From: Crenalkalicoccus roseus
Lineage (GTDB): Bacteria; Pseudomonadota; Alphaproteobacteria; Acetobacterales; Acetobacteraceae
Assembly (NCBI RefSeq): GCF_004761865.1
Contig: NZ_SJDM01000005.1
Coordinates: 124,001-188,000 of the forward strand
Length of the DNA: 64,000 nt
Direction of reading: 5' to 3'
Below, piece after piece: positions 1 through 64,000 of this stretch. The first letter of the stretch is position 1, and the number at the start of each line of letters is the position of its first letter. The translations under genes and the position numbers were made by a program. A model generated the notes under the pieces. The model searched no databases. It was given only the letters and a program-made list of their open reading frames with translations, and was not told the origin of the DNA.

Positions 1-74
1 CGGCTATCATACCCCGGTTGCGCCTTGCGCGCGACGGTTCCGCAACGGTCCGCCCTCGGAAGGCGGCACCGCGG

Positions 75-1244
75 CTACAGCGTGCGGGCGATGATCTCCT
101 TCATGATCTCGCTGCTGCCGCCATAGATGCGCCCGACCCGCGCATCGGCCCAGGCGCGGCCGATCTCGTATTCTGCCATGTAGCCGTAGCCGCCATGGAG
201 CTGCAGGAAGTCGTCCAGCAGGCGGTTCTGCATCTCGGAGCCGAGCAGCTTGGCGGCGGCGGCCAGCTCCACCGTCAGCTCGCCGCGCAGATGCAGCGCC
301 AGGCAGTGGTCCGCGAAGACGCGGAACATCGCGGCCTGCGCCTTGGCCTCGGCCAGCTTGAAGCGGTTGTGCTGGAACTCGAAGATCGGCTGGTCGAAGG
401 CCTTGCGCTCCTTGGTGTAGGCGACGGTCTTCTCCAGCATCGCCTCCATGCTGGCGGCGGCGCGGATCGCGATCACCAGCCGTTCCTGCGGCAGGTTGCG
501 GATCAGGTAGGAGAAGCCCCTGTTCTCCTCTCCCAGCAGGTTCTCCGCCGGCACGCGGACGTCGTCGAAGAAGAGTTCGGATGTGTCCTGCGCGTGCAGG
601 CCGATCTTCTCCAGATTCCGACCCTTGGTGAAGCCGGGCGTGCCCTCCTCGACGCAGATCAGCGAGATGCCCTTGCGCCCGGCGCCCGGATCGGTCTTGC
701 ACACCACGATGACGAGGCCGGCATTCTGGCCGTTGCTGATGAAGGTCTTCTGGCCGTTGATCACCCAGTGGTCGCCGTCCCGCCGCGCCGTGGTGCGCAC
801 CGCCTTGAGGTCGCTGCCCATGCCCGGCTCGGTCATGGCGATGGCGCCGATGATCTCGCCGCGCGCCATGGCGGGAAGCCAGCGTCGCTTCCGCTCCTCG
901 GTCGCCAGATCGGCGATGTAGGGCACGACGATGTCGGAGTGCAGCGGGAAGCCCGGCCCGGTGCAGTTGGTGCGGCCGATCTCCTCGATGATGATCGCGC
1001 TGTAGCCGAAATCCGCCCCCGCGCCGCCGTACTCCTCGGCCAGCATCGGGCACAGCAGGCCCTGCGCCCCGGCCTCGCGCCAGACCTCGCGCGGCACCAC
1101 GCCGTCGCGCTCCCACTGGCGGTGGTGAGGGATGATGTGCCGCTCGAAGAAGCGGCGCACCTGGTCGCGGAACAGCTCGTGCTCCGCCGAATAGACGGTG
1201 CGCGGCCCGGCCAGCGGGCGGGAGGCGGCGGCGCTCGTGTCCAT
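75..1244 (-). CDS. Acyl-CoA dehydrogenase, long-chain (ACADL-like)
   Basis: A 389-aa FAD-dependent acyl-CoA dehydrogenase expected to introduce the alpha-beta double bond into a fatty or branched acyl-CoA. All three ACAD domains are present. The C-terminus carries HGGYGYM and IYGGSSEIMKE, the pattern of long-chain acyl-CoA dehydrogenase (ACADL). The Glu usually found in short/medium-chain enzymes within IYEGT is Gly here; as in ACADL, the catalytic base is probably the Glu in the earlier ASMEAMLEKT helix. It lies 14 bp downstream of the CoA-transferase gene on the same strand, so the two are probably co-transcribed. Family certain; substrate inferred. Confidence 0.9.
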   Translation of the reverse strand: MDTSAAASRPLAGPRTVYSAEHELFRDQVRRFFERHIIPHHRQWERDGVVPREVWREAGAQGLLCPMLAEEYGGAGADFGYSAIIIEEIGRTNCTGPGFPLHSDIVVPYIADLATEERKRRWLPAMARGEIIGAIAMTEPGMGSDLKAVRTTARRDGDHWVINGQKTFISNGQNAGLVIVVCKTDPGAGRKGISLICVEEGTPGFTKGRNLEKIGLHAQDTSELFFDDVRVPAENLLGEENRGFSYLIRNLPQERLVIAIRAAASMEAMLEKTVAYTKERKAFDQPIFEFQHNRFKLAEAKAQAAMFRVFADHCLALHLRGELTVELAAAAKLLGSEMQNRLLDDFLQLHGGYGYMAEYEIGRAWADARVGRIYGGSSEIMKEIIARTL

Positions 1245-1258
1245 GGTGTCCTTCCGTG

Positions 1259-2386
1259 TCAGCCGATGGCGCCGGCGGCGCGCAGCGCGGCGATCTCCTC
1301 CGCCGCGAAGCCCCCTTCCGACAGGATCTGGTCCGTGTGCTCCCCGCGCAGCGGCGGCGGCAGGTCCGGCGTGGCCTGGCTGCGGCTGAAGCGCGGCGCC
1401 GGGGCGGGCTGGATGGCGCCATCCCGCTCGAGGAAGGTACCACGGGCGAGATTGTGCGGGTGGCGTGGCGCCTCGTCCATGTCCAGCACGGGGGAGACGC
1501 AGGCATCCGTGCCATCAAACAGGGCAGCCCAGTCGTCGCGGCTGCGGGTGCGGAACACCGCCGCCAGCCGCCGCTTCAGCGCCGGCCACTGCGCCGGCTC
1601 CATGCGCCGCTCGAACTCCGCCGGGTCGAGTTCGAGGATCCGCAGCATCTGGGCAAAGAATTGCGGCTCGATCGGCCCCACCGCCAGCCAGCGGCCGTCG
1701 GCGCATTCGAAGGTGTCGTAGAACGGGGCGGCACCGTCCAGCAGGTTGGCGCCGCGTTCGGGCCCCCAGCGGCCGCGCGCCTTCATGGCGTAGATCGGCG
1801 CCATCAGCAGCGCCGCGCCGTCCACCATGGCGGCGTCCACCACCTGGCCGCGGCCCGAGCCCCTGGCCTCCAGCAGCGCTGCGAGGAGGCCGAGGGCAAG
1901 CAGCATGCCGCCGCCGCCATAGTCGCCCACGAGGTTGAGCGGCGGCACCGGCCGCTCGCCCGGGCGGCCGATGGACCAGAGCGCGCCGGTGAGGCCGATG
2001 TAGTTGATGTCGTGCCCCGCCGCCTGCGCCAGCGGCCCCTCCTGGCCCCAGCCGGTCATCCGGCCGTAGACCAGCCGCGGATTGCGCGCGAGGCAGGCAT
2101 CAGGCCCGAGGCCGAGCCGCTCCATCACTCCGGGGCGGAAGCCCTCGATCAGCGCATCCGCCCCTTCCACGAGGCGCAGCGCAGCCGCGACCGCCTCCTG
2201 CCGCTTCAGGTCGAGGGCGATGCTGCGCCGGCCGCGGCCGATGAAGTCCTGACGGGTGCCGGGCGGTCCGTCAGGACGGTCGATGCGCACCACCTCGGCG
2301 CCGAGGTCGGCGAGCACCATCCCGCAGAACGGGCCGGGCCCGATGCCAGCGAATTCCAGGATCTTCAGCCCCCGCAACGGTCCCAT
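1259..2386 (-). CDS. CaiB/BaiF CoA transferase family, alpha-methylacyl-CoA racemase-like
   Basis: A 375-aa protein of the CaiB/BaiF (type III CoA-transferase) fold. It starts with the typical [14 protein letters not shown] segment. The [12 protein letters not shown] and [11 protein letters not shown] segments match the region around the active-site His and Asp of alpha-methylacyl-CoA racemase. Racemisation of 2-methylacyl-CoA (R to S) before dehydrogenation fits the adjacent LCAD-like dehydrogenase, so the pair probably serves branched-chain or isoprenoid-derived acyl-CoA breakdown. A true CoA transferase of the same family cannot be excluded. It is first in its operon and divergent from the ThDP enzyme at 2491. 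Confidence 0.88.
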
Positions 2387-2428
2387 GGCATCTCCTCCGG
2401 GCGCGGAGCCTAGCAGGGTAGGGCGGGT

Positions 2429-2457
2429 TTGACAGGGGGGCCTGCCGCGCCAAGCTA
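2429..2457 (+). promoter_or_regulatory. Candidate promoter of the ThDP enzyme gene
   Basis: A perfect TTGACA -35 hexamer (2429-2434) is followed after 17 bp by a weak -10 candidate, AAGCTA (2452-2457). It lies 34 bp upstream of the ATG at 2491 in the 104-bp divergent gap. The -35 is convincing; the -10 is not. Confidence 0.35.
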
Positions 2458-2490
2458 GGCGGCGGGAACGTCCACAGGCCGAGGTGCCGC

Positions 2491-4215
2491 ATGGCCCGCC
2501 ACAGCACCGCCCACTACCTCCTGGAGGGGCTCTGCGAGCTCGGGATCGACTACCTGTTCTGCAACCTCGGCACCGACCACGTGCCGCTGATCGAGGAGAT
2601 GGCGCGCTGGGACCGCGGCAACCGCCCGCGCCCGCCCGCCATCATCTGCCCGCATGAGACCGTCGCCGTCCATATGGCCGGGGGCTACGCCGCCATGACC
2701 GGTCGTGGCCAGGCGGTGCTGGTGCATGTGGACGCGGGCACGGCGAATGCCGCGATGGCGCTGCACAACCTCTGCCGCCACCGTCTGCCGGTGTTCCTGA
2801 TGGCCGGGCGTGCGCCCTACACCACGCGCGGGGAGATGACCGGCTCGCGCGACACCTATGTGCACTTCATCCAGGATCCCTACGACATCGCCTCCCTGGT
2901 GCGGCCCTACACGGGCTGGGAGTACTGCCTGCCTTCCGGCGTGGTGGTGAAGGAGCTGCTCTCCCGCGGCCATGCGGTGATGCAGAGCGAGCCGATGGGG
3001 CCGGTCTTCCTCACCCTGCCGCGCGAGACGCTGGCGGAGGAGATCGAGGAGGAGCAGGTCCGCTCCTTTCCGCCCGCGCGCTTTGGCGCCGTCGCCGCCG
3101 GCGGGGCCGCTCCCGAGGCCGTGGCGGAGATCGCGCGCCGGATCATGGAGGCCGAGCAGCCGGTGGCCTTCTGCGGCTATCTCGGCCGCAGGCCGGAAGC
3201 GGTGGCGGCGCTGGACGCGCTGTCGCGCGAAGCCGGCATCCGCGTGGTCTCACACGCCACCATCACCGTGAACTGCCCCGCCGACAGCCCCTGCTTCGCC
3301 GGCTTCGACCCGGCGCCGCTGCTGGAGGAGGCGGATCTCGGCCTGCTGCTCGACACCGACGTGCCCTGGATCCCGGCCCTCCACCGCGAGAACCCCGCGA
3401 CGCGCTGGATCCAGGTGGATGTGGACGCGGCGAAGCGCGCCATACCGCTCTGGAACTTCCCGGCCGAGCTGCGCGTGCAGGGCGACTGCGCCACGGTGCT
3501 GCGCCAGGTCCTGGCGGCGATCCGGGAGCGTGCCGACGATGCCTTCCGCACCCGCGTCGCCGCCCGCATGGCGGGCTGGGCGCCGGCGCGGGAGGCGCGG
3601 CTGCGGCGCCTGGCGGCCGAGGCGGCACGGCCGGGCGAGCCCGACGCGATCGGCGTGCCCTTCCTGCTGGCGGCGCTCAACCGCCGCCTCTCGGCCGAGG
3701 ACATCGTCGTCAACGAGGCGATCCGCAACGGCGTCGCGGTGCAGGACCACATCCCCCGCACCGTTCCGGGCAGCTTCATCGGCTTCGCCGGCGGGGGCCT
3801 CGGATTCTCGGGCGGCATGGCGCTCGGCGCGAAGCTCGCCTGCCCGGAGCGGCGGGTGGTGCAGATCGTGGGCGACGGCAGCTTCCACTTCTCCGCTCCC
3901 GACAGCGTCTATGTGGTGGCGCAGAACCACGGCCTGCCGATCTTCACCCTGGTGCTGGACAACCGCGGCTGGTCGGCGGTGAAGGAGGCGACGCGGCGCG
4001 TCTATCCGCGCGGCGTGGCGGTGGAGGAGGAGCGGTTCTTCGCCCGCCTCGACCTCCGCGGCGAGCGGCGGTTCGAGGAGGCGGCGAAGGCCTTCGGCGC
4101 GCATGGCGAGCGGGTGACGCGAGCCGAGGAGGTGGAGGCGGCGATCGATCGCTGCCTCGCGGCGCTGGAGCGCGGCCAGGCCGCCGTGCTGACGGCGCGG
4201 GTGACGCCGCTGTAG
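2491..4215 (+). CDS. Thiamine-diphosphate-dependent enzyme, acetolactate synthase-like large subunit
   Basis: A 574-aa three-domain ThDP enzyme. The activating Glu of the pyrimidine-binding domain is at E56 (PHETVA). The Mg/diphosphate motif starts GDG at 461-463 and ends LDN at 489-491, where many relatives have NN. The layout is that of acetolactate synthase, oxalyl-CoA decarboxylase and benzoylformate decarboxylase, but no clear signature of one of these was recognised and no regulatory subunit is adjacent. GAGGT at 2481-2485 serves as ribosome-binding site. Surrounding CoA-ester genes suggest 2-keto acid or acyl-CoA decarboxylation/ligation. Reaction unknown; family very likely. Confidence 0.85.
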
Positions 4216-4340
4216 CCTCACCGGCTCCTGCCAGGTCCCGCGGATCATCACCGATCCGCCCTCGGACGCCGGCGCGCGCCGGGCTTCGCCGCACGGGCGG
4301 GGGCCATGCGGACGCGGATCCCGCTCACCGGGATCCGGCG

Positions 4341-5276
4341 TCAGGTCTTCGGGTCGCACTCCAGCACCGCCCGCACCGCGTCTGGTTCGCAGCGGATCGC
4401 CACTCCGGCGCGCTCCTGCTGCAGCAGGGCGACGATGCGGCTGTCCATTCCGCCCCAGCCGCGCTCCATCGCCGAGGTCATCTCGCGCAGCGTGTGCTCG
4501 CCGATCGGCATCGGCACGCCAAGCTCCCGCGCCAGGGCGCAGGCCAGCGAGACGTCCTTGTGCGCAAGCCGCAGCGCGAAGGCGGGCGGCTCGAAGCGGC
4601 CGGGGAGGAACTGGTCGGCCAGGCCGTCGAAGGTCCGGCGGCGGCCGAGCGCCCCCTGGCGGACCGCCCGCCACAGGTCGAGCGGGTCCATGCCGGCCTT
4701 CACCCCCATGGTGAACGCCTCCGCCATGGCGCAGAGGGTGGTGTAGCCGGCGAGGTTGTGCACCAGCTTGGCGATGGTCGCGCTGCCGATCGGGCCGATA
4801 TGGGCGGCACGGTCGCCGATCGCGTCGAGCACGGGCTTGTGCCGCTCATAGGTTGCCCGGTCGCCGCCGACCCAGATGGCAAGGCGGCCGGTGCGCGCGC
4901 CTTCGGGGCCGCCGCTCACCGGCGCGTCGAGCGCCTGGGCGCCCCGCTTCGCCAGGGCGTCGTGCATGCGGCGCACCAGGGAGGGGCTGCTGGTGGAGAG
5001 GTCGAAATGCGCCATCCCGGCATGCGCCCCTTCCAGCAGCCCGTCCGGGCCGAAGACCACCGCCTCGATCTCGGGCGGGCCGGGGAGGGAGGTGAACACC
5101 AGGCCGCAGCGCCGCGCCACCTCCGCCGGCGTCGCGGCCCATGCGGCGCCGCGGGCGAGGTGCGGTTCGGCCGCCTCGCGCCGCAGGTCGTGGACCAGCA
5201 GCGCATGGCCGGCCCGCTGCAGGCTGGCGGCCATGTGCCCGCCCATGGTGCCGAGGCCGATGAAGCCGATCGTCAT
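4341..5276 (-). CDS. NAD(P)-dependent oxidoreductase, 3-hydroxyisobutyrate dehydrogenase family
   Basis: A 311-aa beta-hydroxyacid dehydrogenase. The N-terminal Rossmann motif is GFIGLGTMGGHMA, the substrate loop is DAPVSGGPEGA, and the catalytic Lys sits in GSATIAKLVHN. These enzymes oxidise 3-hydroxyisobutyrate, tartronate semialdehyde and similar hydroxyacids. The ATG at 5276 is chosen because MTIGFIG begins directly at the nucleotide-binding strand. It is the last gene of a five-gene minus-strand operon (9701 to 4341), 35 bp after the DUF169 gene. Its role in valine-type or other branched catabolism is inferred from the neighbours. Confidence 0.88.
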   Translation of the reverse strand: MTIGFIGLGTMGGHMAASLQRAGHALLVHDLRREAAEPHLARGAAWAATPAEVARRCGLVFTSLPGPPEIEAVVFGPDGLLEGAHAGMAHFDLSTSSPSLVRRMHDALAKRGAQALDAPVSGGPEGARTGRLAIWVGGDRATYERHKPVLDAIGDRAAHIGPIGSATIAKLVHNLAGYTTLCAMAEAFTMGVKAGMDPLDLWRAVRQGALGRRRTFDGLADQFLPGRFEPPAFALRLAHKDVSLACALARELGVPMPIGEHTLREMTSAMERGWGGMDSRIVALLQQERAGVAIRCEPDAVRAVLECDPKT

Positions 5277-5311
5277 GCCCGCTTCCTCCCCCGCCGCCGG
5301 TTCCGCCCGGC

Positions 5312-6076
5312 TCAGCCCTTGCCGGAGTAGCTCGCGCCCATGCCCGCCGAGGGATCGGCCTGGATGCCATAGGGCGGAATCGGATAGCGCAGCCCGTTCC
5401 TCGCCAGCGCCTTCATGCCTTCCACCGCCTTGCGCAGGTCGGCGGGCTTCAGCGCCATCAGCATCTCCTCGTCCGGCACGCCGCCGTAGCGACGCTCGGC
5501 GTAGCAGGGCAGGGAGAGGCTCGGCTCCCCGGTGGCCAGGGCGCGGCCCCAGCTGTCGGCGCAGGCGGTCTCTCCCACCACGGACCACTCGAACTTGCGA
5601 TAGTCCCGGTACTGCAGGCCGTTGATCAGGATGATCATCTGCCCGGGCGTCGCATAGACCATCACGATGTCGGGCGGGTCGAGCCGCCCGGTTTCGAGCG
5701 GGCTGACGGCCATCGCCCTGTAGCGTCCGTAGGGCACGCAGGTCAGCGCCTCCTGCCGCGCCTGAGCATCCTGCTGCGTGCCGTGCCAGACGCCGACATA
5801 CTTCTCGCCCCGCCGCCATTCCTCGTCCTGCGGGGCGAGGCCGATCACCGCCTGGCACTGCGCGCCGACCAGGTCCTCCGCGGTGATGCCGACGGTCCAG
5901 CCGAGGCGCGAGGCCATGGAGACGATCTGGTCCGTGGTGTGCTTCGCCTTCGGGCGGCGGATGCGCGGGATCGCCTGCATCTCCTCCACCGTCTCGAACA
6001 GCTTCATGCCGATGACGGTGGTCTTCAGCCGCAGCAGGGCGTTCAGCTCGGAGACCAGAAGCTGGTATTCGTTCAT
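5312..6076 (-). CDS. DUF169 family protein
   Basis: A 254-aa protein recognised as DUF169 from its general layout (LNALLRLKTTVIGMKLF near the N-terminus, then PPDIVMVYATPGQ and a Cys-containing LSLPCYAERRYGG segment). The biochemical function of DUF169 is not established. No signal peptide or membrane segment is seen. It lies 14 bp after the acyl-CoA ligase stop and 35 bp before the hydroxyacid dehydrogenase, within the operon, so it may act on the same CoA-linked substrate or on its metal/cofactor supply; this is inference. Start ATG at 6076. Confidence 0.75.
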   Translation of the reverse strand: MNEYQLLVSELNALLRLKTTVIGMKLFETVEEMQAIPRIRRPKAKHTTDQIVSMASRLGWTVGITAEDLVGAQCQAVIGLAPQDEEWRRGEKYVGVWHGTQQDAQARQEALTCVPYGRYRAMAVSPLETGRLDPPDIVMVYATPGQMIILINGLQYRDYRKFEWSVVGETACADSWGRALATGEPSLSLPCYAERRYGGVPDEEMLMALKPADLRKAVEGMKALARNGLRYPIPPYGIQADPSAGMGASYSGKG

Positions 6077-6090
6077 CGGCGCACCTGCCC

Positions 6091-7722
6091 CTATGCCTGG
6101 CCGCGCAGCCGCTGGCGCAGCTCGAATTTCTGGATCTTGCCGGTCGAGGTCTTCGGCAGTGGCCCGAAGGTGACGCGCTTGGGCGCCTTGAAATGCGCCA
6201 TCCGCTCGCGGCACCAGGCGATGACCTCGGCCTCGGTCAGATCGCCGGCGCCGGGCGCGGGGGTGACGAAGGCGTGCGGCACCTCGCCCCATTTCTCGTC
6301 CGGCTGCGCCACCACCGCCGCCTCCATGATCTTCGGATGGGCGTAGAGCACCTCTTCCACCTCGAGGGAGGAGATGTTCTCGCCTCCGGAGATGACGATG
6401 TCCTTGGCGCGGTCCTTCACCTCGATGTAGCCGTCCGGGTGCAGCACCCCAAGGTCGCCGGTGTGGAACCAGCCGCCGGCGAAGGCGGCGTCGGTGGCGG
6501 CGGGGTTGCGCAGATAGCCCTTCATCACGGTGTTGCCGCGCAGCATCACCTCGCCGAGCGTCCTCCCGTCGGCGGGGACGGGGGCGAGGGTGGCGGGGTC
6601 GAGCACCGTCGCCTCCTCGAGCATCGGGTGGCTGACGCCCTGGCGCGCCATGAAGGCGGCCCGCTCCTCCAGCGGCATCTCGTCGAGCCCCGGCTGCCAG
6701 AGGCAGATGGTGGCCGGCCCGTAGCATTCGGTGAGGCCGTAGAGATGCGTGACGGCGAAGCCCATCGCCTCCATCTTCGCGATCACCGCCGAGGGCGGGG
6801 CGGCGCCGCCCGTGGCGACCCGCACCACATGGCCGAACCGGCGCCGCTGCTCCTCCGGCGCGTGGATCAGCATGGTCAGCACCACCGGCGCGGCGCACAT
6901 GTGGGTCACCGCGTGCTCGGCGATGGCGTTGAAGATCGCGGCCGGTTCCACGCGGCGCAGGCAGACATGCGTGCCGCCGACCAGCGTCACCGCCCAGGTG
7001 TAGGTCCAGCCGTTGCAGTGGAACATCGGCAGCGTCCAGAGATAGACGCTGCGCGGCGTGAGCTCGAAGGCGAGCGCGTTGCCGCAGGCGTTCAGGTAGG
7101 CGCCGCGGTGGTGGGTGACGACCCCCTTGGGATCGCCGGTGGTGCCGGAAGTGTAGGAGAGGGCGATCGCCTCCCACTCGTCCTCCGGCGTGCGGAAGGG
7201 CGCGTCGGGCTCGCCGGTGGCGAGGAAGGCCTCGTAGTCCATGGCGCCGATCTCGCCGCCGCCGCGGGCCTCCGGATCGGCGATGCCGATGACGAGCGGC
7301 GCCTCCGGCACCTCGGCCAGCGCCGCCTTCGCCACCTCCGCCCATTCGCAATCCACCAGGAACACCCTGGCCCCGGAGTGCCGCAGGATGAAGGCGATCG
7401 TTCCCGCGTCGAGGCGGATGTTGATGGTGCACAACACCGCGCCCGTCATCGGCACGCCGTAATGCGCCTCCAGCATCTCGGGGATGTTCGGCGCCAGCAC
7501 CGCCACCGTCTCTCCCGGCCCGATCCCGGCGCGGCGCAGCGCCGAGGCAAGGCGCCGGCAGCGGGCGAACATCTCGGCGTAGGTGAAGCGCCGCGCGCCG
7601 TGGATCACCGCCACCCGCCGGCCATAGACCCGCGCCGCGCGCGCCAGGAAGGAGATCGGCGAGAGCGGGACGTGGTTCGCCGGCAGCCGGGGCAGCGTCT
7701 CGAACCCGCCGGTGTCATCCAT
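6091..7722 (-). CDS. AMP-dependent acyl-CoA synthetase/ligase
   Basis: A 543-aa ANL-superfamily adenylate-forming ligase that activates a carboxylic acid to its CoA thioester via an acyl-AMP. The P-loop-like A3 motif is SYTSGTTGDPKGV, the A5 segment is LYGLTECYGP, the hinge/A8 region is GWFHTGDLGVLHPDGYIEVKDR, and the A10 Lys is in KTSTGKIQKFELR. It resembles medium/long-chain fatty acyl-CoA or dimethylsulfoniopropionate-type ligases in length; the acid is not determined. Its start overlaps the stop of the upstream acyl-CoA dehydrogenase by 8 bp, which indicates translational coupling. Confidence 0.92.
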   Translation of the reverse strand: MDDTGGFETLPRLPANHVPLSPISFLARAARVYGRRVAVIHGARRFTYAEMFARCRRLASALRRAGIGPGETVAVLAPNIPEMLEAHYGVPMTGAVLCTINIRLDAGTIAFILRHSGARVFLVDCEWAEVAKAALAEVPEAPLVIGIADPEARGGGEIGAMDYEAFLATGEPDAPFRTPEDEWEAIALSYTSGTTGDPKGVVTHHRGAYLNACGNALAFELTPRSVYLWTLPMFHCNGWTYTWAVTLVGGTHVCLRRVEPAAIFNAIAEHAVTHMCAAPVVLTMLIHAPEEQRRRFGHVVRVATGGAAPPSAVIAKMEAMGFAVTHLYGLTECYGPATICLWQPGLDEMPLEERAAFMARQGVSHPMLEEATVLDPATLAPVPADGRTLGEVMLRGNTVMKGYLRNPAATDAAFAGGWFHTGDLGVLHPDGYIEVKDRAKDIVISGGENISSLEVEEVLYAHPKIMEAAVVAQPDEKWGEVPHAFVTPAPGAGDLTEAEVIAWCRERMAHFKAPKRVTFGPLPKTSTGKIQKFELRQRLRGQA

Positions 7723-8923
7723 GGTCGGCCCCCCAGGCGAAGAACTCCTTGCCCCGCCGGCGGAGGAAGCCCGCCAGCACCATGCGGTGCACCTCGGAGG
7801 CGCCGTCTACCAGACGAGCCTGCCGCGCGTAGCGGTACATCCACTCCACCGGCGTGTCCTTGGAATAGCCGTGCGCGCCCAGGAGCTGCAGCGCTGTGTC
7901 CACCGCCCGGTGCAGCGCGTCGGCGACCACGATCTTGGCCATGGAGATTTCCTTGCGCGCCAGGCTGCCCTGGTCGAGCAGCCAGGCCGCACGCATCGTC
8001 AGCAGGCGGCCGATGTCGAGCTCCATCGCGGCCTGGCCGATCATCTGCTGAACGCTCTCCTTGTCCGCGAGACGGCTGCCGAAGGCCATGCGGTTCTCGA
8101 TCCGCTCCATGGCGATCTCGAGCGCGCGGCGTCCCATGCCGGTCCAGCGCATGCAATGCGTCAACCGGGCCGGGCCGAGGCGGATCTGGGTGGCGCGCAG
8201 CCCATCGCCGACGCCCATCAGCACGTCCTCGTCCGCCACCTCCAGCCCGTCGAATTCGAGCTCGCAATGCCCGCCATGCTCCTCCGGCCCCATGATCGGG
8301 ATGCGCCGGACGATCCGCCAGCCCGGCTGGTCGGCGTGGAACAGGAAGGCGGTCAGGCCCCGGCGCTCGTCCTCCCCGGTGCGGGCGATCAGGATGAAGT
8401 GCCTGGCCTCCGCCGCGCCGGTGATGAAGTGCTTGCGGCCGTGGATCACCCAGCGGTCGTTGCCCTTCCGCTCGGCCCGCGTGTAGGTGAGGGAGGGGTC
8501 GCTGCCGCAGCCGTCGGGCTCGGTCATCGCGAAGCTGGACTGCACCTTGCCGTCGATGATCGGCTGCAGCCAGCGGTCCTTCTGCGCCTCGGTGCCGACC
8601 ATGTTGAGCAGGCGCATGTTGCCGTCATCCGGCGCCGCGCCATGGAACACCACGGGTCCGAAGATGGAACGGTTCATCTCCTCGTAGCAGGCGGCGAGAC
8701 CGGTCATGGAAAGCCCGCCGCCGCCGCGCTCCTTCGGCATCTGCAGCGCCCACAGCCCCTCCGCCCTGGCCTCGGCGCGCATCCGCTCGAGCAGGGGGCG
8801 GGCGATGTTCTCGTGCTCGTCGTAGCTGGCGGGGTCGGCCTCGAGCGGGATCAGCCGTTCCTCGACGAAGGCGCGGATCCTGCGGCGGACGGCATCCACC
8901 TCGGGCGTCAGGCTGAAATCCAT
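7715..8923 (-). CDS. Acyl-CoA dehydrogenase, ACAD10/11-like
   Basis: A 402-aa acyl-CoA dehydrogenase. FAMTEPDGCGSDPS and the C-terminal RLVDGASEVHRM segment resemble the ACAD10/ACAD11 (FadE36-like) group rather than classical MCAD enzymes. ACAD11-type enzymes are linked in the literature to 4-hydroxyacyl or branched acyl-CoA breakdown, but the substrate here is unproven. It follows the SDR gene by 10 bp and overlaps the ligase gene by 8 bp. Family certain, subgroup likely. Confidence 0.9.
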   Translation of the reverse strand: MDFSLTPEVDAVRRRIRAFVEERLIPLEADPASYDEHENIARPLLERMRAEARAEGLWALQMPKERGGGGLSMTGLAACYEEMNRSIFGPVVFHGAAPDDGNMRLLNMVGTEAQKDRWLQPIIDGKVQSSFAMTEPDGCGSDPSLTYTRAERKGNDRWVIHGRKHFITGAAEARHFILIARTGEDERRGLTAFLFHADQPGWRIVRRIPIMGPEEHGGHCELEFDGLEVADEDVLMGVGDGLRATQIRLGPARLTHCMRWTGMGRRALEIAMERIENRMAFGSRLADKESVQQMIGQAAMELDIGRLLTMRAAWLLDQGSLARKEISMAKIVVADALHRAVDTALQLLGAHGYSKDTPVEWMYRYARQARLVDGASEVHRMVLAGFLRRRGKEFFAWGADHG

Positions 8924-8933
8924 CTCGGTCGTC

Positions 8934-9701
8934 CTAGAGCGGGTTCACGGAATGGCCGCCATCCACCACCAGGGTCGCACCGGTCATGTGCGCGCCGGCC
9001 GGGGAGGCGAGCAGCAGGAGGGGGCCGGTCAGGTCCTCGGGGCGGCCGAGCCTGCGCTGCGGCACCCGCTTCACCACCGCTTGGCCGGCCTCGGAGGCGA
9101 AGAATTCGGCGTTGATCGGCGTCTCCACATAGCCGGGGCAGAGCGCGTTCACGCGGATGGAATGCCGCGCCAGCTCCACCGCCATCTGCCGCGTGAGCTG
9201 GATGAGCCCCGCCTTCGAGGCGGTGTAGCCGGCGACGCCGGAGAGGATGCGCAGGCCGCCGATCGAGGCGATGTTGATGATGCTGCCGGGCTTCCTCGCC
9301 GCGACCATGCGCCGCGCGCCCTCGGTCGCCACCAGGAAGCAGCCGCGGAGGTTGACGTCGAGCACGCCGTCCCAGTCCGCCTCCGTCTGCTGCAGCACCG
9401 GGCGCGTCACCGCCACGCCGGCATTGTTGACGATGACGTCGCAGACCCCGAAGGCGGATTCGGCGGCATCGAAGGCGCGGGTGACGGCCTCGGCCGAGGT
9501 GACGTCGAGCGGAACGGCCGCCGCCCGCCCGCCGAGCTCCGCCGCAAGCGCGGCAAGCGCGTCGGTGCGGCGCGCCGCCAGGACCACGCGCGCGCCGGCG
9601 GCGTGAAGCACGCGTGCGAAATGGGAACCGAGCGCGCCGGAGGCGCCGGTGACCAGCGCCACCGCGCCGGAAAGCGAGAAGATCTGAGCCGTGTCGGTCA
9701 T
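8934..9701 (-). CDS. SDR family NAD(P)-dependent oxidoreductase
   Basis: A 255-aa classical short-chain dehydrogenase. TGASGALGS binds the nucleotide, NNAGVA is the NAG motif, and YTASK holds the catalytic Tyr/Lys after the Ser-containing INIASIGG strand. The ATG at 9701 gives the usual SDR length and removes a long unrelated N-terminal extension of the same frame. As the first gene of the 9701-4341 operon it probably oxidises a 3-hydroxyacyl-CoA or related alcohol produced by the dehydrogenase and ligase that follow. Confidence 0.9.
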   Translation of the reverse strand: MTDTAQIFSLSGAVALVTGASGALGSHFARVLHAAGARVVLAARRTDALAALAAELGGRAAAVPLDVTSAEAVTRAFDAAESAFGVCDVIVNNAGVAVTRPVLQQTEADWDGVLDVNLRGCFLVATEGARRMVAARKPGSIINIASIGGLRILSGVAGYTASKAGLIQLTRQMAVELARHSIRVNALCPGYVETPINAEFFASEAGQAVVKRVPQRRLGRPEDLTGPLLLLASPAGAHMTGATLVVDGGHSVNPL

Positions 9702-9819
9702 GCCTGTCGCGGAACGCGCGGCCGGAGCCGCGCCCCTGTCCTCCCTTCGCGGCGCAGTTGGCCATCGGAGATGGGGCGGGGCGAGCGCCGCCTCGGCCGC
9801 CGCGACCCTTCCCGCGGCG

Positions 9820-9828
9820 CCCCCCCCC
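9820..9828. repeat. Run of nine C residues in an intergenic region
   Basis: A homopolymer of nine C lies in the 184-bp gap between the 2-hydroxyacid dehydrogenase stop and the SDR start. Nothing else was recognised in this gap. It is not inside a reading frame. Confidence 0.6.
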
Positions 9829-9885
9829 GGACCCATGCGCCGAGCCTGCGCCGTGGCGGCGCCGGGCGCAAGCGGAAGGGCCCGG

Positions 9886-10953
9886 TCAGACCACCATCGG
9901 TCTGCCGAAGGCGGCGGCCCAGCGCGCGGCGAAGCGCGGCACCACCTCGGGGTTGATGACCCGCGGCGGCAGGCGGCCATGCGCGGCCTCGGCGAAGGCA
10001 AGCGCCGCGATGCGAGCGATGTTGGCGCGGCTCTCATGCGTCACGCCGGCGGTGTGCTGGGTGGCGATCACGTTCGGCAGGTGCAGCAGCGGGTGGTCGG
10101 CCGGGGGCGGCTCTCGCTCCCACACGTCGAGCCCGGCTCCTGCGAGATGGCCCGAGGCGAGGGCCTGGTGCAGCGCCCGCTCGTCATGGATCGAGCCGCG
10201 CGCGGTGGTGACGAAGATCGCGCCGGGCTTCATCCGAGCGAAGGCCCGGGCATCCATCAGGCCGCGGCTCTCCGGCGTCAGCGGCAGGTGCAGGCTGACG
10301 ATGTCGCTCCCGGCCAGGAGTTCGGGCATCTCCACCTTCTCCGCGCCCCGCGCAGCGATGGTGGCGGCGTCGAGGTAGGGGTCACAGGCCAGCACCCGGC
10401 AGCCGAAGGCGAGGCGCAGGATCTCCGCCACCCGCGTCCCGACATGCCCGATCCCGACCAGACCGACCGTGCGGCCGCGCAGCTCCCTGCCCATCAGCGC
10501 GCCGCGGTCGGCGGCCTGGCCGGCGCGCATCGCCGCCCCGGCCTCGGGCATCCGCTTCAGCAGGGCGAGCATCATCCCGACGGCGTGCTCCGCCACGCCC
10601 TCGGCGTTGCCGCCGGCTTGGTTCACCAGCAGCACCCCCGCCTCGGTGCAGGCCGCCGGGTCCACCGTGTCATAGCCCGCGCCGGTGCTCGCCGCCATCA
10701 GCAGGCCGGGGAGCCTCGCCAGCAGCGCCGGGCCGACATGAAAGGGCCTCGGCAGCTCGTCGCGGGAGGCCATCACGTAATAGGCGTGGCAGCCGGACAG
10801 CGCCCGGATGATGGCATCCTCCGGCTGGTCGAGCGGGATCCGCACCACTTCGAGCAGCGGCTCCTGCGCCGTAGTGTCGAGGAACGAGCGGTGCGGCACG
10901 TGCGAGAGGTAGCCGACACGGAAGCGACGTGGCGGCGGGGCGGCGTCGGGCAT
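9886..10953 (-). CDS. D-2-hydroxyacid dehydrogenase
   Basis: A 355-aa NAD(P)-dependent D-isomer-specific 2-hydroxyacid dehydrogenase. The dinucleotide motif is VGIGHVGTRVAE, the substrate-binding Arg lies in TTARGSIHDE, and the catalytic His is in QHTAGVTHES. The start MPDAAPPPRRFRV at 10953 gives normal family length; the open frame continues upstream without similarity. It lies 44 bp downstream of the molybdopterin large-subunit gene on the same strand, so co-transcription is likely. Glyoxylate/hydroxypyruvate, lactate or phosphoglycerate-type substrates are all possible. Confidence 0.88.
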   Translation of the reverse strand: MPDAAPPPRRFRVGYLSHVPHRSFLDTTAQEPLLEVVRIPLDQPEDAIIRALSGCHAYYVMASRDELPRPFHVGPALLARLPGLLMAASTGAGYDTVDPAACTEAGVLLVNQAGGNAEGVAEHAVGMMLALLKRMPEAGAAMRAGQAADRGALMGRELRGRTVGLVGIGHVGTRVAEILRLAFGCRVLACDPYLDAATIAARGAEKVEMPELLAGSDIVSLHLPLTPESRGLMDARAFARMKPGAIFVTTARGSIHDERALHQALASGHLAGAGLDVWEREPPPADHPLLHLPNVIATQHTAGVTHESRANIARIAALAFAEAAHGRLPPRVINPEVVPRFAARWAAAFGRPMVV

Positions 10954-10997
10954 CGTGTTGTCCTGTCTCCTGCGGTCCGTCGCGGCCGGCCTTCCCG

Positions 10998-13328
10998 TCA
11001 TGCCGCCCGCGGCTGCCGCGCGGAGAGCGCGCGCCAGACCTTCTCGGGCGTCACCGGCATGTCGATATGCGGCACCCCGAGCGCGTCGCAGACGGCGGAA
11101 ACCACCGCCGGCGGCGCGCCGCAGGCCCCGCCCTCGCCGGCACCCTTCACGCCGAGATCGTTGTTCGGGCAAGGCACGACATTGAACCCGAGCGCGAAGC
11201 CCGGCGCGTCGGAGGCGCGCGGCATGCAGTAGTCCTGGAAGCTGGCGGTGAGGAACTGGCCGCTTTCCCGGTCATAGATCGCGTGCTCGAGCAGCGCCTG
11301 GCCGATCCCGGCCATGATCCCGCCATGCGACTGGCCGTGCACCAGTAGCGGGTTGATGACGTTCCCGACATCGTCCACCGCGGCGTAGCGCACGATCTCC
11401 ACCTGCCCGGTCTCGGGGTCCACCTCCACCTCCGCCACGTGACACCCGTTCGGGAAATTGCATTCGGTGTTGCGCGTGTAGAGGAGCTGCTCGTCGAGGC
11501 CGGGCGATTCGCCTTCGGGCAGGCGCGCCGGGTCGTGCGCGAGCGCCACCACCCGATCCCAGCCGACGGCGAGATCGGTGCCGGCGACGCGGAACCGCCC
11601 ATCCTCGAAGACGACGTCCTCCGCCCCGGCCTCCAGCAGGTGCGCGGCAAGCCGGCGCGCCTTGGCGATCACGAGGTCGGCGGTGCGGGCGATCGCCACC
11701 CCGCCCATCTGCGAGGAGCGCGATCCGCCCGTGCCGCCGCCCTGCGGCACCACCTCCGTGTCACCCTGGAGGAAGCGAATGCGATCGAAGGGGATGCCGA
11801 GCCTGGAGTGCAGGATCTGGGCATAGGCGGTCTCGTGTCCCTGGCCGTGGCTGAAGGTGCCGACCACGAGCACCACCGCGCCGTCGGGTTCGAACCGCAC
11901 CCGTGCCCATTCGCTCGGCTGCCCGCCGGAAGCCTCTATGAAGTAGCCGAGGCCGATACCGCGCAGCCTGCCGCGCCGCGCCGCCTCGGCGCGGCGGGCG
12001 GGAAAGCCGCGCCAGTCGGCGAGCTGCAGCGCCATCTCCTGCGTCTCGGCGAAGCGGCCGCTGTCGATCTCGTTGCCCGCCGCGTTGCGGTAGGGGATCT
12101 GCTCCGGCCGGATGTAATTGCGCCGGCGGATCTCGTCGCGGCCGATGCCGAAGGCGAGCGCGCCCTGGTCGAGCAGCCGCTCGAGCACATAGGCCGTCTC
12201 AGGCCGGCCGGCGCCGCGATAGGCGTCGGTCGGCGCGGTGTTGGTGAAGACGCAGCGCACCTGCACGTTCAGCGCCTGGATGTCGTAGACCGTGCCGTTG
12301 ATGCGCCCGCCTGCCACGGTCGGGATGCGCGGGCCGAAATCCTGCAGGTAGGCGCCCATCGCCGCGACGGTGCGGATCCTCGCGCCCAGCACCTTCGCAT
12401 CCTTGTCGAAGGCCATCTCCGCCCGGGTCACGTGGTCGCGCCCGTGTGGGTCGGCGAGGAAGGTCTCGGTGCGGTCGCTGCGCCACTTCACTGGGCGGCC
12501 GACCCGCCGCGCCGCCCAGAGCACCATGCCGCTCTCGGGGTGCAGCTTGCCGCGCAGGCCGAAGCCGCCGCCCACGTCGGGGGAGACCACGCGCAGCTTC
12601 TCCCTGGGCACCTTCAGGATGTGCTGCGCCAGGCCGTCGCGCACGCGGATCACCCCCTGCGTCGGGGAGTAGAGGGTGTAGCGGTCCTCGGCCGGGTCGT
12701 ACTCGCCGATGGCGACGCGCGGCTCCATCGGGTTGCCGACCAGGCGGTTGTTGACGAGCTCGACGCTCACGATACGGGCGGCATGGGCGAAGGCCTCCTC
12801 CGCCTCCTTCTCCCGGCCGCTGTCCCACAGTACGCAGAGATTGCTGCCGTGCTCCTCCCAGATCACCGGCGCGTCCGGCGCCGCCGCGGCGGCGGTGTCG
12901 GTGACGCTCGGCAGGGGCTCGTAGTCCACCGTCACCAGCTCGGCCGCGTCCTGTGCTTCGGCGCGCGTTTCCGCGACCACGATCGCCACCGGGTCGCCGA
13001 CGAAGCGCGCCTTCCGGGTCTGCAGCATCTCCCGCGGCGGAGCGTAGAGCCTGCCCCCGTCCTTGCCGGGCACCTCGACCATCACCGGGAAGCGGCCGAT
13101 CCCGTCCGCATCCGCGTCATGCCCGGTGAGCACCGCGAGCACGCCGGGCGCGGCCCGCGCCGCATCGACATGGATGGCGAGGATGCGCGCATGGGCATGG
13201 GGGGAGCGCACCACGGCCATGTGGACTTCGCCCGGGCGCGAGATGTCGTCCGTATAGGTGCCGCGGCCGGTCAGCAGCCGCACATCCTCCTTGCGCCGCA
13301 CCGGCTGGCCGATCCCGAACCTGTCCAT
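10998..13328 (-). CDS. Xanthine dehydrogenase family molybdopterin-binding subunit, form II CoxL-like
   Basis: A 776-aa molybdenum hydroxylase large subunit (aldehyde oxidase/xanthine dehydrogenase family) that would hold the molybdopterin cytosine dinucleotide cofactor. AYRGAGR at 369-375 is the form II signature of CoxL-type proteins, in contrast to AYxCSFR in true aerobic CO dehydrogenase. The base-catalyst Glu is at E732 in GAGEGGACGAPPAV. The start MDRFGIGQPV at 13328 matches the usual N-terminus (GxxxxRxED). No FAD (medium) or 2Fe-2S (small) subunit gene is next to it, which is unusual. Substrate unknown; CO oxidation is not supported. Confidence 0.88.
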   Translation of the reverse strand: MDRFGIGQPVRRKEDVRLLTGRGTYTDDISRPGEVHMAVVRSPHAHARILAIHVDAARAAPGVLAVLTGHDADADGIGRFPVMVEVPGKDGGRLYAPPREMLQTRKARFVGDPVAIVVAETRAEAQDAAELVTVDYEPLPSVTDTAAAAAPDAPVIWEEHGSNLCVLWDSGREKEAEEAFAHAARIVSVELVNNRLVGNPMEPRVAIGEYDPAEDRYTLYSPTQGVIRVRDGLAQHILKVPREKLRVVSPDVGGGFGLRGKLHPESGMVLWAARRVGRPVKWRSDRTETFLADPHGRDHVTRAEMAFDKDAKVLGARIRTVAAMGAYLQDFGPRIPTVAGGRINGTVYDIQALNVQVRCVFTNTAPTDAYRGAGRPETAYVLERLLDQGALAFGIGRDEIRRRNYIRPEQIPYRNAAGNEIDSGRFAETQEMALQLADWRGFPARRAEAARRGRLRGIGLGYFIEASGGQPSEWARVRFEPDGAVVLVVGTFSHGQGHETAYAQILHSRLGIPFDRIRFLQGDTEVVPQGGGTGGSRSSQMGGVAIARTADLVIAKARRLAAHLLEAGAEDVVFEDGRFRVAGTDLAVGWDRVVALAHDPARLPEGESPGLDEQLLYTRNTECNFPNGCHVAEVEVDPETGQVEIVRYAAVDDVGNVINPLLVHGQSHGGIMAGIGQALLEHAIYDRESGQFLTASFQDYCMPRASDAPGFALGFNVVPCPNNDLGVKGAGEGGACGAPPAVVSAVCDALGVPHIDMPVTPEKVWRALSARQPRAA

Positions 13329-13452
13329 CCTGCGATCCCCCCGCCGTATTTGGCCGCCAGGAAAGCCGGGCAGGCGCGGGCTGTCGAGAGGGGGGCTGGC
13401 GCGCCGCGCCGATCTGGGCGATCCATCGCCGGGGAGCGGGAGGAACGGCGGC

Positions 13453-14592
13453 ATGGTCGGGTTGCGTTTCGACCTCAGGGACACGCCGGCGGACGCGCCG
13501 GCGCTTCGGGCCGAGCTCAGGGCCTTCCTGGCGGAGGCCGGCAGGCACTGGTCCCCCATGGTGCGGGCCTATTCCTGGATGGGCTTCGACCGCGAATTCT
13601 CGCGCGAGGTCGGCCGCCGCGGCTGGATCGGCATGACCTGGCCGAGGGCCTATGGCGGCGGGGAGCGCAGCGCCATGGAACGCTACGTGGTGCTGGAGGA
13701 GATGCTCGCCGCCGGCGCGCCGGTCGGCGCGCACTGGATCGGTGACCGCCAGTCCGGCCCGCTGATCCTGCGCCTCGGCACGGAGGATCAGCGGCGGGAG
13801 TTCCTGCCGCGCATCGCCCGCGGCGAGCTCGCCTTCGCCATCGGCCTCTCGGAGCCCGATTCCGGCTCCGACCTCGCCAGCCTGCGCAGCCGGGCGGAGA
13901 AGGTGCCGGGCGGGTGGAGGATCAACGGCCGCAAGGTCTGGACCACCAACGCGCATCGCTGCGACTTCATGATCGCGCTGCTGCGCACCAGCCCCGTGGC
14001 GGATCCGAAGCTGAAGCACCAGGGCCTCTCGCAATTCCTGGTGGATCTGCGCGCCTCCGGCATCGCCATCCGCCCGATCCCCGATCTGGTGGGGGAGGAG
14101 GGCTTCAACGAGATCACCCTCGACGACGTCTTCGTCCCGGATGCCATGCTGGTCGGGGAGGAAGGCAGGGGCTGGGAGCAGGCGACGGCGGAACTCGCCT
14201 TCGAGCGCGCCGGGCCGGAGCGCTACCTCTCCTCCCTGCCGCTGCTGATCGCGGCGCTGGACGATCTGCGCGCCGAGCCGGCAGCGCCGGAGGCGGTCGG
14301 CCGCCTGCTCGCCCGCGCGGCGACGCTGCGGCAGATGTCGCTCTCCGTCGCCGGCATGCTGCAGGAGGGCAGGACCCCGGCGCGGGAGGCGGCGCTGGTG
14401 AAGGATGTCGGCAACGACTACGAGCAGGCGCTGCCCGAGGCGGTGCGGGACCTGACCGACCCCGCCCGCACGCCGGAGGAGGTGCGGGAGATGCTCGGCA
14501 TCACGACCATGGTCGCGCGGAGCTACTCGCTCCGCGGCGGCACGCGGGAGATTCTGCGCGGCATCATCGCCCGCCAGCTGGGGCTGCGCTGA
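13453..14592 (+). CDS. Acyl-CoA dehydrogenase, first of a pair
   Basis: A 379-aa acyl-CoA dehydrogenase with the FAD-binding IGLSEPDSGSDLASL segment and a C-terminal SLRGGTREILRGIIARQ. It is followed after 2 bp by a second, shorter dehydrogenase gene. The arrangement resembles the paired FadE genes of actinobacterial steroid breakdown, whose products form alpha2beta2 heterotetramers; whether this pair does the same is inference. The start ATG at 13453 is preceded by a purine-rich GGGAGGAAC stretch. First gene of a three-gene operon. Confidence 0.88.
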   Translation: MVGLRFDLRDTPADAPALRAELRAFLAEAGRHWSPMVRAYSWMGFDREFSREVGRRGWIGMTWPRAYGGGERSAMERYVVLEEMLAAGAPVGAHWIGDRQSGPLILRLGTEDQRREFLPRIARGELAFAIGLSEPDSGSDLASLRSRAEKVPGGWRINGRKVWTTNAHRCDFMIALLRTSPVADPKLKHQGLSQFLVDLRASGIAIRPIPDLVGEEGFNEITLDDVFVPDAMLVGEEGRGWEQATAELAFERAGPERYLSSLPLLIAALDDLRAEPAAPEAVGRLLARAATLRQMSLSVAGMLQEGRTPAREAALVKDVGNDYEQALPEAVRDLTDPARTPEEVREMLGITTMVARSYSLRGGTREILRGIIARQLGLR

Positions 14593-14594
14593 CC

Positions 14595-15608
14595 ATGAGC
14601 GACGATCTGCGGAGCATCCTGCTGGAGCAGGTGGAGCGGCTGCTGTCCGACCGCTCCGGTCCCGACCTGCTGCGCGCCGTGGAACGCGGCGAATGGCCCG
14701 CGGCGCTGTGGGAGGAGGCGGAAGCGCTTGGCCTGCCGCATGCCCTGGTGCCGGAGGCGATGGGCGGCGCGGGCCTCGGCTGGGACGATGCCGTGGCAGT
14801 CTGGCAGGTGCTCGGCCGCCATGGGGCGCCGCTGCCGCTGGCCGGCGGCATGGCCGCCGCCGCCCTGCTTGCTGTCGGCGGCATCGCTCCGCCCGCAGGG
14901 CCGATCGCCCTCGCCGTGCCGGGGGAGGCGCTGGCCTGGGGACGGCGCGCGGAGCACGCCGTCACCGCCACGGGCGGGGAGGTGGCGCTGCACCTCCTCT
15001 CCGGCGCCGCTCGCCAGGAGGGGCGCAGCCTGATCGGTCGCGAGCCGGCGGATCACGTCGCCCTCGGAGAGCCCCTCGCCAGGGTGGCGTTGCCGCCGGG
15101 CTGCGGACCGGAGGCGGCGCTGCTCGCCGGGGCGCTGCTCCATGCGGCGCAGATCGCCGGCGCGCTGGAGGCGGTGCTGGGGATGACGGTGGAGTACGCC
15201 AGCACCCGCAGGCAGTTCGGCCGCCCGATCGGCGGCTTCCAGGCGGTGCAGCAGCTTCTCGCCCAGGCGGCGGGGGAGGTGGCGGCGGCCGGCGTCGCCG
15301 CCGCCCATGCCGGGCGCGCGGCGGCGCGCCGCGGGCTTGCCGGCGGCGCCTTCGAGATCGCCTGCGCCAAGGTGGTGGCCGGGGAGGCGGCGGGGCGCGT
15401 CGCCGCCATCGCGCACCAGGTGCACGCCGCGATGGGCTTCACGGACGAGCACCCGCTGCACCTATTCACCCGGCGCCTCTGGTCCTGGCGCGACGCGTGC
15501 GGCGCCGAGCGCGTCTGGGCGCGGCGCATCGGCGCGGAGGCGCTGGCGCGCGGCGGTGCCGCGCTGTGGCCGGATCTGACAGCAAGGGAGGAGGAGGCGA
15601 GGCCATGA
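14595..15608 (+). CDS. Acyl-CoA dehydrogenase, second of a pair
   Basis: A 337-aa acyl-CoA dehydrogenase, shorter than the usual 380-400 aa. The N-terminal helical domain is clear (LWEEAEALGLPHALVPEAMGGAGLGW). The middle beta-domain is reduced, and the C-terminal helical domain has STRRQFGRPIGGFQAVQ, which contains the conserved Arg and QF for FAD contacts. The usual terminal GGTxEI segment is not recognisable; the corresponding region reads RLWSWRDACGAE. This fits the partner-subunit type of heteromeric ACADs, which contribute only part of the FAD/active site. Its stop overlaps the hydratase start by 4 bp (ATGA). Confidence 0.82.
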   Translation: MSDDLRSILLEQVERLLSDRSGPDLLRAVERGEWPAALWEEAEALGLPHALVPEAMGGAGLGWDDAVAVWQVLGRHGAPLPLAGGMAAAALLAVGGIAPPAGPIALAVPGEALAWGRRAEHAVTATGGEVALHLLSGAARQEGRSLIGREPADHVALGEPLARVALPPGCGPEAALLAGALLHAAQIAGALEAVLGMTVEYASTRRQFGRPIGGFQAVQQLLAQAAGEVAAAGVAAAHAGRAAARRGLAGGAFEIACAKVVAGEAAGRVAAIAHQVHAAMGFTDEHPLHLFTRRLWSWRDACGAERVWARRIGAEALARGGAALWPDLTAREEEARP

Positions 15609-16405
15609 CCGACTACGTGCGCTACGAACAGGACGGGCCGATCGTCACGCTCACCCTGAACGCGCCCGAGAAGCGCAACGCCATCTCCTCCTTCGAGGAA
15701 TGCGACGCCATCGTGGAGGCCTGCCGGCGCGTCAACCTCGACCGGCAGGTGCGCTGCGTCATCCTCACCGGCGCCGGCACCGCCTTCTGCTCAGGCGGCG
15801 ACCTGAAGGCGATGCGCGACAAGCGTGGCATCATGGCCGGCAGCCATGCCGACATGCGGGAGAATTACCGCCGCGGCGTGCAGCGCATGGCCCAGGCCCT
15901 CTACGACTGCGACGCGCCGACCATCGCCGCGGTGAACGGCCCGGCGATCGGCCTCGGCCTCGACGTCGCCTGCATGTGCGACATCCGCATCGCCTCCGAG
16001 ACCGCGACCTTCGCCGAGAGCTTCATCAAGGTCGGCATCGTGCCGGGCGACGGCGGCGCCTGGCTGCTGCCGCGCGTCGTCGGCATGTCCATGGCGCTGG
16101 AGATGAGCTTCACCGGCGACACGCTGGACGCGCAGCAGGCCCTGGCCGCGCGCTTGGTCTCCCGCGTGGTGCCGGCGGGAGAGCTGATGGAGGCCGCCCG
16201 CGCCCTCGCCAGGCGCATCGCCGCCAACCCTCCGGACGCGCTGCGCATGACCAAGCGTCTGCTGCGCGAGGGGCAGTACATGCGCCTCCCCTCCCTGCTG
16301 GAGCTCTCCGCCGCCTATCAGGCGCTCGCCCACAGCACCGAGGACCACAGGGAGGCGGTGAACGCGATGCTGGAGAGGCGCGCCCCCCGCTTCACGGGCA
16401 GGTGA
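15605..16405 (+). CDS. Enoyl-CoA hydratase/isomerase (crotonase) family
   Basis: A 266-aa crotonase-fold protein. The first oxyanion-hole segment is AFCSGGDLKAM and the second is NGPAIGLGLDVACMCDIRIAS, followed by FAESFIKVGIVPGDGGAWLLPR. The Glu usually contributed by the helix after GxG is replaced (GLGLDVA), while an acidic residue is kept in FAES, so hydratase activity is likely but not assured. It probably hydrates the enoyl-CoA made by the two preceding dehydrogenases. Translation is coupled to the upstream gene through the ATGA overlap. Confidence 0.87.
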   Translation: MTDYVRYEQDGPIVTLTLNAPEKRNAISSFEECDAIVEACRRVNLDRQVRCVILTGAGTAFCSGGDLKAMRDKRGIMAGSHADMRENYRRGVQRMAQALYDCDAPTIAAVNGPAIGLGLDVACMCDIRIASETATFAESFIKVGIVPGDGGAWLLPRVVGMSMALEMSFTGDTLDAQQALAARLVSRVVPAGELMEAARALARRIAANPPDALRMTKRLLREGQYMRLPSLLELSAAYQALAHSTEDHREAVNAMLERRAPRFTGR

Positions 16406-16484
16406 GGGCCGCCCGCCGGGCAGGGCCTGGGATGCAGCCGGCAGGAGCCAGGCGCGTTGAGGAGCCTTCGAGAAGGAGGCCCCG

Positions 16485-16886
16485 ATGCAGCACCTGCAGG
16501 ACATACTTCGCAGCCAGAAGCACCAGCCCTCCGCCATCGAGGTGATCCGCCGCTGCATCGAGGCCTGCTTCGACTGCGCCCAGGCCTGCACCGCCTGCGC
16601 CGATGCCTGCCTCGCCGAGGAAGAGGTGGCGGAACTCCGCTACTGCATCAGGCTGGATCTCGACTGCGCCGACATGTGCATGGCGACCGGCCGCATCGTC
16701 TCGCGCCTGACCAAGCCGAACCGCCTGCTGATGGAGGGTGCGCTGAACGCCTGCGCCGATGCGTGCCGGGCCTGCGCCGAGGAATGCGAGCGCCATGCCG
16801 CGATGCACGCCCATTGCAAGGTCTGCGCCGAGGCCTGCCGCCGCTGCGAGCAGGCATGCCAGGAGCTGCTGCGCGTCATGTCCTGA
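16485..16886 (+). CDS. Four-helix-bundle copper-storage protein, Csp3-like (DUF326)
   Basis: A 133-aa protein with 18 Cys, at residues 24, 28, 31, 35, 38, 42, 54, 61, 65, 90, 94, 97, 101, 111, 114, 118, 121 and 125. They are spaced at helical CxxxC/CxxC intervals along predicted helices, and there is no signal peptide. This matches the cytosolic Csp3 copper-storage proteins, which line a four-helix bundle with Cys thiolates and bind many Cu(I) ions. A strong AAGGAGG (16473-16479) precedes the ATG. No copper exporter or copper regulator is adjacent, so it stands alone between the hydratase operon and a convergent SDR gene. Confidence 0.88.
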   Translation: MQHLQDILRSQKHQPSAIEVIRRCIEACFDCAQACTACADACLAEEEVAELRYCIRLDLDCADMCMATGRIVSRLTKPNRLLMEGALNACADACRACAEECERHAAMHAHCKVCAEACRRCEQACQELLRVMS

Positions 16887-16902
16887 GGGGCGGCTGCGCC
16901 CC
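16887..16902 (+). terminator. Hairpin directly after the Csp3-like gene
   Basis: GGGGCG-GCTG-CGCCCC forms a perfect 6-bp stem starting at the first base after the stop codon. No T-tract follows, so it could be a weak or Rho-assisted terminator in this convergent gap, or simply GC-rich sequence. Confidence 0.3.
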
Positions 16903-16912
16903 GGAGACGGGC

Positions 16913-17671
16913 TCAGCCGCGGCCGATCCAGGGCATCTTCGAGGCGGCGATGGTGACGAACTGGATGTTCGCATCCAGCGGCAGGCTCGCCATCATCAGG
17001 ATGGTGCTGCCGACATGCGCCACATCCATCACCGGCTCCACCGCGATGCGCCCGTCGGCCTGCTTCACGCCGCGCTGCATGCGCTGCGTCATCGGCGTCG
17101 CGGCATTGCCGATGTCGATCTGGCCGGAGACGATGTCGTATTTCCGCCCGTCCAGCGCCAGCGACTTGGTCAGGCCGGTGATGGCGTGCTTGGTGGAGGT
17201 GTAGGCGACGCTGTCCGGCCGCGGCACATGGGCGGAGATGGAGCCGTTGTTGACGATCCGCCCGCCCTGCGGCGACTGCTCCTTCATCATGCGGAAGGCG
17301 GCCTGGGCGCAGAGGAAGGAGCCGGTGAGGTTCACCTGCACCACCCGCGCCCAGTCCTCATACGCCAGATCCTCGATCGGCACCCCGGGCGTGTTGCCGC
17401 CGGCGTTGTTGAACAGGAAGTCGAGCCGGCCCCACTTCTCCTTCACGGCGGCGAACAGCGCCCGCACCGCCGCCGGATCGCCGACATCGGTCGGCACCAC
17501 CAGGGCGCGGCCGGCGGCCTCGCCCGCCATGCCCGCCGTCTCCTCCAGCGCCTCGCGCCGCCGCCCGGCGAGGGCGACGGACCAGCCGGCGCCGAGCAGG
17601 GCGAGGGCGGAGGCGCGGCCGATGCCGGAGCCGGCCCCGGTGACGACGGCGATCCTGCTGGTCTGGCTCAT
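16913..17671 (-). CDS. SDR family NAD(P)-dependent oxidoreductase
   Basis: A 252-aa classical [14 protein letters not shown] for nucleotide binding, NNAGG, an NNGSISA strand with the catalytic Ser, and YTSTK with Tyr/Lys. Two ATGs are possible. That at 17680 abuts GGGAGGG (17681-17687) with no spacing, whereas the ATG at 17671 ([10 protein letters not shown]) has it 9 nt upstream; the latter is chosen. The C-terminal [16 protein letters not shown] is similar to many sugar- or polyol-type SDRs, but the substrate is not evident. It stands alone, convergent with the copper protein. Confidence 0.87.
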
Positions 17672-17740
17672 GGCGCGCATCCCTCCCGCTTCGCGTCCGC
17701 CGCCCAGAGTGGAGGGCGGCGCGGGCGCTGTCCATCCAGG

Positions 17741-18922
17741 CTATCGGTCGTCGCGGGGCAGGAGCTGCTCGACGAGCGTCGCCCAGTAGCTGGCGCCGAT
17801 CGGCAGGATGGCGTCGTTGAAGTCGTATTTCGGGTGGTGCACCTGCGGGTCGCCCTCGCCGCGGCCGCCGCCGAGCATGATGTAGCTGCCGGGCTTGGCT
17901 TCCAGCATGAAGGAGAAGTCCTCGCCGCCCATGGTCGGCTTGGGCATCGGCTGCACCCGCGCCTCCCCGGCCACGGCGCGGGCGGCGGGCAGGGTGAGCT
18001 GCGTGCTCTCCGCGTCGTTGATGGTGGCGGGATAGCAGCGGACGAAGCGCGCTTCCGCCCGGGCGCCGAAGGCGCGGGGGATGCCGGTCGCGATTTCGAG
18101 GAATTTCCGCTCCAGCAGGTCGCCCACCTCGGGGCGGAACCAGCGGGCGGTGCCGCGCAGCAGCACGCTCTCGGGAATCACGTTCCAGGTCTCGCCGCCC
18201 TGGATGTGGCCGATCGTGATGACGCCCGCCTCCACCGGCTCCACGTTGCGCGCCACGATGCTCTGCAGCGCGGTGACGATGTGCGCCGCGATCACCACCG
18301 GGTCGTTGCCCTGGTGCGGCATGGCCCCGTGCGCGCCGGTGCCGGTGACCGTGACCTCGAGGTTGGCGACCGCCGCCATGATCGGCCCCTCGCGCCACCA
18401 GAAGGTGCCCTCCGGCGCGCCGGGCCAGTTGTGCATGCCGAAGACGCGTTCCATAGGGAAGCGCTCGAACAGCCCCTCCTCCACCATCACGCGCCCGCCG
18501 GCCAGGTTCTCCTCCGCCGGCTGGAAGATCACGTAGACGGTGCCGGCGAAGTTCCGCGTCTCGGCCAGGTACTTCGCGGCGCCGAGCAGCATGGCGGTGT
18601 GCCCGTCATGGCCGCAGGCGTGCATCCGCCCGGGATGCACCGAGGCGTAGGGCAGGCCGGTCTCCTCCTGTATCGGCAGCGCGTCGATGTCGGCGCGCAG
18701 GCCGATGGCGCGCCCGCCGCCATCGCGTCCGCGGATCACTCCGACCACCCCGGTGCGGGCGATGCCCGTCACCACCTCGTCGCAGCCGAATTCGCGCAGC
18801 CTGGCGGCGATGACGCCGCTGGTGCGCATCTCCTCGAAGCCGATCTCGGGATGCTGGTGGAGGTCGCGCCGCCAGGCCGTCATCTCGGGGTGGAATTCGG
18901 CGATGCGGTTGATCACGGGCAT
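17741..18922 (-). CDS. M20 family amidohydrolase/peptidase
   Basis: A 393-aa M20D-type metallohydrolase, as in hippurate or N-acyl-amino-acid hydrolases and IAA-amino acid hydrolases. Metal ligands are visible in CGHDGHTAM, in QPAEE (catalytic Glu pair), and in GGEDFSFML near the C-terminus. The dimerisation domain begins near VTVTGTGAHGAMPHQG. The start MPVINRIAEF at 18922 precedes the DLHQHPEIGFEE segment typical of the family N-terminus. It would cleave an amide from an N-acyl or aminoacyl substrate in the cytoplasm. Confidence 0.9.
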   Translation of the reverse strand: MPVINRIAEFHPEMTAWRRDLHQHPEIGFEEMRTSGVIAARLREFGCDEVVTGIARTGVVGVIRGRDGGGRAIGLRADIDALPIQEETGLPYASVHPGRMHACGHDGHTAMLLGAAKYLAETRNFAGTVYVIFQPAEENLAGGRVMVEEGLFERFPMERVFGMHNWPGAPEGTFWWREGPIMAAVANLEVTVTGTGAHGAMPHQGNDPVVIAAHIVTALQSIVARNVEPVEAGVITIGHIQGGETWNVIPESVLLRGTARWFRPEVGDLLERKFLEIATGIPRAFGARAEARFVRCYPATINDAESTQLTLPAARAVAGEARVQPMPKPTMGGEDFSFMLEAKPGSYIMLGGGRGEGDPQVHHPKYDFNDAILPIGASYWATLVEQLLPRDDR

Positions 18923-18972
18923 GCGGGGACCTCCGGTCGGTCGGGAAGATGTGCGCATCCCGGCGCCGGCGG

Positions 18973-19821
18973 TCAATCCGCCCCCGGGAAGGTCCGCCGC
19001 AGCCCCTCGGCGAGCCCGACCGGCTCCACCCCGAGGCTCGCGCGCATGGGCCCGATGTCGAAGGCCTTGTCCTCGGTCAGGCGGCGCACCTCGTCGGCGC
19101 CGATGCGGGGCAGGAAGGGAAGGAAGCGGGTGAGCGGCGCCAGCAGCCGCAGCGGCGCCGCCGGCACCGGGAGGACGGGCGGCGGCCGCAGCCCGGCGGC
19201 GCGCGCCACGGCGGCGAGGAAGTCGCGGTAGGGCAGGGGCTCCGGCCCGGCGATCACCAGCGTCTGCGGCCGCTCCCAGGCGATGTCGAGGGCGGCGAGC
19301 AGGCAGCGCGTCACGTCGTCCTGGTGGATCGGCTGCACCAGGGTGCGTCCGCCGCCCGGCAGCGGCGCCACCGGCAGGCGCCGCAGCAGTGCGGCCAGGC
19401 GCTGGACGTTGTCCTCCCCCTCGGCGCCGTAGATCATGGTCGGGTGCAGCATCACCCCCGGGCGCCCGGCGGCGAGGAAGGCCGCCTCGCCCGCCCGCAC
19501 CCCGTCGCCATGGGTGTCCGGCCAGCGGGAAAAACGCCGCGTCGAGCCCATGAGGACGAGACGCGCGCCCTGCGGCGCCGCCGCCAGCACCGCCGGCGCC
19601 CAGCGCGCATGGGCGCAGGAGACGACCCGGTCCGCGCCGGCGAGGGCCTCGCGCAGCGAGGCGGCATCCTCCAGCCGGGCGAGGCGGGGTGTGCCGGGCA
19701 GGCCGAGCGCCCGCCACTTCTGCGCATCCCGCGCCACGGGCGCGAAGGCGCGCCCGGCCGCCGCCAGGGCCCGGCACAGCGCGGCGCCGGAGCGGCCGGA
19801 GGCGCCGATGACGGCGATCAT
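18973..19821 (-). CDS. NAD(P)-binding protein, NmrA/NDUFA9-like
   Basis: A 282-aa Rossmann protein beginning with GASGRSGAAL and containing HPTMIYGAEGEDN and IHQDDVTRCLLAAL. This is the layout of atypical/extended SDRs related to NmrA and to the complex I subunit NDUFA9. The catalytic YxxxK is not obvious, so it may bind NAD(P)H in a structural or sensing role. It ends 50 bp before the M20 gene start and lies 10 bp downstream of the dehydratase gene, so it is probably in an operon with the latter. Confidence 0.78.
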   Translation of the reverse strand: MIAVIGASGRSGAALCRALAAAGRAFAPVARDAQKWRALGLPGTPRLARLEDAASLREALAGADRVVSCAHARWAPAVLAAAPQGARLVLMGSTRRFSRWPDTHGDGVRAGEAAFLAAGRPGVMLHPTMIYGAEGEDNVQRLAALLRRLPVAPLPGGGRTLVQPIHQDDVTRCLLAALDIAWERPQTLVIAGPEPLPYRDFLAAVARAAGLRPPPVLPVPAAPLRLLAPLTRFLPFLPRIGADEVRRLTEDKAFDIGPMRASLGVEPVGLAEGLRRTFPGAD

Positions 19822-19831
19822 GTCCGCAGGG

Positions 19832-21541
19832 TCAGCACCCGTCCGGCCGCAGGAAGGCGAGGTCGGCGCCCTGCGGCGCCTGCAGCACCTGCTCGTGCAC
19901 CAGCCGGTCCCAGCCGCGCCGCGGCTTCGGCGGCGGGGACCAGGCGGCGCGGCGGCGCGCCAGCTCCTCCTCAGGCACCAGCAGGTCGAGGCGCCTTTCG
20001 CGCACGGAAAGCCGCACCCGGTCGCCGGTCCGCACCAGGGCGAGAGGGCCGCCGGCGGCGGCCTCCGGGGCGATGTGCAGCACCACCGTGCCGAAGGCGG
20101 TGCCGGACATGCGGCAGTCGCTCATCCGCACCATGTCCTTCACGCCCTGGCGCGCCAACTTGCGCGGGATGGGCAGGTGGCCCGCCTCCGGCATGCCGGC
20201 GGGGGAGAGCGGGCCGGCGCCCTTCAGCACCAGGATGTCCTCCGGCGTCACGTCCAGCGCCTCGTCGTCGATGCGGCGGGCGAGGTCCTCCAGCCCGTCG
20301 AACACCACGCAGCGCGCCTCGGTCTCGAACAGGCCTGGGGTGGCGGCGCTGCGCTTCAGGATGGCGCCGTCCGGGGCCAGGGAGCCGAACAGGGAGATCA
20401 GCCCGCCGACCGGGCTCACCGGGGTGTCGCGGGCATGGATGATGGCGCGGTCCACGAAGGCCGGTCCCTCGGCGATCCGCTGCTCCAGGGTGTCCCCGTA
20501 GAGGTCCTTGCAGCCGAGGTGCAGCAGGTCCTTCAGTTCGCGCAGCAGCGCGACCAGCCCGCCGGCGGCGTGAAAATCCTCCATGTAGCCCTCGCCGGTG
20601 GGCTTGAGGTCCACCAGCACGGGCGTCTCCTCGCTCAGCCGGTCGAGGCGGCGGAGATCCACCGGGATGCCGACCCGCCCCGCGATCGCGGCGAGATGTA
20701 CCAGCGCGTTGGTCGAGCCGCCGAGGGCGAGCAGCACGCGCAGCGCGTTCTCCACGCTCTCCGGCGTGATGAGCTCCGAGGGCCTGACCGGCCGGGCGAT
20801 GAGCCGCATCGCAAGCGCCCCGGCCTCCTCGGCGAAGCGGAGGCGGTCCGCGTGCACTGCGGGGGCGGAGGCGGCCATCAGCGGCATGAAGCCTAGGGTC
20901 GCCGCGATGCAGGCCATGGTCGAGGCGGTGCCCATGACGCCGCAGGTGCCCGCGGTGGTCGCGAGCTTGCCCTCGATCTCGCCGATCCGCGCCGCGTCCA
21001 CCTCCCCGGCGCGGTAGCGTGCCCACCAGCGGCGGCAGTCGGTGCAGGCGGAGAGGCGCTCCCCCTCGAAGCGCTGCGCCAGCATCGGGCCGACGACGAG
21101 CAGGGCGGCAGGGATGTCGGCGCTCGCCGCGGCCATAAGCTGCGCCGGCACCGTCTTGTCGCAGCCCCCCACCAGCACCGCCGCGTCCATCGGCTGGGCG
21201 GAGAGCATCGCCTCCGTGTCCAGCGCCATCAGGTTGCGGTAGTGCATGGAGCAGGGGCTGAGCGAGGGCTCGCAGAGGCTGACGGTGGGGAAGGCCAGCG
21301 GCAGCCCGCCCGCGGCGAGCACGCCGCGCTTCACCGCCTCGATCAGCTCCGGCACCGTACGGTGGCAGTTGTTGTAGTCGCTGGCGGTGTCGGCGATGCC
21401 GACCACCGGCTTCTCCAGCATCGTCCGCGAATAGCCCATGGAGGCGGCGAAGCTGCGCCGCAGGTAGAGCGCAAATTCGCGGTCGCCGTAATTGGCGGCG
21501 TTGCGCGCCAGGCCGCGCGGGGGGGAGGCGGGGCTGCTCAT
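19832..21541 (-). CDS. IlvD/Edd family dehydratase
   Basis: A 569-aa dehydratase of the dihydroxy-acid dehydratase/6-phosphogluconate dehydratase family. Three Cys positions expected for the iron-sulfur cluster are seen in SDYNNCHRT, VGGCDKTVPAQLMA and GTCGVMGTAST. Catalysis would be dehydration of a 2,3-dihydroxy or aldonic acid to a 2-keto acid. The MSGTAFGT segment and length fit sugar-acid dehydratases as well as IlvD, and no branched-chain amino-acid gene is adjacent, so a sugar-acid substrate is plausible. It is divergent from the FkbM methyltransferase gene. Confidence 0.85.
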   Translation of the reverse strand: MSSPASPPRGLARNAANYGDREFALYLRRSFAASMGYSRTMLEKPVVGIADTASDYNNCHRTVPELIEAVKRGVLAAGGLPLAFPTVSLCEPSLSPCSMHYRNLMALDTEAMLSAQPMDAAVLVGGCDKTVPAQLMAAASADIPAALLVVGPMLAQRFEGERLSACTDCRRWWARYRAGEVDAARIGEIEGKLATTAGTCGVMGTASTMACIAATLGFMPLMAASAPAVHADRLRFAEEAGALAMRLIARPVRPSELITPESVENALRVLLALGGSTNALVHLAAIAGRVGIPVDLRRLDRLSEETPVLVDLKPTGEGYMEDFHAAGGLVALLRELKDLLHLGCKDLYGDTLEQRIAEGPAFVDRAIIHARDTPVSPVGGLISLFGSLAPDGAILKRSAATPGLFETEARCVVFDGLEDLARRIDDEALDVTPEDILVLKGAGPLSPAGMPEAGHLPIPRKLARQGVKDMVRMSDCRMSGTAFGTVVLHIAPEAAAGGPLALVRTGDRVRLSVRERRLDLLVPEEELARRRAAWSPPPKPRRGWDRLVHEQVLQAPQGADLAFLRPDGC

Positions 21542-21593
21542 GGCGGTAGCAAGCCCGATCCGGGGGCGCCTGTCCAGGCCGGCGGCCGGGTGA

Positions 21594-21611
21594 CGCTTCG
21601 CTAACGAAGCG
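21594..21611. promoter_or_regulatory. 7-bp inverted repeat between divergent genes
   Basis: CGCTTCG-CTAA-CGAAGCG is a perfect dyad in the 101-bp gap between the dehydratase start and the FkbM gene. It could be an operator or a leader hairpin of the FkbM transcript. No regulator gene is near. Confidence 0.35.
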
Positions 21612-21642
21612 CCGGCAGACTGCCCCCGTCGCCAGGAGGGAG

Positions 21643-22362
21643 ATGACGGTGAACCTCTTCCCCGGTGCTATGGCACCGCCGTCCGCCGATCATGTGGTCG
21701 AGGGGGATGTGGACCTGCTGGTCCTGTCGCAATTCTTCCCCGATCCCGAGACGCGGGGCCTGATGGTCGAGGTCGGGGCGGCGCGCCCGGACTTCCTCTC
21801 GGTCAGCGCCAGCTTCCGCGCCCTGGGCTGGCAGGTGCTGGCGATCGAGCCGAACCCGGCCTTCGCCGCGCTGCACCGCGCGCGGGGCTACGAGGTGATC
21901 GAATGCGCCTGCGGGGACGCGGACCGGGACGCGGTGAGCTTCTTCGTGGTCGACTACCGCGGCAGCTATCTCGGCGGCACGGTCACCAACGAGAGCTTCT
22001 CCTCGCTCGGCCTGCGCGGGAAGTACCGCGACTATCTCGAGCGCCTTGGCGGCGGAAGGGTGCCGGTGCGGGAGATCCGGGTGCCGATGCGGCGGCTGGA
22101 CACGCTGCTCGACCAGCACGCCGGCGGGGCGGCGGAGATCGGCGTGCTGAGCGTGGACGTGGAGGGGTGGGAGATCGAGGTGCTGGCCGGCCTCGATTTC
22201 GGGCGCTGGCGCCCGGCGGTGGTGATCGTCGAGAACCTGTTCGAGGAGCCGCAGCACCGCGCCTTCCTGGAGGCGCGGGGAATGCGCTTCTGGCGGCGCC
22301 TCCGCCCGAACGACATCTTCGTCCGCGCCGACCTGCTGCGGGAACGCGCCAGGGCGGGCTGA
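21643..22362 (+). CDS. FkbM family SAM-dependent methyltransferase
   Basis: A 239-aa class I methyltransferase. MVEVGAARPDFLS is the SAM-binding motif I region, AIEPNP follows, and LSVDVEGWEIEVLAG is the FkbM hallmark. FkbM enzymes methylate hydroxyl groups of glycans or polyketides, and many bacterial copies act in surface polysaccharide synthesis. No glycosyltransferase neighbours help to fix the substrate. A strong AGGAGGG (21634-21640) precedes the ATG. It is monocistronic, between divergent and convergent neighbours. Confidence 0.85.
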   Translation: MTVNLFPGAMAPPSADHVVEGDVDLLVLSQFFPDPETRGLMVEVGAARPDFLSVSASFRALGWQVLAIEPNPAFAALHRARGYEVIECACGDADRDAVSFFVVDYRGSYLGGTVTNESFSSLGLRGKYRDYLERLGGGRVPVREIRVPMRRLDTLLDQHAGGAAEIGVLSVDVEGWEIEVLAGLDFGRWRPAVVIVENLFEEPQHRAFLEARGMRFWRRLRPNDIFVRADLLRERARAG

Positions 22363-22449
22363 GCGGCTCATCCCGGCGGCCGCGGGGCGATGCCGGAGCC
22401 GCGGCGCGTGCCCCATCGGGGATGCCGCGCATCCCCCGGCGCACGGCGG

Positions 22450-23436
22450 TCACTGCGGTTCCAGGCCGGCCTTCTGCATCAGGTCGCGGTGCAGCGGCAG
22501 TTCGCGCGCGATGCGGGCGAGCAGCGCGTCGCGGCCCATGGGCGCGGGCGCGAGCCCCTGCGTCGCCATGAAGGCGCGCACCTTGGGGTCGGCGAAGGTC
22601 GCCTCCATCGCCTCCAGGATGCGCGCCTGGATCGGCTCCGGGGTCCCGGGCGGCACCTGGATGCTGTACCAGCCGGTATAGACGAAATCCGGGAAGCCGA
22701 GTTCGGCGAAGGTCGGCACCTCCGGAAGCTGCTCGGTGCGCTCCGCGGTCGGCACCGCCAGGGCGCGGAGGCGGCCGGCCTCCAGGTGGCCCTTGCAGGC
22801 GGCGAGCAGGGCGAACATGCAGTCGGTGCGGCCCGCGATGGTGTCGGTGAGCGCGGGCGGTGCGCCGTTGTAGGGGACGTGCAGCATCTCCACGCCGGCG
22901 CGCCCGGTGAGGTCGAGCATCGGCAGGTGCGCCGTGGTTCCCACGCCCCAGGAGGCGTAGGAGAGCGCCCCAGGCCTCGCCCTGGCGGCCTCCAGCAATT
23001 CGCGCAGGCTGCTCCAGCGGGGGTGCGCCGCCAGCAGCGACAGCGTCTGACAGATCATGGTGATGTGCGCAAAATCCTTCACCGGGTCGTATCCCGGGTT
23101 GCGCAGCGCGAGCGGGGTCAGGGTGAAGGTCGCGATGGTGCCGAGGAGCAGCGTGTTGCCGTCCGGCCGGGCGCGTGCGACATGGCGCGCGGCGAGGCTG
23201 GTGGAGGCGCCCGGCCTGTGGTCCATGAAGAAATTGCCGCCGAGCCGCTCCTGCAGGCCGGAGGTGACGATGCGGCCGACCACGTCGGAGGCTCCGCCCG
23301 GCGCGTAGGGGATGACGACGGCGACGGCCTGGCTGCCCGGCCAGGCGGGCTGGGCACGCAGGAGGCGCGGCGCGGCCAGGAGGGGAGCGGCGGCCAGCAG
23401 GGCGCGGCGGCCCGGCGCGATCGTGGTCCTGGTCAT
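22450..23436 (-). CDS. Tripartite tricarboxylate transporter substrate-binding protein (Bug/TctC family)
   Basis: A 328-aa periplasmic solute receptor. The N-terminus [20 protein letters not shown] with a following AxA-type site is a signal peptide, possibly Tat because of the RR. The mature part has the Bug hallmarks [28 protein letters not shown]-type and [15 protein letters not shown] segments. Such receptors bind carboxylates and deliver them to TctAB permeases or to two-component sensors. No tctA/tctB genes are in the window, which is common for the expanded orphan Bug families in Betaproteobacteria and Acetobacteraceae. Confidence 0.9.
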
Positions 23437-23517
23437 GCTGCGGTCGTCCTCCCTCGATGTCTTTGCCGCAGCGTGGCCGAGGCGCCGCTTCGCCGCAAGC
23501 CCGCCCCACCTCCCTGC

Positions 23518-23531
23518 GGTATCATGATACC
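23518..23531. promoter_or_regulatory. Perfect 14-bp palindrome, candidate operator
   Basis: GGTATCATGATACC is a perfect palindrome 81 bp upstream of the Bug receptor start (minus strand) and 26 bp upstream of the rplM -35. The GTAT-N4-ATAC form resembles GntR-type operator symmetry. It probably controls the receptor gene rather than the ribosomal operon, but no regulator is encoded nearby. Confidence 0.4.
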
Positions 23532-23556
23532 TCCACCGAAAATCCCGCCTGCTGTC

Positions 23557-23585
23557 TTGACCTTTCGTGCCCTCGGGGCGATACA
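23557..23585 (+). promoter_or_regulatory. Promoter of rplM-rpsI
   Basis: TTGACC (23557-23562), a 17-bp spacer and GATACA (23580-23585) lie 33 bp upstream of the rplM ATG. Spacing and -35 are close to the vegetative sigma consensus. Confidence 0.55.
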
Positions 23586-23618
23586 CCGCGCCTTGACCAG
23601 GGACTCCCCGAACCGACC

Positions 23619-24089
23619 ATGCTGCAGACGCAGACCCGTTCGCTGAAGCCCGCCGAGGTGCGGAAGGACTGGGTGGTGATCGACGCCGAGGGCCTCGTGC
23701 TCGGCCGGCTCGCTGCCATCGTGGCCAGCCGCCTCCGCGGCAAGCACAAGCCGCAATTCACCCCGCACGTGGATTGCGGCGACCACGTTATCGTCGTGAA
23801 CGCCGGGAAGGTGCGCGTCACCGGCCAGAAGGCGGAGCAGTCCGTCTTCTACTGGCACACCGGCTATCCCGGCGGGATCAAGGGCCGCACCCTCCGCCAG
23901 CGGCTGGAGAGCCGCCACCCGGAGCGGGTGATCGAGAAGGCGGTGGAGCGGATGATCACCCGCGGCCCGCTCGGACGGCGGCAGATGAGGAACCTCCACG
24001 TCTATGCCGGGCCGGAGCATCCGCATGCCGGCCAGCAGCCCACCGTGCTGGATGTCGGTGCCATGAACCGCAAGAACAGGGTGGCCTGA
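23619..24089 (+). CDS. rplM: 50S ribosomal protein L13
   Basis: A 156-aa L13. [18 protein letters not shown] and [13 protein letters not shown] are diagnostic of the family, and the C-terminal [13 protein letters not shown] is typical of bacteria. It assembles early onto 23S rRNA. No good Shine-Dalgarno sequence precedes the ATG at 23619 (CCCCGAACCGACC), which is unusual for a ribosomal protein gene; the upstream promoter supports this start. It is followed 4 bp later by rpsI, the usual conserved pair. Confidence 0.98.
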
Positions 24090-24093
24090 GCCG

Positions 24094-24588
24094 ATGAGCG
24101 AGCAGCAGACGACCGGCACCCTCGCCGACCTGCGCAACCTGGTGCAGGGCACGGCCGCCGCCCCCGAGCAGGCCCCGGCGCGGGAGCCGAAGCGCGACGC
24201 CCTCGGCCGCTCCTACGCCACCGGCCGGCGCAAGGACGCCATCGCCCGCGTCTGGATCAGGCCGGGGAAGGGCCAGATCGAGATCAACGGCAAGCCGGCG
24301 GCCAAGTACTTCGCTCGCCCGGTGCTGCGCATGCTGATCACGCAGCCCTTCCTGGTCGCCGACCGCTACCAGCAATTCGACGTGATGGCGACCGTGACTG
24401 GCGGCGGCCTGTCCGGTCAGGCCGGCGCGGTGCGGCACGGCATCAGCCGCGCCCTCACCAACTACGAGCCGGAGCTGCGCGCCATCCTGAAGAAGGCCGG
24501 CTTCCTCACCCGCGACCCGCGCGTGGTCGAGCGCAAGAAGTACGGCAAGGCCAAGGCGCGACGCTCCTTCCAGTTCAGCAAGCGCTGA
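24094..24588 (+). CDS. rpsI: 30S ribosomal protein S9
   Basis: A 164-aa S9. The conserved core [20 protein letters not shown] and the C-terminal [17 protein letters not shown], whose basic tail contacts the P-site tRNA, are complete. The N-terminal 35 residues are an Ala/Pro-rich extension seen in many Rhodospirillales. It is co-transcribed with rplM, and a strong intrinsic terminator follows the stop. Confidence 0.98.
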
Positions 24589-24610
24589 CGGGCCGCCACC
24601 CGGCGCGCCG

Positions 24611-24652
24611 GAGGGGGCTGGAGGCGGCGCCTCCGGCCCCCTCTTGCCTTTT
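24611..24652 (+). terminator. Rho-independent terminator of rplM-rpsI
   Basis: A 15-bp stem (24611-24625 with 24629-24643, one G-T pair) with a GGC loop is followed by a T-rich tail (TTGCCTTTT). This is the best intrinsic terminator seen in the window. It lies 22 bp after the rpsI stop. Confidence 0.85.
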
Positions 24653-24696
24653 CGGCCACCCTGCGCCGCATATGCTCCCGAGAGGAGGGCCCCCAC

Positions 24697-25650
24697 ATGC
24701 CCAAGGGCAGCATCCCCACGGTGTTCATCGACGGCGAGGCCGGCACCACCGGACTGCAGATCCGCGAGCGGCTGGACCTGCTGCCGCACATCGCCGTCCG
24801 CTCCATCGCCCCGGAGCGCCGCAAGGACCCGGAGGCCCGGCGCGCCCTGATGGCGGAGGTGGATCTGGTGGTGCTCTGCCTGCCCGACGAGGCGGCGAAG
24901 GAGAGCGCGGCGCTCGCCGCCTCGCTGGGCCGGGCGGCGCCGAGGCTGCTCGACGCCAGCACCGCCCACCGCGTGGACCCCGACTGGGTCTATGGGCTGC
25001 CGGAACTCGCGCCCGACCAGCCGGCGAGGATCGCCGCCGCGCCGAGGGTCTCCAACCCCGGCTGCTACCCGACCGGCGCCATCCTGCTGCTGCGCCCGCT
25101 GGTGGAGGCCGGCATCCTGCCCCCCGACCACCCGGTCACGGTCAACGCCGTCTCCGGCTATTCCGGCGGCGGCAAGGCGATGATCGAGGCCTATGAATCG
25201 CGCAGCGCCCCGGATTTCGAGCTCTACGGCCTCGGCCTCGAGCACAAGCACGTGGCGGAGCTGCAGACCTATTCCGGCCTCACCCGCCGGCCGATCTTCG
25301 TCCCCTCGGTCGGCGACTTCCGGCAGGGCATGATCGACTGCATCCCCCTGCATCTCGACACGCTGCCCGGCCGCCCCGGCCCGGAGGCGCTGGAGGCGGT
25401 GCTGGCGGAACGCTACGCCGGCAGCGAGTATGTCCGCGTGCTGCCGGCCGAAGCCAGCGGCAAGCTGGAGCCGCAGGCGCTGAACAACACCAACCTGCTG
25501 GAGATCCGGGTCTTCGGCAACGCGAGGCGCGGCCACGCCGTCCTTACCGCGCGCTACGACAATCTCGGCAAGGGCGCCTCCGGGGCGGCGGTGCAGAACA
25601 TCGGCCTGATGCTCGGCGTTCCGGTCGAGACCCGGCTGGCCGCCGCCTGA
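24697..25650 (+). CDS. argC: N-acetyl-gamma-glutamyl-phosphate reductase
   Basis: A 317-aa type 2 ArgC of arginine biosynthesis, reducing N-acetylglutamyl phosphate to the semialdehyde with [18 protein letters not shown] is the nucleotide-binding start and [10 protein letters not shown] holds the catalytic Cys. [11 protein letters not shown] and [17 protein letters not shown] are typical of the shorter type 2 form. AGGAGGG (24683-24689) is well placed. It follows the rpsI terminator and begins a run of co-oriented genes through panE-like. Confidence 0.96.
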
Positions 25651-25664
25651 GGGAGGATCGCCGC

Positions 25665-26216
25665 ATGGACCACAACCTGCCCGCCGTCACCGGCCCGCTC
25701 TACCCCTTCGAGGGGAAGTGGCCGATCGTCCACCCCACCGCCTTCATCGCGCCCACCGCGGCGCTGATCGGCGACGTCACGGTGGGGGAGGGGTCGAACG
25801 TCTGGTACCACTGCGTGCTGCGCGGGGACACCAACTTCATCCGCATCGGCGCGCGCAGCAACATCCAGGACGGCACCATCATCCACGTCAATGCCGGCCG
25901 CCAGAGCACGCGGATCGGCGACGACGTCACCATCGGCCATGCCGCGATCATCCATGCCTGCACGCTGGAGGACCGCGCCTTCGTCGGCATGGGCGCCACC
26001 GTGCTGGACGACGCGCTGATCGAGGAGGGAGGCGTGCTCGCCGCCGGCTCGGTCCTGCCGCCCGGCAAGCGCATCGGCCGGCTGGAGCTGTGGATGGGCA
26101 ACCCCGCCAAGCTGGTCCGCGTGCTGACCGAGGAGCAGCGGGCCGGCTTCGACCGCACCGCGCCCCACTACGTGGAGCTCGCCGCACGCCACCGCGCCTC
26201 CCTTGCCGGGCGGTGA
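25665..26216 (+). CDS. Gamma-class carbonic anhydrase family protein
   Basis: A 183-aa left-handed beta-helix protein of hexapeptide repeats. The three zinc-ligand His are in TIIHVN, IGHAAIIHACT (two), and the RGD-containing VLRGDTNFIRIG is conserved. It resembles the gamma-carbonic anhydrase-like proteins (CaiE/YrdA group); zinc binding is likely but CO2 hydration is not assured. GGAGG (25652-25656) precedes the start, 14 bp after argC. Confidence 0.9.
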   Translation: MDHNLPAVTGPLYPFEGKWPIVHPTAFIAPTAALIGDVTVGEGSNVWYHCVLRGDTNFIRIGARSNIQDGTIIHVNAGRQSTRIGDDVTIGHAAIIHACTLEDRAFVGMGATVLDDALIEEGGVLAAGSVLPPGKRIGRLELWMGNPAKLVRVLTEEQRAGFDRTAPHYVELAARHRASLAGR

Positions 26217-26297
26217 CCGGGGCGCGGCGCCCCCGCTTGCCGCGCCGGGGCGGCTGATGCAGAGGAGGGCGCAGCCGAGGCCCGGGGAGAGCACGCC

Positions 26298-27821
26298 ATG
26301 ACCACGCACCGCACCATCGCCGCGCTGATCGCCGCAGGGGAGGCCGGCCGCCCCGCCATCCGCGCGCCGGAGCGGGCGCCGCTCACCTATGCCGGGCTGC
26401 GCGACCTGGCCGAGGGCACGGTGGCGGCGCTGAACCGCATCGGCATCGGGCGCGGCGACCGGGTGGCGATCGTGCTCCCCAACGGGCCGGAGATGGCGGC
26501 GGCCTTCCTCGCCGTCGCCTGCGCCGCCACCACCGCGCCGCTGAACCCCGCCTACAAGGAGGAGGAGTTCGCGTTCTACCTCACCGACCTCCGCGCCCGC
26601 GCCCTGGTGATCCAGAAGGACATGGAGAGCCCGGCGCGCGAGGTGGCGCGGCGGCTCGGCGTGGCGGTGCTCGACCTGGTGCCCGACGCGACGGGCGGCG
26701 CGGGCAGCTTCGCGCTCGAGGGCGGCTCCCCGGGCCGCGCTGCGCGGCCGGGCTTGGCGGAGGAAGAGGACGTGGCGCTGGTGCTGCACACCTCCGGCAC
26801 CACCGCGCGACCGAAGATCGTGCCGCTGACGCACGGCAATGTCTGCGCCTCGGCCGCCAACATCCGGCGCACGCTCGACCTCTCCGCGGCGGATGCCTGC
26901 CTGAACGTGATGCCGCTGTTCCACATCCACGGGCTGATGGCGGCGACGCTCGCCTCCCTCGCCGGCGGCGGCGCGGTGATCTGTACGCCGGGCTTCAACG
27001 CGCTGCGCTTCTTCGGCTGGCTCGATGCCGAGCGTCCCACCTGGTACACGGCGGTGCCGACCATGCACCAGGCGATCCTGGCCCGCGCCGAGCGCAACAG
27101 GGAGATCATCGCCCGCGCGCCGCTGCGCTTCCTGCGCTCCTCCTCCGCCTCGCTGCCGGCCCAGGCGATGCGCGACCTTGAGGCGGTGTTCGGCGCGCCG
27201 GTGATCGAGTCCTACGGGATGACGGAAGCCTCGCACCAGATGTGCTCCAACCCGCTGCCGCCGCGGCCGCGCAAGCCCGGCCTGGTCGGGCTGCCGGCCG
27301 GCCCTGAGGTCGCCATCATGGACGAGGACGGCACCATCCTGCCGCAGGGCGCGGTGGGCGAGGTGGTGATCCGCGGCCCGAACGTGACCAGGGGCTACGA
27401 GGCGAATCCGGAGGCCAACGCCAGGGCCTTCACCAATGGCTGGTTCCGCACCGGCGACCAGGGCATGTTCGACGCCGATGGCTACCTGATGCTGACCGGG
27501 CGGCTGAAGGAGCTGATCAAGCGCGGCGGCGAGCAGGTGAGTCCGCTCGAGGTGGACGGCATCCTCTCCGAGCATCCGGCGGTGGCGCAGGCGCTCACCT
27601 TCGCCATCCCGCACCCGATGCTGGGCGAGGAGGTGGGCGCCGCCGTGGTGCTGCGCGAGGGCATGGCCTGCACCGAGCGCGAGCTGCGCGACTTCGCCGC
27701 GAAGCACCTGGCGGACTTCAAGGTGCCGCGGAAGATCGTGTTCCTGCCCGAGATCCCGAAGGGCGCCACCGGCAAGCTGCAGCGCATCGGCCTGGCCGAG
27801 AAGCTCGGCGTCACGGCCTGA
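26298..27821 (+). CDS. AMP-dependent acyl-CoA ligase, oxalyl-CoA synthetase (AAE3/Pcs60)-like
   Basis: A 507-aa ANL-family ligase. VLHTSGTTARPKIVPLTHGN is the A3 motif, SYGMTEASHQM is A5, GWFRTGDQGMFDADGYLMLTGR is A7/A8, and PKGATGKLQRIGL holds the A10 Lys. The SGTTxRPKxVPLTH and MTEASHQMxSNPLPP patterns are those of oxalyl-CoA synthetase (plant AAE3, yeast Pcs60). Oxalate is therefore the leading substrate guess. It is followed by a ketopantoate reductase-like gene 10 bp downstream; no oxalyl-CoA decarboxylase was recognised, although the ThDP enzyme at 2491 belongs to that wider fold family. Confidence 0.87.
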   Translation: MTTHRTIAALIAAGEAGRPAIRAPERAPLTYAGLRDLAEGTVAALNRIGIGRGDRVAIVLPNGPEMAAAFLAVACAATTAPLNPAYKEEEFAFYLTDLRARALVIQKDMESPAREVARRLGVAVLDLVPDATGGAGSFALEGGSPGRAARPGLAEEEDVALVLHTSGTTARPKIVPLTHGNVCASAANIRRTLDLSAADACLNVMPLFHIHGLMAATLASLAGGGAVICTPGFNALRFFGWLDAERPTWYTAVPTMHQAILARAERNREIIARAPLRFLRSSSASLPAQAMRDLEAVFGAPVIESYGMTEASHQMCSNPLPPRPRKPGLVGLPAGPEVAIMDEDGTILPQGAVGEVVIRGPNVTRGYEANPEANARAFTNGWFRTGDQGMFDADGYLMLTGRLKELIKRGGEQVSPLEVDGILSEHPAVAQALTFAIPHPMLGEEVGAAVVLREGMACTERELRDFAAKHLADFKVPRKIVFLPEIPKGATGKLQRIGLAEKLGVTA

Positions 27822-27831
27822 GGAGGCGGCG

Positions 27832-28809
27832 ATGAGGCTCTGCATCTTCGGCGCCGGCGCCATCGGCGGCCTCATGGCCGCGAGGCTGGCGCAGAAGGGC
27901 GATGTGGACGTCACCGTCATCGCCCGCGGCCCGCACCTCGCGGCGATGCAGGCGAACGGCCTGAGGCTGCTCGGCGAGGGCGGGGAGATCGTGGTCCGCC
28001 CCCGCGCCGTCGCCAGCGCGGAGGAGGCGGGGCCACAGGACTATGTGGTGGTCACGCTGAAGGCCCATTCCCTGCCCGCCGCGGCGCGGCAGATGCAGCC
28101 GCTGCTCGGGCCGGAGACCGCCATCGTCGCGGCGGTGAACGGCATTCCCTGGTGGTATTTCTACAAGCTGCCGGGACCGTTCGAGGGCCGCCGCGTGAGG
28201 AGCGTGGACCCGGACGGCAGCGTCTGGGACCTGCTGCACCCTTCCCGCGTCATCGGCTGCATCGTCTATCCGGCGGCGGAGGTCACGGCCCCGGGCGTGA
28301 TCGAGCACACCTACGGCGACCGCTTCACCCTCGGCGAGCCGGATGGCAGCCGCAGCGAGCGCGCGAGCCGCCTTTCCGCCGCCCTGGTCGCCGCCGGCTT
28401 CAAGGCTCCCGTGCGGCCCAGGATCCGCGACGAGCTGTGGGTGAAGCTCTGGGGCAACATGGCCTTCAACCCGCTCTCGGCGCTGACCACGGCGACGCTC
28501 GACCTCATCACCGGCGATCCCGAGCTGCGCGCGGTCTGCCGGGAGATGATGCTGGAAGGCCAGGCGGTCGCGGAGCGGCTCGGCGTGCGCTTCGCCATAG
28601 ACGTGGACAAGCGCATCGCCGGCGGCGCCGAGGTGGGGGCGCACAGGACCTCGATGCTGCAGGATCTGGAGCGCGGCCGGCCGATGGAGGTGGACGCGCT
28701 GCTCGGCAGCGTGGTCGAGCTGGCGGAGATGGTGGAGGTGCCGGCGCCGACCTGCCGCACCGTGCTTGCCCTGCTGCGCGCCCGCGCGCGGCTCGCCGGC
28801 TGCTACTGA
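27832..28809 (+). CDS. 2-dehydropantoate 2-reductase family protein
   Basis: A 325-aa ketopantoate reductase-fold protein: FGAGAIGGLMAARLA binds NADPH, LKAHSLPAAA is the conserved Lys strand, and ELWVKLWGNMAFNPLSALT contains the catalytic Lys. GAHRTSMLQDLERGRPMEVDALLGSVVE is typical of the C-terminal domain. PanE makes pantoate for CoA synthesis, but several paralogues of this fold act on other 2-keto acids. AGGAGG (27821-27826) precedes the ATG, next to the ligase stop. Confidence 0.88.
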   Translation: MRLCIFGAGAIGGLMAARLAQKGDVDVTVIARGPHLAAMQANGLRLLGEGGEIVVRPRAVASAEEAGPQDYVVVTLKAHSLPAAARQMQPLLGPETAIVAAVNGIPWWYFYKLPGPFEGRRVRSVDPDGSVWDLLHPSRVIGCIVYPAAEVTAPGVIEHTYGDRFTLGEPDGSRSERASRLSAALVAAGFKAPVRPRIRDELWVKLWGNMAFNPLSALTTATLDLITGDPELRAVCREMMLEGQAVAERLGVRFAIDVDKRIAGGAEVGAHRTSMLQDLERGRPMEVDALLGSVVELAEMVEVPAPTCRTVLALLRARARLAGCY

Positions 28810-28930
28810 GGCGGCACGGGGCGGGGTTGCCGCTGCCCCCACATGCCCGCATTCTCCCGCCGCCGGCCGAGGGGGAGCCTCGCGGGGCGCGGCCGAAGCG
28901 GCGAAATCCATTCTGCGCGATAAGGGGACC

Positions 28931-29512
28931 ATGATGGTGACGCGTTCGAGCTTCCTTGCTCTCCTGGGCGCGCTGGCGCTTGGCGGCTGCGGCCGGATCA
29001 TGGCGGCCGATCCCGCCAGGCCGAGCGCGACCCTGCCGCCGGATGCGATGACAGGTGCCGGCGACCCGCTGCGCTCGGCCATCGCCGCGACTGCGGCCGA
29101 TTTCAGCAACCCGGCACGGCTGGCCGGGCGGCCGGCGGAGGCGGCGCAGGCCCTGGCGCAGATGGAGTATCTGGCGGTGGAGCTGCCCGGCAATCCGACG
29201 CTGCTCACCGCCATGCCCACCCTACCGGTCCAGCTTGCCGAGGCGCGGCGGGAATGGCGTGCCGCCCTCGGCATCCCGCCCCAGGCGCCGCCGCAGATGG
29301 TGATCGACTCCCTCTACGCCTCGGCGCGCAGCCTTCACGCCGGACGGCGGGAGGAGGCGGCCGCGGCGCTGCCATCCGGCCTGTTCACGCCGGGCGGCGC
29401 CGCGACCCTGGAGCGGCTGGCGGCGCTCCCGCCCCTGCCGCGGACCAACGCCGCCGCCGTGGCCGCCTCGCAGGCCGAGCGTCAGGGACTCGAGTTCAGG
29501 CCCGCCCTCTGA
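28931..29512 (+). CDS. Putative lipoprotein, first of two tandem paralogues
   Basis: A 193-aa protein of unknown function with a lipoprotein signal peptide ending in ALGGCG. The mature part is Ala-rich and helical. It shares DPLRxAxxATAAxF, AGRPAEAAQAxAQxEYLA, LPSxxFxPGG and spacing with the next gene, so the two arose by duplication. Two adjacent ATGs (28931, 28934) are possible. The stop overlaps the next ATG by one base (TGATG). Envelope localisation follows from the lipobox; no function is assigned. Confidence 0.75.
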   Translation: MMVTRSSFLALLGALALGGCGRIMAADPARPSATLPPDAMTGAGDPLRSAIAATAADFSNPARLAGRPAEAAQALAQMEYLAVELPGNPTLLTAMPTLPVQLAEARREWRAALGIPPQAPPQMVIDSLYASARSLHAGRREEAAAALPSGLFTPGGAATLERLAALPPLPRTNAAAVAASQAERQGLEFRPAL

Positions 29513-30144
29513 TGCGTCGGCGCGGGCTGCCGCTGCTCCTCCTGCTTGCCGCGGCAGGCTGCGCCGAGATGACGCGGCCACCGCCCCCGCCACCGCCCGC
29601 CGGGCTCGTGGGAGTCGCGCCGGATCCGCTGCGGGCAGCGCTGTCCGCCACCGCCGCGGCCTTCGCCGAGGCCGGCGCCGGTCTGGCCGGCCGCCCGGCC
29701 GAGGCGGCGCAGGCGGTGGCGCAGCTCGAATACCTTGCCGCGACCCTGCCGGAGGAGCCTCGCCACCGCTTCGTCGCCGAGAGGGCCGGGCAGGATCTGC
29801 TCCTGGCACGGCAGGAGGTGCGCGACGCGCTCGGGGTGGCCGAGGAGGCGCAGCCGATGGCGGTGGTGCGCGCGCTGCTCGCCGCCGCGGCGGCGCTGCG
29901 GGCGGGGGATGGCGCGGCCGCCGCCCGTGCCCTGCCGTCGCCGATGTTCCGGCCCGGTGGCGAGGCGAGCGTGCGCCGCCTCGGCCTGCTCGGGCCGCTG
30001 CCCCAGGCAGGGCTTGCCACGGCGGCCGCAGCGCAGGCCCTGGCGCGGGCGGACGCCATGGGCCTCGCCGACCGGGCGCGCCTGCCGGAGGTGACGCTCG
30101 GCGTCGGCACCGTCACCACGGCGCCGGCCGGCCTCGGCTACTGA
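29512..30144 (+). CDS. Putative lipoprotein, second of two tandem paralogues
   Basis: A 210-aa putative lipoprotein with signal LLLLLAAAGC followed by a Pro run (seven P) and an Ala-rich helical body. It resembles the preceding protein over most of its length (AGRPAEAAQAVAQLEYLAATLP; LPSPMFRPGGEASVRRL). Translation is coupled by the TGATG overlap. It is convergent with the PHA synthase gene. Function unknown. Confidence 0.75.
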   Translation: MRRRGLPLLLLLAAAGCAEMTRPPPPPPPAGLVGVAPDPLRAALSATAAAFAEAGAGLAGRPAEAAQAVAQLEYLAATLPEEPRHRFVAERAGQDLLLARQEVRDALGVAEEAQPMAVVRALLAAAAALRAGDGAAAARALPSPMFRPGGEASVRRLGLLGPLPQAGLATAAAAQALARADAMGLADRARLPEVTLGVGTVTTAPAGLGY

Positions 30145-30259
30145 TACCGGCTGCGGCCTGCGGCCCGCCGCCAATGCGGCGAGCCGAGCGAAGCGCTGGC
30201 GCCGGGACGCGACGTGGGAGGCTCCGCCTCACGGGCCCGCCGTCCGGCGGCTTCGTGCC

Positions 30260-32062
30260 TCAATCCGTCGCCATCACCCTGACATAGCTGCCGGGCGCGT
30301 CCTCGATCGGGGTCAGGCCGCCATCGCCGGGGATGCGGGCAGGCACGCGCTCGGGTGCGAGGGCGGAGACCCAGCGCTGCCAGTCCGGCCACCAGGAGCC
30401 CGCGATCTCCGTCGCGCCGCGGAACCACTCCTCGGGGTCGGGCGGCAGGGCCTCGTTCACCCAGTAGCTGTACTTCCCGCTCTCGGGAGGGTTGACCACG
30501 CCCGCGATGTGGCCGGAGGCGGCGAGGACGAAGCGCACCGGCCCGGCGTAGATCTGCGTGGCGCGGTAGGTGCTCTTCCAGGGCGCGATGTGGTCCTCCC
30601 GCGTCGAGATCAGGTAGCTCGGCACCTTGATCTTGCGCAGGTCTATCTTCACGCCCAGCAGCTCGATCGCGCCCGGCTTCACCAGGTCGTTCTGCTGGTA
30701 CATGCGGCGCAGGTAGAAGCTGTGCATCCGTGCCGGCATGCGCGTGGAGTCGTCGTTCCAGTAGAGCAGGTCGAAGGGGAAGGGCTCCTGCCCCAGGAGG
30801 TAGTTGTTGACGACGAAAGACCAGATCAGGTCGTTGGCGCGCAGCATGTTGAAGGTGGTCGCCATCTCCGCCCCCTCCAGGTAGCCGCGCTTCTGCATCC
30901 TCTCCTCGAGGGCGCGGAGCTGCTCCTCGTCTATGAAGACGCCGAGCTCCCCGGCCTCCTCGAAGTCCACCATGGTGACGAAGTAGGTGGCGGAGCGGAT
31001 GCGGTTGTCCCGCTTCGCCGCCATGTGGGCCAGCGTCGTCGCCAGCAGCGTGCCGCCGAGGCAGTAGCCGATGGCGTTCACCTGCCGCTCCCCGGTCGCC
31101 TTCTCGATGGCGTCGAGGGCGTCGTAGACGCCTTCCTTCATGTAGTCGTCGAAGCCCTTCTCGGCCAGCCGCGCGTCCGGGTTCACCCAGGAGACCATGA
31201 ACACGGTGTGGCCCTGCTCGACGGCCCAGCGCACGAAGGAATTCCGCGGCCGGAGGTCCAGGATGTAGAACTTGTTGATCCAGGGCGGGAAGATGACCAG
31301 CGGGCGCTTCAGCACCGTCTCGGTGCTCGGGTTGTACTGGATGAGCTGCATCAGGTCGTTCTGGTACACGACCTTGCCCGGCGTGACGGCGATGTTCTCC
31401 CCCACCTTGAACTTGCTGTCGTCGGTCATGCGGATGCGGAGCTGGCCCTTGCCGCGCTCCAGGTCCGCCAGCAGGTTGGAGAGGCCCTTCAGCAGGTTCT
31501 CACCCCCGGTCTCCGCCGTCTTGCGCAGCACCTCGGGGTTGGTGAGCAGGAAGTTGGACGGGCTCATCGCATCCACGAACTGGCGCGTGTAGAAATCCAC
31601 CTTCTGCGCCGTCTTGGGATCGAGGCCATCCACCCCACTGACCACGTTCTGGAAGTAGCGGGCGGAGAGCAGGTAGGACTGCTTGATGAAGTCGAACACC
31701 TCGTTCTCGCGCCAGGCCTCGTCCTTGAAGCGCCGGTCGCGCGGATCCTCGGCGATCACGGGTTCGACCTGCGCGCCCATCATCCGCCGGGCGGTGTTCT
31801 GCCAGAGCGTGAGGTAGTCCTGCCAGAAGCCGATCTGCGCCTGCATCAGCCGCGCCGGGTCGCTCATCAGCCGCGTGGTCATCTCGAGGAAGGCGCCCCC
31901 GATGTTCAGGGGATCCATGTCGCTGCCCTGCTCGGCCTGGCGCTTCAGGAAGTCGTTGACGATGCGCTGTCCCCGCTCGGCGACCTCCGCCATGGTGCGG
32001 GTGACGAGGCCCGGATCGGGGAGCCGGAAATGGGTGGGGTCGGGCGGGCTGTTGTCGGCCAT
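30260..32062 (-). CDS. phaC: Class I poly(3-hydroxyalkanoate) synthase
   Basis: A 600-aa PhaC that polymerises (R)-3-hydroxyacyl-CoA into storage polyester at the granule surface. The lipase-like box GYCLGG carries the nucleophile C334, the acid is in STREDHIAPW and the His in ASGHIAGVVNPP. Length and the N-terminal domain (QIGFWQDYLTLWQNTARRMMG) fit class I. The ATG at 32062 (MADNSPPD) is preferred over an upstream in-frame start because GAAAGGG lies 6-12 nt ahead. No phaA, phaB or phaR is adjacent. Confidence 0.95.
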   Translation of the reverse strand: MADNSPPDPTHFRLPDPGLVTRTMAEVAERGQRIVNDFLKRQAEQGSDMDPLNIGGAFLEMTTRLMSDPARLMQAQIGFWQDYLTLWQNTARRMMGAQVEPVIAEDPRDRRFKDEAWRENEVFDFIKQSYLLSARYFQNVVSGVDGLDPKTAQKVDFYTRQFVDAMSPSNFLLTNPEVLRKTAETGGENLLKGLSNLLADLERGKGQLRIRMTDDSKFKVGENIAVTPGKVVYQNDLMQLIQYNPSTETVLKRPLVIFPPWINKFYILDLRPRNSFVRWAVEQGHTVFMVSWVNPDARLAEKGFDDYMKEGVYDALDAIEKATGERQVNAIGYCLGGTLLATTLAHMAAKRDNRIRSATYFVTMVDFEEAGELGVFIDEEQLRALEERMQKRGYLEGAEMATTFNMLRANDLIWSFVVNNYLLGQEPFPFDLLYWNDDSTRMPARMHSFYLRRMYQQNDLVKPGAIELLGVKIDLRKIKVPSYLISTREDHIAPWKSTYRATQIYAGPVRFVLAASGHIAGVVNPPESGKYSYWVNEALPPDPEEWFRGATEIAGSWWPDWQRWVSALAPERVPARIPGDGGLTPIEDAPGSYVRVMATD

Positions 32063-32231
32063 GCGGCGTCCCTTTCGCGCTGCGCGCGCTCCTTCTGCCT
32101 GCTGCGCCAGCGGGCGCTTTCCTCCGCGGCTTCCTCCCAACGCCGATCGGGCTGCCGCGTTGGCACCGCGCGATCTTTCGGGGCGGCGGCTTCCGGGCTA
32201 ACCCTGCGCGGACGGGAAAGGATGCCGGAAC

Positions 32232-32864
32232 ATGGGCTGGAAGCGCCTGATGGGCAGGGCAGGACTCCTCGGCCGGCACCGTAAAGAGCGGACGGGGGGC
32301 GATCAAGCGGCCCTCGCCGTGCTGCTCTGTCTGGCGCTGGGCGGCTGCGCGGTGCCGCGGGAGGTGAACCCGGTCTGGATCGCGCGCGAGGTCACCGGCC
32401 TCACGGATCGCGAGCGCCCGCCACCGCCGGGCCTTGATCGGCCCTTCCCGAACCTGGCCAGCGTGCCGCCCCGCCCCGAGCCACCTCCTGCCGCGGTACG
32501 CGAGGGGATCACCGCCGGGCTTGCCGCCGACCGGGCCGGCGCTCGGGATCCGCTGGCGCTCGGAACGGCGTTGGGCGGCAGGGGCGCCGCGGCCGCGGTA
32601 CCCGGCTTTCCGCCGGTTCCGGCTCGGCCACCACCGCCCCCCGCCCTGGCTGCGGCGCCGCGGGTGCCCTGGACCGACGCGCCGGCGCCGCGCCACGGCC
32701 CCGAGCCGGTGCGGGCCACGCCCGGCGAGGCGCCGCCCGAACCCCTGCCGGAGCCGGGCGCGGAGCCCGCGCCGCCGCCGCCTGAACTGCTCGCTCCGCT
32801 ACCGGGTGCCGCGCCGCCGCCGCCACCGCCGGCGGAGCTGCTCGCGCCGCCTCGCACCCGCTGA
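32232..32864 (+). CDS. Proline-rich putative lipoprotein
   Basis: A 210-aa protein with a hydrophobic segment and lipobox LALGGC at about residues 33-38, then PREVNPVWIAREVTGLTDRE and PFPNLASVPPRPEPP, a motif style seen in envelope proteins of Acetobacteraceae. The remaining 130 residues are Pro/Ala-rich with few charged clusters, so it is probably a disordered periplasmic stalk. The 30-residue polar N-terminus before the hydrophobic segment is long for a signal peptide, and an in-frame later start may be used. Function unknown. Confidence 0.65.
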   Translation: MGWKRLMGRAGLLGRHRKERTGGDQAALAVLLCLALGGCAVPREVNPVWIAREVTGLTDRERPPPPGLDRPFPNLASVPPRPEPPPAAVREGITAGLAADRAGARDPLALGTALGGRGAAAAVPGFPPVPARPPPPPALAAAPRVPWTDAPAPRHGPEPVRATPGEAPPEPLPEPGAEPAPPPPELLAPLPGAAPPPPPPAELLAPPRTR

Positions 32865-32884
32865 GCGGCTCGGCTATACGGAAC

Positions 32885-32904
32885 GGCCCGCCGCCCGGCG
32901 GGCC
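32885..32904. other. 9-bp inverted repeat between lipoprotein and aminotransferase genes
   Basis: GGCCCGCCG-CC-CGGCGGGCC forms a strong hairpin 20 bp after the lipoprotein stop and 21 bp before the aminotransferase ATG. No T-tract follows. It may end the upstream transcript or structure the 5' leader of the next operon. Confidence 0.4.
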
Positions 32905-32925
32905 ACGCATGATCGGATCCGCGCC

Positions 32926-34146
32926 ATGACCGAGGAATTCCACCGCATCCGGCGCCTGCCGCCCTACGTCTTCGCCGAGGTGAATGCCGCCAAGGCGCGG
33001 GCGCGCGCGGCCGGGGAGGACATCGTGGACCTCGGCATGGGCAACCCGGACAGCCCGACGCCGCCGCACATCGTCGCCAAGCTGGTCGAGGCGGTGCAGG
33101 ACCCGCGCACCCACCGCTACTCCATGTCCAAGGGCATTCCCGGGCTGCGCCGGGCGCTGGCGGGCTACTACGCCCGCCGCTTCGGGGTGGCGCTCGATCC
33201 GGAGACGGAGGTGGTCGCCACCCTCGGCAGCAAGGAGGGGCTGGCCAACCTCGCCCAGGCCATCGCCTCGCCCGGCGACACCATCCTGGTGCCCAACCCG
33301 TCCTATCCGATCCACCAGTTCGGCTTCATCATCGCCGGCGCTTCGGTGCGCTCCATCCCCTACACGCCGGACGAGGAAATGCTGCGGGCGATGGACCGGG
33401 CGGTGCGGCATTCCGTGCCGAAGCCGACCGCCGTGATCGTCAACTTCCCCTCCAACCCGACGGCGCTGCTCGCCGATCTCGACTTCTACCGCGAGCTGGT
33501 CGCCTTCTGCCGCCGGCACGGGCTGTTCATCCTCTCCGACCTCGCCTATGCCGAGCTCTACTTCGGCGACAAGGTACCGCCCTCGGTGCTCGAGGTGCCT
33601 GGGGCGAAGGATGTGGCGGTCGAGTTCACCTCCATGTCCAAGACCTACAACATGCCGGGCTGGCGCATCGGCTTCGCCGCCGGCAATCCGCGGCTGATCG
33701 CGGCGCTGGCGCGGGTGAAGTCCTACCTCGACTACGGCGCCTTCACCCCGATCCAGGTCGCCGCCGCCGCCGCGCTGAACGGGCCGCAGGACAGCATCGA
33801 GGAGATGCGCCGCCTCTATCGCGAGCGGCGGGACCTGCTGGTGAAGGGGTTGCGCGCCGCCGGGTGGGAGGTACCCTCGCCGGAAGGCTCGATGTTCGTC
33901 TGGGCGCCGATCCCGGAGCGGTTCCGCGACCTCGGCAGCGTGGAGTTCAGCAAGCTGCTGCTCGCCAGGGCCAAGGTCGCCGTCGCGCCCGGCCTCGGCT
34001 TCGGCGAGCATGGCGACGGGCATGTGCGCATCGCGCTGGTCGAGAACGCGCACCGCATCCGGCAGGCGCTGCGCGGCATCCGCGCCTTCCTGCAGGGCGA
34101 CAATCTGGGGCCCGCCCTCGCCGAGAAGGAGCTCGCCAAGGCATGA
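32926..34146 (+). CDS. Class I/II aminotransferase, AlaC-like
   Basis: A 406-aa fold-type I PLP aminotransferase. GMGNPDSPTP, NFPSNPTA (binds PLP O3'), DLAYAELYF and SMSKTYNMPGWRIGF with the Schiff-base Lys are all present. The sequence style is that of the AlaC/YfdZ glutamate-pyruvate aminotransferases and LL-diaminopimelate aminotransferase relatives. It overlaps the homoserine dehydrogenase gene by 4 bp (ATGA); this coupling with the aspartate pathway is common in Alphaproteobacteria. Alanine synthesis is the leading guess. Confidence 0.9.
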   Translation: MTEEFHRIRRLPPYVFAEVNAAKARARAAGEDIVDLGMGNPDSPTPPHIVAKLVEAVQDPRTHRYSMSKGIPGLRRALAGYYARRFGVALDPETEVVATLGSKEGLANLAQAIASPGDTILVPNPSYPIHQFGFIIAGASVRSIPYTPDEEMLRAMDRAVRHSVPKPTAVIVNFPSNPTALLADLDFYRELVAFCRRHGLFILSDLAYAELYFGDKVPPSVLEVPGAKDVAVEFTSMSKTYNMPGWRIGFAAGNPRLIAALARVKSYLDYGAFTPIQVAAAAALNGPQDSIEEMRRLYRERRDLLVKGLRAAGWEVPSPEGSMFVWAPIPERFRDLGSVEFSKLLLARAKVAVAPGLGFGEHGDGHVRIALVENAHRIRQALRGIRAFLQGDNLGPALAEKELAKA

Positions 34147-35435
34147 CCCGCCCGCTTGCCGTCGCGCTCGCCGGCCTCGGCACGGTCGGCATCGGCGTGC
34201 TGAGGCTGCTGCGCGACAATGCGGAGCTGGTCGCGGCGCGCGCCGGGCGGCCGATCGCCGTCACCGCTGTCTCGGCGCGGGACCGCGCCCGCGACCGCGG
34301 CGTCAGCCTCTCCGGCCTGCGCTGGTACGACGATCCGGTGGCGCTCGCCGCCGATCCCAAGGTGGACGTGGTGGTCGAGCTGATCGGCGGCAGCGAGGGG
34401 CCGGCGCGTGCGCTGGTGGAGCGGGCGCTCGCCGCCGGCAAGCCGGTGGTCACCGCCAACAAGGCGCTGCTTGCGGTGCACGGCGCGGCGATCGCCGAGC
34501 TGGCCGAACGCCATGGCGCGCCGCTCGGCTTCGAGGCCGCAGTCGCCGGCGGCATCCCCGCCATCAAGGCGATCCGCGAGGGGCTCGCCGCCAACCGGCT
34601 GCACCGGGTGGCCGGCATCCTCAACGGCACCTGCAACTACATCCTGACCACCATGCGCACCGAGCGGCGGGAGTTCGGCGAGGTGCTGGCTGAGGCGCAG
34701 AAGCTCGGCTACGCCGAGGCCGATCCCTCCTTCGACATCGACGGCGTGGATGCCGCGCACAAGCTGGCGATCCTCGCCGCCCTTGCCTTCGGCCGGCCGG
34801 TGGAGTTCGGCGCCGTGCATGTCGAGGGCATCCGCGAGGTCACCGCCCTCGACATCGCGCTGGCCGAGGAACTCGGCTACCGCATCAAGCTGCTCGGCAT
34901 CGCCAAGCGCGAGGAGGCGGGCATCTCGACCCGCGTGCACCCCTGCATGGTGCCGGCCTCGGCGCCCATCGCCCGGGTGGACGGCGTGTTCAACGCCGTG
35001 GTGGCGGAGGGCGACTTCGTCGGCCGGGTGGTGCTGGAGGGGCGCGGCGCCGGCGCCGGACCGACCGCGAGCGCGGTGGTGGCCGATCTGATCGACCTCG
35101 CCCGTGGGCGGCACACGCCGGTCTGGGGCGCGGGCAACGGGGCGCTCGACCCGTCGCCGGCCCTGCCGATGGACCGGCACGTGGGGGCCTACTACCTGCG
35201 GCTGATGGTGGTGGACCGGCCGGGGGTGATCGCCGACGTCACCGGCGTGCTGCGCGACCATGCGATCAGCCTCGAATCCATGCTGCAGCGCGGCCGCGCG
35301 CCGGGCGAGGCGGTGCCGGTGGTGCTGGTCACCCATGATTGCGAGGAGGCGGCGATGCGCGCCGCGCTGGCGCGCATCGAGGCGCTGGAGGCGGTGCTGG
35401 AGAAGCCGGCGCTGATCCGCATCGAGCCGCTGTGA
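34143..35435 (+). CDS. hom: Homoserine dehydrogenase
   Basis: A 430-aa enzyme reducing aspartate semialdehyde to homoserine for threonine and methionine synthesis. It has the N-terminal GLGTVGIGVLRLL Rossmann motif, VTANKALLA, the central GILNGTCNYILTTM and EAQKLGYAEADPSFDIDG signatures with catalytic Lys/Asp nearby, and a C-terminal ACT domain (about 350-430: YYLRLMVVDRPGVIADVTGVL) that usually senses threonine. Its start overlaps the upstream stop. It is followed by glpX after 68 bp. Confidence 0.96.
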   Translation: MTRPLAVALAGLGTVGIGVLRLLRDNAELVAARAGRPIAVTAVSARDRARDRGVSLSGLRWYDDPVALAADPKVDVVVELIGGSEGPARALVERALAAGKPVVTANKALLAVHGAAIAELAERHGAPLGFEAAVAGGIPAIKAIREGLAANRLHRVAGILNGTCNYILTTMRTERREFGEVLAEAQKLGYAEADPSFDIDGVDAAHKLAILAALAFGRPVEFGAVHVEGIREVTALDIALAEELGYRIKLLGIAKREEAGISTRVHPCMVPASAPIARVDGVFNAVVAEGDFVGRVVLEGRGAGAGPTASAVVADLIDLARGRHTPVWGAGNGALDPSPALPMDRHVGAYYLRLMVVDRPGVIADVTGVLRDHAISLESMLQRGRAPGEAVPVVLVTHDCEEAAMRAALARIEALEAVLEKPALIRIEPL

Positions 35436-35503
35436 GGCGCCCCCGCCGCTTCCGCGACGCGGCGGCGGCGGTGTAGTCTGGCGTCCGACGGACGGAGGCA
35501 GCG

Positions 35504-36499
35504 ATGGCGGAGTTCGACCCCAAATCGGGCATGGTGATGGACCGCAACCTGGCGCTGGAGCTGGTGCGGGTCACCGAGGCCGCGGCGCTGGCGGCGAGCC
35601 GCTGGATGGGGCGCGGCGACAAGAACGCGGCCGACGGCGCCGCCGTGGAGGCGATGCGCAAGGCTTTCGACACGGTGCAGATCTCCGGCACCGTGGTGAT
35701 CGGCGAGGGCGAGATGGACGAGGCGCCGATGCTCTACATCGGCGAGAAGGTCGGCGCCGGCGGGCCGGAGGCGGACATCGCCGTGGACCCGCTGGAGGGC
35801 ACCTCCATCACCGCCAAGGGCGGGCCGAACGCCATGGCGGTGGTGGCGCTCGCGCCCCGCGGCGGCTTCCTGCACGCGCCCGACATCTACATGGACAAGA
35901 TCGCGGTCGGCCCCAACCTGCCCGAGGGCGTGGTGGACCTCGACGAGACAGTGGAGCGCAACCTGCGAGAGCTGGCCAAGGCGAAGAAGCGCGACGTCTC
36001 CGACCTCGTCGTCTGCATCCTCGATCGCGACCGGCACAAGGAGCTGATCAAGCAATGCCGCGCCGCTGGTGCGCGCATCATGCTGATCCCGGACGGCGAC
36101 GTGGCCGGCGTGGTCGCCACCACACAGCCCGACACTGGCGTGGATATCTATCTCGGCTCCGGCGGCGCGCCGGAGGGCGTGCTCGCCGCCGCGGCGCTGC
36201 GCTGCACGGGCGGGCAGATGCAGGGCCGGCTGCTGTTCGAGAACGAGGATCAGATCGCGCGCGCGCGCGACATGGGCATCGCCGACCCGAAGCGCAAGTA
36301 CGGCCTGCTCGACATGGCGAAGGGAGAGGTGATGTTCGCCGCCACCGGCGTGACCGGCGGGCCGATGCTGAGCGGCGTGCGCCGCTTCGGCAACGGCGCG
36401 CGGACCCATTCCATCGTCATGCGCTCCAAATCCGGCACCGTCCGCTACATCGAGGCGCACCACAACTTCACGCTGAAGCCGGCCGCCTTTGTCGCCTGA
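35504..36499 (+). CDS. glpX: Fructose-1,6-bisphosphatase class II
   Basis: A 331-aa GlpX hydrolysing fructose 1,6-bisphosphate in gluconeogenesis (some members also use sedoheptulose bisphosphate). VIGEGEMDEAPMLYIGE and DIAVDPLEGTS contain the metal ligands; GSGGAPEGVLAAAALRC is the substrate-phosphate segment. GGAGG lies just before the ATG. The hom-glpX-recJ order is common in Rhodospirillales and Rhizobiales. Confidence 0.96.
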   Translation: MAEFDPKSGMVMDRNLALELVRVTEAAALAASRWMGRGDKNAADGAAVEAMRKAFDTVQISGTVVIGEGEMDEAPMLYIGEKVGAGGPEADIAVDPLEGTSITAKGGPNAMAVVALAPRGGFLHAPDIYMDKIAVGPNLPEGVVDLDETVERNLRELAKAKKRDVSDLVVCILDRDRHKELIKQCRAAGARIMLIPDGDVAGVVATTQPDTGVDIYLGSGGAPEGVLAAAALRCTGGQMQGRLLFENEDQIARARDMGIADPKRKYGLLDMAKGEVMFAATGVTGGPMLSGVRRFGNGARTHSIVMRSKSGTVRYIEAHHNFTLKPAAFVA

Positions 36500-36506
36500 T
36501 GCGCTG

Positions 36507-38300
36507 ATGGACGGCCATCTGGCGGCCGGGCCGGTGCTCGGCATCGCCCGCAGCCTCACCGGGCGCCGCTGGATCTGGCGGCCCGGCGACGAGCGCGTGG
36601 GCCTTGCCATCGCCCAGCGCCTCGATCTGCCCGAGATCGTCGGCCGGCTTCTCGCCGCGCGCGGCATCGGCTGGGAGGCGGCGGCCGACTTCCTCGAACC
36701 CACGCTGCGCGTCCTGCTGCCCGATCCCTCGGTGCTGCGCGACATGGACGCGGCCGCGGAGCGGCTCGCCGAGGCGGTGCGGCGCGGCGAGACCGTCGCC
36801 GTGTTCGGCGACTACGACGTGGACGGGGCCTGCGCCGGGGCGCTGATGGTGCGCGCCCTGCGCCAGCTCGGCTGCCGCGTCTCGCACTACGTGCCGGACC
36901 GGCTGAAGGAGGGCTACGGCCCGAACCCGGGGGCGATCCGCGCCCTCTGCGCGCGGGGCGCCACGCTGATCGTCTGCGTCGACTGCGGCACCGCCGCCCA
37001 CGAGGCGCTGGAGGCGGCGCGCGGCCGCGCCGACGTCGTGGTGCTCGACCACCACAAGTCGGAGGGGCCGGTACCGGCGGTGGCGGCGGTGGTCAACCCG
37101 AACCGGCTCGACTGCGCCTCGGGGCTGCGCCATCTCTGCGCCGCCGCCGTCGCCTTCCTGGCGGTGATCGCGCTGCAGCGCGCGCTGCGCCGCGCCGGCT
37201 TCTTCGCGCGGCGCGAGGAGCCGCGGCTGCTCGACCTGCTCGACCTGGTGGCGCTCGCCACCGTCTGCGACGTGATGCCGCTGAGCGGCGTGAACCGCGC
37301 CCTGGTCGCGCAGGGGCTGAAGGTGATGGCGCGGCGCGGCCGGGCCGGCATCGCCGCGCTGCTCGAGGTGGGCGGGGTGCGCGACGCGCCCAGCGCCCAC
37401 TCGCTCGGCTACGTCCTCGGGCCGCGCATCAACGCAGCGGGGCGGATCGACGAGCCCGATCTCGGCCTCCGCCTGCTGCTCTGCGACGATCCCGTCGAGG
37501 CGCGCGCCATGGCGGAGCGGCTCGATCAGGTGAACCGCCGCCGCCAGGAGGTGGAGGGGGAGGTTCTGGGCGCCGCCCTCGCCGCGGCGGAAGCGCAGGT
37601 CGCCGCGGGCCATCCGGTGCTGCTGGTCTGCGGCGAGGGCTGGCACCCCGGCGTCGTCGGCATCGTCGCCGGGCGGGTGAAGGAGCGCTTCAACCGCCCG
37701 GCCTGCGTCGCCGGCCTGGCCGGCGGGGTGGCGAAGGGCTCGGGCCGCTCGGTTCCGGGGCTCGATCTCGGCGCGGCAGTGATCGCGGCGCGCCAGGCGG
37801 GGCTGCTGGAGGCGGGGGGTGGCCATGCCATGGCGGCCGGCTTCACCTTTGCCGCCGCCCGCCAGGCGGAGGTCCATGCCTTCCTCGACGAGCGCCTGGC
37901 GCAGGCCGCGGCGCTGCCCGCCGCCGCCGACCTGGTGGTGGAGGGCACGGTGTCCGTGGCCGGCGCCACCTCGGCGCTGGCGCTGCAGGTGGAGCGGCTG
38001 GCCCCCTTCGGCGCCGGCAACGAGGAGCCGGTCTTCGCCCTGCCGCGTGTTCGGGTGGTGCGCGCCGACCGGGTGGGCAGGGAAGGCGGTACCGTCCGCG
38101 CCTTCCTGGAAGGCGAGGGCGGCGGACGGCTGAAGGCGATTTGCTTCCGCGCCAAGGACGGGCCGCTGGCGCAGGCGCTGCTCGGCTCGGGCGGTGCGCC
38201 GCTGCACCTGTGCGGGCAGTTGCGCGCCGAACGCTGGAACGACGAGGTCAGCGCCTGCCTGCACGTGGTGGACGCCGCGCCGGCGCGCGCCCCGGCCTGA
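36507..38300 (+). CDS. recJ: Single-stranded-DNA-specific exonuclease RecJ
   Basis: A 597-aa RecJ, a 5'-3' ssDNA exonuclease in recombination and mismatch repair. DHH-family motifs are seen: FGDYDVDGACAG, CVDCG, VVLDHHKSE, and GGGHAMAAGF of the DHHA1 domain. An OB-type C-terminal domain follows. The ATG at 36507 is 7 bp after the glpX stop; a TTG at 36489 would overlap glpX by 11 bp and is less likely. Complete and of normal length. Confidence 0.95.
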   Translation: MDGHLAAGPVLGIARSLTGRRWIWRPGDERVGLAIAQRLDLPEIVGRLLAARGIGWEAAADFLEPTLRVLLPDPSVLRDMDAAAERLAEAVRRGETVAVFGDYDVDGACAGALMVRALRQLGCRVSHYVPDRLKEGYGPNPGAIRALCARGATLIVCVDCGTAAHEALEAARGRADVVVLDHHKSEGPVPAVAAVVNPNRLDCASGLRHLCAAAVAFLAVIALQRALRRAGFFARREEPRLLDLLDLVALATVCDVMPLSGVNRALVAQGLKVMARRGRAGIAALLEVGGVRDAPSAHSLGYVLGPRINAAGRIDEPDLGLRLLLCDDPVEARAMAERLDQVNRRRQEVEGEVLGAALAAAEAQVAAGHPVLLVCGEGWHPGVVGIVAGRVKERFNRPACVAGLAGGVAKGSGRSVPGLDLGAAVIAARQAGLLEAGGGHAMAAGFTFAAARQAEVHAFLDERLAQAAALPAAADLVVEGTVSVAGATSALALQVERLAPFGAGNEEPVFALPRVRVVRADRVGREGGTVRAFLEGEGGGRLKAICFRAKDGPLAQALLGSGGAPLHLCGQLRAERWNDEVSACLHVVDAAPARAPA

Positions 38301-38373
38301 TCCCGGCGCGCCGCGGGCTTGCCGCGCCGCCGGCGCGCGGGCAGTGTGCGCGCCTTCGGGCAGGGAGGGCGTG

Positions 38374-39447
38374 ATGGCTGCGCGGCGCTATCGGATCGCG
38401 GTGATACCGGGCGACGGGATCGGGAAGGAGACGGTGCCGGAGGGGCTGCGGGTGCTCGACGCCGCCGCCCGGCGCTTCGGCTTCGACCTCGACCTCACGC
38501 ATTACGACTGGTCCTGCGACACCTATGTGCGCACCGGCCGCATGATGCCGGAGGACGGGCTCGACCGGCTGCGGGAGAGCGATTCGATCTTCCTCGGCGC
38601 CGTCGGCTGGCCGGGCGTGCCGGACCATGTCTCGCTCTGGGGCCTGCTGATCCCGATCCGGCGCGGCTTCGACCAGTACGTGAACCTGCGCCCCTGCCGG
38701 CTGATGCCCGGCGTGCGGACGCCGCTCGCCGGCCGCGGCCCGGAGGAGATCGACTTCTACGTCGTCCGCGAGAACACGGAAGGCGAGTACAGCTCGGTCG
38801 GCGGCCGCATGTTCGAGGGGACGGAGCGCGAATTCGTCTCCCAGCAGAGCGTCTTCACCCGCCAGGGCGTGGACCGCGTGCTGCGCTACGCCTTCGAGCT
38901 GGCGATGACCCGCCGGCGGAAGAAGGTGACCAGCGCCACCAAGTCGAACGGCATCACCTTCACCATGCCCTACTGGGACGAGCGCTTCGCCGCCATGGCG
39001 CGGAACTATCCGGAGGTGGCGACGGACCAGTACCACATCGACATCCTCTGCGCGCATTTCGTGCAGCACCCGGACTGGTTCGACGTGGTGGTGGGCTCCA
39101 ACCTGTTCGGCGACATCCTGAGCGATCTCGGCCCGGCGGTGGCGGGCTCGATCGGCATCGCTCCCTCGGCCAACATCAACCCTGAGAAGCGATTCCCGAG
39201 CATGTTCGAGCCGGTGCACGGCTCGGCGCCGGACATCGCGGGCAGGTGGATCTGCAACCCGATCGGCCAGATCTGGTCCGGGGCGATGATGCTCGAGCAC
39301 CTGGGAGAGAAGCAGGCGGCCGATGCGATCGTCGGGGCGATCGAGCGGCTGCTCGGCCAGGGCGGCCCGCGCACGCGCGACATGGGCGGGCAGGCGGGCA
39401 CGACGGATGTGGGCAAGGCGCTCGCCGAGGAGGTGGGGAGGGCCTGA
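38374..39447 (+). CDS. Isocitrate/isopropylmalate dehydrogenase family, tartrate dehydrogenase-like
   Basis: A 357-aa NAD-dependent beta-decarboxylating dehydrogenase. IPGDGIGKETVPEGLRVLD, LRPCRLMPGVRTPL, YVVRENTEGEYSSVGGR and SNLFGDILSDLGP are present. The RENTEGEYSSVGGR and DHVSLWGLLIPIRR segments match tartrate dehydrogenase/D-malate dehydrogenase (TtuC/DmlA) rather than LeuB. Tartrate or D-malate is therefore the likely substrate. GGAGGG (38363-38368) supports the ATG at 38374; a GTG at 38371 is also possible. Confidence 0.9.
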   Translation: MAARRYRIAVIPGDGIGKETVPEGLRVLDAAARRFGFDLDLTHYDWSCDTYVRTGRMMPEDGLDRLRESDSIFLGAVGWPGVPDHVSLWGLLIPIRRGFDQYVNLRPCRLMPGVRTPLAGRGPEEIDFYVVRENTEGEYSSVGGRMFEGTEREFVSQQSVFTRQGVDRVLRYAFELAMTRRRKKVTSATKSNGITFTMPYWDERFAAMARNYPEVATDQYHIDILCAHFVQHPDWFDVVVGSNLFGDILSDLGPAVAGSIGIAPSANINPEKRFPSMFEPVHGSAPDIAGRWICNPIGQIWSGAMMLEHLGEKQAADAIVGAIERLLGQGGPRTRDMGGQAGTTDVGKALAEEVGRA

Positions 39448-39474
39448 GGGCCCGTCCGCGGCGGGGATTGCTGC

Positions 39475-39503
39475 TTGATGGATGCTCGCCCTGCGGCTAG
39501 CAT
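39475..39503 (+). promoter_or_regulatory. Candidate promoter of the 84-aa protein gene
   Basis: TTGATG (39475-39480), 17 bp, TAGCAT (39498-39503), in an AT-richer patch than the surroundings. It is 51 bp upstream of the ATG at 39555. Confidence 0.45.
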
Positions 39504-39509
39504 ATCCAG

Positions 39510-39532
39510 CAATTGAGAGTAATTCGCAATTG
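39510..39532. repeat. Two CAATTG elements, candidate operator
   Basis: CAATTG at 39510-39515 and at 39527-39532, centre distance 17 bp, lie just downstream of the -10 candidate. AT-rich palindromes like these stand out in this genome and their position would suit a repressor. Confidence 0.3.
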
Positions 39533-39554
39533 GCTCGCTGCCGGAGGGCCATGC

Positions 39555-39809
39555 ATGGGGCGCGCGATGCATCCGACTCCCGCCACCACCATCGCGCGGC
39601 GCTGCGAACGCGCCGTCGTGACCGCCTATCGCGAACTGCGCCTGAGCGGCACCGATGACCTCTCGGCCTTCCGCGCCTGCGCCGTGCTCTACCGCATCCA
39701 CCACCCCGAGGCCTCGGTGGCCGAGGCGCGCCGGCTGGTGGCGGAGTGGATCGACCATCACATCGTGCGCGAAGGCCTCGGCCCGACCCGCGGCTGCGAC
39801 TGCGCCTGA
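39555..39809 (+). CDS. Small protein of unknown function (84 aa)
   Basis: An 84-aa soluble, mostly helical protein. GGAGGG (39543-39548) is six bases upstream of the ATG at 39555; a second in-frame ATG at 39567 and a TTG at 39513 are less well supported. The body (VTAYRELRLSGTDDLSAFRACAVLYRIHHPEA) is amphipathic, and the C-terminus ends GCDCA. No family was recognised. Its stop abuts the stop of the convergent racemase gene with no gap. Confidence 0.65.
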   Translation: MGRAMHPTPATTIARRCERAVVTAYRELRLSGTDDLSAFRACAVLYRIHHPEASVAEARRLVAEWIDHHIVREGLGPTRGCDCA

Positions 39810-40508
39810 TCAGCCCCGCGCCCAGGCGATCGCCGCCCGCGCCAGGGCATCGATCGTGTCCGCGACCGGGAAGGGCAGGGCCGGCCCGGCGGCGATGCCA
39901 AGCGGAATCTCCGTGCAGCCCAGCACCACCGCCCGGGCACCCCGGGCGGCAAGGGCACGGGCGGCCTCCGCCAGGGGAGCGTAGGCCTCCGCCACGCGGT
40001 TCGCCTTCACCAGCGCGATGGCCGGCGTGACCAGGCGCCGCATCTCCTCCGGCCCGGGCACCAGGCAGGCATAGCCCCGCGCCTCCAGGCGATCCTGGTA
40101 GAGGTTCATGGCAAGCGTGCCCGCCGTGCCCATCACCCCCACCTTGCCACCCCCTATGCCGAGCCGGCGCAGCTCCTCCGCCGCGGCATCGACGATGTGC
40201 AGGATGGGAAGGGGGGTGGCGGCCTGCAGCGGCGCGAACCAGCCATGCGCGGTGTTGCAGGGGATGGCGATGGCGCCGCAGCCGGCCGCCTCCAGCCCGC
40301 GTACGCCCCGCAGGAGCGCAGGCAGGGGATCCTCGCCCCCGGCGAGGCGGGCGGCGGTGCGGTCCGGGACGCGGGGATCGGACCAGAGGATGGCGGGGAT
40401 GTGGTCCTGATCCCGTTCCGCCGGGGTGAGCAGGGTCAGGCGCAGCATGAAATGCGCGCTCGCCAGCGGCCCCATGCCGCCCAGCACCCCCAGCACCCGC
40501 TCCGTCAT
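39810..40508 (-). CDS. Aspartate/glutamate racemase family protein
   Basis: A 232-aa PLP-independent amino-acid racemase. The two catalytic Cys are in AIPCNTAHGW and VLGCTEIPL, with GVLGGMGPLASAHFM at the N-terminus. This is the YgeA/aspartate racemase group rather than MurI, which is longer and has different flanking motifs. The ATG at 40508 (MTERVLGV) places the first beta strand at the N-terminus; the same frame runs on 13 codons further. Substrate could be Asp, Glu or another amino acid. Confidence 0.88.
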   Translation of the reverse strand: MTERVLGVLGGMGPLASAHFMLRLTLLTPAERDQDHIPAILWSDPRVPDRTAARLAGGEDPLPALLRGVRGLEAAGCGAIAIPCNTAHGWFAPLQAATPLPILHIVDAAAEELRRLGIGGGKVGVMGTAGTLAMNLYQDRLEARGYACLVPGPEEMRRLVTPAIALVKANRVAEAYAPLAEAARALAARGARAVVLGCTEIPLGIAAGPALPFPVADTIDALARAAIAWARG

Positions 40509-40546
40509 CGCACCCTCTCCGTCCCGGCCGGACGGAGCTTGCCGCA

Positions 40547-41161
40547 TCAGGGCAGGCTCATGAAGTTGGCGGTGGCGCTGGCGCGGAAGATCAGGTCGCG
40601 CATCGCGGGGTGCTCATGCCCCTGCTCGTCCACCAGCGCGTCCATGGGGCAGAAGAATTCGTGCGGATGCGCCACCTGGCTGGCCGCGAAGTGCTCGTAA
40701 TGGGGACGGGTCAGGCCGAACACCACCCGCACGTCGCGCACCGGCAGGATGCAGGGGCCGGTCGGCTGCTCCGCGAACAGTCGGATCAGTCGCCAGCGCG
40801 GGACCGGGTCGTTCTCCTGAGCGGGGGCCAGCAGCCAGGGCAGGGGACAGACCGCGAGCAGGGAGGAGACGGAGGGGGCGAAGCGGGAGCGCTTGTCGAG
40901 CAGGTTCTGGAGGGTGGAGCAGGCCTCGATGCAGAGGATGTCCACATAGGGGTCGTCCGGATGGGGGCTGAAATGCAGCCAGAGCCCGTCCGGCAGGGTG
41001 CGCAGCCGCTGCGACCCCGGCACCTTCAGGAAGGGCTGGGCAAGAGCGGCGTGATCGCCTGGCCGCCCGCGGAGCCAGGTGCCCGGCTGCATGGGGTTGG
41101 CGACGATCCCCGGCGGCCGTTGCGGCCACTTCTTCAGCTGGTTCCGCACCAGGCGGTCCAT
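40547..41161 (-). CDS. Hypothetical protein, unknown family (about 204 aa)
   Basis: A 204-aa soluble protein from the ATG at 41161 (MDRLVRNQLKKWPQRPPG); ATG 41197 would add 12 residues. It is rich in Trp, Pro and aromatic residues. Segments such as LWLHFSPHPDDPYVDILCIEACSTLQNLLDKR and the His-rich HPHEFFCPMDALVDEQGHEHPAMRD are distinctive, but I do not recognise a family. No signal peptide or membrane span. It is preceded by an unusually AT-rich region, which suggests its own promoter. Confidence 0.65.
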   Translation of the reverse strand: MDRLVRNQLKKWPQRPPGIVANPMQPGTWLRGRPGDHAALAQPFLKVPGSQRLRTLPDGLWLHFSPHPDDPYVDILCIEACSTLQNLLDKRSRFAPSVSSLLAVCPLPWLLAPAQENDPVPRWRLIRLFAEQPTGPCILPVRDVRVVFGLTRPHYEHFAASQVAHPHEFFCPMDALVDEQGHEHPAMRDLIFRASATANFMSLP

Positions 41162-41204
41162 GACATGACCCCGTTCGGAGACGGCCGGCTCTCTCATTCC
41201 GCGA

Positions 41205-41306
41205 ATTCCAGAGGTGCTATGCAACTTATAGGTTCAATGTCTCCCGAATGATGCGTCCTGACAAGAATCAAAAATGATAACGCCCGGTAACCATGCGTAT
41301 GCATGG
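41205..41306. promoter_or_regulatory. AT-rich upstream region with palindrome
   Basis: An AT-rich stretch upstream of the minus-strand hypothetical gene, in contrast to its surroundings. On the minus strand it contains a TATAAG hexamer (a -10 candidate) and a TTGTCA. At 41291-41306 CCATGC-GTAT-GCATGG is a perfect 6-bp dyad. Exact promoter elements cannot be fixed. Confidence 0.4.
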
Positions 41307-41322
41307 ACCGTGGGGGCAACGC

Positions 41323-41349
41323 CGCGCCGGGCGGGCCCTGCCCGGCGCG
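41323..41349 (-). terminator. 10-bp perfect hairpin downstream of gltA
   Basis: CGCGCCGGGC-GGGCCCT-GCCCGGCGCG forms a 10-bp GC stem 47 bp after the gltA stop on the minus strand. There is no T-tract, so termination may need Rho. Confidence 0.45.
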
Positions 41350-41395
41350 ACTCCGCCCTGGCCGCCCCGCCTCCTGGCGCGTGCAATGGGCCGCG

Positions 41396-42715
41396 TCAGC
41401 CCCGGACGTCGAGGGGCACGTAATCCCGCTGCGCGGGGCCGCGATAGATCTGCCGGGGCCGTCCGATGCGCTGGGAGGGATCCTCGATCAGCTCCTTCCA
41501 CTGGCTGACCCAGCCAACCGTGCGGGCAACGGCGAAGAGCACGGTGAACATCTGGGTCGGGATGCCCATCGCCTTGAGGATGATGCCCGAGTAGAAGTCC
41601 ACGTTCGGGTAGAGCTTGCGGCTGATGAAGTACTCGTCCGAAAGGGCGATCCGCTCCAGCTCCATGGCGATGTCGAGCAGCGGCTCGTCCTTGATGCCGA
41701 GCTCGGCCAGGACCTCGTGGCAGGTCTCCTTCATGATCTTCGCGCGCGGGTCGAAATTCTTGTAGACCCGGTGGCCGAAGCCCATCAGCTTGGTGTGGCT
41801 GTTCTTGTCCTTCACCCCGTTGATGAAGGCCGGGATGTTCTCCGGCCGGCCGATCTCGGCCAGCATCTTCAGCACCGCCTCGTTCGCGCCGCCATGCGCC
41901 GGCCCCCAGAGCGCGGCGATGCCGGCGGCGATGCAGGCGAAGGGGTTGGCGCCCGTCGAGCCGGCGAGCCGCACCGTGCTGGTGGAGGCGTTCTGCTCGT
42001 GGTCCGCATGCAGGACCAGGATGCGGTCCATGGCGCGCGACAGGATCGGGTTGTTCACCCAGGGCTCCGCCGGCACCGCGTTCAGCATGTAGAGGAAGTT
42101 CTCCGCGTAGCTCAGGTCGTTGCGCGGATACATGAAGGGCTGGCCGATCGAGTACTTGTAGGCCCAGGCGGCGATGGTCGGCACCTTGGCGATCAAGCGG
42201 AAGGCCGCGATCTCGCGCTGGCGCGGATCGTTGATGTCGAGGTTGTCGTGGTAGAAGGCGGCCATCGCGCCGACCACGCCGCACATCACCGCCATCGGGT
42301 GCGCGTCGCGGCGGAAGCCGTCGAAGAAGCGGCGGAGCTGCTCGTGCAGCATGGTGTGGTAGGTGACGCCGCGCCGAAACTCCTCGAGCTGCCGGGCGGT
42401 CGGCAGCTCGCCGTACATCAGCAGGTAGGCGACCTCGATGTAGTCGGACCTTTCGGCGAGCTGCTCGATCGGGTAGCCGCGGTACAGCAGCACGCCGGCA
42501 TCGCCGTCGATGTAGGTGATGGTGCTCTCGCAGCTCGCCGTGGCGCCATAGCCCGGGTCGTAGGTGAAGATGCCGAGGTCGCCGTAGAGCTTGCGGATGT
42601 CCACCACCGCCGGCCCGAGGGTTCCGGAAAGCAGCGGCAGGGTGGTGCTGCGGTTGGTCCCGTCGAGCGTGACCGTGACGGTGCCCTTGCCCGCCGCGTC
42701 GGCCTTGCTGGTCAT
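41396..42715 (-). CDS. gltA: Citrate synthase
   Basis: A 439-aa type II (hexameric, NADH-sensitive class) citrate synthase condensing oxaloacetate and acetyl-CoA. Catalytic segments [30 protein letters not shown] and [16 protein letters not shown] are all seen, and the N-terminal beta-rich domain ([12 protein letters not shown]-type, here [17 protein letters not shown]) is typical of Gram-negative enzymes. It is divergent from the ABC substrate-binding protein and has a likely promoter 60-90 bp upstream. Confidence 0.98.
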
Positions 42716-42775
42716 GGTGCGATACCCCCAAGGTGGTGCGGCGCCGCGTCTCGCGGCCCCGTCATGATGCGGCGC

Positions 42776-42805
42776 AAGATATCGGCGCCTGCCGCTTCTT
42801 GGCAA
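42776..42805 (-). promoter_or_regulatory. Candidate gltA promoter
   Basis: On the minus strand TTGCCA (42805-42800), an 18-bp spacer and TATCTT (42781-42776) give a leader of about 55 nt. Both hexamers are near consensus. Confidence 0.5.
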
Positions 42806-42919
42806 CGCGCCCCCGCCGGAGTGTGTCGGGGAGGCGACAGGCGAAGGCGCGCAGAGATGTCCTCCGGCGGCGAGGCCGGGGCGCCCCTGCCTTCCAGGAA
42901 GCGCGGCCCGGCGCGGCCT

Positions 42920-42956
42920 AAGCCGTCGCGGCTTCGGATTGCCCTGATGGCAATCC
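42920..42956. promoter_or_regulatory. Two adjacent perfect hairpins
   Basis: AAGCCG-TCG-CGGCTT (42920-42934) is followed one base later by GGATTGCC-CTGAT-GGCAATCC (42936-42956). Both dyads are perfect and lie about 135 bp upstream of the ABC substrate-binding protein ATG. They could be operators or a structured leader. Confidence 0.45.
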
Positions 42957-43036
42957 CCGGGCGCGGCATCGGGCGCCGCCAGTCCCCTTGCCCGCCCGCG
43001 AGGTGCCGGAGGGTCCTTGCCCTCCGCCCGCGGATC

Positions 43037-43068
43037 GGGTCTGCTGCGCGTGGGCGGGCGGCAGACCC
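43037..43068. promoter_or_regulatory. 8-bp inverted repeat with 16-nt loop
   Basis: GGGTCTGC (43037-43044) and GCAGACCC (43061-43068), about 20 bp before the ATG at 43088. An operator or leader stem overlapping the translation start region is possible. Confidence 0.35.
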
Positions 43069-43087
43069 GCCGAATGGGAGGCGTTCC

Positions 43088-44323
43088 ATGATCCTCGACA
43101 GGCGCACCATCCTTCGCACTGGCGCGGCCGCCGCGGCCGCCGGCGCGCTGCCCTTTGGCTCCGCCCGGGCGCAGCCGGGCAATGCTGTGCGCATCGGCGT
43201 GCTCACCGACATGTCCGGCCCCTACCGCGACATCAACGGCCCGGTCACCGTGGCCTGTGCGCGCCTTGCGGTGCAGGAATTCGGGCCGCGCGACTTCGAG
43301 GTCGATGTCCTGGTCGCCGACCACCAGAACCGCCCCGACGTCGCCCTGAACATCGCCAGGCAGTGGTACGACCGCGACGGCGTGGACATGGTGCTGAGCC
43401 TCGCCGCCTCCTCGGTGGCGCTGGCGGTGGCCGAGCTGACCCGCGAGAAGAACAAGGTGGCGATCGCCACCTCCACCGCGACCTCGGACCTCACCGGGCG
43501 GGCCTGCACGCCGAACACGCTCCACTGGGTGTACGATACCTACATGCTGGCGAAGTCCACCGGCGGCGCCTCGGTGCGCGCGGGGGGCGACACCTGGTTC
43601 TTCATCACCGCCGACTACGCCTTCGGCCACGCGCTGGAGCGCGACACCGCGAGCTTCGTGCGCGCCGCCGGCGGGCGGGTGCTGGGCGGCGTGCGCACCC
43701 CCTTCCCCGGCACCACCGATTTCTCCTCCTTCCTGATCCAGGCGCAGGCCAGCGGCGCGAAGGTGATCGGCCTCGCCAATGCCGGGACGGACACGATCAA
43801 CTGCATCAAGCAGGCGGCCGAGTTCGGCATCACCCGCCGCGGCATCCGCCTCGCCTCGCTGCTGATGTTCCTGCCCGACGTGCACGCGCTCGGCCTGCAG
43901 ACGGCGCAGGGGCTGATCTGCACGGAGAGCTTCTACTGGGACCTCAACGACCGCACCCGCGCCTTCGCGCAGCGCGCCCGCGCCCTCGCCGGCCAGGTGC
44001 CGATCGGCATGAGCCAGGCGGGGGACTACTCGGCGACGCTGCACTACCTGAAGGCCGTGGCCTCGCTCGGCGTGCGCGCGGCCAGGGCGAGCGGCGCCGA
44101 GACGGTGGCACGCATGAAGGCGATGCCGACCGACGACGACGCCTTCGGCCAGGGCACCATCCGGCCCGACGGCCGCAAGCTGCACCCCGCCTATCTCTTC
44201 GAGGTGAAGCGGCCGGAGGAGAGCCGGGGCATCTTCGACTACTACAAGCTGCTGCAGACCACCCCGCCCGAGGAGGCGTTCCGTCCCCTCGACGAAGGGA
44301 ATTGTCCCCTGGTCCGAAGCTGA
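43088..44323 (+). CDS. ABC transporter substrate-binding protein, branched-chain amino acid type
   Basis: A 411-aa periplasmic binding protein (Peripla_BP_6/LivK fold). The signal peptide [20 protein letters not shown] with an RR and an AxA site is Tat-like. The mature start [19 protein letters not shown] is the family hallmark, and [15 protein letters not shown] (here [13 protein letters not shown]) appears in the amide/aromatic-type subgroup. No permease or ATPase genes are adjacent, so it is an orphan receptor. Ligand probably an amino acid, amide or aromatic acid. Confidence 0.9.
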
Positions 44324-44412
44324 GCCCCGCCGCGGCGGCCTCCCTGTCCGGGGTCGGGAACAGGCGGGCCGTTGCAGCGTTCCTTCGTGACGAGGCAGAA
44401 GGAGGTTTGGCG

Positions 44413-44637
44413 GTGGCCAACCCAGTGATGAGCATGTGGCTGAGCGCCGCCAACGCCTGGGCCGGCGCCATGCGCGGCTTCTGGACGGCGGAGCTGCACC
44501 GTCAGCAGACCGCGATGATGAACGAGATGCTGCGCCAGGGCATGGCGTTCTGGAGCGGCGCCTGGCTCGCCGGGGCCCGCTCGCCGGAGCGGCCCCGGCT
44601 TTCCGTGATCGAGGCGCAGCGGCGCCGCCCAGGGTAG
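44413..44637 (+). CDS. Small protein of unknown function with GTG start (74 aa), possibly phasin-like
   Basis: A 74-aa protein starting at GTG 44413. A perfect AAGGAGG (44399-44405) lies seven bases upstream, which favours this start over later ATGs. The sequence [20 protein letters not shown] and the following Trp/Met/Gln-rich helix ([19 protein letters not shown]) suggest an amphipathic helix like short phasin-type proteins. That link is weak. No signal peptide. The gene sits 89 bp after the substrate-binding protein stop. Confidence 0.65.
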
Positions 44638-44659
44638 GGGCGGCCCGCGCGGGACGCCC
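44638..44659. terminator. Bidirectional terminator-like hairpin
   Basis: The 21-bp convergent gap is almost wholly a hairpin: GGGCG and CCC pair with GGG and CGCCC around GCGC, with one G-A mismatch. It would serve both the 74-aa gene and the monooxygenase gene. T-tract is weak. Confidence 0.4.
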
Positions 44660-46323
44660 TATTCCGCCGCCACCGAGGCCGGGGCTTCCGCGGGTGCGAG
44701 GCGGAAGCCCTCGTAGCCCTTGGCCGCCACCTCATCACAGATCTGGCGATAGGTGCCGACACCGCCGACATAGGGCATGAACACCCGCGGCTTGCCCGGA
44801 ACGTTGGCACCCATGTACCAGGAGTTGGCCTGGGGATAGAGGGTGCGGTGCGCCACCTCGTTCACGTGGTCCACCCAGCGGTCCTCCGCCTCCCGGGTGG
44901 CCTCGATGCGGGCGAGGCCGCGCGCGCGCATGTGGGCGAGGCAGCCGGTCAGCCAGTCCACGTGCTGCTCGATCGAGACGATCATGTTGCTCAGCACCGA
45001 GGGGCTGCCCGGGCCGGTGATCATGAACAGGTTGGGGAAGCCCGCGCTCATCAGGCCGAGATAGGTGCGCGGCCCCGCCGCCCATTTCGCGGCCAGGCTC
45101 TCGCCGCCGCGGCCGCGGATGTCGATCTTCAGCAGCGTGCCGGTCATGGCGTCGAAGCCGGTGGCGAAGACGATGCTGTCCACCTCGTAGGCGGCCTCGC
45201 GCGTGCGCAGGCCGGTCTCGGTGATCGCCTCGATCGGCGCCCGGCTGACGTCGATCAGCCGCACGTTGTCGCGGTTGAAGGTCTCGTAGTAGTGGCTGTC
45301 CACGCAGATGCGCTTGGTGCCGATCGGGTGGTTGCGGGGCGACAGGATCTCCGCCGTCGCCGGGTCCTTCACCGTGGCGCGGATCCTGGCGCGCACGAAC
45401 TCCGCCGCGGTGTCGTTGGAGGCCTGGTTGGTCAGCAGGTCCACGAAGGCGCCCATGAAGGCGGTGCCGCCCGCCGCCCAGCGCTCCTCGTAGACGCGCT
45501 GGCGCTCCTCCTCCGTCACCTCCATCGCCGAGCGCTGGTCGATGTTGTAGAGGATGCCGGTGCGCATCTGCCGCGCCTTCTGCCGGTGCGCGGCATAGTC
45601 GGATTTCCACCACCGCTCGTACTCGGCGTCCATCGGCGCGTTGCGGCTGGGGATGCTGAAATTCGGCGTGCGCTGGAACACCAGCAACTCCGCCGCCTGC
45701 TCGGCGATCACCGGGATCGCCTGGATGGCGGAGGAGCCGGTGCCGATCACCGCCACGCGCCGCCCGGTGAAGTCCACCCCCTCATGCGGCCAGAAGCCGG
45801 TGTGATACCAGGTGCCGCGGAAGGTCTCGAGCCCCGGTATGTCCGGCACCCTGGCGGCGGAGAGGCAGCCCGTGGCCATGATGCAGAAGCGGGCGGAGAT
45901 CGCCTCGCCCCGCTCGGTGCGCACCAGCCACCGTCCCGCCGCCTCGTCGTAATGGGCGGCGGCGACGCGGGTGTTGAAGCGGATGTCGCGGCGCAGGTCG
46001 TAGCGGTCGGCGACGTGGTTGGCGTAGGCGAGGATCTCCGGCTGGGCGGCGAAGCGCTCGCTCCACTTCCATTCCTGCTGCAGCGCCTCGTCGAAGGAGA
46101 AAGAGTACTGCATGCTCTCCACGTCGCAGCGCGCGCCGGGGTAGCGGTTCCAGTACCAGGTGCCGCCGACCCCGTCCGCCGCCTCGAGGATGCGCGCCGA
46201 GAGGCCGAGGCCGCGCAGGCGGTGCAGCATGTAGAGGCCGGCGAAGCCGGCGCCGACGATCACCGCGTCGAGCGTCTCGGGCGGTCCCGCCTGCGCTGCG
46301 GGTGTCTCGTGCGGATCGGACAT
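44659..46323 (-). CDS. Flavin-containing Baeyer-Villiger-type monooxygenase
   Basis: A 554-aa class B flavin monooxygenase using FAD and NADPH to oxygenate ketones or other substrates. The FAD motif is [12 protein letters not shown], the NADPH motif [10 protein letters not shown], and the BVMO fingerprint [12 protein letters not shown] lies at 168-179 (FxGxxxHxxxW). [14 protein letters not shown] is the late flavin-site segment. The length matches cyclohexanone/cyclopentanone monooxygenases. It is monocistronic and divergent from the CinA-like gene. Confidence 0.92.
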
Positions 46324-46504
46324 GCTTCACTCCCAATGGCTTGCCCGGACCGCCACCCATGCCAGGGGCGGTCAGGGCTTTCCGGCAGAGCATCACGCCC
46401 CGCCGGGGCCGTCAACCGCCCGGGGCGGAGGCGCCGGCCCGGTTTACCCGCCGCTCCCGATGCGCGAGCATGGACCGGCGGAACGCGGGCCGGAAGGAAA
46501 GGGC

Positions 46505-47773
46505 ATGCGGGTCGAGATCCTCTGCACCGGCGACGAGATCCTCACCGGCAAGACGGTGAACACCAACTACAGCCACATCGCGCAGCGCCTGACCGAACTC
46601 GGCCTCGCCGTCTGCCGGGGCACCACGGTCGGCGACGACCGGGCGAGCCTGCTTGCCGCCTTCCGCGAGGCGGCGGCGCGCGCCGATGCGGTGATCGTCA
46701 ATGGCGGCCTCGGCCCCACGGTGGACGACCTGTCGCAGGAGGTGGCGGCGGAGGCCGCGGGCGTTCCCCTGGTGCTGCACGAGCCCTGGCTCGCCCGCAT
46801 GGAGGCGTTCTACGCCCGCCGCAACCGCCCGATGCCGCCCAACAACCGCAAGCAGGCCATGCTGCCCGAGGGGGCGGAGCTGCTCGACAACCCGATCGGC
46901 ACCGCCTGCGGCTTCGCGGTGACGATCGGGGGCAGGCGCTTCTACTTCACCCCCGGCGTGCCGCGGGAGATGCGCCGGATGCTGGAGGAGCAGGTGATCC
47001 CACGCCTGCTCGCCGGCGCCGGGCTGCGCGGGGTGACGCGGCTCAAGCGCTTCCACTCCTTCGGCATCGGCGAATCCCGCGCCGACGCGCTGCTCGCCGG
47101 CATCGAGGCGCTGGCGCCGGAGGGGGCGGTGAAGCTCGGCTTCCAGGCGCACTACCCGCAGCTCGAGACCAAGCTCGTGGCGCGCGGGCCGGATGCGGAG
47201 ACGGTGGAGCGCCTCCTCGCCCCGCTGGCGGAGGAGGTGCGCCGCCGACTTGGCCACTTCATCCTCGCCGAGGACGACCAGACGCTGGAGGGCGTGGTGC
47301 TGGAGGCGCTGCGCGCCGGCGGCTTTACCCTCTCGGTCGCCGAAACCCTCACCGGGGGCGGCATCGCCGCGCGCCTCGCGCCGCTGCCGGGGGCGGAGGG
47401 GGTGTTCCGGCGCGCCGTGGTCGCCCGCGAGGCGGGGGAGCTCTGCGCCGCTCTCAACCTCGGCGCCGATGCCGCCGCGATGCCGCCGGCGGCGCTCGCC
47501 CACGCCCTGGCCGCGGCGCTGCGCCGGGAGGGCGGGGCGAGCCACGGCCTCGCCGTGCTGGTGGCGCCGGATGGCGGCACCGAAGGGGCGGAGGCGGGCG
47601 GGACGATCCATATCGGCATCGCCGACCCGCAGGGCGGCGCGGCGCGGGAGGCGCGGCTGCTCGGCGGGCGGGAATGGCTGCGCCTCGGCGCCATGGAGCT
47701 CGCCCTCGACTGCCTGCGCCGGCGCCTGCGCGGCCTGCCGGTGGAGGAGCGGGTGGATTTCGAGCGGCGCTGA
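46505..47773 (+). CDS. CinA-like protein with degenerate C-terminal NMN-deamidase domain
   Basis: A 422-aa CinA-family protein. The N-terminal COG1058 (MoaB-like, ADP-ribose pyrophosphatase) domain is intact in appearance: LCTGDEILTGKTVNTN and NGGLGPTVDD. The C-terminal PncC-like domain is altered. The usual AES(C/L)TGG becomes AETLTGG, so the catalytic Ser is Thr281, and the following TYSNEAK block with the catalytic Lys is replaced by AREAGEL. A Ser/Lys amidase reaction therefore looks impossible, leaving only the N-terminal activity. The ATG at 46505 follows a GGAAGGAAAGG stretch. Confidence 0.87.
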   Translation: MRVEILCTGDEILTGKTVNTNYSHIAQRLTELGLAVCRGTTVGDDRASLLAAFREAAARADAVIVNGGLGPTVDDLSQEVAAEAAGVPLVLHEPWLARMEAFYARRNRPMPPNNRKQAMLPEGAELLDNPIGTACGFAVTIGGRRFYFTPGVPREMRRMLEEQVIPRLLAGAGLRGVTRLKRFHSFGIGESRADALLAGIEALAPEGAVKLGFQAHYPQLETKLVARGPDAETVERLLAPLAEEVRRRLGHFILAEDDQTLEGVVLEALRAGGFTLSVAETLTGGGIAARLAPLPGAEGVFRRAVVAREAGELCAALNLGADAAAMPPAALAHALAAALRREGGASHGLAVLVAPDGGTEGAEAGGTIHIGIADPQGGAAREARLLGGREWLRLGAMELALDCLRRRLRGLPVEERVDFERR

Positions 47774-47791
47774 TCCCCGGCGGGGCGGATC
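47772..47791. terminator. Hairpin spanning the convergent stops
   Basis: An imperfect dyad (GATCC...GGATC with an inner CCCC/GGGG) covers the 16-bp gap and both stop codons of the CinA-like and metallophosphoesterase genes. It may act as a bidirectional terminator; no T-tract. Confidence 0.3.
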
Positions 47792-48524
47792 AGAACCGCA
47801 GATCCAGCCAGGAGAGGTGCCCGCCCTTGCCGGCGCCGGTGTCGAGGAACACGGCGCGGCCGCCGAGCGCGCCCCGCTCCACGAAGGGCCTGCCGTCCGT
47901 GGAGCGGCAGTCATGGCCGCAATGGACGGTCACGCCGGCCGGGATGCGGTTCACCCAGCCGTAGAGCCGCTCCGGATAGCCGTCCGGCCGCATGCGGCTG
48001 GTCACCTGGCCGAACAGGGCGCGGGAGAGCAGCGGGTCCGGGCGCCGCGCCCCGGCATCGGGCGGCGGCGGCTCGTGCAGCATGCGCGGGTGCCAGCCGG
48101 CATGCACGAAGCACCAGGCGTCGAGGCGCAGCCAGGCTGGCGCCGCGGCGACCTCGGCCAGCAGCCGCGCCTTCAGCGCCGCGCCGTCCGGCGCCGCCTC
48201 GAGCTGGGCGAGGGTGGCGCCAAGCCCCTCGGCGGCGATGCGCACCCGCTGCCCGGAGAGGACGCGGCGCAGCTTGTGGTCGTGGTTGCCGAGCAGGAAG
48301 CGGCCCTGGCCGCGGTCCAGCACCCCGAACATCAGGCGCAGCACGCCCGGGCTGTCCGGGCCGTAATCGGTGAGGTCGCCGAGCTGGAGCAGGAACAGCC
48401 GCTCCGCCTCCGCCCCCGCCACGGCATGGGCGAAGGCGGCGGCCTCGCCATGCACGTCGCCCACCACGCGCAGCCCGGCGAAGCCGCGGCGGGCCAGCGC
48501 CTCGGCCCCGGAGGGAAGGTTCAT
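47790..48524 (-). CDS. Metallophosphoesterase, serine/threonine phosphatase-like
   Basis: A 244-aa calcineurin-like phosphoesterase. Metal ligands are visible in VVGDVHGE, LGDLTDYGPDS, GNHDHKL, and the late VHAGWHPRML and HCGHDCRSTDG segments. This is the layout of diadenosine-tetraphosphatase/PrpA-type bacterial phosphatases. Its ATG overlaps the photolyase stop by 3-4 bp (ATGA), so it is translationally coupled behind the photolyase, on the same strand. Function in repair is possible only by association. Confidence 0.87.
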   Translation of the reverse strand: MNLPSGAEALARRGFAGLRVVGDVHGEAAAFAHAVAGAEAERLFLLQLGDLTDYGPDSPGVLRLMFGVLDRGQGRFLLGNHDHKLRRVLSGQRVRIAAEGLGATLAQLEAAPDGAALKARLLAEVAAAPAWLRLDAWCFVHAGWHPRMLHEPPPPDAGARRPDPLLSRALFGQVTSRMRPDGYPERLYGWVNRIPAGVTVHCGHDCRSTDGRPFVERGALGGRAVFLDTGAGKGGHLSWLDLRF

Positions 48525-49963
48525 GCGGCGTCGTCCTCCGCCACCTCGCGCAGCGTGGCCAGGGCGCGCCGCCGCGCCGCCGCGTGCTCCACCACCGGGC
48601 GCGGATAGTCGCGGCCGAGCGCGAGGCCGGCCTGCCGCAGCACCGCCTCCGGCGCCTCCCAGGGGCGGTGCAGGTAGCGGTCGGGCAGGCGGGCGAGTTC
48701 GGGCACGAAGCGGCGGACGTAGCGGCCGGCCGGGTCGAACCGCTCGCCCTGCAGCACCGGGTTGAACACGCGGAAATACGGCGCCGCGTCGGTGCCGCAG
48801 CCCGCCACCCACTGCCAGGAGGCGCTGTTGGAGGCGAGGTCGGCGTCCACCAGCGTGTCCCAGAACCACGCCGCCCCGTCCTGCCAGGGCTGCAGCAGGT
48901 GCTTCACCAGGAAGGAGGCGGCGATCATGCGCACCCGGTTGTGCATCCAGCCGAGGCGCCAGAGCTGGCGCATCCCCGCATCCACGATCGGGTAGCCGGT
49001 GCGCCCGCGCCGCCAAGCGCGCAGCAGCGCCGGGTCGCGCGCCCAGGGGAAGGCAGCGAAGCGCGGGCGCAGCGGCGCCTCGGGCATCTCCGGCCGGTGC
49101 CAGAGCAGGTGGTAGGAGAATTCCCGCCACAGCAGCTCGGCCAGGAAGGGCCGCGCCGCGGCGCGGTCGCCGCCGAGGGCCGCCAGCGCCGCGTGCCAGA
49201 CCTGCGCCGGCGAGACCTCGCCCCAGCGGAGGTGCGGCGAAAGGCCGGAGGTGCCCTCGGTGCCGGGATTGTTCCGCGCCGCGCCGTAGTCCCGCAGCGG
49301 CCCGGCGAGGAAGCGGGCGAGGCGCGCCTGCGCCCCCGCCTCGCCGGGCGTCCAGAGGGCGGGGAACTCGGCCGCCCAGTCGGGCTGCGGCGGGGTGGGC
49401 AGCAGGCCGAGCGCGGCGAGCGGCTCTCCCTCCGGCGCCTCCGGAACGGGGCGCAGCCGCTCCGGCGCGGGCAGGGGCGGGGGCGGGTCGCCCAGCGCGG
49501 CGACGGCGCGGGCGAAGGGGGTGTAGATGGCGTAGGGCCGGCCGCTGCCGCTCCGGACCTGCTCCGGCTCCCGCAGCAGGGCGCCGGGGAGCAGGACGAG
49601 CCGCCGGCCTTCGGCGCGCAGCGCCGCGGCGAGGCGCTCGTCGCGCGCCCGCGCCCAGGGCTCGTACAGCCGCCCCGCCAGCACCTCCGCCGCGCCGGTC
49701 CGGGCGGCGAGGGCGGGGAGCAGCGCCTCCGCCCGGCCGCGCAGCAGCAGGAGCGGCGCCCCGCGCGCCGCCAGCGCCGCGCCGAGCGCCGCCAGGCTGT
49801 GGTGCAGCCACCAGCGCGCGGCACCGCCGGGTGCCCAGCGCCCCGCCGCCGCCTCGTCGAGCACGAAGACCGGCAGTACCGGGCGGTGTCCGGCCGCGGC
49901 GAGGATCGGGTTGTCGGCGAGCCGCAGATCCTGGCGGAACCAGAGCAGGGCGGGAGCGTCCAT
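48521..49963 (-). CDS. phrB: Deoxyribodipyrimidine photolyase
   Basis: A 480-aa class I cyclobutane pyrimidine dimer photolyase using FAD and light. LLWFRQDLRLADNP is the N-terminal antenna domain, and the FAD domain contains YGAARNNPGTEGTSGLSPHLRWGEVSP, FSYHLLWHRPEMPE, TGYPIVDAGMRQL and LVDADLASNSASWQWVAGCGTDAAPYFR, the photolyase fingerprint. A start nine bases upstream (49972) would add three residues; neither has a good Shine-Dalgarno. Complete. Confidence 0.95.
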   Translation of the reverse strand: MDAPALLWFRQDLRLADNPILAAAGHRPVLPVFVLDEAAAGRWAPGGAARWWLHHSLAALGAALAARGAPLLLLRGRAEALLPALAARTGAAEVLAGRLYEPWARARDERLAAALRAEGRRLVLLPGALLREPEQVRSGSGRPYAIYTPFARAVAALGDPPPPLPAPERLRPVPEAPEGEPLAALGLLPTPPQPDWAAEFPALWTPGEAGAQARLARFLAGPLRDYGAARNNPGTEGTSGLSPHLRWGEVSPAQVWHAALAALGGDRAAARPFLAELLWREFSYHLLWHRPEMPEAPLRPRFAAFPWARDPALLRAWRRGRTGYPIVDAGMRQLWRLGWMHNRVRMIAASFLVKHLLQPWQDGAAWFWDTLVDADLASNSASWQWVAGCGTDAAPYFRVFNPVLQGERFDPAGRYVRRFVPELARLPDRYLHRPWEAPEAVLRQAGLALGRDYPRPVVEHAAARRRALATLREVAEDDAA

Positions 49964-49985
49964 GTTGCCCATGTGGGGGCAATCC

Positions 49986-50014
49986 ACGCCGGCGCGAGGC
50001 CGATGCGCCGGCGT
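49986..50014. promoter_or_regulatory. 10-bp perfect inverted repeat between photolyase and fasciclin genes
   Basis: ACGCCGGCGC and GCGCCGGCGT (49986-49995, 50005-50014) flank a 9-nt spacer in the 81-bp divergent gap. It could be a shared operator; no RpoE-type or LexA-type element was recognised beside it. Confidence 0.4.
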
Positions 50015-50044
50015 AGATCGCCCGGATGGTGGAAGGAGCCGGCC

Positions 50045-50587
50045 ATGCGCGGGGGTCGAACGGCGGGTTCGTCCCTGATCCTCGTCGCCGCGCTGCTCGC
50101 CGCCCTGCTGCCGCGGCCGGCGGCAGGGGCGACGGTGCTGGAGGTGCTGGCGGCGGATGGCCGCTTCGGCCGCTTCCTCGAACTCGCGCAGCGTGCCGGC
50201 ATGGAGGAGCGTCTGCGCCAGCCGGGGCCGCTGACCATCTTCGCCCCGACCGACGCCGCCTTCGCCGAGGTGCTCGCCGCCCGCGCCAGGGCCCCCGGCC
50301 GCGCCGAGGCGGCGCCCTGGCCGGATGCCGAGGCGCTGCGTGCCCTGATCGGCGCCCACATCGTCTCCGGCAAGGCGCTGCGCCTCGCGGACCTGGACGG
50401 GGAGGGGCAGGAGCTGCGCAGCGAGGGGGAGGCCGTGCTGCGCCTCCGCCCCGCCTCGCGCGCCTCGGCGCTGGTCACCGCCGCCGCGGCCGGCCCCTGG
50501 GAAGGGCGGACGGCGCGGATCGTGGAGCCCGACATCGTGGCCGCGAACGGCGTCATCCATGCGATAGACGGGCTGATGCTGCGCTGA
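50045..50587 (+). CDS. Fasciclin domain protein, secreted
   Basis: A 180-aa protein with a signal peptide (SLILVAALLAALLPRPAAG) and one fasciclin/FAS1 domain: GPLTIFAPTDAAFAEVL is the FAS1 H1-type motif and VAANGVIHAIDGLML the H2-type motif. FAS1 proteins mediate adhesion or are periplasmic stress proteins, and small bacterial ones have no assigned chemistry. GGAAGGAG (50031-50038) precedes the ATG. It is divergent from the photolyase and convergent with PdeM. Confidence 0.88.
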   Translation: MRGGRTAGSSLILVAALLAALLPRPAAGATVLEVLAADGRFGRFLELAQRAGMEERLRQPGPLTIFAPTDAAFAEVLAARARAPGRAEAAPWPDAEALRALIGAHIVSGKALRLADLDGEGQELRSEGEAVLRLRPASRASALVTAAAAGPWEGRTARIVEPDIVAANGVIHAIDGLMLR

Positions 50588-50605
50588 CCGCCGCACGCCG
50601 CTGCC

Positions 50606-51292
50606 TCACCCCGTCGCCGCGCGGCGCGCTGCGGGCATGGCGAACAGCCGCTCCCGCCCGAGCAGGAAGGCGCGGCCGCCGCGCGGGAACAGCCGTGCCA
50701 GCGCCGGGTCGGCGATGTCGAGTCCGCCCGCATAGGCGCCGAAGGCCGGCAGCACCAGGCGCCGCCCGTCGGTGAGGAAGCAGGGGCGGGTGATGCCGCC
50801 GCAGCGCGTCGGCATGGTCGCCTTCGGGTGGAAGTGGCCGGAGACCTCGGCGCCGGCCACCGGACCGGGCCGCGCCTCGTGGCGGAACACCACCGGCCCC
50901 TCCGCCCATTCCGCCGCCGCCTCGCCGGGCAGGCCGACGGGGGGCGCGGGGTCGTGGTTGCCGAGCACCCAGACCGTCTCGACCCCCTCCAGCATCCGCC
51001 GCAGCAGCGCGGCATCCCCGGGCGCGAGGCGCGCCGCGCCCGCCGCGTCGTGGAAGGAATCGCCGAGCGCGACCAGCCGCGCCGGGCGCCAGCGGCGCAG
51101 CACGGGCAGCAGGCGAAGCAGCGTCTCCCGCGTGTCGTAGGGCGGCACCGGCCGGCCGGCGCGGGCGAGGGCGCTGCCCTTCTCAAGGTGCAGGTCGGCC
51201 ACCGCGAGCAGCCGCCGCGCCGGCCAGGCGAGGGCGCCGGCGGGGTCGAGCATCAGCCGCTCGCCGGCGAGGTGCAGCGGCGCCGGGATCAT
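50606..51292 (-). CDS. pdeM: Ligase-associated DNA damage response endonuclease PdeM
   Basis: A 228-aa metallophosphoesterase of the PdeM/MPE family, a manganese-dependent single-strand DNA endonuclease found beside Lhr-type helicase, exonuclease and ligase. Ligands are in VADLHLEKGSA, ALGDSFHD, LGNHDPAPP and SGHFHPKAT. It overlaps the helicase stop by 4 bp (ATGA), so it is co-translated with the helicase. The Exo and ligase genes are 6.5 kb away on the other strand, which is not the usual arrangement. Confidence 0.93.
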   Translation of the reverse strand: MIPAPLHLAGERLMLDPAGALAWPARRLLAVADLHLEKGSALARAGRPVPPYDTRETLLRLLPVLRRWRPARLVALGDSFHDAAGAARLAPGDAALLRRMLEGVETVWVLGNHDPAPPVGLPGEAAAEWAEGPVVFRHEARPGPVAGAEVSGHFHPKATMPTRCGGITRPCFLTDGRRLVLPAFGAYAGGLDIADPALARLFPRGGRAFLLGRERLFAMPAARRAATG

Positions 51293-53829
51293 GCGCCGGC
51301 GAGGCCGCGCGGGGCGCGACGGGGAGGGCGGCGGCCCCGCCGCGGCCGGTCCACCACGCCGGCGCGGATGCGCACGCCCTCGGTCACCTCGGCCAGGGTC
51401 TCGGCGAAGAGTTCCGCGCCCTCCGTCGCCTCCCCGACCAGCGCCGCCGCCTCGGCGAGCAGCGCGTCCTCGGCGCCGCCGGCGACCCATTCGCGCCCCT
51501 CCTCGATCAGCGCCGGCACCGCGAGCGGCGAGACGCGGTCGAGCCGCAGGTGGCGGATGCGCCCCCTGGCGCGGGCCAGCACCAGCGCGATGCGGGAGAC
51601 GTCGGTCAGCCCCGCCGCAGCCTCCTGGCGGGTGGCGCGCAGCAGCACGTGGTCCGGCTCATGCCGGCGCAGCACGTCGTAGATCAGGTCGGCGTTCATC
51701 GTCATCTGGCGGCCGGACTTCTCCTGCCCGGGGTGGTGCTTCTCGATCAGCCCGGCGATGGTGGCGATGTTGCGGAAGGTGCGGCGGAGCATGGAGCTCT
51801 CCGCCATCCACTCCTCCAGCTCCTCGCCGAGGATGTCCTCCTCGAACAGCGGCGCGACCTCGGTCGGCTCGAAGGCCGACCAGGCGGCGAGGACGTAGTC
51901 GGTGGCGAGGTAGCCGAGCGGGCCGTAGCCGAGCCTCTCCATGCGCCTCGTCACCAGCATGCCGAGCGTCTGGTGCGCGAGCCGCCCCTCGAAGCAGTAG
52001 GCGACCAGGAACCAGCGCCCGCCGCGCGGGAAGCTCTCCACCAGCAGCCCGTCCTTCTCCGGCAGGGCGGAGCGGCGCTGTTGCAGGCGCAGCCACTCGC
52101 GCACCGGCGCCGGCAGCGCGCCCCATCGCGCCGGGTCGTGCAGGATGGCGCGCACCCGCGCGGCGAGGAAGGTGGAGAGCGGCATCCGGCTGCCGGCATA
52201 GGCGGGCACGCGCGGCTCCCCCTCGCCGCCGCGGGAGACGAGGGCGGTGAGGGCATCGAGCGCCTCGAAGCGCAGGAGCTGGCCGGCGAAGAGGAAGCAG
52301 TCGCCGGGCTGGAGGGTGGAGACGAACCACTCCTCCACCTCGCCGAGCACCGGCCCGCCGCGCAGCCGCACCTTCACCATCGGCGTCTCGACGATGGTGC
52401 CGAGATTCAGGCGGAGCTGCCGCGCCACGCGCGCATCGCGCACATGCACGAGGCCCTCGGCGTCGCGGAACAGGCGGCGGAATCGGGCGTAGCCGCGGAG
52501 CGCGTAGCCCCCGTCCTCGACGAAGCGCAGCACGTCGTCGAAGTCGCGGCGGGAGAGGCCGGCATAGGGCGCGGCGCGCGTCACCTCGGCGTAGAGCGCG
52601 TCGGGGCGGAAGGGGGCGTGGCAGGCCATGGCGAGGACGTGCTGCGCCAGCACGTCGAGCCCGCCCGGGCGCGGCGGGTCGCCGTCGAGCTCCCCGGCCG
52701 CGACCGCCTCGAGCGCCGCGGCGCATTCCACCACCTCGAAGCGGTTGGCCGGCACCAGCACGGCGCGGGAGGGCTCCTCCATGCGGTGGTTGGCGCGGCC
52801 CACCCGCTGCAGCAGCCGCGCCACCCCCTTCGGCGCGCCGACCTGGATCACCTGGTCCACGTCGCCCCAGTCTATGCCGAGATCGAGCGAGGCGGTGGCG
52901 ACCACGGCGCGGAGCCGCCCGGCGGCCATCGCCGCCTCCACCTTGCGGCGCTGCTCGACGGTGAGGCTGCCGTGATGCAGCGCGATCGGCAGGTTGTCCT
53001 CGTTCAGCCGCCACAGCGCCTGGAACACCAGCTCCGCCTGGGCGCGGGTGTTGACGAAGACGATGGTGACCCGCGCCTCGCGGATGCGGCGGTAGATCCC
53101 GGGCGCCGAGGCGAGGCCCATATGGCCGCCCCAGGGCAGGTGCCCCTCCGGCAGCATCACCGCGATCTCGGGGGCGGCGCCGCCCGCGGCCTCGATCAGC
53201 CGCACCGCCTCCGGCCGGCCGGTCGGCGAGAGGAAGGCGCGCAGCGGCGCGGGATGCGCCACGGTGGCGGAGAGGCCGATGCGCCGCGCCCCTGGCGCCA
53301 GCGTCGCCAGGCGCGACAGGCCGAGGGCGAGCTGGTCGCCGCGCTTGGTGCCGGCGAGGGCGTGGATCTCGTCCACCACCACGGCGCCGAGGCCGGCGAA
53401 GAGCGCCCCGGCCTCGGGCAGGGAGAGCAGCAGCGCGAGGCTCTCCGGCGTGGTGAGCAGGATGTCGGGCGGGTTCTCGCGCTGCCGGGCGCGGCGGTTG
53501 GCCGGCGTGTCGCCGGTGCGGGTCTCGATGCGGACGGGAAGGCCCATCTCCGCCACCGGCGCGGCGAGGTTGCGCGCCACGTCCACCGCCAGCGCCTTCA
53601 GCGGCGAGACGTAGAGGGTGTGCAGCGCGCCCCGCCCCGTCTCCGGCCGCGCCGCCAGCGCAACGAGGCTCGGCAGGAAGCCGGCGAGGGTCTTGCCGCC
53701 GCCGGTCGGGGCGACCAGCAGCGCCGAGGCGCCCGCCGCCGCCGCCTCCAGCACGGCGATCTGGTGCGGCCGCGGCGTCCATCCCCGGCGGGCGAACCAG
53801 GCGGCGAAGGGTTCCGGCAATGTTCCCAT
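51289..53829 (-). CDS. Ligase-associated DNA damage response DEXH-box helicase (Lhr-Core type)
   Basis: An 846-aa Lhr-Core superfamily 2 helicase. LVAPTGGGKTLAGFLPSL is Walker A, VVVDEIHALAG motif II, and VFVNTRAQAELVFQAL with QRVGRANHR are motifs IV-VI. The C-terminal winged-helix and Lhr-specific domains follow. It is an ATP-dependent 3'-5' translocase acting with nuclease and ligase partners in DNA repair. The start MGTLPEPFAAWFARRGW at 53829 is the usual family N-terminus. A GTTC-N7-GTTC element overlaps codons 2-6. Confidence 0.95.
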   Translation of the reverse strand: MGTLPEPFAAWFARRGWTPRPHQIAVLEAAAAGASALLVAPTGGGKTLAGFLPSLVALAARPETGRGALHTLYVSPLKALAVDVARNLAAPVAEMGLPVRIETRTGDTPANRRARQRENPPDILLTTPESLALLLSLPEAGALFAGLGAVVVDEIHALAGTKRGDQLALGLSRLATLAPGARRIGLSATVAHPAPLRAFLSPTGRPEAVRLIEAAGGAAPEIAVMLPEGHLPWGGHMGLASAPGIYRRIREARVTIVFVNTRAQAELVFQALWRLNEDNLPIALHHGSLTVEQRRKVEAAMAAGRLRAVVATASLDLGIDWGDVDQVIQVGAPKGVARLLQRVGRANHRMEEPSRAVLVPANRFEVVECAAALEAVAAGELDGDPPRPGGLDVLAQHVLAMACHAPFRPDALYAEVTRAAPYAGLSRRDFDDVLRFVEDGGYALRGYARFRRLFRDAEGLVHVRDARVARQLRLNLGTIVETPMVKVRLRGGPVLGEVEEWFVSTLQPGDCFLFAGQLLRFEALDALTALVSRGGEGEPRVPAYAGSRMPLSTFLAARVRAILHDPARWGALPAPVREWLRLQQRRSALPEKDGLLVESFPRGGRWFLVAYCFEGRLAHQTLGMLVTRRMERLGYGPLGYLATDYVLAAWSAFEPTEVAPLFEEDILGEELEEWMAESSMLRRTFRNIATIAGLIEKHHPGQEKSGRQMTMNADLIYDVLRRHEPDHVLLRATRQEAAAGLTDVSRIALVLARARGRIRHLRLDRVSPLAVPALIEEGREWVAGGAEDALLAEAAALVGEATEGAELFAETLAEVTEGVRIRAGVVDRPRRGRRPPRRAPRGLAGA
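53811..53825. promoter_or_regulatory. Candidate LexA box, GTTC-N7-GTTC
   Basis: GTTC (53811-53814), seven bases, GTTC (53822-53825): the direct-repeat form known for alphaproteobacterial LexA sites. It lies just inside the helicase coding sequence, downstream of a promoter-like pair that would give an almost leaderless transcript. Experimental support is absent. Confidence 0.45.
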
Positions 53830-53840
53830 GGGCGGCGGGG

Positions 53841-53869
53841 ACTATGGCGGGGGAAGGCCGCTGCGGGAA
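53841..53869 (-). promoter_or_regulatory. Candidate promoter of helicase-pdeM operon
   Basis: Minus strand: weak TTCCCG (-35, 53869-53864), 17 bp, CATAGT (-10, 53846-53841). Transcription would begin a few bases before the ATG at 53829, putting the LexA-like site at about +5 to +20. Confidence 0.3.
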
Positions 53870-53882
53870 GCGAGGCGCGGCC

Positions 53883-56483
53883 TCAGCCCCGCTGCGGGAG
53901 CGGCAGCTTCACCACCCTGGCGCCCTGCCTGGGGCCGAGGGCGCGGGCGATGGCGGCGGCCAGATCCTCCTGGCGGTAGGGCTTGGCGAGGCGGGGGAAT
54001 TCCGCCGCCGCCTCCCCGGGCAGGTCGGCATAGCCGGTCACGATCACCACCGGCAGCGCCGGGTACCGCTCGCGGATGCGGCGCGCCAGGTCGAGACCGT
54101 TCATCCCCGGCATGGCGTAGTCGGTCAGCACCAGCTCCACCGGCCCGGCGGCGAGCGCCTCCAGCGCCGCGAGGCCGCTGCCGGCGAGGCGGACATCGTG
54201 GCCGAGATCCTCGAGCATCGCCGCCGTGCCGGCCTGGATCAGCGGGTCGTCGTCCACCAGCAGGATGGTGCGGCGCCCGGCGGGCGGGGGCGGGGACTCG
54301 GCAGCGGGGCCCGGCGGCGGCCCGGCCGACGTGGCGGCCTCCGCCACCGGCAGCCACAGCGCCACCGTGGTGCCGCGGCCGGGCTCGCTCTCGATCACCA
54401 GCCTGCCGCCCGACTGCGCCGCCAGCCCGTGCACCATCGACAGGCCGAGGCCCGAGCCCTTGCCCGGCCCCTTGGTGGTGAAGAAGGGCTCGGTCGCCCG
54501 CTTCAGGGTCTCGGCGTCCATGCCGGTGCCGCTGTCGGCGACCGAGAGGCGGACGAAGCGGCCGCGGGGCAGGCCCTCCGGGCGCTCCACGCCGGGGGCG
54601 TCGCCGTCGCGCGCCTCGATCAGCAGCGAGCCGCCCATGGGCATGGCGTCGCGCGCGTTCACGGCGAGGTTCAGCAGCGCCATCTCGAGCTGGTTCGCAT
54701 CCGCGCGCACCGGTGGCAGGCCGGGCGGGATGTCCACCGCGATACGGATGGCGGGGCCAAGGGAGCGGCGCAGCAGCTCGGTCATGCCGCGCACCAGGGC
54801 GCCGAGCTCGATCGCCTGCGGCCGCAGCTCCTGGCGGCGGGCGAAGGCGAGCAGGCGCTGGGTCAGCGCCGCGCCGCGCTCGGCCCCCTGCACCGCGCCC
54901 TCGAGCAGGCGGCGCAGGCGCGGGTCGTCGGGCAGGCGCTTGCGCAGCAGGCCGAGGTTGCCGAGCACCGCCATCAGCAGGTTGTTGAAATCATGCGCCA
55001 CGCCGCCGGTGAGCTGGCCGAGCGTCTCCAGCTTCTGCGCCTCGTGGAGCTGCGCCTGCGCCGCCTTCAGCTCGCTGATGTCGCGCCCCTCGGCGACCAG
55101 CAGCACCACCGCCCCCGTCTCGTCGCGCAGCGGCTTGAGCGAGAAGTCGAGCGTCGCGGCGCGGCCGCCGGCACCGCGCGCCTCGGTCTCGTAGCGCACG
55201 AAGGCGCCCTGGGCGGCGCGGCGGATCGCCTCCTCCAGCCGGGCCCGCGCCGCCTCGTCGCCGCCCTCCCACCAGGGCGCCGCGGCGAAGGGGCGGCCGA
55301 TCACCGCCTCCGGGGCGAGGCCGGCGAAGGCGAGCGCGGTCTCGTTCGCCTCGAGCAGCGTGCCGTCGGGGGAGAGCAGACCGATGAATTGGAATTGCGC
55401 GTTGAAGATGCCGCGGAACCGCGCCTCCTTCTCGCGGAGCCGCCGGTTCGCCTCGGCCAGCGCCGCGGTCCGCTCCGCCACCCGGGCCTCCAGCGCGCCG
55501 CGGGCCTGGCGTAGCGCCGCGTTGGCGGCGGCGAGCTCGGCCAGGGTCCGCTCCTCCCGCCGGCTCAGCGCGCCGGCGACCCAGGCGAGGCCGCCGAGCG
55601 CCACCAGCACGAAGCCGCCGAGCCAGAGGGACCAGACGAGGTCGCGGCGGAACGGCACCAGGGCGCTCTCCACCGGCACGCTGACGGTGGCGATCGCCGG
55701 CCGGCCCTCCAGCGGGCGGAAGGCGACGAGGCGGTCCCGCCCCTCCCGCGCGCCGAGGCGGAGGGCGCCGGCCTGCCCGGCCAGGGCGCGCTCCAGCACC
55801 TCCGGCGCCAGGGAGATCCGCCCGATCTGCTCCGGCGTCAGGCCGGTGCGCGCGATGACGCGCCCCTCCGGCGTCCAGAGGCCGAGATTGGCCCCGCGCA
55901 CCGTCTCGGTGCCGAGCGCCAAGTCCTGGAAGAAGCCGGGGCGCAGGGCGATCTGCACCACGCCCTCGAGCGCGCCGCCGGCGCCGTGGAGCGCGCGGCT
56001 GTAGGTGGAGAGCACGTCGCGGGTGAGGCGGCTGACCAGGGCCTCGCCGATGTGGCGCTCCGCGCCCTCGACATGGGCGCGGAACCAGGGCCGGTCGGCG
56101 AGCGGCGTCTCCGGCGCCGGATGGGCCTCGCTGAGCGCCACCGGCACCCCGTTCGGGTCCACCACCAGGATGTAGCCGCCGGGCAGGCGGCTGGCGAGGC
56201 GGCGCAGCCAGCGGAACGCCTCCTCGTCGCCGCGCAGCGCCATGACGCCGCCGCGGCGCGCGATCCCCTCCACGACCTGGTCTATGACCAGGTCGCCGGT
56301 GTCGAGAATGCGGTGGGCGTGCTCCTCGACAATGCGCGCGAGATCGCGCGCCGAGGCCTCCGCCCAGCGCAGCGCCGAGCGGTGCTCCGACCACAGCGCG
56401 AGGCCGCGCAGGCCGAGATTGGTCACGGCCAGGAGGGCGACGATCAGGTAGACGAGATGGCGGACACGCCGGATGCCGGACAT
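53883..56483 (-). CDS. Hybrid sensor histidine kinase/response regulator
   Basis: An 866-aa membrane kinase. TM1 is at about residues 9-28 and TM2 at about 290-312, enclosing a periplasmic dCache-like sensor domain. A coiled-coil linker, a PAS domain (FRGIFNAQFQFIGLLSPDGTLLEANE), HisKA with H497 (GGVAHDFNNLL), HATPase_c (NLAVNARDAM, DSGTGMD, GSGLGLSMVHGL) and a C-terminal REC with D788 (LVLTDYAMPGMNG) follow. No HTH output partner is adjacent. It lies between the two halves of the repair module, on the same strand as the helicase, 53 bp upstream of it. Confidence 0.93.
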   Translation of the reverse strand: MSGIRRVRHLVYLIVALLAVTNLGLRGLALWSEHRSALRWAEASARDLARIVEEHAHRILDTGDLVIDQVVEGIARRGGVMALRGDEEAFRWLRRLASRLPGGYILVVDPNGVPVALSEAHPAPETPLADRPWFRAHVEGAERHIGEALVSRLTRDVLSTYSRALHGAGGALEGVVQIALRPGFFQDLALGTETVRGANLGLWTPEGRVIARTGLTPEQIGRISLAPEVLERALAGQAGALRLGAREGRDRLVAFRPLEGRPAIATVSVPVESALVPFRRDLVWSLWLGGFVLVALGGLAWVAGALSRREERTLAELAAANAALRQARGALEARVAERTAALAEANRRLREKEARFRGIFNAQFQFIGLLSPDGTLLEANETALAFAGLAPEAVIGRPFAAAPWWEGGDEAARARLEEAIRRAAQGAFVRYETEARGAGGRAATLDFSLKPLRDETGAVVLLVAEGRDISELKAAQAQLHEAQKLETLGQLTGGVAHDFNNLLMAVLGNLGLLRKRLPDDPRLRRLLEGAVQGAERGAALTQRLLAFARRQELRPQAIELGALVRGMTELLRRSLGPAIRIAVDIPPGLPPVRADANQLEMALLNLAVNARDAMPMGGSLLIEARDGDAPGVERPEGLPRGRFVRLSVADSGTGMDAETLKRATEPFFTTKGPGKGSGLGLSMVHGLAAQSGGRLVIESEPGRGTTVALWLPVAEAATSAGPPPGPAAESPPPPAGRRTILLVDDDPLIQAGTAAMLEDLGHDVRLAGSGLAALEALAAGPVELVLTDYAMPGMNGLDLARRIRERYPALPVVIVTGYADLPGEAAAEFPRLAKPYRQEDLAAAIARALGPRQGARVVKLPLPQRG

Positions 56484-56621
56484 GCGCCTGCGCCTCCCTG
56501 TCTCCGGGCTGCGCGATATGCGGGAGGAAGGGCGGCCGTGGCAGGGGCCCCGCCCGGCCCGCCGGTCAAGGCTTCGTGACGAAGGCGGATGCGTTCGGGT
56601 CGCATCGCGGGGCGGAGCGCC

Positions 56622-57656
56622 TCAGCCGCGGCGGAAGGCCAGCACGGCGCGGGTTCCGCTTCCGGCCGGCTCCATCCGCAGCCGGGCCTTGGCCTGCCGG
56701 GCGAGGCGGGGCACCAGGTTGAGCCCGAGGCGGTGCCTCGGCACCTGCTGGCGGACCGAGTCGGGCAGGCCGACGCCGTCATCCTCGACCACGATCTCCC
56801 CCTCGCCGGGCGCCGTCATGCGCAGGGCGAGCAGGATCCGCCCCGGCCGGCCCCAGGGGAAGGCGTGCTGGCAGGCGTTCACCACCAGCTCGTTCACGAT
56901 CAGCGCCAGAGGGGTCGCCTGCGCCACCGGCACCATCACGCCGGGCTCGAGCCGCTCCTCCAGCCGGATGCCCGGCCGCCCTGCCGTCTCGACCGCGAGC
57001 CGCGCGGTGGCCGAGAGTTCGGGGCCAAGCTCCACGCCGGCATCGCCGCAGACGCGGAACATGCGGTCCTGCACGTGGCTCGCCAGCATCACCCGCGTCG
57101 CCGCCGCGCGCAGGGCCTGTGCCACCGCCGGGTCGCTCGCCCGTCCGGCCTGCAGGGTGAGGAAGGAGGTGGTCGCCTGGGTGTTGTTCTTCACGCGGTG
57201 GTGCAGCTCGGCGAGCAGCGCCTCCCGCTCCGCCAGCATGCGGTGCCGCTCCTCCAGCGCCTGCTTCATCTCGGTGACGTCCACGCAGGAGCCGAAATAG
57301 CCGGCGAAGGCGCCGTTCACCTCATAGGGGCGGCCGTTGTCCAGCACCCAGCGCCAGGCGCCGTCATGCCGGCGCAGGCGGTAGTCCATGGTGAAGGGGC
57401 GGCGCGCCTCGAAGGCCGCGGCGTAGGTCGCGAGGCAGCGGTCGAGGTCCTCGGGGTGCACCCCCTCGGTCCAGCCGAAGCCGAGCTCCTGCTCCAAGCT
57501 GCGGCCGGTGAAGTCGAGCCAGGGCTTGTTGAAGAAGTCGCAGCCCCGGCTGCGGTCGGCGCGCCAGATCATCACCGGCGCGTTGTCGGCCAGCAGGCGG
57601 AACTGGTCGCCGGTCACGCCGGCGAGCGCTACGGATCTGTCCTCGCTTCCCGCCAT
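56622..57656 (-). CDS. PAS-domain sensor histidine kinase, HWE/HisKA_2 type
   Basis: A 344-aa soluble kinase from the ATG at 57656; an ATG at 57701 and a TTG at 57716 would extend it. A PAS domain with a PAC segment (FRLLADNAPVMIWRADRS; DYRLRRHDGAWRWVL) is followed by the HisKA_2 box LHHRVKNNTQ with phospho-acceptor H153, and a HATPase domain (NELVVNACQHAF, EIVVEDDGVGLP). There is no receiver or transmembrane domain. HWE kinases often sense light or general stress in Alphaproteobacteria. No response regulator gene is nearby. Confidence 0.9.
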   Translation of the reverse strand: MAGSEDRSVALAGVTGDQFRLLADNAPVMIWRADRSRGCDFFNKPWLDFTGRSLEQELGFGWTEGVHPEDLDRCLATYAAAFEARRPFTMDYRLRRHDGAWRWVLDNGRPYEVNGAFAGYFGSCVDVTEMKQALEERHRMLAEREALLAELHHRVKNNTQATTSFLTLQAGRASDPAVAQALRAAATRVMLASHVQDRMFRVCGDAGVELGPELSATARLAVETAGRPGIRLEERLEPGVMVPVAQATPLALIVNELVVNACQHAFPWGRPGRILLALRMTAPGEGEIVVEDDGVGLPDSVRQQVPRHRLGLNLVPRLARQAKARLRMEPAGSGTRAVLAFRRG

Positions 57657-57718
57657 CCTGACGCCAAGCCCTTGAACCGCCACGCTGTTGCGAGGCTGCA
57701 TACGCCTGACGCGCAAGC

Positions 57719-57734
57719 GGGGAACAGGTTCCCC
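57719..57734. promoter_or_regulatory. Perfect 16-bp dyad upstream of exonuclease-ligase operon
   Basis: GGGGAACAGGTTCCCC is a perfect palindrome 70 bp before the exonuclease ATG and 19 bp upstream of a TTGACC -35 candidate. It has GAAC/GTTC half-sites with a 2-bp gap, not the alphaproteobacterial LexA spacing. Confidence 0.4.
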
Positions 57735-57752
57735 ACCCTTCGGTGGAGTCGC

Positions 57753-57781
57753 TTGACCGCACCCGCCCCCGCCTCACCTAA
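57753..57781 (+). promoter_or_regulatory. Candidate promoter of exonuclease-ligase operon
   Basis: TTGACC (57753-57758), 17 bp, ACCTAA (57776-57781). The -35 is good and the -10 weak; the start ATG is 23 bp further. Confidence 0.3.
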
Positions 57782-57803
57782 CCACGGGGACGCAAGGAGA
57801 GCC

Positions 57804-58850
57804 ATGCCACCGCATCCCGAAACCTGGCTGCGGGTGACGCCAGAGGGGCTGTTCTGCGTCCCGGGCGGCTTCCACATAGATCCCCTCCGGCCGGTCGCGC
57901 GGGCGGTGATCACCCATGGCCATGCCGATCATGCGCGGCCCGACCACGGCGCGGTGCTGGCGACGCCGGAGACGCTGGCGGTGATGCGCACCCGGCTGGG
58001 GGCGGCGCGGGCCGGGGCCTCGCAGCAGCCGCTGCGGCCGGGGGAGGCGCTGACCGAGCGCGGGGTGCGGCTGTGGCTGCGCCCGGCGGGCCACATCCTG
58101 GGCTCGGCCCAGATCTGCCTGGAATGGCGGGGCAGCCGGGTGGTCGTCTCCGGCGACTACAAGCGCCAGCCGGACCCGACCTGCGCCCCCTTCGAGCCGC
58201 AGCCCTGCGACGTCTTCGTCACCGAGGCCACCTTCGCCCTGCCGGTGTTCCGCCACCCGCCGCCGGAGCGGGAGGCGGCGAAGCTGCTGCACAGCCTCGC
58301 CCTGTTCCCGGAGCGGACGCATGTGGTCGGCTGCTACGCGCTCGGGAAGTGCCAGCGGCTGATCCGGCTGCTGCGCGCCGCCGGCTGGGACCGCCCCATC
58401 CACCTGCACGGCGCGCTGCTCGGGCTGTGCCGGCTGTACGAGGAGCTCGGCGTCGCGCTCGGCCCGCTGCTGCCGGCGACGGCGGCGGATCGGGCGGCGC
58501 TGCGCGGCGCCATCGTGCTGGCCCCGCCCTCGGCGGTGGCCGACCGCTGGGCGCGGCGCCTGGCCGAGCCGGTGGTGGCGCTGGCCAGCGGCTGGATGCG
58601 GGTGCGCCAGCGCGCCAAGTCCCGCGGCGTGGAGCTGCCGCTCGTCGTCAGCGACCATGCCGACTGGGACGGGCTGCTGGCGACGATCGTCGAGGTCGGG
58701 GCGCCGGAGGTGTGGGTGACGCACGGGCGCGACGACGCGCTGGTGCACGCCCTCGGCCAGCGCGGCATCCGCGGCCGGGCGCTGCACCTGGTCGGCCTTG
58801 GCGAGGAGGATGAGGGGCCTGAGGCGGCGCCGGCCGCGGACGCGGCATGA
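57804..58850 (+). CDS. Ligase-associated DNA damage response exonuclease (MBL fold)
   Basis: A 348-aa metallo-beta-lactamase/beta-CASP-type nuclease. The metal motif is VITHGHADHARPDHGAV, further ligands are in GHILGS and SGDYK, and SDHADWDGLL is the late motif. It belongs to the Exo component of the Lhr/MPE/Exo/Ligase repair cluster. AAGGAGA (57794-57800) supports the ATG at 57804. It overlaps the ligase start by 4 bp (ATGA). Confidence 0.92.
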   Translation: MPPHPETWLRVTPEGLFCVPGGFHIDPLRPVARAVITHGHADHARPDHGAVLATPETLAVMRTRLGAARAGASQQPLRPGEALTERGVRLWLRPAGHILGSAQICLEWRGSRVVVSGDYKRQPDPTCAPFEPQPCDVFVTEATFALPVFRHPPPEREAAKLLHSLALFPERTHVVGCYALGKCQRLIRLLRAAGWDRPIHLHGALLGLCRLYEELGVALGPLLPATAADRAALRGAIVLAPPSAVADRWARRLAEPVVALASGWMRVRQRAKSRGVELPLVVSDHADWDGLLATIVEVGAPEVWVTHGRDDALVHALGQRGIRGRALHLVGLGEEDEGPEAAPAADAA

Positions 58851-60457
58851 GCCTGCCCGCCTTCGCCGCGCTGCTGGAGCGCCTGGTCTTCACCCCCGGG
58901 CGCAACGCCAAGCTTGCCCTGCTGCGCGACTGGTTCGCCACCCAGCCCGACCCGGACCGCGGCGTCGGCCTCGCCGCCCTGACCGGGGAGCTGGCCTTCA
59001 CCGCCGCCAAGCCCGCCCTGGTGCGCGACCTGGTGGCGGCGCGCACCGACCCGGTGCTGCTCGCCCTCAGCCACGACTATGTGGGCGACTTCGCCGAGAC
59101 GGTGGCGCTGATCTGGCCGGAGAGGGAGGGGGCGAACGCCCCGCCGCCCGGCTTGGCGGAGGTGGCGGAGGCGCTGGAGCTGACGCCGAAGGCAGGCCTG
59201 CCGGCGCTGATCGCGGGCTGGCTCGACACCCTGGATGCGGGCGGGCGGCTGGCGCTGATCAAGCTGGTGACCGGGGGGCTGCGCGTCGGCGCCGCGGCGC
59301 GCCTCGCCCGCACCGCCCTCGCCGAATGGTCGGGGAAGCCCGTGGAGGCGATCGAGGAGGTGTGGCACGGCGTGGCGCCGCCCTACCTGCCGCTCTTCGC
59401 TTGGCTCGAGGGGCGCGGGCCGCGGCCGGATCCGCGCGGCGCCCCGGTGTTCCGGCCGCTGATGCTGGCACACCCGCTGGACGACGCCGAGGTGGCCGCC
59501 CTCGACCCCGCCGAGTGGCGGGCGGAGTGGAAGTGGGACGGCATCCGGGTGCAGCTCGCCGCCGGGCCGGGCGGGCGGCGGATCTGGAGCCGCGGCGGGG
59601 AGGACGTCTCCGCCGCCTTCCCCGAGATCCTGGAGGCGATGGCGTTCCACGCCGTGCTCGACGGCGAGCTCTTGGTGATCCGGGACGGGGCGGTGGCGCC
59701 CTTCGCCGATCTGCAGCAGCGGCTGAACCGCAAGCTGGTCCCGGCGCGGCTGCGACGCGACGTCCCGGTGGGGGTGCGGCTCTACGACCTGCTGTTCGAG
59801 GGGGAGGAGGATCTCCGCCCGCTGCCCTTCGATGCGCGGCGCCGGCGGCTGGAGGCGTGGGCGGCGCGGGCGCGGCCGGCGCGCATGGACCTCTCCCCGC
59901 AGATCGCCTTCGCTTCCTTCGCGCAGCTCGCGGCGATCCGCTCCGGGGCGCGCGCCGCCTCGATCGAGGGGCTGATGCTGAAGCGCGCCGACAGCCCCTA
60001 TGTCGCGGGGCGGGTGAAGGGGCTGTGGTGGAAGTGGAAGCGCGACCCGCTCTCCATCGACGCCGTGCTGATGTACGCCCAGCGCGGCCACGGCAGGCGG
60101 TCGAGCTTCTACAGCGACTACACCTTCGGCCTGTGGCGCCCGGACGGGCGGGGGGGCGAGGAGCTGGTGCCGGTGGGCAAGGCCTATTCCGGCTACACGG
60201 ACCAGGAGCTGGCCTGGCTCGACCGCTGGATCCGCGCCCACACCATCGCCCGCTTCGGCCCGGTGCGGGAGGTGGAGAAGACCCTGGTGCTGGAGGTGAT
60301 CTTCGACGCGGCGCAGCGCAGCACCCGGCACAAATCGGGCGTGGCGCTGCGCTTCCCGCGCATCGCCCGCATCCGCACCGACAAGCCAGCGGGCGAGGCG
60401 GACCGGCTGGAGAACCTGCTGGCCTATGTGGAGGACCGGCCGTCCGACGATGCCTGA
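58847..60457 (+). CDS. ATP-dependent DNA ligase, cisplatin/Lhr-cluster type
   Basis: A 536-aa ATP-dependent ligase. K229 in the KWDG motif (EWKWDGIRVQ) is the adenylated Lys; WSRGGEDVSAAFPEI is motif III-like region, EGLMLKRADSPYVAGRVKGLWWKWKR contains motifs IV-V, and the N-terminal 190 residues form the helical DNA-binding domain. It seals nicks after the paired nuclease/helicase. It is coupled to the exonuclease gene. No LigD polymerase or Ku genes were seen, so this is not an NHEJ system. Confidence 0.94.
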   Translation: MSLPAFAALLERLVFTPGRNAKLALLRDWFATQPDPDRGVGLAALTGELAFTAAKPALVRDLVAARTDPVLLALSHDYVGDFAETVALIWPEREGANAPPPGLAEVAEALELTPKAGLPALIAGWLDTLDAGGRLALIKLVTGGLRVGAAARLARTALAEWSGKPVEAIEEVWHGVAPPYLPLFAWLEGRGPRPDPRGAPVFRPLMLAHPLDDAEVAALDPAEWRAEWKWDGIRVQLAAGPGGRRIWSRGGEDVSAAFPEILEAMAFHAVLDGELLVIRDGAVAPFADLQQRLNRKLVPARLRRDVPVGVRLYDLLFEGEEDLRPLPFDARRRRLEAWAARARPARMDLSPQIAFASFAQLAAIRSGARAASIEGLMLKRADSPYVAGRVKGLWWKWKRDPLSIDAVLMYAQRGHGRRSSFYSDYTFGLWRPDGRGGEELVPVGKAYSGYTDQELAWLDRWIRAHTIARFGPVREVEKTLVLEVIFDAAQRSTRHKSGVALRFPRIARIRTDKPAGEADRLENLLAYVEDRPSDDA

Positions 60458-60583
60458 CGATCGGCAAGGCGCCTGCGGCCCAGCGGAAGCAGCCCCGGAG
60501 CGGACCCGCCCGAGCGGGCGAAGAGGCCCGCGCGGCCAGCGGGCCGGAGCGCTCGCCGCGAGCCGGGGCGAACGGAAGCGGCC

Positions 60584-60685
60584 CTAGCCCGGCGGACGCC
60601 GCTGCGCCAGCGCCTCCGCCGCCAGCAGGAGCACGGGCAATGCCGCGAGGCAGGCGAGGAGGATCCGGGCGCGGAGGGTCTGCAT
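60584..60685 (-). CDS. Unannotated 33-aa hydrophobic peptide
   Basis: A small frame beginning ATG at 60685 and ending TAG at 60584-60586. It has a basic N-terminus (MQTLRAR), a hydrophobic core of about 17 residues and a signal-peptidase-like ALAQ, then RRPPG. AAGGA (60694-60698) lies 8 nt upstream. It is 27 bp downstream of the 768-aa protein gene on the same strand. It could be a membrane peptide or an exported small peptide. No family recognised. Confidence 0.45.
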   Translation of the reverse strand: MQTLRARILLACLAALPVLLLAAEALAQRRPPG

Positions 60686-60712
60686 GGCCCTGTTCCTTTG
60701 CAATAACTCAGG

Positions 60713-63019
60713 TTACCTCGCGTCGCGTTCCTTCTCAAGCCGCGCCATCATGCCGCGAGCGACGGCCTGCAGCGGATGCTCGGCCTGGCCGAGAAGGCTC
60801 GCCTGGGCCGAGGAGGCGCCGTTGCCGCGCGGCCCCTCGCGCAGGGTATGGATCGCCGCCTCCAGCGCCCGCTCGGTCGTAGCCGTCAGCGCCTGCCGGT
60901 CCCAGGAGGAGACCCGGCCGCCGGCCAGGCGGTTCATCAGGATGGTGGCCGCGGTCACCGCGTAGAGGGCCCGCTCCTTCTCCCGCTCCCGCGGATCGCG
61001 CAGGATGTTCGTGAAGCAGGCCATGTCGAGACCGATCAGCAGCAGCGCCTGCTCCTGATCCTCGGCCGTGGCGTCCTCGGGCCTGACGTAGCGCCGGTGC
61101 CGCATGTTCAGGTGCGCCTGCAGCCAGCCGGCGTAGGAGGAGACCATCGCCTGGCGCCAGCGGTTGGCGGGCAGGTCACAGGCCCGCTCGGGGCCGGAGG
61201 TCCATTCGGGCAGGGAGGCCCGCTGCCCGGCGGCGCCGAGCACCTGATGGAAGCGCAGGATCAGTCCCCTGAGGCCGCTTTCCGTCACCGGCACGGCGGC
61301 GGCGGTGCCTTCCGAGGATTCCTGGATGTAGAGGATCTCCTGATAGACGTAGAGCTGGTGCCACAGCCAGGCCGCCCGCAGCGCCTCCCGGTCCGGCGCG
61401 TCGGCCACCGGCCCGCCCTGCGCGGCGGCCTGCGCGACCAGGGTCTGGGGGGAGGGGCGCTCCGGTTCCGGGGGGCGGTCCAGCGCCTCCACCAGCCTGG
61501 CGAGGTCGTCGAGCCATTCCGCGAGCAGGCGGAACGAGGCCTCGTGGTCGCCGAGGCTGGCCAGCGCCATCGCCGCAAGCAGCGAGAGGTAGGGGCTGAA
61601 GCCGGTGGTGCCGAGGCTGGCCTCGGAGGCGAATTCCTCCACCACGAAGCGGGCGAGCCGCTCCACCTCCGCCTCCCCGAGGGGCTGGCACCGGGTATCC
61701 TCCCGGTCCTGCCACTGGCCGAGCAGCCAGGGGTGCTGGAAGCCGCGCGCCCATCTCACGACCTCGTTGTGGGCCCTGAACAGCTCGCGGACGAGGTAGC
61801 GCAGCACCTCGGCCATGTCGTGCCGGTCCCCCGCGCCGCCCGCGGCCGGGACCACGACGCCCGAGGGCTGCCGCAGCGCCCGGCGCGCCGCCTCCGCGCC
61901 GGGATGCCCGCGCAGGCGGTCCAGCATCACCTGGTGCTCCAGCCGGGACCAGTACTTGGCCAGCCGGGTCAGGTACTCCACCGCCTTGGTGGAGCGGTAC
62001 TCCAGCAGGGCCCGCTCCCCGGTATTGGCGACGAAGGCGTTCAGGCAGGCGATGGCGGGCGCCATGCTCGCCAGCATCCCCTCCTGCGCGCCGCCGAGAG
62101 GGGCGAGGCGCGCCGCCTGCCCCCGCACGGTGCCGGCGACCTGCTCGGCCGCCATCGCGGACGGCACGACCCGCGCCCCCGGCGCGGCGCGGCCGGCCGG
62201 CTGGCCGAGTTCCTGGATGGTCTGCGCCAGCAGCAGGTGGATGATCGTGGCCCGGTCGCGCTCCACCTGGTGCACCCTGGCCTTCGCCTGCGGCGCCCCG
62301 GTCCTCGCCTGCTGTACGCCCGCGGACGGCGAGGTCGGCTCCGCCGCGAAATGGGTGGTGAGCAGCGTCTCCGGCCCGCTCTCCGGCGGCGGGGGGTGCG
62401 TCAGGCTGCGCATCCGGTGCAGGCGGTGGGGCACGAAGCCGTTGCGGTCGGCGGTGAGCTTGCCGGTGGGGTCGGCGAAGGTGGTGGCCTGGCGGATCGC
62501 CTCGGCGGTGCGGTCCCCGGCCGCGCTGCCCAGGGTGACGCCGATGCCGGCGGGCATGCTGAAGCCGGTGACGCGGGCGAGGAACGGCCGCCATTCCGTC
62601 ACCGGGAACAGCCCCGCCACCACCAGCACCGCGAGCGCCAGGCCGCCCGCCCCCTCCTTCGCGGCGCGCAGCAGCTCCGCCGTCGTGCGGGGCGGGGGGG
62701 CGTCGCGGTCCTTTCCGCGGGCAGCAGGGGCGCCGGCCTGCGCGGCCCGCTCCGCGCCGCGCTGCTGGTCGGCGAGCAGGTAGCCGATCAGGGCGCCGAT
62801 GAGGGCGGCGTCGAGCGGCACGTCGATCAGGAAGGCGCTGATCCGCCGGTTGACCCACCCCGCGCCGAGGAGAGCGTGAGCCAGGATCGCGGCCGCGAAG
62901 AGCAGCAGGACCAGCGGCAGGAGGCGCGACAGGGTGCCGCGGCGGAGGCAGCGCTCCTGCGCCATCAGCGCCGAGTAGCTCGCGAACAGGCCGAGGCAGA
63001 GGCAGATGGCGCGGAACAT
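60713..63019 (-). CDS. Large membrane protein of unknown function (768 aa)
   Basis: A 768-aa protein whose N-terminal 145 residues hold about four hydrophobic segments (about 3-19, 32-54, 62-83, 124-143). The remaining 620 residues look soluble and largely helical, with acidic/basic mixtures and no recognised catalytic motif. I do not recognise a family, and no Walker, kinase, hydrolase or HTH motif was noticed. AGGAGGG (63027-63033) is seven bases before the ATG, inside a hairpin. It is divergent from methionine aminopeptidase; the ligase gene ends convergently. Confidence 0.75.
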   Translation of the reverse strand: MFRAICLCLGLFASYSALMAQERCLRRGTLSRLLPLVLLLFAAAILAHALLGAGWVNRRISAFLIDVPLDAALIGALIGYLLADQQRGAERAAQAGAPAARGKDRDAPPPRTTAELLRAAKEGAGGLALAVLVVAGLFPVTEWRPFLARVTGFSMPAGIGVTLGSAAGDRTAEAIRQATTFADPTGKLTADRNGFVPHRLHRMRSLTHPPPPESGPETLLTTHFAAEPTSPSAGVQQARTGAPQAKARVHQVERDRATIIHLLLAQTIQELGQPAGRAAPGARVVPSAMAAEQVAGTVRGQAARLAPLGGAQEGMLASMAPAIACLNAFVANTGERALLEYRSTKAVEYLTRLAKYWSRLEHQVMLDRLRGHPGAEAARRALRQPSGVVVPAAGGAGDRHDMAEVLRYLVRELFRAHNEVVRWARGFQHPWLLGQWQDREDTRCQPLGEAEVERLARFVVEEFASEASLGTTGFSPYLSLLAAMALASLGDHEASFRLLAEWLDDLARLVEALDRPPEPERPSPQTLVAQAAAQGGPVADAPDREALRAAWLWHQLYVYQEILYIQESSEGTAAAVPVTESGLRGLILRFHQVLGAAGQRASLPEWTSGPERACDLPANRWRQAMVSSYAGWLQAHLNMRHRRYVRPEDATAEDQEQALLLIGLDMACFTNILRDPREREKERALYAVTAATILMNRLAGGRVSSWDRQALTATTERALEAAIHTLREGPRGNGASSAQASLLGQAEHPLQAVARGMMARLEKERDAR

Positions 63020-63026
63020 GGGGGTT

Positions 63027-63043
63027 CCCTCCTGCCCGGAGGG
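63027..63043 (-). promoter_or_regulatory. Hairpin enclosing the ribosome-binding site of the 768-aa protein
   Basis: In the minus-strand RNA CCCUCC pairs with GGAGGG (6 bp, 5-nt loop), so most of the AGGAGGG is in the stem. Translation could be limited until the hairpin opens. Confidence 0.4.
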
Positions 63044-63173
63044 CGCCGCGGCCGTTGCGCGCGCGTGGCGCCTTCCGCTTCAACTCGGTCGAAGTCCAGC
63101 GCGCCCGCGCTTGCGCCGCTGTGCGGCAACGCACATCTTCGGACTTCGGCCGGCAAGCAGAGATTCAGGACCC

Positions 63174-63980
63174 ATGGAGCAGCAGGGCGGCGACTCGCGC
63201 CGCATCACCATCCACCGCCCCGAGGATTTCGAGGGGATGCGCCGCGCCGGCCGCCTCGCGGCCGAAACGCTCGACATGATCGCCGCCCATGTCCGCCCCG
63301 GCGTCACCACCGCCGCACTCGACCGGCTGTGCCACGACTTCATCCTGGCGCGCGGCGCGGTGCCGGCGCCGCTCGGCTACCGCGGCTTCCCGAAATCCAT
63401 CTGCACCTCGGTGAACCACGTGGTCTGCCACGGCATCCCGGGCGAGCGCGTGCTGGCCGAGGGCGACATCCTCAACATCGACGTCACCGTCATCCTCGAC
63501 GGCTGGCACGGCGATTCCAGCCGCATGTACGTCGCCGGCCAGCCTTCCACCCGCGCCCGGCTGCTGCTCGACGTCACCTACGAGGCGATGATGCGCGGCG
63601 TGGCGGCGGTGAAGCCCGGTGCCACCCTCGGCGACATCGGCCATGCCATCCAGCTCTTCGTCGAGCGGCACCGCTTCTCGGTGGTGCGCGACTTCTGCGG
63701 CCACGGCATCGGCCGCCGCTTCCACGAGCCGCCGAACGTCCTGCATTTCGGCCGCCCCGGGGAGGGGCCGGTGCTCCGCCCCGGCATGTTCTTCACCATC
63801 GAGCCGATGGTGAACGCCGGCCGGCCGGAGGTGAAGATCCTCGACGACGGCTGGACCGCCGTCACGCGCGACCGCAGCCTCTCCGCCCAGTTCGAGCACA
63901 TGGTGGGCGTGACCGAGACCGGGGTGGAGGTGTTCACCCTCTCCCCCGCCGGCCTGCACAAGCCGCCCTACCGCTTCTGA
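63174..63980 (+). CDS. map: Methionine aminopeptidase type I
   Basis: A 268-aa MetAP that removes initiator Met from nascent proteins. Five metal ligands are seen: two Asp in ILNIDVTVILDGWHGDSSRM, His in FCGHGIGRRFHEPP, Glu in FFTIEPMVN and Glu in FEHMVGVTE. The start ATG at 63174 has AGGA at a short distance; upstream in-frame codons are not supported. It ends 20 bp before the window edge. Confidence 0.96.
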   Translation: MEQQGGDSRRITIHRPEDFEGMRRAGRLAAETLDMIAAHVRPGVTTAALDRLCHDFILARGAVPAPLGYRGFPKSICTSVNHVVCHGIPGERVLAEGDILNIDVTVILDGWHGDSSRMYVAGQPSTRARLLLDVTYEAMMRGVAAVKPGATLGDIGHAIQLFVERHRFSVVRDFCGHGIGRRFHEPPNVLHFGRPGEGPVLRPGMFFTIEPMVNAGRPEVKILDDGWTAVTRDRSLSAQFEHMVGVTETGVEVFTLSPAGLHKPPYRF

Positions 63981-64000
63981 GCCGTCGCCGCGCGGGCGGT

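Follow-up and report, generated by a model that had tools for sequence, protein, structure and literature searches.

The window, that is, the whole 64-kb stretch of Crenalkalicoccus roseus DNA that was analysed, carries the four-gene Lhr/PdeM/Exo/ligase repair set that had been read from its sequence, with all four families scoring above their curated NCBIfam cut-offs within 10 kb and with Lhr (TIGR04121) having here its sole match above cut-off in the whole genome (Table 1). The start codon of pdeM (ATG, 51292) overlaps the stop of lhr (ATGA). Two sensor kinase genes on the minus strand lie between minus-strand PdeM/Lhr and plus-strand Exo/ligase, as had also been predicted and as Pfam domains and coordinates confirm: a hybrid histidine kinase, whose end is 53 bp from the lhr start, and a PAS-HisKA_2-HATPase histidine kinase (HKpas), whose end is 138 bp from the start of the hybrid kinase and whose own start (57656) is separated from that of exo (57804) by 147 bp. 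The lhr/exo gap of the window holds these two kinase genes, so the repair set is not contiguous here.

The sensor region of the hybrid kinase is dCache-like, with a match that stays below threshold (25.8 bits vs a cut-off of 45); the homologue in one relative (L177) scores 51.7. Among the six genes of 50606-60457, Pfam and NCBIfam searches found no response regulator with an output domain, and the same two databases gave no family match for the open reading frame at 60713-63019. A photolyase/cryptochrome gene neighbours the module; it was considered as a member of the lhr operon and ruled out, because a plus-strand fasciclin-domain gene intervenes before pdeM. The palindrome GGGGAAC-AG-GTTCCCC upstream of HKpas and exo (57719-57734) was also considered by eye: it resembled an operator but was dropped as a candidate, being absent to the eye from upstream sequences of relatives, and a sigma-EcfG reading of it was dropped as well.

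Table 1. Genes and sequence elements of the repair locus, in window positions.
Feature	Position	Strand	Basis or remark
Photolyase/cryptochrome, module neighbour	48521-49963	minus	Pfam/NCBIfam; candidate start
Fasciclin-domain gene	about 50045-50587	plus	between photolyase and pdeM
PdeM, nuclease of the ligase-associated set	50606-51292	minus	NCBIfam TIGR04123, 211 bits vs cut-off 150
Lhr-Core helicase	51289-53829	minus	NCBIfam TIGR04121, 1116 bits vs cut-off 850
LexA-type box GTTC-N7-GTTC	53811-53825	plus; minus reading GAAC-N7-GAAC	lhr codons 2-6
Putative lhr core promoter CTTCCC-N18-CATAGT	53841-53870	minus	inside the 53-bp hybrid kinase/lhr gap
Hybrid histidine kinase	53883-56483	minus	Pfam: PAS + HisKA + HATPase + receiver; dCache-like sensor
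PAS-HisKA_2-HATPase histidine kinase (HKpas)	56622-57656	minus	Pfam
Exo, ligase-associated exonuclease, metallo-beta-lactamase fold family	57804-58850	plus	TIGR04122, 448 bits vs cut-off 325; Lactamase_B match
Ligase, ATP-dependent DNA ligase of the repair set	58847-60457	plus	TIGR04120, 799 bits vs cut-off 400

Divergent layout and cargo of the lhr/exo gap

We surveyed 249 genomes of the same family as the window and found Exo (TIGR04122, E <= 1e-40) in 166 of them and Lhr (TIGR04121, E <= 1e-100) in 180. Pairing the best 150 of the 166 Exo genomes with the best 150 of the 180 Lhr genomes gave at least 128 genomes with both genes among the matches listed, at least 92 of them with both on one contig; in 36 of the 128 listed genomes the two lie on different contigs, some of these perhaps being fragmented assemblies. 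Every same-contig genome among the matches listed (92/92) has lhr and exo in divergent orientation, and divergent lhr-pdeM and exo-lig units are the ground plan of the family. The gap between the two genes measures 58-218 bp in 41 of the 92 listed linked genomes, 516-11122 bp in 47 (window included) and more than 11122 bp in 4. The original prediction had described a module split into two halves by kinases, which were held to be the reason for the opposite transcription. The two halves with kinases between them stand, but divergence is the usual layout of the family and is seen with or without kinases, including the 41 genomes with the shortest gaps; the inserted kinases are therefore not its cause, and that explanation needs to be corrected.

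From the 88 loci linked within 12 kb, we fetched 60 besides the window, comprising all 46 other large-gap loci and 14 of the 41 short-gap loci, and added 20 further loci chosen by the analyst. Among named relatives, the layout of the window recurs in Siccirubricoccus sp. G192 (L092; Acetobacterales, Roseomonadaceae in NCBI taxonomy). The gap carries varied cargo: of 20 selected gap ORFs, which were picked mechanically and may include shadow frames, 11 matched Pfam and 9 had no match. The matches comprise an enolase-type enzyme, two glycosyltransferases, two PIN-domain proteins, a peptidase C58-like protein and Hint, as well as acetamidase-type, GST-like, dihydrolipoamide-type oxidoreductase and DUF1206 proteins. 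This spread of gap sizes and contents favours the reading that insertions between lhr and exo are tolerated, and that the two kinases are passengers whose functions are unrelated to the repair set.

The distribution of the hybrid kinase points the same way. A match (E <= 1e-120) was present in at least 26 of the 249 family genomes, a lower bound given that the best three candidates per genome were scored, and mostly covered the kinase half only. Full-length matches at 57-59% lie beside HKpas in two genomes (G160, G203) and adjoin lhr at a contig edge in a third (G237); two further full-length matches, at 53-54%, do not share a contig with Exo (G151, G094), and in G087 the gene is truncated, with the sensor half alone left. 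Being patchy, found elsewhere and truncated in these genomes, the hybrid kinase is no fixed part of the repair set.

The kinase that adjoins exo

HKpas is distributed differently, and here the predicted association of the kinases with the repair genes, which occurrence of the kinases elsewhere without these genes was to refute, came apart into two results: the hybrid kinase does occur elsewhere, in the two genomes just named, whereas the HKpas orthologue was found beside exo in every carrier. An orthologue (E <= 1e-55) was present in at least 19 of the 249 family genomes, from 7 genera, the best eight candidates per genome being scored. In all 19 found carriers it adjoins exo, within about 2.5 kb and divergent from it. 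Sixteen of them have lhr on the far side of the kinase; in the other three (G062, G137, G185), HKpas stays with exo while lhr is on another contig, with no lhr following in the fetched stretch. Within the lhr/exo gap, HKpas occurs in 13 of the 46 large-gap loci vs 0 of the 14 short-gap loci, on the lhr strand in 13/13.

Weaker, second HKpas matches (45-56%) in three cases are located elsewhere, in agreement with two Belnapia matches of 52% (L103, L106) that do not adjoin repair genes. Among 80 loci of named relatives that match HKpas, only that of Siccirubricoccus sp. G192 also has lhr, pdeM and exo, and one other (L145) has a weak ligase match. Since this list of named relatives includes many distant PAS proteins and possibly misses genomes near the window's own, we took the count of linked orthologues from the 249-genome family search.

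The phospho-acceptor and ATP-site motifs of HKpas are invariant in 19/19 orthologues, and dN/dS is 0.23-0.48 by NG86 in 11 pairs and 0.03-0.17 by YN00 in 4 of these pairs. In a FastTree tree of 70 genomes, built from the module's own genes (Lhr+Exo+Lig), every HKpas carrier falls in one 23-genome clade (98*), and three changes account for the distribution. Four members of this clade (G034, G046, G176, G089) are without HKpas and have kept the repair genes. This distribution fits a single insertion with later losses and would also fit a few gains; the linkage of HKpas to the repair genes is strong, but a single insertion inherited by the carriers could account for it.

These results bear on two readings of the kinases, both compatible with the SOS explanation for lhr proposed below. 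For the passenger status of both kinases, the chances seem to us a little better than even: the place of HKpas beside exo in all found carriers, including the three with lhr elsewhere, goes beyond what is expected of free cargo, and common descent weakens this objection. The second reading, that HKpas is a dedicated sensor of the repair set with exo-lig as its main target, seems unlikely. Here the PAS domain would read an intracellular signal, and phosphate would pass to a response regulator encoded outside the locus or to the hybrid kinase's receiver, which would set exo-lig expression and replace the LexA link that exo-lig would have lost. The constant divergent position across 7 genera, the retention beside exo in the three genomes with lhr on a different contig, the invariant catalytic motifs and the NG86 ratios all argue for such a role. 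Against it, the confinement of carriers to one clade means that one insertion kept by descent suffices, the four kinase-free members of that clade keep their repair genes, the six genes of the locus include no response regulator with an output domain, and neighbourhood alone does not demonstrate control.

The kinases had also been proposed to sense light. LOV kinases carry a flavin-binding cysteine motif, and none was seen by eye in the kinase sequences; the LOV kinase family NF052306 matched HKpas at 44 bits vs a cut-off of 450 and over part of the protein only, so that light sensing found no support from a LOV family match above cut-off.

A LexA-type box in the first codons of lhr

The pattern GTTC-N7-GTTC has one exact match in the 64-kb window, and shuffled windows contain it 0.40 times on average and at least once in 29 of 100 cases; the single box would be weak evidence alone, and its conservation is stronger. 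In 42 of 61 family lhr genes (window included; starts picked by script) the box lies in codons 2-6, vs 0.29 expected when synonymous codons are resampled from each gene's own usage. A further 13/13 lhr genes carry it as well, for a total of 55 of 74 family genes, with the remaining 19 being without it; shared ancestry of the genomes means that these 55 are not 55 independent events. The box is conserved in lhr with and without kinases, and is present in the window and in 13/13 other kinase-bearing fetched loci. Ten of the 13 further genes come from genomes in which lhr is on another contig than exo (G062, G137, G185, G003, G204, G161, G106) or more than 100 kb away from it (G016, G101, G235). 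Outside the family, we sampled 29 of 51 other alphaproteobacterial genomes with an lhr match and found the box at the lhr start in 0/29 (the gene of L213 being cut near its start); one of the 29 has a box 101 bp upstream.

Codon choice in the 55 box-bearing genes is strongly skewed, with Thr spelled ACA in 55/55 (background 2.6%), Leu TTG or TTA in 54/55 (5.8%) and Glu GAA in 55/55 (23%). Residue 2 is either Gly or Arg and is always spelled nGA, GGA being 2.6% of Gly codons. With the codons skewed in this way and residue 2 varying while its bases GA are fixed, the DNA is conserved, and not the peptide alone. AT-rich codons close to the start codon can favour translation initiation, and the element does sit in coding sequence at a start codon; it is nevertheless very unlikely that the peptide or the start of translation, instead of LexA, is the reason for the conservation of GAAC-N7-GAAC, given the spelling just described and the fit of the element to the operator pattern at lexA and at uvrA/ssb.

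In the same genome, the single LexA match (166 bits vs a cut-off of 111) has a box 83 bp before it, and further boxes lie between uvrA and ssb and directly upstream of a parE match. Exact GTTC-N7-GTTC occurs 43 times genome-wide vs 16 for the reversed pattern, and judging from this control many of the 43 will be chance matches. Loci were available for 30 of the 43 sites. We inspected 15 box sites and scanned 20 flanking ORFs at 11-12 of them, most of which were without a repair gene; 13 of the 20 had no named family, which would follow if many of the exact matches arose by chance or if shadow frames were among the ORFs. Other boxes lie by an rpoC stretch and near nusG, a radical-SAM gene and a recombinase-like gene. 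Parts of the published literature support the reading of the motif: GTTCN7GTTC is described as the Caulobacter LexA motif in the accessible text of PMC12700426, and lhr of Myxococcus xanthus as negatively regulated by LexA in that of PMC12288472. The words helicase, lhr and ligase are absent from the accessible text of PMC12700426 and PMC13384398. In a search judged from titles and the starts of abstracts, with subscription papers mostly beyond its reach, we recognised no publication describing that lhr genes of this family carry a LexA box.

Upstream of lhr, a promoter-like element, CTTNMN-N16/19-CATA or variants of its second part, occurs at a near-constant position in 39 of the 55 box-bearing loci vs 0.31 in shuffles, and 26 of the 55 match a stricter form that must end in CATA (0.04 expected); as the patterns were composed after viewing the alignment, these figures are optimistic. 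The other 16 of the 55 loci have no match to the core-promoter pattern, and a scan for E. coli consensus promoters gave nothing in 53700-57900. The element would place the lhr transcript start near the ATG.

On the exo side, ten of the 14 compact loci, namely those that also have the lhr box, carry a box in the 300 bp upstream of exo, as do 2 of 46 enlarged loci; the reversed-pattern control gave 0/14 and 1/46, respectively. Of these 2 box-bearing enlarged loci, one (L018) carries HKpas. Where exo is apart from lhr, none of the 7 fetched loci has a box upstream of exo; in one of them the pattern occurs within the ligase gene. This rarity in enlarged and separated loci indicates that exo-lig is usually without a nearby exact operator once apart from lhr.

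Proposed regulation and comparison with known systems

Taking together the observed layout, the box, its conservation and the distribution of the kinases, we infer that lhr-pdeM quite probably forms an SOS unit transcribed from a promoter of its own, located downstream of the kinases, and that exo-lig is uncoupled from it. The repair set would consist of two divergent units, lhr-pdeM and exo-lig, of which the former would have a short core promoter just 5' of its ATG and a LexA-type operator in codons 2-6. LexA would repress lhr-pdeM at the lhr start, and DNA damage would de-repress it. In compact loci, where no more than about 120 bp separate the box from exo, it could act on both units. In the lineage of the window, the HKpas gene, and in some genomes also the hybrid kinase, would have come to lie between exo and the lhr promoter, presumably by insertion. 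As the promoter-like element and the operator are intact downstream of the insert, lhr-pdeM would still be de-repressed upon LexA cleavage. The exo-lig unit would have lost its nearby operator; its expression probably depends on a promoter of its own beside HKpas.

With what looks like a LexA-type switch of its own in its first codons, the helicase half is unlikely to be turned on by the kinases. The proposal that they exert damage control over this half found no support, and the box in lhr, present with and without kinases, is the better candidate. The model of the original prediction, with both kinases responding to damage or light and regulating the two halves of the module, is extremely improbable. 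Their position between the halves would fit it, as would the photolyase matches, full or partial, that 33 of the 60 relatives fetched have near the module. Against it, the promoter-like element and the box lie downstream of both kinases, divergence occurs without them, hybrid-kinase matches lie elsewhere, no LOV family match exceeds its cut-off, and photolyase and pdeM have the plus-strand fasciclin gene between them.

A more far-reaching form of the SOS explanation, which we regard as decidedly doubtful, is that the operator in the first lhr codons fixes part of the N-terminus and persists through insertions and moves, and that a kinase captured once took over exo-lig, so that SOS governs lhr and PdeM and a PAS-kinase pathway governs exo and ligase. 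The gene set and the operator are of known kinds. What seems new, as far as our literature search reached, is the operator embedded in lhr, its constancy through rearrangements and the HKpas linked to exo. The conserved LexA-type operator inside lhr allows a direct test in cultivable relatives of whether the helicase-nuclease half is an SOS unit and whether exo-lig is co-expressed with it, and the family genomes offer a natural series for this, with compact, enlarged and kinase-bearing loci and loci with lhr elsewhere.

Among known systems, HKpas shares its PAS-HisKA_2-HATPase layout with HisKA_2-type sensor kinases, PhyK-like ones included. It is far below the PhyK cut-off (a partial match of 61 bits vs 750), and the six genes of the locus include no PhyR-like partner. 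With the Lhr-Core/MPE(PdeM)/Exo/Lig cluster, reportedly studied by Ejaz and Shuman in Pseudomonas putida, the locus shares the four families and the overlap of helicase and nuclease genes, and it differs in its two divergent units, in the two kinase genes between them and in the LexA-type box inside lhr. According to the accessible part of PMC8301817, 276 of 319 bacterial genomes encode MPE in the vicinity of the Lhr-core gene. The lhr box has the same GTTC-N7-GTTC pattern as the alphaproteobacterial LexA/SOS regulon, but differs in lying inside the coding start, a placement seen only in this family.

Neighbours of the repair genes

The photolyase/cryptochrome gene is kept apart from lhr-pdeM because a fasciclin-domain gene intervenes on the opposite strand. 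At the other end of the module, the 768-aa ORF returned zero matches in Pfam and NCBIfam, and may represent a genuine unknown protein or else a shadow frame.

Features around the repair genes (window coordinates)
Feature	Position	Strand	Setting
Fasciclin-domain gene	50045-50587	+	between photolyase and pdeM, opposite in strand to both
Perfect 16-bp palindrome (7-bp arms, 2-bp centre)	57719-57734		intergenic region between the PAS kinase gene HKpas and exo
768-aa ORF	60713-63019	-	adjoins ligase

Content of the lhr/exo gap

The palindrome was not seen in the relatives checked by eye. The gap of three close genomes (loci L038, L039 and L040) holds ORFs of 225-248 aa, and the one tested (L038:3190-3936) gave a weak match to the peptidase C58 family (33 bits; cut-off 23). 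In family genome G087, the hybrid kinase is cut down to its dCache-PAS sensor half (L004:6294-7808, 504 aa), without kinase and receiver.

LexA-type box outside the family

In L211, a locus from an alphaproteobacterium of a different family, a LexA-type box is found not within lhr but 101 bp upstream of the gene, and may be an independent SOS link.
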